Shown in pieces: positions 1 to 27,829 of a stretch of 27,829 nucleotides of DNA. The notes under the pieces were generated by a model that saw only the letters and a program-made list of their open reading frames with translations, was not told the DNA's origin and did no database searches. The position numbers and the translations under genes are program-made. This stretch comes from Deltaproteobacteria bacterium RIFOXYA12_FULL_61_11 (lineage in GTDB: Bacteria > Bdellovibrionota_F > JAHFAK01 > YA12-FULL-61-11), in contig MGSU01000332.1 in NCBI GenBank assembly GCA_001799195.1, positions 10,431 through 38,259 on the forward strand. Reading direction: 5' to 3'. Position 1 is the stretch's first letter; each line of letters begins with the position of its first letter.

Positions 1-1
1 G

Positions 2-3000
2 AACAATAGCAGGATTCGTAAGAATTTCGGCCGTATCAAGCCGATCATGGAGACGCCCAACCTGATCGAGATCCAGAAGAAGAGCTATGCCGATTTCCTG
101 CAACTCGACAAGCGCCCGGAAGAGCGCGAGAACATCGGGTTGCAGCGCGTCTTCCATAGCGTTTTCCCGATCCGGGACTTCAACAAGACCTCCTCCCTGG
201 AGTTCGTATCGTACAGTTTGGACAAACCCAAGTACGATGTGGCGGAATCCCTCAAGCGCGGCATGACGTTCGCTGCTCCGCTGAAGGTCGTCATCCGGTT
301 GGTGGTCTGGGATATCAACGAAGACACCGGAGCGCAGAGCATCCGCGACGTCAAGGAACAGGAGATCTACTTCGGTGAGATCCCGATCATGACCGAGACC
401 GGGACCTTCATCGTCAACGGTACCGAACGAGTCGTCGTCAGCCAACTGCACCGCTCCCCGGGCGTCTTCTTCGATCACGACAAGGGCAAGTCGCACAGCA
501 GTGGCAAGCAACTCTACAACGCCAGGATTATTCCGTATCGCGGTTCGTGGATCGATTTCGAGTTCGACCACAAAGACATCGTCCATGTCCGCATCGATCG
601 CCGGCGCAAGTTCCCTGCAACCATTTTTCTCAAGGCGCTCGGTTATTCCGAGGAAGAGTTGCTCAACTTCTTCTATCTCTCGGAGCACGTCGTCCTCGAG
701 GATGACGGTACCCTGCGTAAGAGCATTGTCCCGGACTTGCTCGAAGGTCAGACCAATCAGATCGATATCGTCGATCAGGCCAGCGGCAAGGTCCTCTTCA
801 AGAAGGGAAAGAAGTTCACCCGCAAGACCTCGATCCCCCGGCTCCTGGAAGCTGGCCTCGAGTACATCCCGGTGCTGCCTGAAACCGTGATCGGTCAAGT
901 CGTCGCCTACGATGTGGTCGACGAGAGCACGGGCGAGGTCGTGGTCCAGTGCAACGAGGAACTCACCGAGGCCAAGATCGAAGAACTCAGGCAACGGGGG
1001 ATCCGCGAGTTCGACGTTTTCTACATCGACAATTACAACATCAGCTCGTCCTTCCGGGACACCTTGCTCATCGACAAGGTTTCCACCACGGCAGAAGCGG
1101 TGATGGACATCTACAAGCGGATGCGACCGGGCGAGCCCCCGACCATGGATATGGCCAGGCATTATCTCGAAAACCTGTGTTTCAACCCCGAGCGCTATGA
1201 CCTCTCGAAGGTCGGCCGTCTCAAGCTCAACCACAAGTTCGGCTTCGAGGATGTCCCTCTGGAGTTGCAGATCCTGCGCAAGGACGACATCCTTGCCGTG
1301 CTCAAGTACTTGCTAGAGCTCAAGGACGGCAAGCACGACATCGACGATATCGACCACCTCGGCAACCGCCGCGTGCGTTCGGTCGGCGAGTTGGTGGAGA
1401 ACCACTATCGCATCGGTCTGGTGAGGATGGAACGGGCGATCAAGGAGCGGATGACCCTCCAGGAGGTCGATACCCTGATGCCCCACGAGTTGGTCAATGC
1501 CAAGCCGGTGCAGGCAGTGGTCAAGGAGTTCTTTGGCAGCAGCCAACTCTCCCAGTTCATGGACCAGACAAATCCGCTCTCCGAGATCACCCACAAGCGC
1601 CGACTGAGCGCCCTCGGTCCCGGTGGTATGACCCGCGAACGAGCGGGTTTCGAAGTCCGCGATGTGCATTCCACCCATTACGGCCGAGTGTGCCCTATCG
1701 AAACCCCTGAAGGTCCGAACATCGGCCTCATCGCCTCGCTCTCGAGCTATGCCAGGGTCAATGACTACGGTTTCATCGAGACCCCCTACCGGACTGTCGA
1801 GAACGGACGACTCACCGACGAGGTCAAGTTCTACACCGCCCTCGACGAGGAAAAACACATCATCGCCCAGGCTAATGCCGAGGTGGACAAAGACGGCAAG
1901 TTCGTCGATGAATACATCTCCGCTCGCCGTAGGGGCGACTTCATCATGCCCCGGCCGGACGAGATCAGTCTGATGGACGTCTCTCCCAACCAACTCGTCA
2001 GTATTGCGGCTTCGCTCATCCCCTTCCTCGAGAACGACGATGCCAACAGGGCCCTGATGGGGTCGAACATGCAACGTCAGGCCGTACCCCTGCTCTCGAC
2101 CAGCGCCCCGCTGGTCGGCACCGGGGTCGAGCGCAAGGTCGTCCAAGATAGCGGCGTGACCGTTGTGGCTACCGAAGACGGAGTGGTGGAATCCGTCGAT
2201 GCCACGCGCATCGTCATCCGCGCGACCAGTTCCGAGAATGAAGGGCCTGGGGTACATATTTATAATCTATTGAAATACAAACGTTCAAATCAGAATACCT
2301 GCATCAACCAGAAGCCCATCGTGAAGAAAGGCGACGCGGTCAAGAAGGGGGATATCATCGCCGATGGTCCCGGCACCGATACCGGGGAGTTGGCCCTCGG
2401 CCGCAACGTCCTGGTCGCCTTCATGCCCTGGGGCGGGTACAATTTCGAAGATTCCATTCTCATGAGCGAGCGCATCACCAAGCGCGACATTTTCACCTCG
2501 ATCCACATCGAGGAATTCGAGTGTCTGGCCCGCGACACCAAGCTCGGCAAGGAGGAAATCACCCGCGACATCCCCAATGTCGGCGACGAGGCCATGCGCG
2601 ATGTCGATGAAACCGGTATTGTTCGGATCGGCGCCGAGGTCAAACCCGGGGACATCCTGGTGTGCAAGATCACTCCCAAGGGCGAGACCCAGCTCTCACC
2701 CGAGGAAAAATTGCTCCGGGCCATCTTCGGCGAGAAGGCGGGCGATGTCCGCGACACCTCGCTCCGGGTTCCTCCGGGTGTGGCGGGCACGATCATCGAT
2801 ACCGTGATCTACTCGCGGGAAGGAGTGGAGAAGGATGCCCGCACCCGAGAGATCGAGGAGCTAGAGATCCAAAAGTACATGAACGATATGGAGGACGAGA
2901 TCCGCATCATCAAGGAAGGGGCGTATGACCGCATTCGCGGTTTGCTGGTCGGTCAGACCACGGCCTCGCGGATCATCGACGAAGATACCGGGGAGGTTCT

Positions 3001-4111
3001 GCTCGAGGCCGGAGTCAAGCTCGACGCCAAGACCCTTCAACGCATCTCTCCCTCCCGCTTCTATCAGATCACCCTCGAGGACGGAGTCGACATCGAGGAG
3101 AAGATCAATCGCATCCTGATCCGCATGAACGAGAGCGTTAATGGGGTACGCACCGACTTTAACGAGAAGATCGACCGCTTGCAGCGCGGCGACGAGTTGC
3201 CGCCAGGGGTCATCAAGATGGTCAAGGTCTACGTCGCGACCAAACGCAAGTTGCAGGTCGGAGATAAAATGGCCGGTCGGCACGGCAACAAGGGAGTCGT
3301 GTCGATGATCCTGCCCGAGGAGAGCTTGCCCTTCATGGAAGATGGCACTCCCCTGGATCTCGTCCTCAACCCCCTCGGTGTACCCTCCCGAATGAACGTC
3401 GGTCAGATCCTCGAAACCCATCTCGGTTGGGCGGCGTATGGGCTCGGCCAGCAGATCCAGCGTTTCATCGACGAGAACTATTCGCCGGACAAGTTGAAGA
3501 AGTTCTTGTTGAAGGTCTACGAGGGAGATGCCAAGCTGCTCAAGGAAATCAAGGCCGCCGATGACGAGACCGTGCGCGCGTTGTGCCGTAAGCTCGCCGC
3601 CGGAGGCGTCCACATGGCCACGCCGGTCTTTGACGGTGCCAAGGAAGAGCAGATTTTCGATCTGCTCAAGACCAGCGGATTGCCGGACAGCGGCCAAACC
3701 AGGCTGCGCGACGGTCGGACCGGGGAGCTGTTCCATTTCCCGGTCACGGTCGGGATCATCTATATGCTCAAGTTGCATCACCTGGTGGACGACAAGATCC
3801 ATGCTCGTTCCATCGGACCCTATTCGCTGGTCACCCAGCAACCGCTCGGTGGTAAGGCCCAATTTGGCGGTCAGCGTCTCGGCGAAATGGAAGTGTGGGC
3901 CCTCGAGGCCTATGGCGCGGCTTACACCCTGCAGGAGTTCCTGACGGTCAAGTCCGATGACATCTATGGTAGGACCAAGATGTACGAGACTATCGTCAAG
4001 GGAGAGACAAATACCACCATCGGTCTGCCGGAATCTTTCAACGTCTTGGTCAAGGAACTCAAGAGCCTCGCCCTCGACGTGGATCTGATCGAGACCAACC
4101 CCAGTCACTAA
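2..4111 (+). CDS. rpoB: RNA polymerase beta subunit, 5' end missing
   Basis: Beta subunit of DNA-dependent RNA polymerase, forming the catalytic core with the product of the next gene. An in-frame ATG exists at 47, but the frame is open to the window edge and the residues before it (RIRKNFGRI) match the conserved RpoB N-terminus, so the true start lies a few codons outside the window. About 1370 residues are visible, similar to the long proteobacterial-type RpoB (E. coli 1342). The rifampicin region (1535-1627) is intact, with Asp, His and Ser at the positions equivalent to E. coli 516, 526 and 531, which predicts a rifampicin-sensitive enzyme. Later hallmarks are the [10 protein letters not shown] motif and the C-terminal [20 protein letters not shown] block. 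It ends 25 bases before rpoC. A short AT-rich synonymous stretch lies at about 2252-2300. Identification is certain. Confidence 0.98.
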
Positions 4112-4136
4112 TTCCCGGCGGGATCAGGAGGAGACA

Positions 4137-8363
<4,227 letters not shown>

Positions 8364-8479
8364 ACCTCCGCCGATTTCAAACCTTAAGTACGAGCAGTGC
8401 TCAAGGGCTTCGCGTGCAACAAAACGGTTATCATATTGTAATAATAGTAAAATAACCAGTTCGTTGAGGCGAAGGGACA

Positions 8480-8508
8480 TTGACCTTTCGGTTACCCACA
8501 GGTATGAG
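8480..8508 (+). promoter_or_regulatory. Sigma-70-like promoter for the dehydrogenase gene
   Basis: TTGACC (8480-8485) and TATGAG (8503-8508) are separated by exactly 17 bases, close to the TTGACA/TATAAT consensus. This would start transcription near 8515 and leave a leader of about 50 bases before the ATG at 8565. The 201-base gap after rpoC also holds an AT-rich patch (about 8420-8458) that includes the inverted pair GGTTAT/ATAACC, which is too short and too widely spaced to call a terminator. Prediction by consensus match only. Confidence 0.45.
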
Positions 8509-8564
8509 AGAACGAGTAGGGCTGCTGAGTGGCCCGAGGACGTATGCACAACAAAGGGGGTCCC

Positions 8565-9509
8565 ATGAGCAGGAAAGTTCTCATTGCCGACAAGGTCCCT
8601 GAGTGGTTCCTGGGCCGTTTGCGCGAAGCCGGATTGGAAGTTTCTTTCCAACCGAAACTCGGCGAGGCCGAGCTCCCAACTGCTGTAGATGGCATAGAGG
8701 TTCTCGTGGTCCGTTCGACCAAGGTTAGCGCAGCCGCCATAGAGGCCGCCTCGAAATTGGCCCTAATCGTCCGGGCAGGTTCTGGCTACAACACCATAGC
8801 GGTTGACGCTGCAACGGCCCACAGGGTTGCAGTGTCCAATTGCCCGGGTAAGAACGCAGTGGCAGTGGCCGAGTTGGCCATGGGGTTACTCCTTACCCTC
8901 GACCGCCGTATCCCTGACAATGTTTCAGATTTCCGCAGTGGTACCTGGAACAAAGCAGAGTATTCCAAAGCCGAGGGACTGTATGGTAAGACGCTCGGCA
9001 TCCTTGGGATGGGGAACATCGGCAAAGAAGTTGCACGTAGGGCTAGGGCCTTTGGAATGAAGGTCTGTGCCTATGACGTTGTGACCGTCAACGAACCGGG
9101 GGTCGAAATGCTGAAAAGCGTCGAGGCCGTGGTTGTGGCCGCCGACGCACTCACCGTGCACCTCCCTGCAGGACCCACGACCAAGGGGTTGTTCAACACC
9201 GCCATGTTCGATCGGATGAAGCCGGGGATGCTCTTCATCAACACCTCTAGACATGATGTGGTCGATGAAGCAGCCCTGCTCGCCGCGGTCGAGAAGAAGG
9301 GTTTGCGGGCAGCCGTGGATGTATTTAAAGGCGAGCCGGAGCAGAAGAATGGTGCAGTTACCTCGCCGCTCGCGAATTGTCGTGGTATTTATGTAACCCA
9401 CCACATTGGTGCTTCCACCGAACAGGCTCAGAATGCAGTGGCCGAGGAGGCCCTGCGCATCATCCTGACCTGGTATCGCGAAGGTACGGTCCCTAACCGG
9501 GTTAACTGA
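8565..9509 (+). CDS. D-2-hydroxyacid dehydrogenase, SerA-like (3-phosphoglycerate dehydrogenase family)
   Basis: NAD-dependent D-isomer-specific 2-hydroxyacid dehydrogenase of 314 residues. The likely substrate is 3-phosphoglycerate (first step of serine synthesis), but glyoxylate/hydroxypyruvate-type substrates cannot be excluded. The start at 8565 is preferred over in-frame GTG 8529 and ATG 8544 because AAAGGGGG (8553-8560) sits just before it and the protein then begins MSRKVLIADK, as family members do. Visible motifs are the substrate-loop RAGSGYN (70-76), the NAD-binding GMGNIG (149-153 region), catalytic Arg229 (NTSRHDVVDE), Glu257 in KGEPEQ, and catalytic His280 in THHIGAST. The NTSRH sequence differs from the usual N-[TS]-[AS]-R-G. 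There is no ACT or regulatory C-terminal domain, so this is the short form. Its 3' end overlaps the convergent acetyltransferase by 8 bases. Confidence 0.85.
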   Translation: MSRKVLIADKVPEWFLGRLREAGLEVSFQPKLGEAELPTAVDGIEVLVVRSTKVSAAAIEAASKLALIVRAGSGYNTIAVDAATAHRVAVSNCPGKNAVAVAELAMGLLLTLDRRIPDNVSDFRSGTWNKAEYSKAEGLYGKTLGILGMGNIGKEVARRARAFGMKVCAYDVVTVNEPGVEMLKSVEAVVVAADALTVHLPAGPTTKGLFNTAMFDRMKPGMLFINTSRHDVVDEAALLAAVEKKGLRAAVDVFKGEPEQKNGAVTSPLANCRGIYVTHHIGASTEQAQNAVAEEALRIILTWYREGTVPNRVN

Positions 9510-9972
9510 AAGTCGTCTCCACTAAATCCATGGCCAGGAAACGGAGCATTACGATGGCATCCTCGCCGTCGGGGTAGTAGCTGCGGCGCCGTTGTACGGA
9601 ACGGAAACCGTATTTCGTGTACAAGGCTTGTGCAGGACGGTTCGAGGCCCGGACCTCGAGGATCAGGGAAATTGCCTTCCGGGTTTTTGCAACCTCGAGG
9701 AGGTCGAGCAGCATGGTGCTGCCAAAACCCTTTCGGAGGTCCTGCACCGCCACTGCAATATCGAGCAGGTGGAGTTCGTCGTAGAGGAAGCGGGCGAAAT
9801 AGAAGCCCAGTAATCTTCCGCTTTCATCAAACAGGCCTTTGCAGAAGGCTTCGGTTTGGGTCAATTCGTCCTCGAAACTCTCGCGACTCCACGGGGTGGA
9901 GGTTGCCGAAGCCTCTATCCGGCAGACCTGATCCAGGTCAGCAGAGTTAAGGTTTCGTAGAGAGGTGGACAT
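9502..9972 (-). CDS. rimI: GNAT acetyltransferase, RimI-like (ribosomal protein/protein N-alanine acetyltransferase)
   Basis: GNAT-fold N-acetyltransferase of 156 residues, the usual RimI length (about 150). The acetyl-CoA loop is seen as VQDLRKGFGSTMLLDLLE, matching the Q/R-x-x-G-x-G/A pattern. The C-terminal signature EVRASNRPAQALYTKYGF followed by RRRSYYPDGEDAIVM is characteristic of RimI, which acetylates the N-terminal alanine of ribosomal protein S18. It is the last gene of the minus-strand operon, and its start overlaps the end of the SurA-like gene by 26 bases, indicating translational coupling. No tsaB or tsaD, which often neighbour rimI, is present here. The gene symbol rests on motif similarity; another protein target is possible. 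Confidence 0.8.
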   Translation of the reverse strand: MSTSLRNLNSADLDQVCRIEASATSTPWSRESFEDELTQTEAFCKGLFDESGRLLGFYFARFLYDELHLLDIAVAVQDLRKGFGSTMLLDLLEVAKTRKAISLILEVRASNRPAQALYTKYGFRSVQRRRSYYPDGEDAIVMLRFLAMDLVETTFS

Positions 9973-10654
9973 CGAGTGACAGTAAAGTTACCGGGGTGCG
10001 TTCGCGCAAGCGAGCCAACCACGTCTGCAATCTCGTTTTGCGCTTTTCGGCCACGAGAGCGGCCTGCACAGAGGGACGTACTTCCTCGAAACTCCGATTT
10101 CCATACATGCCGCGGTTTTTTTGGTAGTGATGACGCAGCTCTGCTTCTCTGGAGGTTAACTCGGGTCCTAGGGTGAGGTCGAGGTATTCTTGTACCATCA
10201 GTTTGGCGCGTAAGCGTGCGAGCAGCTCGGAGGGGGTCAGACCGAGGGCGGTGAGAAGAGGCTGTACGTGCGCGAGGGTGAGGCGCTCGCGTTCGAAGGT
10301 TGCAAGAGATGCACCATGCTTGTGGTTGATTGCTTCCTCAGAGACCAGTTGTAGGATCTGTACGTCGGCCAGAACCAGGCGTTCGACTACCAGATTGGAC
10401 AACACCGTTTGGAATTGTTGCTCGGAGAGCGTGCGTACCTCGTCGAGCTCGAAGGGGGCTGGAGAAATCCTCAAACGCTCGAGGAGAGCGTCCAGGTGGA
10501 CATCGAACACGGTCACATATTCGTCGCCGACCTTGGCCACGAGCGCGTTGACCAGCTTTGGTGGAGTCGTCTCGGAGGGAGGACTCTCGAGGCTCAGGGG
10601 TACAGGACTCCCGGAGAGCGCGAATAGTCCTAGGAAGATCGCGAGGAGGGGCAT
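9947..10654 (-). CDS. SurA-like periplasmic chaperone without a PPIase domain
   Basis: Protein of 235 residues with a short hydrophobic N-terminus (MPLLAIFLGLFALSGSPVPL) that looks like a signal peptide. The rest resembles the SurA/PrsA N-terminal chaperone domain: an early VNALVAKVGDEYVTVFDVHLDALL block, helices ending in VVERLVLADVQILQL, then a LMVQEYLDLTLGPELTSREAELRHHY segment, as in family members where Tyr and the ELR/ELRHHYQKNR stretch lead into the last helix. SurA assists folding of outer-membrane proteins. No parvulin PPIase domain is seen, so the protein is only the chaperone module. It starts 5 bases after the preceding membrane-protein gene and overlaps rimI, so it is part of the operon. 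Inferred role: folding or assembly of periplasmic partners, perhaps including the FN3 protein encoded upstream. Confidence 0.65.
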   Translation of the reverse strand: MPLLAIFLGLFALSGSPVPLSLESPPSETTPPKLVNALVAKVGDEYVTVFDVHLDALLERLRISPAPFELDEVRTLSEQQFQTVLSNLVVERLVLADVQILQLVSEEAINHKHGASLATFERERLTLAHVQPLLTALGLTPSELLARLRAKLMVQEYLDLTLGPELTSREAELRHHYQKNRGMYGNRSFEEVRPSVQAALVAEKRKTRLQTWLARLRERTPVTLLSLDVHLSTKP

Positions 10655-10659
10655 TGCTC

Positions 10660-11313
10660 TCAGAACCGTGCAAAGGTGCCCAAGATCCAGTCGTTGAGCA
10701 AGAAATTGAAACGTCCGATGAGTAGGGAAATACGTGCCATGACCGTGTAACCAAAGGCAGCGCCGAAGGAAACCATCAGGAACCAGGTACCCAACACTGA
10801 GACCTTTGCGAACACCTGCGAGGAGAGTTCACCTTCTTTTACCTCTTTGGAGAAGAAAAAGTAGACTAATACGGCGAGGACCCCGATCAGAATAATAAGG
10901 TCGGTGTGGAAGAATTTGGCCGAGAATTGGTTCAAGGGCAGGATCGTCGATTGGATTTGGGGTAGGACTTCGCCATGGAGTTTGAGGATCATGTTGTAGC
11001 CCGCGTAGTAGCCGACATAGGCGGCCAGCGAGTATTTGCCCAACCAAGCCAAGGATTTTTTATAACGGGCATAGAGTAATATCCCCATCGCCGTGGGGAT
11101 GAGCAAGTGGAGGTTCCCACTGAAGTCCTGCCGCAATGGTTCGAGGAGATTGGGACGCAACGTATTGCCCAACTCATTACCGATGTAGTAGCCCAGCGAA
11201 ATGCCGGCGAAGAGTGCTTCGGTAAAGCGGAAGTAGGGATTGTCCTTGTAGAGGAAGCTGAATAATCCCAGGGTCAGCAGTGCTGCGACCCACACGCCGA
11301 CGAGATCATCCAT
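10660..11313 (-). CDS. Conserved six-helix membrane protein of unknown function (DUF6754-cluster)
   Basis: Integral membrane protein of 217 residues. By eye there are about six hydrophobic segments, near residues 4-22, 29-46, 68-83, 92-110, 138-155 and 168-196. Notable sequences are FRFTEALFAGISLGYYIG, a Pro-containing helix LLIPTAMGILLYARYKK, and LGKYSLAAYVGYYAGY; glycine and tyrosine are frequent within the helices. I do not recognise an enzymatic motif or transporter signature. It lies 3 bases from the upstream gene and 5 bases from the downstream gene, so it is surely co-expressed. From memory, proteins like this sit beside DUF6754 proteins in other genomes. A structural or channel-like role in one complex with the three upstream products is inference. 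Confidence 0.7.
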   Translation of the reverse strand: MDDLVGVWVAALLTLGLFSFLYKDNPYFRFTEALFAGISLGYYIGNELGNTLRPNLLEPLRQDFSGNLHLLIPTAMGILLYARYKKSLAWLGKYSLAAYVGYYAGYNMILKLHGEVLPQIQSTILPLNQFSAKFFHTDLIILIGVLAVLVYFFFSKEVKEGELSSQVFAKVSVLGTWFLMVSFGAAFGYTVMARISLLIGRFNFLLNDWILGTFARF

Positions 11314-11316
11314 GAC

Positions 11317-12216
11317 TCACTCCTCCGAATGATGCGGACGCTTCCTGGATCTGAAGTAGGCCAGGTTGCCGAGCACGATGAATGCGATGATGATCAGATG
11401 CACCACGGACTGTACGTCCATACCTTTAATCGCGGTGTAACCACCACCCGCGCCCGGGCCGTTGAGTCGCTCGTAGATGCGGCGGAGTGCGGGGTAGCCG
11501 TCCATGACGAGTTTCTCATATTCGGAGGCGGCTTTGAGACCGCCCATCAGGCCGAGCATGTTTCCTGAACGGAGGTAGGCATAGTACTTGGGCGCAGAGA
11601 CCGCGGTGCAACCCACGGCGACGGGTAGGCCGTACTGAGCATTGACCAAGTTGGCCCACCACTCGCCGATGATGCCGGTCGCGATAGAAACAGCAAGTTT
11701 CAAATCTTTGTAACTCTTTATTTTTTGCATCATTGGTAGGTCTGCAATGGGTCGTTTGGCGAGGTCCATAGGGAAGATGGTATGCAGGTCCTGACCCATG
11801 GCTTTGAGCACTGCGATACCACCCGATTTATAACCGAGGTTGACGTAGTCTTTTCCATAGGTGAGTTCGGGGAACTCTTTGGCAACCCTGTCCAAACTGA
11901 GTTGGGACATGGTCACGCCGCCCAAGGGGTAAAGAGCAATGACCACCAGCTTGATCCCGCGAGCCAGGATGTGCCGCATCACCGCTTCGGCCATGGGGTC
12001 GTTCTCGGGACCGGTCGAGGGGCCATAGTCGAAGGAGACGATGACGGCATCTTCGGGACCGAGTTTTTCGATATAGTCATAGATGTTGCGGACCGGAGGG
12101 GTGATCGTGACGGGCAGGTTCAACGGATAGATCAGCGGAAGCAGGGCGCCCACACCGACTATCAGATAGATCCACCGGCGGTCGAGGTCCTCGAGCCGAT
12201 CGAGCAGGGCTTTCAT
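11317..12216 (-). CDS. Membrane-anchored alpha/beta protein of unknown function (DUF6754-cluster)
   Basis: Protein of 299 residues with one hydrophobic helix at each end (about 17-35 and 273-290) around a soluble domain of some 235 residues. The N-terminus (MKALLDRLEDLDRRW) and the C-terminal YFRSRKRPHHSEE are basic, so by the positive-inside rule both ends are cytoplasmic and the central domain is periplasmic. That domain has alternating strands and helices (DAVIVSFDYGPSTGPEND, IKLVVIALYPLGG) and a conserved-looking block VGCTAVSAPKYYAYLRSG followed by LGLMGGLKAASEYEKLV. I cannot assign it to a named enzyme family. It is separated by 3 bases from each neighbour. The domain has a loose resemblance to the C-terminal domain of the FN3/DUF6754-like protein (see findings). 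Confidence 0.7.
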   Translation of the reverse strand: MKALLDRLEDLDRRWIYLIVGVGALLPLIYPLNLPVTITPPVRNIYDYIEKLGPEDAVIVSFDYGPSTGPENDPMAEAVMRHILARGIKLVVIALYPLGGVTMSQLSLDRVAKEFPELTYGKDYVNLGYKSGGIAVLKAMGQDLHTIFPMDLAKRPIADLPMMQKIKSYKDLKLAVSIATGIIGEWWANLVNAQYGLPVAVGCTAVSAPKYYAYLRSGNMLGLMGGLKAASEYEKLVMDGYPALRRIYERLNGPGAGGGYTAIKGMDVQSVVHLIIIAFIVLGNLAYFRSRKRPHHSEE

Positions 12217-12219
12217 GGC

Positions 12220-12912
12220 TCAGTCCTCCTGTTCCTTGCCCATATACGACCGCTCGATCCCAAGCAATACTTTCAAAGCCATCGAGGCCGCGCCGAGAGC
12301 CGCACCGATCATGATAGCCCGTTGCGCCGCGGCATTGGGACAGTCCATCAACCACTCGGTGATGCCGGAGAAGGTATTTTCCGCTCCGGGAAGCCAAGAG
12401 AAGATCATGTCCCCGAAGGGTACCCTGCCCAGCATGACGAAGACTCCGGCGATGAGCAGCAGCGTAGCCGAGAGGTTGCGGGCGCGGAAGGCGCGGTAGG
12501 CTGCAGAGGCGACGTAGAAGGAGAGCAGGGCGAACATGGTGGATTGCAAGGGGATGAACATGTGTGTTGCCATCCAGTGGAAGGGAGTGGCCGAGCCGTC
12601 GGGTCGTAAATTGGTCCCTCCGAAGGTATCCCAGATAGCTCCAGTAAAACCGAAGAAGCCCATCGAGAACAAGCCGGCCAGGAGGACCACTGCATAGAAC
12701 CACCCCTGTTCGCGCCGCTTGATCTTGGTCCACGAGTTCTGAACCACATTGACGATGCCGAGAAGGATGGCAAAAACGTAGATGATTGGCATCCAGGTGT
12801 CATTGAGAGCTTTGCTCGGCGCTGTGACCCATTCCACGTTGACGAAATGGGCGACGATGGGGATGGTGCCGAAGAAGAAGCACAGGACGAGGGGAAACTT
12901 GTATTTATTCAT
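12220..12912 (-). CDS. Six-helix membrane protein of unknown function (DUF6754-cluster)
   Basis: Integral membrane protein of 230 residues with about six hydrophobic segments, near 5-24, 42-59, 70-90, 112-138, 146-161 and 197-214. The N-terminus MNKYKFPLVLCFFFGTIPIV suggests an uncleaved first helix rather than a signal peptide. The loop between helices 3 and 4 (WDTFGGTNLRPDGSATPFHW) and HMFIPLQSTMFALLSFYVAS are distinctive, but I do not link them to a named family. It is the second gene of the operon, 19 bases after the FN3/DUF6754-like gene and 3 bases before the next. Function unknown; a subunit of a shared membrane complex is the simplest inference from gene order. Confidence 0.7.
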   Translation of the reverse strand: MNKYKFPLVLCFFFGTIPIVAHFVNVEWVTAPSKALNDTWMPIIYVFAILLGIVNVVQNSWTKIKRREQGWFYAVVLLAGLFSMGFFGFTGAIWDTFGGTNLRPDGSATPFHWMATHMFIPLQSTMFALLSFYVASAAYRAFRARNLSATLLLIAGVFVMLGRVPFGDMIFSWLPGAENTFSGITEWLMDCPNAAAQRAIMIGAALGAASMALKVLLGIERSYMGKEQED

Positions 12913-12931
12913 CGCGCCCTCCGGACGGTTC

Positions 12932-14665
12932 TCATTTTGCCTGCAGGAACGCGGTCAACCAGTGGACGCCCGCGGTTTCAAGAATCACTCCGAGGAGCAG
13001 CACGCCAATGAGGATCGCCTTGACCCAATCCTGCCCTTTTATCGAACCGACCATCAAGGGGTCCTTGGAGATGTACGCACTGGCCGCGTAGAGTTCTTCA
13101 CCGATCAGGGTGTAGTCGCAAGCGCAGACAAAGAAAGGCAATTGATGGACCTCGGCCGTGCCCGCGATCTGGATTGCACCGGTGAGTTGCCCGGTTTCGG
13201 CAAGGAGCAGGGATTCGGCATAGAAGGAGCCGATGAGGAAATTAGCCGCCGGTCTTTCGCGGACCATCTTACCGCAGACTGAGGCGGTGTAAGCGAATTG
13301 GTCGTAGGTAATGTAGGTAACCATGTCCTCACGGTATTTATCGGATTTTCCGGCCGTGAGGAACGCCTCGCGCACGGTTTCACGAGCCGCGGCAAAAGTG
13401 ATGGGATCTTTATTCGGGACCTCGAAGAGGGTGTCATAGTCGGCGGCATAACGAGCGACATAACCCAGGATGGACAGTGAAGCGATGGTTTGGACTTCGT
13501 CCATGCTCATGATCCCTGGGATGTAGAGGATCTTGCGGCCCATCTCTGTAGCACGCCCTATGGCGTCCTCGATTGCGTTCAGTCCTGCGATACGTCGGAT
13601 GAACAGGTCTTTGCCACGTCTGGAAGTGTTGATCAACCAGAGGACGATACTGCAGAAAAGGACAAAAAGAAACAATGCATTGAAGCGATCAGGGTTGAAT
13701 ACCGTATAGACCGGGACGGCTTCGGCCGAGGTCAGCATCGCGACCGGTTTGCCAGCTTCGAAAAGAGTAAGGCGATAGCAGTAGGGTTGGTTCTCGGTCA
13801 GTCCGGTCTCAGTGAAACGTTCATCCGCTGGGGCCACCTCGGCGACCTTGGAGAGGGACCCATCTGATGCAACACGCTCGATATGCAAGAGCGGCGAGGT
13901 CAGACTGTCGAGTTGGCGGAAGCGCCAGCGGAGTTCTAAACCATCCCCCTGATCATTACGGATATCGTTGACCTGCAAAGTTTCGAAGACAAAATTGCGC
14001 CGGACGGTCACGGCCGAGGAGAGCCAGCGAGCCGAGCCCGGTTCAAAGCCCTCAGCTCGAAGAATCGTGAGGCGATAGTGGTAGTTGCTGCCTTCAATCA
14101 GCCCATTATCGAGAAAGGAACCAATTGCAGGATCGATCTTGGCAACCTCGAAGAAGTCTTCGGCTTCGCTCTCTTTGCGCTCGATCAGGAGGAGCAAGTG
14201 AAACCCGAGATCCTTGCGCTGGCGCCACTGCCAGTTGAGGGCGATGCTATCACCCGAAGCGTCCAATGCGTCAGTGACTTCTAAGTTGGCTAAATCGATA
14301 TCAAAACGAGGTGTTACAGGAGATGATACACCAACTTCTACGATATGGTCATCATCGGTCAAGGTAAAGCGGTAGAGGTATTCTTGGTCGGCTGCCAACC
14401 CCTGATCATAAAGGGTTTGACTGCTCGGAGAGGGCTGTTCAACAAGGTCGAATTGACCAGGGTTGGAAATGGTGGAGCGTTCTATTCTGAGCCGCATCCC
14501 TTCGGAGGGAAGGCCACCCCAACGCCAATTCAAGGTTACCCCGGTGCCATTGTCGAGAGGGGTGTCGATAGCTGCGAATTCGGAGATGAGGGAGGCCTCA
14601 GCTTCCTGAACAACTAGACATACGATGAGGGATAGGATTAGTGCCGGGAGCCAATTGTTGATCAT
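12932..14665 (-). CDS. FN3-repeat membrane protein with DUF6754-like domain
   Basis: First gene of the operon, 577 residues from the ATG at 14665; a GTG one codon upstream (14668) is the alternative, and a GAGG a few bases before favours ATG. A signal peptide (MINNWLPALILSLIVCLV, then AEA) is followed by three fibronectin-type-III-like repeats, roughly residues 28-120, 123-225 and 228-318, each with the W-R/W core and a Y-x-Y-R-[FL]-T strand (YLYRFTL, YHYRLTI, YCYRLTL). A helix at about 330-346 ends in basic NTSRRGKDLFIRR. Then comes an alpha/beta domain with KILYIPGIMSMDEVQTIASL, RPAANFLIGSFYAESLLLAE and FFVCACDYTLIGEELYAASA, and a last helix at about 553-572. The latter half matches my memory of the family Pfam calls DUF6754. 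Function unknown; topology predicts FN3 repeats in the periplasm and the DUF6754 part in the cytoplasm. Confidence 0.8.
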   Translation of the reverse strand: MINNWLPALILSLIVCLVVQEAEASLISEFAAIDTPLDNGTGVTLNWRWGGLPSEGMRLRIERSTISNPGQFDLVEQPSPSSQTLYDQGLAADQEYLYRFTLTDDDHIVEVGVSSPVTPRFDIDLANLEVTDALDASGDSIALNWQWRQRKDLGFHLLLLIERKESEAEDFFEVAKIDPAIGSFLDNGLIEGSNYHYRLTILRAEGFEPGSARWLSSAVTVRRNFVFETLQVNDIRNDQGDGLELRWRFRQLDSLTSPLLHIERVASDGSLSKVAEVAPADERFTETGLTENQPYCYRLTLFEAGKPVAMLTSAEAVPVYTVFNPDRFNALFLFVLFCSIVLWLINTSRRGKDLFIRRIAGLNAIEDAIGRATEMGRKILYIPGIMSMDEVQTIASLSILGYVARYAADYDTLFEVPNKDPITFAAARETVREAFLTAGKSDKYREDMVTYITYDQFAYTASVCGKMVRERPAANFLIGSFYAESLLLAETGQLTGAIQIAGTAEVHQLPFFVCACDYTLIGEELYAASAYISKDPLMVGSIKGQDWVKAILIGVLLLGVILETAGVHWLTAFLQAK

Positions 14666-14844
14666 CACGGCCTCGTGCGTAGCCTAGTCAGCCTCGAGAA
14701 ATATCCGGTCCGTTAGGACTTGCGACCGGGTACCGACAATGCATCGGCAACCTAGCAAACCCCAACAGAGGTGGCAACACTGAATTATCAAAGCTGGATA
14801 TCATCAAGCCAAGCGGTTGGCCCCCCCATGTGCCACCCCTCCGG

Positions 14845-14876
14845 AACCCCCCGGGGTCAGAACCCCCCGGGGTCAG
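14845..14876. repeat. Two tandem copies of a 16-bp GC-rich unit
   Basis: The unit AACCCCCCGGGGTCAG occurs exactly twice in a row, at 14845-14860 and 14861-14876. Each contains the palindrome CCCCGGGG, and the second is followed by AGG, giving GGGGTCAGAGG. Short repeats built on GGGGTCAGAG are, from memory, common beside Y1 transposases of the REP-associated type, and one begins 131 bases downstream. Read as part of a REP-like element together with the adjoining hairpin. Confidence 0.75.
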
Positions 14877-14893
14877 AGGTTCGATTTTCGGAG

Positions 14894-14928
14894 AGTGACC
14901 GATTTTCAGTGACCGAAAATCGGTCACT
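14894..14928. repeat. REP-like perfect 14-bp inverted repeat
   Basis: AGTGACCGATTTTC (14894-14907) and GAAAATCGGTCACT (14915-14928) are exact reverse complements around a 7-base loop, AGTGACC, that itself repeats the start of the stem. The tetranucleotide GGAG (14890-14893) directly precedes the stem, the place where REP elements carry their conserved 5' tetranucleotide. A second pairing, CGATTTTCGG (14882-14891) with CCGAAAATCG (14913-14922), competes with the first. There is no T-run after the stem, so an intrinsic terminator is less likely than a transposase recognition hairpin. Confidence 0.75.
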
Positions 14929-15007
14929 TCGCAACAAGACCCTCGTTGAAGGCCAATAATCAAGCATAGTTACCATTCGGCACAGTTCTTTCAATGGTAT
15001 CAGGGCC

Positions 15008-15745
15008 ATGAGAACTCCCCGCTTCGACATCATCCACGATGGGGCAACAGTACACGTGACGTGGCGGTGCCTGGAACAGCGCTTTCTCTTGGGTCCTCGC
15101 TGGGCCAAGCAGCTCTATTGTCAACTCTTGCTCCGACACAAACGTCGCTACGGTGTGCGGATACATGCCTATTGCATTCTGGATAACCACGTCCATCTCA
15201 CGGTATTCATGGAGAAAGCGGTCGAATTCAGTCGATTTCTCCAGTACGTGCATAGCACTTTCGTGCTCCAGTACAACCACAAGGTTGGACGGAGCGGATG
15301 CCTGATCGAAGACAGGCCGAAGACCAAGCTGATCCAAGACGAGCGACAGGAACTCACCACGTTGATCTATGGGGACACGAACCCGACCCGAACCGTGCTA
15401 CGCCTGCATCCTTCCCGATGGGAGTTCTCGTCATACCACTACTACGCCGAGGGGAGGACCGATCCGCTCGTCGACGAGAGTCCCTGCTATACCGCGCTAG
15501 GAGAAGGCCCCGAAGACCGACGCGCGGTGTATTCCGAACAGGTCGAGGGGGTTGTGGAGAACATCGAGGAAAAGCGACTGCAGTTCGAGGCTCTCTCGGG
15601 GCCGGGTCACTTCTTGGGTGATCAGGCGTGGGTACAAGAACACGAAAGCCACCTGAGGCAGAGCATAGAAGAGCGTCGAGCGCGCCGTGCCGGTCGGCGA
15701 GACTTCCCTCCACCCTGGAACGCGGGGACCGGCGAACAACGCTGA
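15008..15745 (+). CDS. HUH/Y1 transposase, REP-associated (RAYT/TnpA_REP-like)
   Basis: Single-strand DNA transposase of the IS200/IS605-like Y1 superfamily, 245 residues. The two-histidine HUH motif is His-Val-His in YCILDNHVHLTVF, preceded by the usual HAYC segment, and the nucleophile is probably the Tyr in FLQYVHSTFVLQYN, about 45 residues later. The domain occupies roughly residues 5-150; the WEFSSYHYYAEGRTDPLVD segment is the usual tail region of REP-associated members (W-x-x-S-S-Y). The last 60 residues are Arg- and Glu-rich. There is no TnpB partner, no target duplication and no paired end downstream, so this is more like a resident single-copy RAYT than an active insertion sequence. 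REP-like hairpins lie just upstream. Both catalytic motifs are intact. Confidence 0.85.
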   Translation: MRTPRFDIIHDGATVHVTWRCLEQRFLLGPRWAKQLYCQLLLRHKRRYGVRIHAYCILDNHVHLTVFMEKAVEFSRFLQYVHSTFVLQYNHKVGRSGCLIEDRPKTKLIQDERQELTTLIYGDTNPTRTVLRLHPSRWEFSSYHYYAEGRTDPLVDESPCYTALGEGPEDRRAVYSEQVEGVVENIEEKRLQFEALSGPGHFLGDQAWVQEHESHLRQSIEERRARRAGRRDFPPPWNAGTGEQR

Positions 15746-16040
15746 TCCCTTGCATGAACCTCACTCTTGTACGGACTGACCGGCTAGGATATCTGCGTCT
15801 TCAGTCTGAACGGTCTGAACACCCTCCAACGCCCAAACACTGACTGGCCTGTGCTGAATTGAACGATCTTCAAATTTGTATGGCAGGGCGATCATTGGAC
15901 CTTCTTTTCCGGCTGAGTTCATTGTGGTCCTGCTTTTATTCTTGCGATTCTGCAATTCCAGAAATTTGTCAATTGATATTGGATATTGTATTCATTCAAT
16001 TTATTCTATTCGTTACCATCTCCCTCCCTCCGACCCCACG

Positions 16041-16071
16041 AATATCATTGAAATATCATTGCATTATCATC
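16041..16071. repeat. Direct repeats AATATCATTG, operator-like
   Basis: AATATCATTG occurs exactly at 16041-16050 and 16052-16061, followed by a degenerate third copy, CATTATCATC (16062-16071). The start-to-start distances are 11 and 10 bases, about one helical turn, so a protein could bind all copies on one face. They lie about 65 bases before the -35-like element of the protease gene. The role as a regulator site is inference. Confidence 0.45.
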
Positions 16072-16134
16072 AAGGTAATTTGCGTTTTTATTATCCCTAC
16101 CCGCTCTTCGAGGGGGGTACCATTCGATCTTTTC

Positions 16135-16163
16135 TTGACACGGTGCTTCATCCATGATAGCAG
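16135..16163 (+). promoter_or_regulatory. Possible promoter of the protease gene
   Basis: A perfect -35 hexamer TTGACA lies at 16135-16140. The matching -10 position after 17 bases is TAGCAG (16158-16163), a poor match to TATAAT, so an activator or another sigma factor might be needed. Transcription would begin near 16170, some 30 bases before the ATG at 16202. Confidence 0.3.
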
Positions 16164-16201
16164 GGATCATCGGTGCTACTACCAACCGTGAAGGAGGGGG
16201 A

Positions 16202-17569
16202 ATGAAGGGTTTTATCCTTATTGCATTGACACTGTGCAGCGGTTTGGGTCTCGCCCAAGAGGACGGGTCCAAGGTAACGGTTGCAGTCATCGATTCGGGC
16301 GTCGATTTCGGACACGAACTGCTCAAACCGGTCCAGTTTTTCAACCCCAACGAAACTATTGATAAAAAAGATGACGACACGAACGGTTATGTCGATGACG
16401 TATCCGGTTGGAACCTTGCTAAGAACGACAATCAGGTCTTCGACCCCAAAGACATTTCCTCGCGCAAGAAGAAGTATGATGCAGCGGTGACCGTGATGCG
16501 CCTCCTGGCGAGGGTCGAGAAGGGTGAGAAACTCAGCGCCCTCGAAAAAGCCAAGATGGTAGCTCTACTCGCCTTCATCTATAGCGATCTCAACAACATC
16601 GGTACCATCATGCACGGCACCCACGTTGCCGGCATCATCACCCAGAAGAACCCCTCGGTCGAGATCCTGGGTGTGAAAATGGGCTTCGGTGACGGCAAGA
16701 AAGAAGCGCCGAAGCTGTACATGCCCACCAAGGAAGAGTTGGAAAAATTCCTCGCTGAAATGGCAAAAGAGGAAGAGGCCTTCTTCGCCGACCTAGTGCG
16801 CTTCCTCAAGACCCAGCGGATCCGCGTGGCCAACGCGAGTTGGGGCAGCAGTGAAGCGTTGATCGCCCAGGCCTTGACTGCTCGCTATCCGAAGCTCCCG
16901 GCCGATGCCGCGGCCGAGATCGGACGCTACTACATGCAGAAGATTCACGATGTGTATGCGGCTATGCCCGACCAGGTCAAGGACACCCTCTTCGTCATCG
17001 CCGCAGGCAACGACGGCAAAGACAATGACAAGACCATCTTCCTGCCTGCCAACGTGCGCCGCGAGAACACTATTACGGTCGCAGCGGTCGACAGCAAAGG
17101 CGCTCTTGCCTCGTTCTCAAACTACGGTGTCGAAAACGTCGATCTGGCTGCCGAAGGCGTCGCAGTCGAGAGCAGCGTACCAGACAACCGTTACTTACCG
17201 ATGTCCGGGACCTCTATGGCCTCTCCCAACGTCGCTCGCGTGGCTTCCATGGTGGTGGCCGAGAACCCCGCTCTCACCCCGGCCGAGATCCGCGATATCC
17301 TGATGAAGACCGTGGATAAAAAAGACTATCTCAAGCGGGTGGTCAAGAGCAGCGGAATCGTCAACGAACAACGCGCCGTGGCCGCAGCCAAGGCTTCCCG
17401 CAATCACGAACTCGACGCCGCCGTGGCTCAAGCCTTCGAGGACGTCCCTGCTACCCCGGGTACAGGTACGATCAAAGCGCAATCCTTCAAGGCCATGCTC
17501 GGAGACTTCACCAGCGCCGAGCAGGAACTCATCCTCGCGGCATACGAACGTCTGCTGCGCCGGTACTGA
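16202..17569 (+). CDS. Secreted subtilisin-like serine protease (S8 family)
   Basis: Extracytoplasmic serine endopeptidase of 455 residues. The start at 16202 is favoured by AAGGAGG (16191-16197) and gives a clean signal peptide, MKGFILIALTLCSGLGLA. The catalytic triad is complete: Asp31 in VAVIDSGVD, His138 in MHGTHVAGI, Ser338 in SGTSMASPNVA, with oxyanion Asn270 in VIAAGND. Two things are unusual. The catalytic Asp is only about a dozen residues after the predicted cleavage site, leaving no room for an I9-type inhibitory propeptide. The Asp-to-His distance (107 residues) is long and includes a charged helical stretch (SSRKKKYDAAVTVMRLLARV), with another acidic insertion at about 180-200. 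A short tail of about 60 residues follows the domain. The stop overlaps the Shine-Dalgarno of the next gene, so the two are probably co-expressed. Confidence 0.92.
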   Translation: MKGFILIALTLCSGLGLAQEDGSKVTVAVIDSGVDFGHELLKPVQFFNPNETIDKKDDDTNGYVDDVSGWNLAKNDNQVFDPKDISSRKKKYDAAVTVMRLLARVEKGEKLSALEKAKMVALLAFIYSDLNNIGTIMHGTHVAGIITQKNPSVEILGVKMGFGDGKKEAPKLYMPTKEELEKFLAEMAKEEEAFFADLVRFLKTQRIRVANASWGSSEALIAQALTARYPKLPADAAAEIGRYYMQKIHDVYAAMPDQVKDTLFVIAAGNDGKDNDKTIFLPANVRRENTITVAAVDSKGALASFSNYGVENVDLAAEGVAVESSVPDNRYLPMSGTSMASPNVARVASMVVAENPALTPAEIRDILMKTVDKKDYLKRVVKSSGIVNEQRAVAAAKASRNHELDAAVAQAFEDVPATPGTGTIKAQSFKAMLGDFTSAEQELILAAYERLLRRY

Positions 17570-17579
17570 GGTACTCACC

Positions 17580-18836
17580 ACGTTAGCTCGTCCCCTGCTT
17601 CGCATCGCTGCGATTCTCGCCGTCTTCTCCAGCCTGATCGTACCTCACACCCTCCAGGCTAAGACCTATGGTTTCTTCGCTCTCCCTCGCGACGCTGTAC
17701 CCCTCTTCGAGCACCTTTCCAACACCCTACCCTTACGCGGACCGGCTGAGGATGCGGTCTTCCTGCATGATAAGCTATTGAAGCAATTAGTCTTGCCCTC
17801 CTCCGTCCCCATGATCGGGGTCTTGCTCGAATGGAAGAACGGCGCGTTGAGAGGTACTGCCATCCTCGAGGTCGCCCCCTCGAAAACCCCTGACGGTTAT
17901 CGCGAGGTGCTTGTCTCGGCCTGGCACCTGCTTGTACCTGAGGATAGTGCGATCTCGTCCGACGAACTTGTCACCTTGCTCAAGACGCTCGGTCCTGCGA
18001 ACCGTTGGCCCAGACTGGCTTTGCTGCATCGGGGAGACGAAACCACCGACTGGAGACTCTTACCCGGTGCCTGGACCTATCAAAGCAGAGAACTGACCGC
18101 CGAGCTGCTACTTCCCTGGAACGGAGCCCCTCTCGCTCCGCTCTACCCGAGGCCGGAGCTCACCCCACCCCTGCCCCTTGCCCTCGAAATCGCCTTCGGA
18201 CTCGATGCCTCAGCTCTTGCCTCCATGCAGCAGAAAGAGGCCGGAGGTCGAGGTTTGGCCGAATACTTCAACCTCGACCCTCGCGCCGCCTTGGCCCAGG
18301 TGCTCGGTCCTACCTATATATTCGGTTTGGTCGAGAGCGAGGAGCGCGGCCTTGCCCACCCCTCGGGCTTCCTCATCGCCAAGGTGCGAAGTGAGGCTCT
18401 CGCCAGAGGTGCCCTGCGCCTAGTCGAACGGAGTTTGGCCGAACTCTGGAAGGTCGAGTTTAGGGAGGACCCCGGCTCAGCCGGAGCCATACGCAGTGTG
18501 GAACTACCTCTGTTCCCGCATGCCAGCCCCTGCTGGATGGTCGAGAAGGGGTTTACGGCGCTCGGCTACGATCTGCCGCTCTGCAGACGATTGCATAAGC
18601 TGAATCTCGAATTCGTCTTGGATAAGGGTAGCCACCTTCCTTCGACTCCGAGCATCGAGGCGACCTTCAACGGCAGTGCGATCGATCGCAGCAACGAAAT
18701 GCTCCGAGCAATGACTGGGGCAGGCGTAGGCCGAACTCAGCCGTTCCCCTATGAACTGGTCGTGCTGAGTCTTTCCCAGCGTGAAGGTGGGATGCTGCTC
18801 CACTGCGTGGCCCGAGAGGTGGAGCCGCAGAGATGA
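17580..18836 (+). CDS. Secreted protein of unknown function, apparent ACG start
   Basis: The first canonical start in this frame is TTG 17778, which would give 352 residues. The frame is open well upstream, and 17580-17660 encodes a textbook signal peptide (TLARPLLRIAAILAVFSSLI, then VPHTLQA before KTYGFF). The only well-placed codon is ACG at 17580, eight bases after GAGG (17568-17571). I therefore annotate from 17580 (418 residues), either a rare ACG start or an ATG altered by mutation or sequencing error. The mature protein has no motif I recognise. It is rich in Leu, Pro and Arg and reads like a compact alpha/beta domain, with ALAQVLGPTYIFGLVESEER and FGLDASALASMQQKEAGGRG among its distinctive parts. 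Its stop overlaps the next start (ATGA), so it is translationally coupled to the TPR/phosphatase gene. Function unknown. Confidence 0.7.
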   Translation, partial: TLARPLLRIAAILAVFSSLIVPHTLQAKTYGFFALPRDAVPLFEHLSNTLPLRGPAEDAVFLHDKLLKQLVLPSSVPMIGVLLEWKNGALRGTAILEVAPSKTPDGYREVLVSAWHLLVPEDSAISSDELVTLLKTLGPANRWPRLALLHRGDETTDWRLLPGAWTYQSRELTAELLLPWNGAPLAPLYPRPELTPPLPLALEIAFGLDASALASMQQKEAGGRGLAEYFNLDPRAALAQVLGPTYIFGLVESEERGLAHPSGFLIAKVRSEALARGALRLVERSLAELWKVEFREDPGSAGAIRSVELPLFPHASPCWMVEKGFTALGYDLPLCRRLHKLNLEFVLDKGSHLPSTPSIEATFNGSAIDRSNEMLRAMTGAGVGRTQPFPYELVVLSLSQREGGMLLHCVAREVEPQR

Positions 18837-21259
18837 AGCTGGGAAGGAAGAACATACGGTTTGCGGCTTTGATTGCAGCGGCAGTTGTAGGGGTGGGCAT
18901 CACCGCGGCAGCCATCCCCACCGTCCGCCTAGCAGTCCTGCTCGCTCTCGCCAAAGACACAACTGCAGAACTCAAAGCGTACGAACGCGAATTGGACGTC
19001 GTGCTCGGCTATGCCCGCTTGCGGAATACCTTCTTCGAGGCCCTGATCCTCGCGGGGAGGTCAACCGACGTCGTTCAATATTACAGCAAGTTGGATGAAC
19101 AACAAGCCGGTGAGGCCGAAACCCTCCGCGTGGTCCTCGAGGCCCTGGTGCGCAGTGGTCGGCACGATCGGGCAGAACAGCTCTTCACCCGGAACAAGGC
19201 CAAGCTCCAAGGGCAGACCTACGAATTGGCCTTGACCACGCTGGCTCGGGCTTACCTGCAACGGAAGCGATGCCTCGACGGACTGCGCATGCTGGAAGCG
19301 CACGAACCGGCTGCCCCATCCCCCCGGCTGGCCCTGCACCACGCTCGCCTGGAAATCGAATGCCGCCGTTTTGACAAGGCGGAACAACGCCTTGCTGCGA
19401 TCAGTGCCAGGGCCGACCTCGATCCGGCTCTGGCCGAGAAGGTACTCCTGGTGCGAAGCATCGCTCTGGCCCGGCAACTTCGCCTCGAGCAGGCTATCGC
19501 CGTGCTGGAAACCTCTCTCGCGGCAAGGAAGGAACGGCCCCCGGAGGTGGTGCGCCTCCTCGCCTTGCACCTTGTCGCCGGTGACCACCTGCTCCAGGCG
19601 AAACCCCTGATAGTGGAAGCCTTGCGGGCTTATTCCAACGATGCCCTGCTCCACATGTATAGAGCCAGGATCGCTTACGCCGAAGGGGACAAAGCGACCG
19701 GACGCGAAGCCTTGACTACGTATGCGCGGCTGCTCGGGATGGATGCCGAGGCTCAGCAGAAGAGTCTCTTGCGCATCGAGGGTCAAGGAGCCTCAGAACG
19801 CCAACTCGACCTTCCTATAGAGGTCCGGGACTGCACCAGCGATGCCCTTCTACTCCGCGCATCCCTCGATCGCGAGGGCCGACACGAGGAAGTCACTGCG
19901 TATCAGCCGCTTCCTCTCGAACGCCTCGACCGTTGCACCTTTACCACGACCCTTCGCGTCCTCACCGGCTCCCCCTTCGGGCTGACCATGCTCGTCGGAA
20001 CTCAGGATGGTGGGACGCGCGCCGGAGTCCGGCTCTCCCCCGAAGGTCTGTCAGCCGAACATCCAAAAGTGTTCCTTGATGTCGCCGACCCTTCGTTCCG
20101 CTGGCCGCGCCGGAACTTGGCCGAGGCCGATTTCAAACGATCGGTCGAGAATCTCGCTCGCCGCGCCGGGGGCGAGATCCCGACCTGGCCCGAGGTATCC
20201 TTGGATACCCCGGTCAGTGGCTTGCTCGGTGCAAAGAAGGAAACCCCACAACGAAAACGGGTCGTGGTGGTCTGGCTCGACTGCGGGAGTTGGTGGATCT
20301 TGATGCCCCTGATCCAGGCCGGTGCTGGTCGGCCGTATGCGCGGTTGATCGAGGCGGGCACGCACGGAACCATGGTCACCCCGGTACTGCCCACCGCCCA
20401 AGCCACCAAGGTCCTCACCGAACTCGGCTGGCGACAGGGCTCTTCGCTCGGCTCCATGGTCCGGGATACCGTGATCCAGCTCAAGGGGTTGGTTGCCCTG
20501 TCCTCCCTTCTCGCCGGCGTCAGCGAACGAGCGGTCGATTACCTGCTCGGAGAGAAGGTGGAGACGATCTGGCAACGGCTCGGCCGCCACGAACGCAGCT
20601 ATCTCAATTACATCTACTCCGACCTCGGGTTGCATGCGACCGAGGATGCCGGCAAGGAAAGACCGGTTTTGACCCTCCCCCCACCGGACGAACCCTCGGA
20701 ACGAGCCGCGTTCATGCGCTTCATCGTCGGCGCCCGCTCCGGGGACGATCGGGAACGCGCGGTCGATGAACTGCTCCTGGAGACCTTCCTGGCCACCAAC
20801 GAGAAATACCTCAACCTCCTCAGGACGCTGACCCAGGGAGGACCTGACTTCCTGATGGTGCGCTTCCCGGAGATGGATTTCCTGATGCACAAGTTCATCG
20901 ATCACCTCGCCTGGCATCCCGAAACCCGGGGCACCCCCTACGATGGAGTGCTCGATTTCTTCTATCAGTACTACGGATACATGGTCGCTTCCCTGCTCCC
21001 CTTGCTCGGCCCGGAGGATACGCTCTTCGTGATCAGCGACCACGGTGGACTGGACATGTTCCATCACCACGAAGAGGCCCTGTTCTTTGCCGTTGGTCCC
21101 GGCATCGAGGCAGGACGGGTGTTGCCGCGTTTCTCGATGACCCTCTTCCCGGCGACGGCGCTGCGCTGTCTCGGACTCGAGGACCCCGACCTGCATCCTG
21201 CCATCCAGGGTCTGTGCTCCACCGCCGCTACCCCACACACCGGGAGACCTCGCCCCTAG
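18833..21259 (+). CDS. Membrane-anchored TPR protein with alkaline-phosphatase-superfamily domain
   Basis: Protein of 808 residues, starting within the ATGA overlap. A basic N-terminus and a helix (about 10-37) anchor it, with the rest predicted periplasmic. Residues of about 45-310 form TPR-like helical pairs (RTLARAYLQRKRCLDGLRM-type repeats). A beta-rich linker follows, then an alkaline-phosphatase-superfamily domain from about 475 to 790, nearest to the type I phosphodiesterase/nucleotide pyrophosphatase group. Seen there: VVVVWLDCGSW (first metal Asp, about 482), TPVLPTAQATK (candidate Thr nucleophile, about 518-522), VRFPEMDFLMHKF (metal Asp and His, about 681 and 685) and FVISDHGG (Asp-His, about 736), followed by a His-rich MFHHHEE. 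The substrate is unknown; phosphodiester or lipid headgroup transfer is possible. Context: co-transcribed with a secreted protease and an unknown secreted protein. Confidence 0.8.
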   Translation: MKLGRKNIRFAALIAAAVVGVGITAAAIPTVRLAVLLALAKDTTAELKAYERELDVVLGYARLRNTFFEALILAGRSTDVVQYYSKLDEQQAGEAETLRVVLEALVRSGRHDRAEQLFTRNKAKLQGQTYELALTTLARAYLQRKRCLDGLRMLEAHEPAAPSPRLALHHARLEIECRRFDKAEQRLAAISARADLDPALAEKVLLVRSIALARQLRLEQAIAVLETSLAARKERPPEVVRLLALHLVAGDHLLQAKPLIVEALRAYSNDALLHMYRARIAYAEGDKATGREALTTYARLLGMDAEAQQKSLLRIEGQGASERQLDLPIEVRDCTSDALLLRASLDREGRHEEVTAYQPLPLERLDRCTFTTTLRVLTGSPFGLTMLVGTQDGGTRAGVRLSPEGLSAEHPKVFLDVADPSFRWPRRNLAEADFKRSVENLARRAGGEIPTWPEVSLDTPVSGLLGAKKETPQRKRVVVVWLDCGSWWILMPLIQAGAGRPYARLIEAGTHGTMVTPVLPTAQATKVLTELGWRQGSSLGSMVRDTVIQLKGLVALSSLLAGVSERAVDYLLGEKVETIWQRLGRHERSYLNYIYSDLGLHATEDAGKERPVLTLPPPDEPSERAAFMRFIVGARSGDDRERAVDELLLETFLATNEKYLNLLRTLTQGGPDFLMVRFPEMDFLMHKFIDHLAWHPETRGTPYDGVLDFFYQYYGYMVASLLPLLGPEDTLFVISDHGGLDMFHHHEEALFFAVGPGIEAGRVLPRFSMTLFPATALRCLGLEDPDLHPAIQGLCSTAATPHTGRPRP

Positions 21260-21355
21260 GAGTATTCCTCCCGGCGCAGACAGCATCGGGATCCTTGATT
21301 CTCTGACCGCGAAGGTGGTAGAGCTAGGGACAGGTTCCTGACGAGGATACAATCC

Positions 21356-21940
21356 ATGCGTGCCGCAATCGCGTTGTTCGTGGTCATGGTCTTGGGCGGT
21401 GTCTCCGGTTGTACGGCCGCCGATCCTGTTGACGAAGGAGACAATAACGGTGCCAACACCCAGAAATACAATCTGACCGGCTACTACCTCATCGAGGCCA
21501 CCATCGATTTCGCCATCGCTGGTATTCCCGAGAACCAAAGGGTACAGAACCTCTATCTCACCGCCCATGTACTCCATGACAACACCGGGCTCAGCGGTGA
21601 GCTCTACTGGAACTACAGCGGCAGCCAATGGATCGTGAAGCCGCTCAGCAACGTGAGCTATAAAGGGGACAAGATCACTTATACGGTCAAGGGGTTCACC
21701 TTTCCGCAAAGCAAATTCCCCGACCTCCTGACCGCGGACATGACCCTCGACATCTATGTCAACGGTACCATCAAGAGCGCCGACGAAGCGGTCGGCACCG
21801 CAACCTACGACATCAAACAGGCCCAGACCAAGGTCGGCACCATCTCCAACGTCCTGCAGGGCAATTATCTGGTACACCGCGATCTCGATCCGCAGGCTTC
21901 CGACTATCCTCCGGGAAAGCTCGCGGCCTCGAGCCTGTGA
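21356..21940 (+). CDS. Lipoprotein of unknown function
   Basis: Protein of 194 residues with a lipoprotein signal peptide whose lipobox is VSGC, the lipidated residue being Cys19. The next residues are TAADPVDEGDNNGAN, an acidic and Asn-rich linker, so Ala/Asp sorting rules do not clearly mark inner-membrane retention. The remainder is beta-rich with many aromatic and Thr residues (QKYNLTGYYLIEATIDFA, YWNYSGSQWIV, KITYTVKGFTFP), as in beta-sandwich or lipocalin-like folds. No family is recognised. GAGG 11 bases before the ATG could serve as the ribosome site. It follows the TPR/phosphatase gene by 96 bases and may be a separate unit. It converges on the next gene with a 4-base gap. Confidence 0.8.
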   Translation: MRAAIALFVVMVLGGVSGCTAADPVDEGDNNGANTQKYNLTGYYLIEATIDFAIAGIPENQRVQNLYLTAHVLHDNTGLSGELYWNYSGSQWIVKPLSNVSYKGDKITYTVKGFTFPQSKFPDLLTADMTLDIYVNGTIKSADEAVGTATYDIKQAQTKVGTISNVLQGNYLVHRDLDPQASDYPPGKLAASSL

Positions 21941-21944
21941 AGCT

Positions 21945-22523
21945 TCAGTTGCAGAAAGCTCCCTGCTCGATCCAGCGGATGATGCGCTGGGCAGCGTGAT
22001 CGGTAGGACCGTGGAAAACCTTGGCATTCACCGGATGGGGTCGACCGGACGCCTGATACCCGAGCGAGGGTTCCAAGACGATCAGACTGCGCTCGGGTTC
22101 ACCGCAATCGATACGTCCGGCAGAGGATGCATCGGCCGAAGGGTCTACGATCGGGTCGGACGCCCGCTCTTCGGTCAATTCCCGACACACTCTCAGAGCC
22201 TCGACCCCCGTGCCGCCGAGTACCAGTCCCCCGGTCTCGATGGGAGAATTCGGCAGATGGCAGACGATACACGCTGGTTTTTTGGGGGCCAGCATCGAAC
22301 GAAAGATCGGTACAATGGCCTTGCTGAACTCGATGACCTCCTCGGAAGAGGGATTGGTGGCGAGAAAGGCCCGGGCATTATCGGGACAAGCCGCGACATC
22401 GGGATCGAGCGTTTCCGCCGGGGAGGGTTTCACCTCCGCGGGAGGGTCGCACCCGAAGAGGATCAGGGCTGCGAACACGGGGAACAGCGGTGAACGTTGC
22501 ACGGGAAGCCGCCCCATCGACAC
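21945..22523 (-). CDS. Lipoprotein with c-type haem-binding motif (PSCyt-like)
   Basis: Protein of 192 residues with an N-terminal lipoprotein signal; the lipobox is LFGC with Cys25. One CxxCH motif, Cys85-Ile-Val-Cys88-His89, is in the setting ACIVCHLPNSPIETGGLVLGG. The pattern of a haem motif followed by GGL-x-L, then GEPERSLIVLEPS, then RPHPVNAK and RRIIRWIEQGA-like ends (here QRIIRWIEQGAFCN) resembles the planctomycete-type cytochrome c domains (PSCyt) used for small c-type cytochromes. Extra cysteines at 46, about 131 and 139, and near the end could form disulfides. It probably carries one haem on the outer surface of a membrane. An electron-transfer partner is not visible nearby. It is divergent from trmJ with starts only 25 bases apart. 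Confidence 0.7.
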   Translation of the reverse strand: MSMGRLPVQRSPLFPVFAALILFGCDPPAEVKPSPAETLDPDVAACPDNARAFLATNPSSEEVIEFSKAIVPIFRSMLAPKKPACIVCHLPNSPIETGGLVLGGTGVEALRVCRELTEERASDPIVDPSADASSAGRIDCGEPERSLIVLEPSLGYQASGRPHPVNAKVFHGPTDHAAQRIIRWIEQGAFCN

Positions 22524-22548
22524 GTTGTAGGCATACTAGAACGACGGC

Positions 22549-23292
22549 ATGGACCTGACAAACGTTTTCATTGTCTTGGTGCGCACCCGCAACAGCCACA
22601 ACATCGGTTCCACGGCTCGCGCCATGCGCAACTTCGGTCTCTCTCGCTTGCGACTCGTGGATACCGTACCGCTCGACGAGAATGCCTATAAAATGGGAGT
22701 GATGGCCGATGAGATCCTCGACCAATCGGAATGGTTCTCCACGGTCGCCGAGGCCGTGTCCGACCTGCACGTGGTAGCAGGCTCGACCCGGAGGAGCAAT
22801 CGGCGACTCTTCGGGACCTACCGGACACCGTCCGAGTTCAGCGCCGAATTGCTCGACTATGCCGAAGGGACCAAGGTTGGGTTGCTCTTCGGTAACGAAC
22901 GGAACGGCCTGTCCAATCCGGAATTGCGGTATTGCGAACGCTATGTGACTATTCCCGCTCAGGAACCCCACGCCTCTCTCAATCTCTCCCATGCCGTGGC
23001 CATCGTCACCGCGGCCCTGTTCGAAGCTGTCCACGGGAACCAACCGGTGCATGAAGCCGGGCGAAAGGACACTCCGGTGGAGCGAAGGGAGATCATCGAA
23101 CTCGAAGAGAGCCTTGCCGCCATCGCTGGAAGATTGGGATTGTTCGTTCGTTATGGAGAGGAGAGCTACCGCAACTTTCTGGCCCACGTACTGCAAAGGT
23201 CCTCCCTGCCACGGAACGAACTGCGCTTGGTATTGGGTTTCATCCACAAGGTCGAGCTCGCCTTGCGCCGGGCCTACGGCGTGGATCCGTAA
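22549..23292 (+). CDS. trmJ: SPOUT-class RNA 2'-O-methyltransferase, TrmJ-like
   Basis: SpoU/TrmH-family methyltransferase of 247 residues, the length expected for TrmJ, which methylates the ribose 2'-OH at position 32 of some tRNAs. The three SPOUT motifs are clear: motif 1 RNSHNIGSTARAMRNFG (residues 14-30), motif 2 LLFGNERNGLSNPEL, and motif 3 ASLNLSHAVAIVTAAL. The C-terminal extension (KDTPVERREIIELEESLAAI through RAYG) is the dimerisation/tRNA-binding region usual for TrmJ. The start at 22549 gives MDLTNVFIVLVRTRNSHN, as homologues do. It stands divergent from the haem lipoprotein, so the short spacer must hold promoters for both. No iscR or suhB, common neighbours in gammaproteobacteria, is present. 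Confidence 0.88.
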   Translation: MDLTNVFIVLVRTRNSHNIGSTARAMRNFGLSRLRLVDTVPLDENAYKMGVMADEILDQSEWFSTVAEAVSDLHVVAGSTRRSNRRLFGTYRTPSEFSAELLDYAEGTKVGLLFGNERNGLSNPELRYCERYVTIPAQEPHASLNLSHAVAIVTAALFEAVHGNQPVHEAGRKDTPVERREIIELEESLAAIAGRLGLFVRYGEESYRNFLAHVLQRSSLPRNELRLVLGFIHKVELALRRAYGVDP

Positions 23293-23396
23293 GAACGGTT
23301 GTACCTCCTTATTGTCCCTCGCCCTCGTTCTTTTCCATTGCCTTTTCCCGACCCTGCCCCTATCGTTCTCAACGCCATACATACGGGGAGGGAACG

Positions 23397-24293
23397 ATGA
23401 AGCTGGTCCTGGGGTTGCTTGGAGTCCTCGCGGCAACGATTTCTTCCGGGTTCGACGATCGCGCCTGGTCAACCGTCCAACGCGACCCTCTGATCAGGAT
23501 AGCCTTTCACCCCCAGATGAGTGGGGAACAAGACCCTCTCAAGGAACTCTTTATCGAAGAACTGAAAAAAATCACCCACCTCAACATCAAGGCAATTATT
23601 CCGGAAAATTATGCCAGCGTCGGCGAAGGCATGACGAAGGGACAGGTCGATTTCGCCTTCCTGTCCGGCTTCTCCTACATCCTCGCAGCCGACAAGGTGC
23701 AACTCACCGTGCTGTTGAAAACCATCTTCGACGGCGAGGAGATGTACCGCGCGGCTATCGTGGTAAAAAAAGGCAGGGGCTTTCGCACCCTCGAAGACCT
23801 CAAGGGCAAGACTCTGTCCTTCGGCGACCGGCAGAGTACCTCGGGATACCTGCTGCCCTATGCCGCGCTCCTGGGGAAAGGCATCGTGCCGGAAAAATTC
23901 TTCAAATCCATCCAGTATTCCGGCCAGCACAAGGAATCTCTGCATCTCCTGCTCGAGGAGAAGGTCGATGCCGTGGCGACATGGGCCAAGCTCAAGGTCG
24001 CCGAGGGCTCCTGGAACCTCTTCCTCGCCCCCGAGCAGCAATCCCAGGTCGAACCCCTCCTCTTCACCGAAGCCGTGCCCAATGAGATCTTCTGCGTCAC
24101 CAGCGACTTCTTCAAGAAATACCCCCGTGAAACCATGAAGGTCGTGGCCGCGCTGCTGTCGTACATCAACATGCCCGAGAACCGGAACCTGATCGACCAA
24201 CTGTTCCGCATGGACTACTTCGTCCCGGCCTATAATACCGATTTTTCCAAGCTGCGGGCCATGGTCAAGCGGGTCGAGAGCAAGCTCAAGTAA
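23397..24293 (+). CDS. PhnD-like periplasmic substrate-binding protein (orphan)
   Basis: Phosphate/phosphite/phosphonate-type solute-binding protein of 298 residues with a Sec signal peptide (MKLVLGLLGVLAATISSG) and no lipobox. The start is set by GGGGAGGGAA just before the ATG at 23397. Family marks include IRIAFHPQM, the central GQVDFAFLSGFSYILA, VVKKGRGFRTLEDLKGKTLS, a ligand-loop-like DRQSTSGYLLPYAALLGKGI and VDAVATWAKLK. PhnD proteins normally deliver ligand to a PhnCE transporter, but no ABC transporter genes are in the window. The PhnD family also supplies sensor domains, so this may be a binding or sensing protein. It ends 4 bases before a DUF1989-family gene, which suggests a common ligand or pathway. 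Ligand unknown. Confidence 0.85.
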   Translation: MKLVLGLLGVLAATISSGFDDRAWSTVQRDPLIRIAFHPQMSGEQDPLKELFIEELKKITHLNIKAIIPENYASVGEGMTKGQVDFAFLSGFSYILAADKVQLTVLLKTIFDGEEMYRAAIVVKKGRGFRTLEDLKGKTLSFGDRQSTSGYLLPYAALLGKGIVPEKFFKSIQYSGQHKESLHLLLEEKVDAVATWAKLKVAEGSWNLFLAPEQQSQVEPLLFTEAVPNEIFCVTSDFFKKYPRETMKVVAALLSYINMPENRNLIDQLFRMDYFVPAYNTDFSKLRAMVKRVESKLK

Positions 24294-24297
24294 GCCC

Positions 24298-24864
24298 GTG
24301 GGCCGTCAGGGTTCCTTCACCCTCACCGCGGGCAAGGTTGCGTTGGTGCCCCTGCAACGCGGAAAAACACTGCTCCTCCGCGATCGGGAAGGAGGGGCCG
24401 TCGTCCATCTCGTGATGGTCGTCAAGCATGACGTGAGGGAATACTTCGATCGAGGGTGGACCCTGCACGAGCTCCGTTCTCTCCGGCCGACCGTCGGCGA
24501 TGTCCTCTATTCCAACCGCGGCAAACCGCTGGCAATCATCGCCGAGGACAACGTCCGGAGGCATGACCTGCTCCTCCCGTCCCTCCCCCTCTATCCCGAC
24601 GGCCCGGATCCCCAGACTCTCCTGCGGGGACTCTTCCGCGGCAAGGCCGTCCCCCGGGAAGCCCTGCTCCAGAGCCTCAACCTCTTCCTCAATGTCGAAA
24701 TCGGTTTTGACGGTGCCTTGACCATCTTGCCCGCGGCAGCGGGCCCAGGCGGATATATCCTCTTCGAGGCCCGAGAAGAGCTGCTCCTGGCTCTCTGCGT
24801 AGTCGGCCAGGATCTCTCCGTGCGTACCCTGGCCGTCGAGGTTCTCTATACGTTCGCCAGTTGA
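24298..24864 (+). CDS. DUF1989 / urea carboxylase-associated family protein
   Basis: Cytoplasmic-looking protein of 188 residues with a GTG start four bases after the PhnD-like stop. It fits the DUF1989 (urea carboxylase-associated) family by three blocks: VGDVLYSNRGKPLAIIAEDN, where the family has G-x-x-L-x-S-N-x-x-x-P, then RRHDLLL, and LNLFLNVEIGFDG followed by PGGYILFEAREELLLAL and GQD. In many family members an HD-x-L-x-x-x-C sequence occurs; here the segment is HDLLLPSLPLYPDG without Cys, so a metal or catalytic role may be altered. The family is known beside urea carboxylase/allophanate hydrolase genes, and none is here. Pairing with an orphan binding protein is unusual. Assignment is by recalled motifs. 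Confidence 0.65.
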   Translation: MGRQGSFTLTAGKVALVPLQRGKTLLLRDREGGAVVHLVMVVKHDVREYFDRGWTLHELRSLRPTVGDVLYSNRGKPLAIIAEDNVRRHDLLLPSLPLYPDGPDPQTLLRGLFRGKAVPREALLQSLNLFLNVEIGFDGALTILPAAAGPGGYILFEAREELLLALCVVGQDLSVRTLAVEVLYTFAS

Positions 24865-24870
24865 CAAGCG

Positions 24871-24899
24871 TTGCCTTTCCTGGACTTTTCCCTTACGAT
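24871..24899 (+). promoter_or_regulatory. Possible promoter of the PilZ gene
   Basis: TTGCCT (24871-24876) and TACGAT (24894-24899) stand 17 bases apart and would start transcription near 24906, about 45 bases before the ATG at 24951. A perfect TTGACA also occurs at 24861-24866 but has no reasonable -10 partner. Prediction only, on partial matches. Confidence 0.3.
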
Positions 24900-24950
24900 T
24901 GTGCGTCAGTGCGATTCGCGACAAGGGATTGGGGCGCACCGAGGAGAGGG

Positions 24951-26261
24951 ATGTCCGAGCGACTGAAGCGTTGTCTCAAGGCAGTGGCTCAACTCACGCC
25001 CCAAGAGAAGCTCACCCTGCGCGATTATCTTGTCAAAATCACTGCCGTGCAGGCTGCTCCCGAAGAAGACCCAGAGGCTGACTTCAGGGACAAACGCCGC
25101 AGTCCGCGCTTCCGGGTCGAACTTGCCGGGAACGGGTTGTTGCTGCGCGAGACCGCGACCCTGAAGGACAATAAACGCTTCCAGATAAAGATCTTGGACA
25201 TCTCGAAAGAGGGAGTGCGCTTCCGCGCGCGCAAGAAGATCCACACCCACGATGTCTGTTTGCTCAATTTCCGGATGAAGAACTCGGGGCTCAAGAAGAT
25301 CCATATCGAGGTGGTCTGGTCCCGCGAGATCGGCGGACAAGCGGCGGCAGATCCTCTCGGTTTCGAGTTCGAGTACGGAGGTTGTGTCGTCACCGAGAGC
25401 AAAGTCCAACACCTCATGGTCAACCTCGAGCGGCAGCTCAAGGTCAACGAAATCCTCGCGAGGAGGGGCTTCAAGGTCCTGTGTGGTTTCCCTCCGCTGG
25501 TAGGTCAGGGCATTCTTGCCGGACTAACCAGGGACGGCTACCAGGTCGATGAGGTCGGCGCCTTCAAAGAGCTGCTCTCGAGATTGCTCGGGGCTGCCTT
25601 CACCTTGATGATCATCGACGAATCCCTCATCAGGGGAGGTTTGGCCGACTTCATCACCCAGGTACGGAAATACCGCCAAGAGCTCCTCATCCTCCTGCTC
25701 CAGCGCGAAACCGGCCGACCGATCTACGATCCGGCGCTGCGCGGGATCCAGGTCGCGGTGCGCTGGGACACCCCGGTCGGGGACATACTCAAGCTGGTCG
25801 AACGCCTCCTCCGACAGAGCCTGTGTCACAATTGGCAGCTCGTCACCCGCACCAAGCTCAAGTTGGTCTGCTACACCGAGGACCCCGAACTCGGTTCGCG
25901 GCTCGAGGAATGTTTCAAGAAGATCAAGTACTATTTCTTCCTCGAGATGATCGTGGGCCGCTACCCCGGTCCCGAGGAGGTCGACCACATCAACAGCTTC
26001 GACTTCCTCTTCCTCGACGTACGCCGCCTCGACTTCGACCACCTCGACGTGCTGCAAGAGGTGCTGCCCAGGCTCACCCTACCCGCGCTCGCCCTCGAGG
26101 ACGACACCCTGGGCAACGAGCACCTGCAACTCGAACGCTTCGATGCAGTCCTGTCCCTCCCCCTGCAGGTCGAGAAGCTCGAACAGACCCTCATGGAGAC
26201 CTTCAAGAACTACTACGAGCAACAGAAGCTCGACCTCGAAACCGCGCCCGAATACGTCTGA
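24951..26261 (+). CDS. PilZ (c-di-GMP effector) protein with two receiver-like domains
   Basis: Protein of 436 residues. The ATG at 24951 is preferred over upstream starts because GAGGAGAGG (24941-24949) precedes it and MSERLKRCLKAVAQLTPQEK is a plausible helical N-terminus. A PilZ domain covers about 48-145, with Arg49-x-x-x-Arg53 (RRSPR) and Asp83-x-Ser85-x-x-Gly88 (DISKEG), the residues that bind cyclic di-GMP. Two alpha/beta segments follow, about 168-290 and 300-425, that look like degenerate response-regulator receiver domains (VLCGFPPLVGQGILAGLTRD, LMIIDESLIRGGL; then LVCYTEDPELGSRLEECFKK, FLFLDVRRLDFDHLD). An Asp sits where the phosphoacceptor would be in each, but I cannot see the acidic pair and Lys of active receivers. 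The protein is likely a c-di-GMP responsive adaptor for motility, adhesion or secretion. It converges with ampG. Confidence 0.75.
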   Translation: MSERLKRCLKAVAQLTPQEKLTLRDYLVKITAVQAAPEEDPEADFRDKRRSPRFRVELAGNGLLLRETATLKDNKRFQIKILDISKEGVRFRARKKIHTHDVCLLNFRMKNSGLKKIHIEVVWSREIGGQAAADPLGFEFEYGGCVVTESKVQHLMVNLERQLKVNEILARRGFKVLCGFPPLVGQGILAGLTRDGYQVDEVGAFKELLSRLLGAAFTLMIIDESLIRGGLADFITQVRKYRQELLILLLQRETGRPIYDPALRGIQVAVRWDTPVGDILKLVERLLRQSLCHNWQLVTRTKLKLVCYTEDPELGSRLEECFKKIKYYFFLEMIVGRYPGPEEVDHINSFDFLFLDVRRLDFDHLDVLQEVLPRLTLPALALEDDTLGNEHLQLERFDAVLSLPLQVEKLEQTLMETFKNYYEQQKLDLETAPEYV

Positions 26262-26285
26262 AGCGCGGGTCAGGTCAAGCCTCCC

Positions 26286-27602
26286 TCAGCGAGGGCTCGA
26301 GGCCCGGTCCTTCCACGGCGCAACCCAGTACAAGAGCACCATGCCCGGCACGGCGCAGGCGGTACAGACCAGGAAAAAATTGGTGTACCCCAGGCCAGTC
26401 CACTCTCCCAACAGCCGGTAATAGAGGCCGTCGTCGGGTCCGACTCCCTCGATGAGGAACCCGGTCAGGGCGTTGGCAAAGGTGCGAGGTAATGCAATGA
26501 TGCTGGAGAAGAGGGCGAACTGGGTGGCCGAAAAGCTCTTGCTGGTGGCTCTCGACATGAACGCGACCAGGGAAGCCGCGCCCAGACCGACCCCGAGGTA
26601 CTCGAACGCGAGCACGACGGCCAGGGTCGGGATGTGGTCGCCAACCTCGGAGAGCACGGCGAACCCCAGGATGGAGACGAGCTGGACCACGCCAAAGAGC
26701 CACAACGAACGGTTGATCCCGATCTTGAAGATAAGCACCCCGCCGAAGAACGAGCCGAGCATCATGGCCCAGAAGTTGATCAGCTTGACCATGGACCCGA
26801 TGATCGTCTTGGAAAACCCGAGATCGAGGTAGAAGGGCGTGGACAGGGCCGTGGCCATATTATCGCCGAGCTTGTAGAGCAGCAGGAAGGAGAGGATCAG
26901 GAGGCCCTGTTTCACCCCTCCCTCTCGACCGAAGAAATCCTTGAAGGGGCGGACGACCGCCTCGTACAGCGAACGCGGCGACCCTTGCGGCCGCGGCAGT
27001 TCCGGCACGAGCAACGTCTTGACGATACCCACGACCATGAAGCACGCGATGGTCAGGTGGACCATGGGCCAGGTGATGTGATCGGCCAAGATCAGGCCCA
27101 GTCCTCCGGGCACGAAGACAGCGGTGCGGTATCCATTGACGTACATCGAATTGCCCAAGCCGAGTTCCTCATCGGGCAAGAGCTCTCTGCGGTAGGCATC
27201 CAGGACGATGTCTTGCGTGGCCGAGAAGAACGCAATGGCCAGAGCAAGGTAAGAAATCAACCAGATGTTCTCGCGCGGATCGAATACTCCCAGAGAACCC
27301 ATGGAGACGAGGAGGGCCACCTGAGCGAGGAGCATCCAACCGCGCCGCCGCCCCAGGAACGGGAGGGTGTAGCGGTCGAGGGCCGGGGACCACAGGAACT
27401 TCCAGGTGTAAGGGATACCGACCAGGGCGAAGAGACCGATGGTCTTGAGGTCCACCCCCTCGGAACGCAGCCATGCCGGGAGCAAATGATAGAGGAAGTA
27501 CAACGGCATCCCCGCGGTGAACCCGTTGAAAATGCAGATGAGCATGCGCGTGCTAAAGAGAACGCGCAGCACTCCGCGCGTGGGCTGAGCCGTACTTGTC
27601 AT
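26286..27602 (-). CDS. ampG: Major facilitator permease, AmpG-like (PAT family)
   Basis: Inner-membrane permease that in AmpG takes up anhydro-muropeptides for cell-wall recycling. The start at 27602 is favoured (438 residues); an upstream extension to 27701 adds 33 poorly conserved residues. About 12 hydrophobic segments are seen. AmpG-type features are GFTAGMPLYFLYHLLPAWLR in the first helix, KTIGLFALVGIPYTWKFLWS with DRYTLPFLGRRRGW right after helix 2, QDIVLDAYRRELLPDEELG in the third and fourth helices, and LYKLGDNMATALSTPFYLDLG in the second half, where the canonical family has KLGD-x-x-A. It points towards the PilZ gene, with a 24-base gap between the stops. An alternative is another acetyl-CoA/PAT family member. 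No beta-lactamase or ampD gene is close. Confidence 0.82.
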   Translation of the reverse strand: MTSTAQPTRGVLRVLFSTRMLICIFNGFTAGMPLYFLYHLLPAWLRSEGVDLKTIGLFALVGIPYTWKFLWSPALDRYTLPFLGRRRGWMLLAQVALLVSMGSLGVFDPRENIWLISYLALAIAFFSATQDIVLDAYRRELLPDEELGLGNSMYVNGYRTAVFVPGGLGLILADHITWPMVHLTIACFMVVGIVKTLLVPELPRPQGSPRSLYEAVVRPFKDFFGREGGVKQGLLILSFLLLYKLGDNMATALSTPFYLDLGFSKTIIGSMVKLINFWAMMLGSFFGGVLIFKIGINRSLWLFGVVQLVSILGFAVLSEVGDHIPTLAVVLAFEYLGVGLGAASLVAFMSRATSKSFSATQFALFSSIIALPRTFANALTGFLIEGVGPDDGLYYRLLGEWTGLGYTNFFLVCTACAVPGMVLLYWVAPWKDRASSPR

Positions 27603-27796
27603 CCTCGAACTCCCGGAGAGGTGTCCTTCGTAGTTTCCCAGGTTGGCGCAGGGAAGCAAGTGGGTTGTGAGGAATACCCGTGCGGGGCTGTGGGGCAGCA
27701 TGGGTCAAACGCAGGGCCATGCCTGAGGTAGACCGAGGAAGGACTTTTTTCGACCGGCGGGACATTGCTGGCGGGATGGTCGATCCCGTCGGCCGA

Positions 27797-27828
27797 CCTC
27801 CTTTCTTGTTGGACGACAAGAAAGGAGG
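27797..27828. repeat. Perfect 13-bp inverted repeat at the window end
   Basis: CCTCCTTTCTTGT (27797-27809) and ACAAGAAAGGAGG (27816-27828) are exact reverse complements around the loop TGGACG. The plus-strand right arm contains AAAGGAGG, an almost ideal Shine-Dalgarno sequence, for a gene that would begin just outside the window. The left arm is the corresponding anti-Shine-Dalgarno. No T-run follows within the window. Just left is a further palindrome, GTCGGCCGAC (27788-27797). The rest of the 227 bases upstream of ampG shows no gene I can support. Confidence 0.7.
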
Positions 27829-27829
27829 C

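Follow-up and report, generated by a model that had tools for sequence, protein, structure and literature searches.

In the window, the stretch of 27,829 nucleotides analysed here, four adjacent minus-strand genes that we term A, B, C and D make up a conserved, co-inherited module, a conclusion that is well supported: of 198 A copies that could be evaluated (drawn from 161 loci, which come partly from the same genomes), 183 have B, C and D behind them in that order and on the same strand, and the arrangement spans at least 10 mostly uncultivated phyla. Recurrence of four genes in one order over that range of phyla is far beyond chance. The first-pass annotation of this DNA had treated the four membrane proteins as a unit and had named a neighbourhood survey as the test that could refute it; it is this survey that returned the 183 copies, and the unit stands. 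Our tentative reading of the whole is that A–D would be an inner-membrane complex that works together with three proteins encoded elsewhere in the genome, n1, n2 and n3, in an ATP-driven envelope process, with the substrate and direction of this putative process being a matter of conjecture.

Gene layout and predicted structures

Six minus-strand open reading frames were found where they had been annotated, with spacings of 19 (A/B), 3 (B/C), 3 (C/D) and 5 bases (D/E) and an overlap of 26 bases between E and F. Gene A (12932..14668, minus strand; 578 residues) exhibits a signal peptide, three FN3-like repeats, a transmembrane helix, the DUF6754 domain and a second transmembrane helix, as judged from the reading frame, Pfam and predicted topology. 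Its membership of the DUF6754 family is clear (PF20539, E 3e-113, 377.7 bits against a cut-off of 27, residues 322–574), and the domain (12947..13705, minus strand), which lies between the two helices, is predicted to be cytoplasmic and is modelled confidently by AlphaFold2 as Rossmann-like (pLDDT 92.5, pTM 0.85). The three repeats (residues about 29–125, 126–228 and 229–322; 13703..14584, minus strand) are apparent as internal repeats in the sequence and from a match of the family profile to titin FN3 (E 1e-6); Pfam fn3 itself gave no match on A. Topology prediction places them in the periplasm, in agreement with the periplasmic FN3 repeats proposed in the earlier annotation. Conservation differs along the protein: the periplasmic arm is variable, whilst the cytoplasmic domain is near-invariant and the most conserved part of A, and across 173 sets about 50 positions of this domain are conserved at 95% or above. 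The high conservation of the DUF6754 domain (57% mean identity across phyla) indicates strong constraint, and the cytoplasmic part includes enzyme-like conserved residues (C517, D518, E485 and E524/E525).

Gene B (12220..12912, minus strand; 230 residues), which follows A in nearly all loci, encodes a protein with six hydropathy segments and no known family. Gene C (11317..12216, minus strand; 299 residues) was characterised by AlphaFold2, topology and neighbourhoods: two hydropathy segments flank an alpha/beta domain that is modelled as Rossmann-like (pLDDT 95.3, pTM 0.91) and predicted to be periplasmic. Gene D (10660..11313, minus strand; 217 residues) is polytopic, with five clear and probably six hydropathy segments corresponding to about six transmembrane helices. 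Invariant residues of D (E32, R194) and C (H273, N284) are located inside membrane segments or at their margins. Neither B, C nor D matched Pfam, NCBIfam or PADLOC at curated cut-offs, and B and D matched no Pfam family up to E 1; the second result that the first-pass annotation had named as refuting, a match to known unrelated transporters or enzymes, thus did not appear.

Sequence comparison found no solved relatives for the DUF6754 domain, C, n1 or n2, and fold searches with the AlphaFold2 models gave no close PDB match for the A or C domain: Foldseek returned nothing below E 1e-3 with either. In the VIA comparison the A domain aligned with the Sir2 structure 1yc2_D (Z 11.8, rmsd 3.5, 144 residues aligned), a pair that Foldseek likewise did not place below E 1e-3, whilst the matches of the C domain were mostly at Z 8–10, close to values at which two folds may have no more in common than their general arrangement. 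Structural matches common to both domains are 1kjn, CODH epsilon and the RCK domain of MthK. A relationship of A and C as sequence paralogues was rejected, as hhalign was negative, although the two predicted folds arrange their elements in one and the same order; comparison of B and D as paralogues was also negative.

Genes E and F have a different standing. E (9947..10654, minus strand) encodes an exported, weakly SurA-like protein (SurA_N_3, 23.9 bits, below the cut-off of 27.2) with no clear PPIase domain, and F (9502..9972, minus strand) encodes a RimI-type N-acetyltransferase (TIGR01575, E 2e-31, 109 bits, above the cut-off of 86.4). No homologues of either were found in the other loci searched; since, among these loci, the two genes adjoin the module only in that of the window, they lie outside it. 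The six-gene operon of the first-pass annotation is thereby reduced: A–D are retained as a conserved unit, and the SurA-like and RimI genes are local neighbours.

Distribution of the module and its likely cytoplasmic partners

The DUF6754 gene A is present in 102 of 386 sampled genomes (about a quarter) and C in 103, with both in 100 (Fisher p 2e-86, although the p values for co-occurrence are inflated by shared phylogeny), and the survey agrees with the earlier annotation that DUF6754 is found mostly in uncultivated phyla. Half of the module-bearing genomes carry 2–6 copies of A, whilst stand-alone n1 is almost always single. Where sets lie in tandem, all four genes choose the same best-matching set in 55% of cases, against 9% at random: tandem copies behave as whole A–D sets. 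Linked inheritance of A–D could partly account for this concordance. The system is absent from the one other genome of the same phylum that was compared. TonB receptor, ExbB and related genes occur near the module in two groups, a minority of loci, and DUF4388-type proteins adjoin it in some loci. Viral contigs, phages and plasmids held no homologue and a mobile or viral origin was rejected, as was a known anti-phage defence system, with PADLOC protein models showing no match up to E 0.01 for A–D, n1 or n2. No mention of DUF6754 was found in the papers searched, and nothing on the A–D module in the searched passages of two studies of unknown genes from uncultivated phyla (PMC10849945, PMC9727166). 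The Pfam entry names DUF6754 as a domain of unknown function; added here are the B-C-D module and the partners n1, n2 and n3.

These partners are a GlmL/MutL-type ASKHA protein (n2, about 600 residues), a barrel-sandwich/KOW-like protein (n1) and a protein of ~100 residues (n3), whose genes often immediately precede A and whose distribution follows that of A, with the order n3-n2-n1-A-B-C-D in many loci. Thus n1 occurs in 97 of the 102 DUF6754 genomes, with just two marginal matches elsewhere (p 3e-82, likewise inflated by phylogeny), and n3 in 78 of 80 DUF6754 genomes as against 2 of 80 without DUF6754, one of these being marginal. A paralogue exists in which n2 and n1 are fused open reading frames. 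In the window's own genome the genes lie in the order n6-n3-n2-n1 on a separate contig (G000:C78); the window could therefore not show them, and they were missed in the earlier annotation. On the strength of distribution and neighbourhood, n1, n2 and n3 are likely partners of A–D, and with them the link to an ASKHA protein is likely.

The n2 protein of this genome matches Pfam MutL over its whole length (PF13941, 426.5 bits, cut-off 27) and should for this reason have an ATP-binding ASKHA-type fold. It falls well short of what GlmL membership requires (229 of 475 bits for NF040745; 173.9 of 204 for TIGR01319), and glutamate mutase E exceeds its cut-off in only 1 of 80 DUF6754 genomes, with a marginal hit below cut-off in the window's genome (E 8e-4). 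n1 contains a barrel-sandwich domain with a weak match to RnfC_N. Lipoyl or biotin attachment on n1 was considered and rejected: Biotin_lipoyl scored 23.8 bits on one n1, and the usual lysine position is not lysine in the alignment.

Possible mechanism and rival explanations

A–D very probably form one inner-membrane complex, and this complex is probably coupled to n1 and n2. In such an arrangement the cytoplasmic domain of A would act as docking platform for n1/n2, and ATP binding or hydrolysis by n2 would drive a conformational change in A that A, C and the polytopic core of B and D could relay across the membrane. The variable FN3 arms of A and the Rossmann-like domain of C might then act on an envelope component through binding, export or assembly, and a single cytoplasmic engine would serve several A–D sets with differing periplasmic arms. 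That the role is ATP-driven transport or assembly, as opposed to sensing or catalysis, is a suggestion to which we give somewhat less than even weight. Several points tell against this: members of the GlmL family carry names that make them accessory proteins of B12 mutases, not motors, and hydrolysis of ATP by n2 is presumed on family grounds; the Rossmann matches obtained for the A and C folds are generic and suggest no transporter; and the enzyme-like residues in the most conserved, cytoplasmic part of A also fit catalysis. Still more doubtful is a new class of trans-envelope machines in which one cytoplasmic ASKHA-type ATPase with a barrel-sandwich/KOW adaptor would energise several interchangeable A–D complexes, each bearing an FN3 arm of its own and Rossmann-like domains on either face of the membrane, and which would be ancestral to, or spread over, many phyla.

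Chemoreceptors offer a similar multi-copy pattern, with many copies sharing one kinase. A–D could be a receptor complex in which the FN3 arms, together with C, capture a ligand outside the cytoplasm, B and D pass the signal to the cytoplasmic domain of A and n1/n2 relay it. The variable periplasmic arm next to a near-invariant cytoplasmic domain, the several A copies for each single n1 and the DUF4388-type neighbours all fit this; yet neither a kinase nor a cyclase was seen among the recurrent neighbour families in the part of the clusters scanned, and a relay would need less than a pair of polytopic subunits carrying invariant residues in the membrane, such that we consider a receptor unlikely. 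Somewhat further down the scale stands a membrane-bound enzyme: here the Rossmann-like domain of A would bind a nucleotide or cofactor and modify a lipid or envelope precursor, with n2/n1 as ATP-dependent chaperone or reactivase. The enzyme-like conservation of A, the moderate likeness of its domain to NAD-binding Sir2 and to phosphoglycerate kinase, and the role implied by the NCBIfam names of GlmL relatives are in keeping with this, but the domain has no recognisable catalytic motif and lacks a Foldseek match below 1e-3, neither B nor D matches an enzyme family, and the similar domain of C is predicted to lie across the membrane from it, in a periplasm poor in nucleotides.

Two further explanations are very improbable. 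Placement of n2 in Pfam MutL could mean that it serves a B12-dependent mutase pathway, its co-occurrence with A–D being incidental; against this, the mutase is almost wholly missing from DUF6754 genomes, n2 scores far under the GlmL cut-offs, and n1 and n2 follow both the distribution and the neighbourhood of A. The short gaps in the window, for their part, would suit an ordinary six-gene operon of unrelated housekeeping and membrane proteins with chaperone and RimI as functional members, a reading that is hardly credible given that E and F lack homologues in the other searched loci, and that is refuted for A–D by their recurrence across phyla.

Significance and comparison with known systems

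As A–D together with n1, n2 and n3 are found in at least 10 little-known phyla in nearly constant order, they probably represent a component of the bacterial envelope that is widespread and has yet to be described. The seven genes co-occur almost perfectly, are present in many candidate phyla and have no function assigned to them in the libraries searched. Its function, once identified, would name a basic envelope role in FCB-type and related phyla and also reveal a new use of the ASKHA fold. An unnamed DUF has thus become a defined, testable set of parts.

Comparison with known systems reveals partial likenesses. The alpha/beta domains of A and C are moderately similar in structure to Rossmann domains of the Sir2, CODH-epsilon and RCK type; they differ in sitting between transmembrane helices, with identities of about 6–12% in the top rows and no Foldseek E below 1e-3. 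The resemblance to Rnf/Nqr is one of working principle only: B and D are proteins of about 200–230 residues with about six transmembrane helices each, accompanied by two anchored subunits and a soluble barrel-sandwich protein that weakly matches RnfC_N. Nevertheless, neither B nor D matches an Rnf-Nqr family, n1 reaches 12.5 bits against 245.95 for RnfC (TIGR01945), and A–D are without conserved Fe-S cysteine motifs. Finally, although n2 is set apart from the GlmL/MutL ASKHA proteins of B12-dependent mutases (PF13941, NF040745, TIGR01319) by its low GlmL scores, its length and the near absence of glutamate mutase from these genomes, it does match PF13941 from end to end.

Gene content of the operon and models of its membrane proteins

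The six minus-strand ORFs lie exactly where the first-pass annotation had placed them, and the tight packing claimed for them was confirmed: from gene A to gene E the spacing is 19, 3, 3 and 5 bases, and E and F overlap by 26 bases. Gene A (12932–14668, 578 aa) matches DUF6754 (PF20539, E 3e-113) and its family profile matches titin FN3 domains (E 1e-6), which supports its reading as an FN3/DUF6754-like protein. Genes B (12220–12912, 230 aa), C (11317–12216, 299 aa) and D (10660–11313, 217 aa) showed no Pfam match at E up to 1, and their NCBIfam matches were all far under cut-off. In case of the last two genes, the RimI likeness of F (9502–9972, 156 aa) holds over its cut-off, and the SurA likeness of E (9947–10654, 235 aa) amounts to weak SurA_N similarity below the cut-off. 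Promoter and terminator scans returned sites no commoner than in shuffled sequence.

Judged by hydropathy and charge, A is predicted to consist of a signal peptide, an outer FN3 region, a TM segment, the DUF6754 domain on the inside and a further TM segment, and C to have both termini inside and a domain outside. Two six-helix proteins had been proposed: B is indeed predicted to have six TM segments, and D has five clear segments and probably a sixth. AlphaFold2, run with family alignments, gave confident models for the domain of A (pLDDT 92.5, pTM 0.85) and for C (pLDDT 95.3, pTM 0.91): both have an alternating alpha/beta domain with some six strands, flanked by a TM segment on each side, with the elements in like order, and no sequence relation between the two was detectable. 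Foldseek returned no PDB match below 1e-3 for either, and a second structure comparison gave generic Rossmann-like matches, the best being Sir2 for the domain of A (Z 11.8) and 1kjn for C (Z 9.9), with 1kjn, CODH epsilon and MthK RCK common to both. These matches to predicted models are compatible with a nucleotide-binding-type fold and show no function. Over 173 A-D sets, the invariant or nearly invariant residues include R358, E375, Q457, E485, Q500, C517, D518 and E524/E525 in A, together with polar residues that lie within membrane segments or at their margins in D (E32, R194) and C (H273, N284).

Just upstream of the operon lies an IS200-like Y1 transposase (PF01797, 15008–15745, plus strand), beside which are a palindromic repeat with 17-nt arms 1 nt apart (14894–14928) and a perfect 16-nt tandem repeat (14844–14875); the transposase and palindromic repeats resemble a REP-associated transposase with its repeats. 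Elsewhere on the plus strand, a 352-aa protein with no Pfam match (17778–18836) precedes one of 808 aa (18833–21259) that carries TPR and resembles phosphodiesterase/nucleotide-pyrophosphatase below threshold, and the sole Pfam match of a 466-aa protein (24861–26261) is a PilZ domain at residues 78–170.

Distribution and inheritance of the A-D set

Of 386 sampled genomes, 102 contain DUF6754; the 14 well-known genomes taken as controls all lack it. We examined 80 loci from sampled DUF6754 genomes and 80 named loci, the genomes being partly common to both; the named loci came, going by record title, from Poribacteria, WOR-3/Stahlbacteria, Eisenbacteria, Cloacimonadota, Latescibacterota, Zixibacteria, Fermentibacteria, Edwardsbacteria, TA06, UBP2, Armatimonadetes and others. 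When iterative profiles of the window proteins were run on the first 80 loci, B, C and D turned up almost as frequently as A, and homologues of E and F in the window only, so that these two do not stand as module members. The neighbourhood survey proposed in the first-pass annotation does show the four remaining genes together: among 211 A copies over all loci (13 truncated by contig ends), B-C-D come next on the same strand after 183 of the 198 evaluable copies. With C as sole query 103 genomes were matched, 100 of them in common with A. Three genomes of one family (G093, G231, G361) have no DUF6754 match but hold a C homologue that is divergent (E about 1e-28 to 1e-30), perhaps pointing to a remote variant of the module.

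Tandem arrays (for instance ABCD-ABCD-ABCD) occur frequently among the loci, and 49 of the 102 genomes with A hold 2–6 copies of it. Identity among copies within tandem loci is close to that across loci generally (A, 59% vs 57%; C, 42% vs 39%), thus the copies are mostly old paralogues. In pairs of tandem loci, all four genes had their best match in one and the same set in 55% of cases vs 8.6% at random: A-D are inherited as a unit, although linkage may contribute to this concordance. Lone extra copies of C (also of A) stand beside a full set in L070 (order ABCDCCC), L045 and L156, which suggests that C is able to diversify apart from the rest of the set.

Cytoplasmic partners of the module

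The A-D module proved strongly conserved, and three cytoplasmic partners (n1, n2 and n3), one of ASKHA fold, share its distribution; the first-pass annotation had not noticed these partners. Clustering of neighbouring genes gave n1 (46 loci) and n2 (37 loci) as dominant families, with n3 (24 loci) and n6 (15 loci) also upstream, the full order being n6-n3-n2-n1-A-B-C-D; some Zixibacteria loci have n1 and n2 upstream in divergent orientation. The n2 family is a MutL/GlmL-type ASKHA protein (PF13941) scoring below all GlmL cut-offs, n1 contains a barrel-sandwich stretch (one member matches Biotin_lipoyl at 23.8 bits and RnfC_N below threshold) as well as a weak KOW motif, n3 matches no family and n6 is weakly bPH-like. 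In genomes with A, n1 occurs in 97 of 102 (elsewhere only two marginal matches), n2-like matches in 97 of 102 (92 at full strength) and n3 in 78 of 80, vs 2 of 80 where A is absent: the match is marginal in one of those two genomes, and the other, G087 (85% complete), carries n2 at full strength too. In many genomes n1 lies away from the sampled A locus, and hence linkage does not account for the co-occurrence; in the genome of the window itself, contig C78 carries n6-n3-n2-n1 as one group and A-D lie separately on C332. Stand-alone n1 is almost always present in one copy, though about half of the genomes with A have several copies of A.

In several genomes a paralogue joins n2 and n1 as a single ORF of about 900–1000 aa, an argument for the two working together; genomes with such an ORF (about 880–1040 aa in these cases) at L197:6300-9410, L198:5132-8089 and L199:492-3527 (minus strand) and at L200:20-3106 and L201:3523-6162 (plus strand) also have the stand-alone pair. 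A helix-turn-helix-like segment opens the fused ORFs of L197 and L200. Glycine cleavage P-protein genes (n5) were seen upstream in L056, L061, L134, L146 and L183, and a lipoate-protein ligase gene (n9) downstream of the n1-n2-A-D cluster in some loci (L056, L183).

Possible working and comparison with known systems

We propose that A-D form a complex in the inner membrane and that the n1/n2 pair would act on it from the cytoplasm by way of the conserved domain of A; ATP-dependent changes would then pass via B/D and C, and at the end of this path would be the variable FN3 arms and a substrate in the envelope. Less favoured alternatives to such an ATP-driven complex are a sensor complex and a membrane enzyme. 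A hint of outer-membrane traffic comes from a minority of loci, in Fermentibacteria and WOR-3, where TonB receptor, ExbB and related genes lie near the module. A TonB-dependent receptor, ExbB (MotA_ExbB) and ExbD/TonB-like genes follow it in L055, L061, L118, L145, L146, L157 and L165, ExbD and TonB being assigned by eye.

DUF6754 is already a Pfam family, one with no assigned function; it is mentioned by no paper in the literature searched, and a description of the A-D module was not found in the searched passages of two studies on uncharacterised genes of uncultivated taxa (PMC10849945, PMC9727166). The first-pass annotation had seen no likeness to any secretion, motility or transport system that it could name; in the membership tests made here, A-D and their partners fitted neither Rnf/Nqr, nor the GlmL-mutase system, nor known defence systems. 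A-D and their partners appear to be new as a system, with a putative mechanism and with n2 drawn from a known superfamily.
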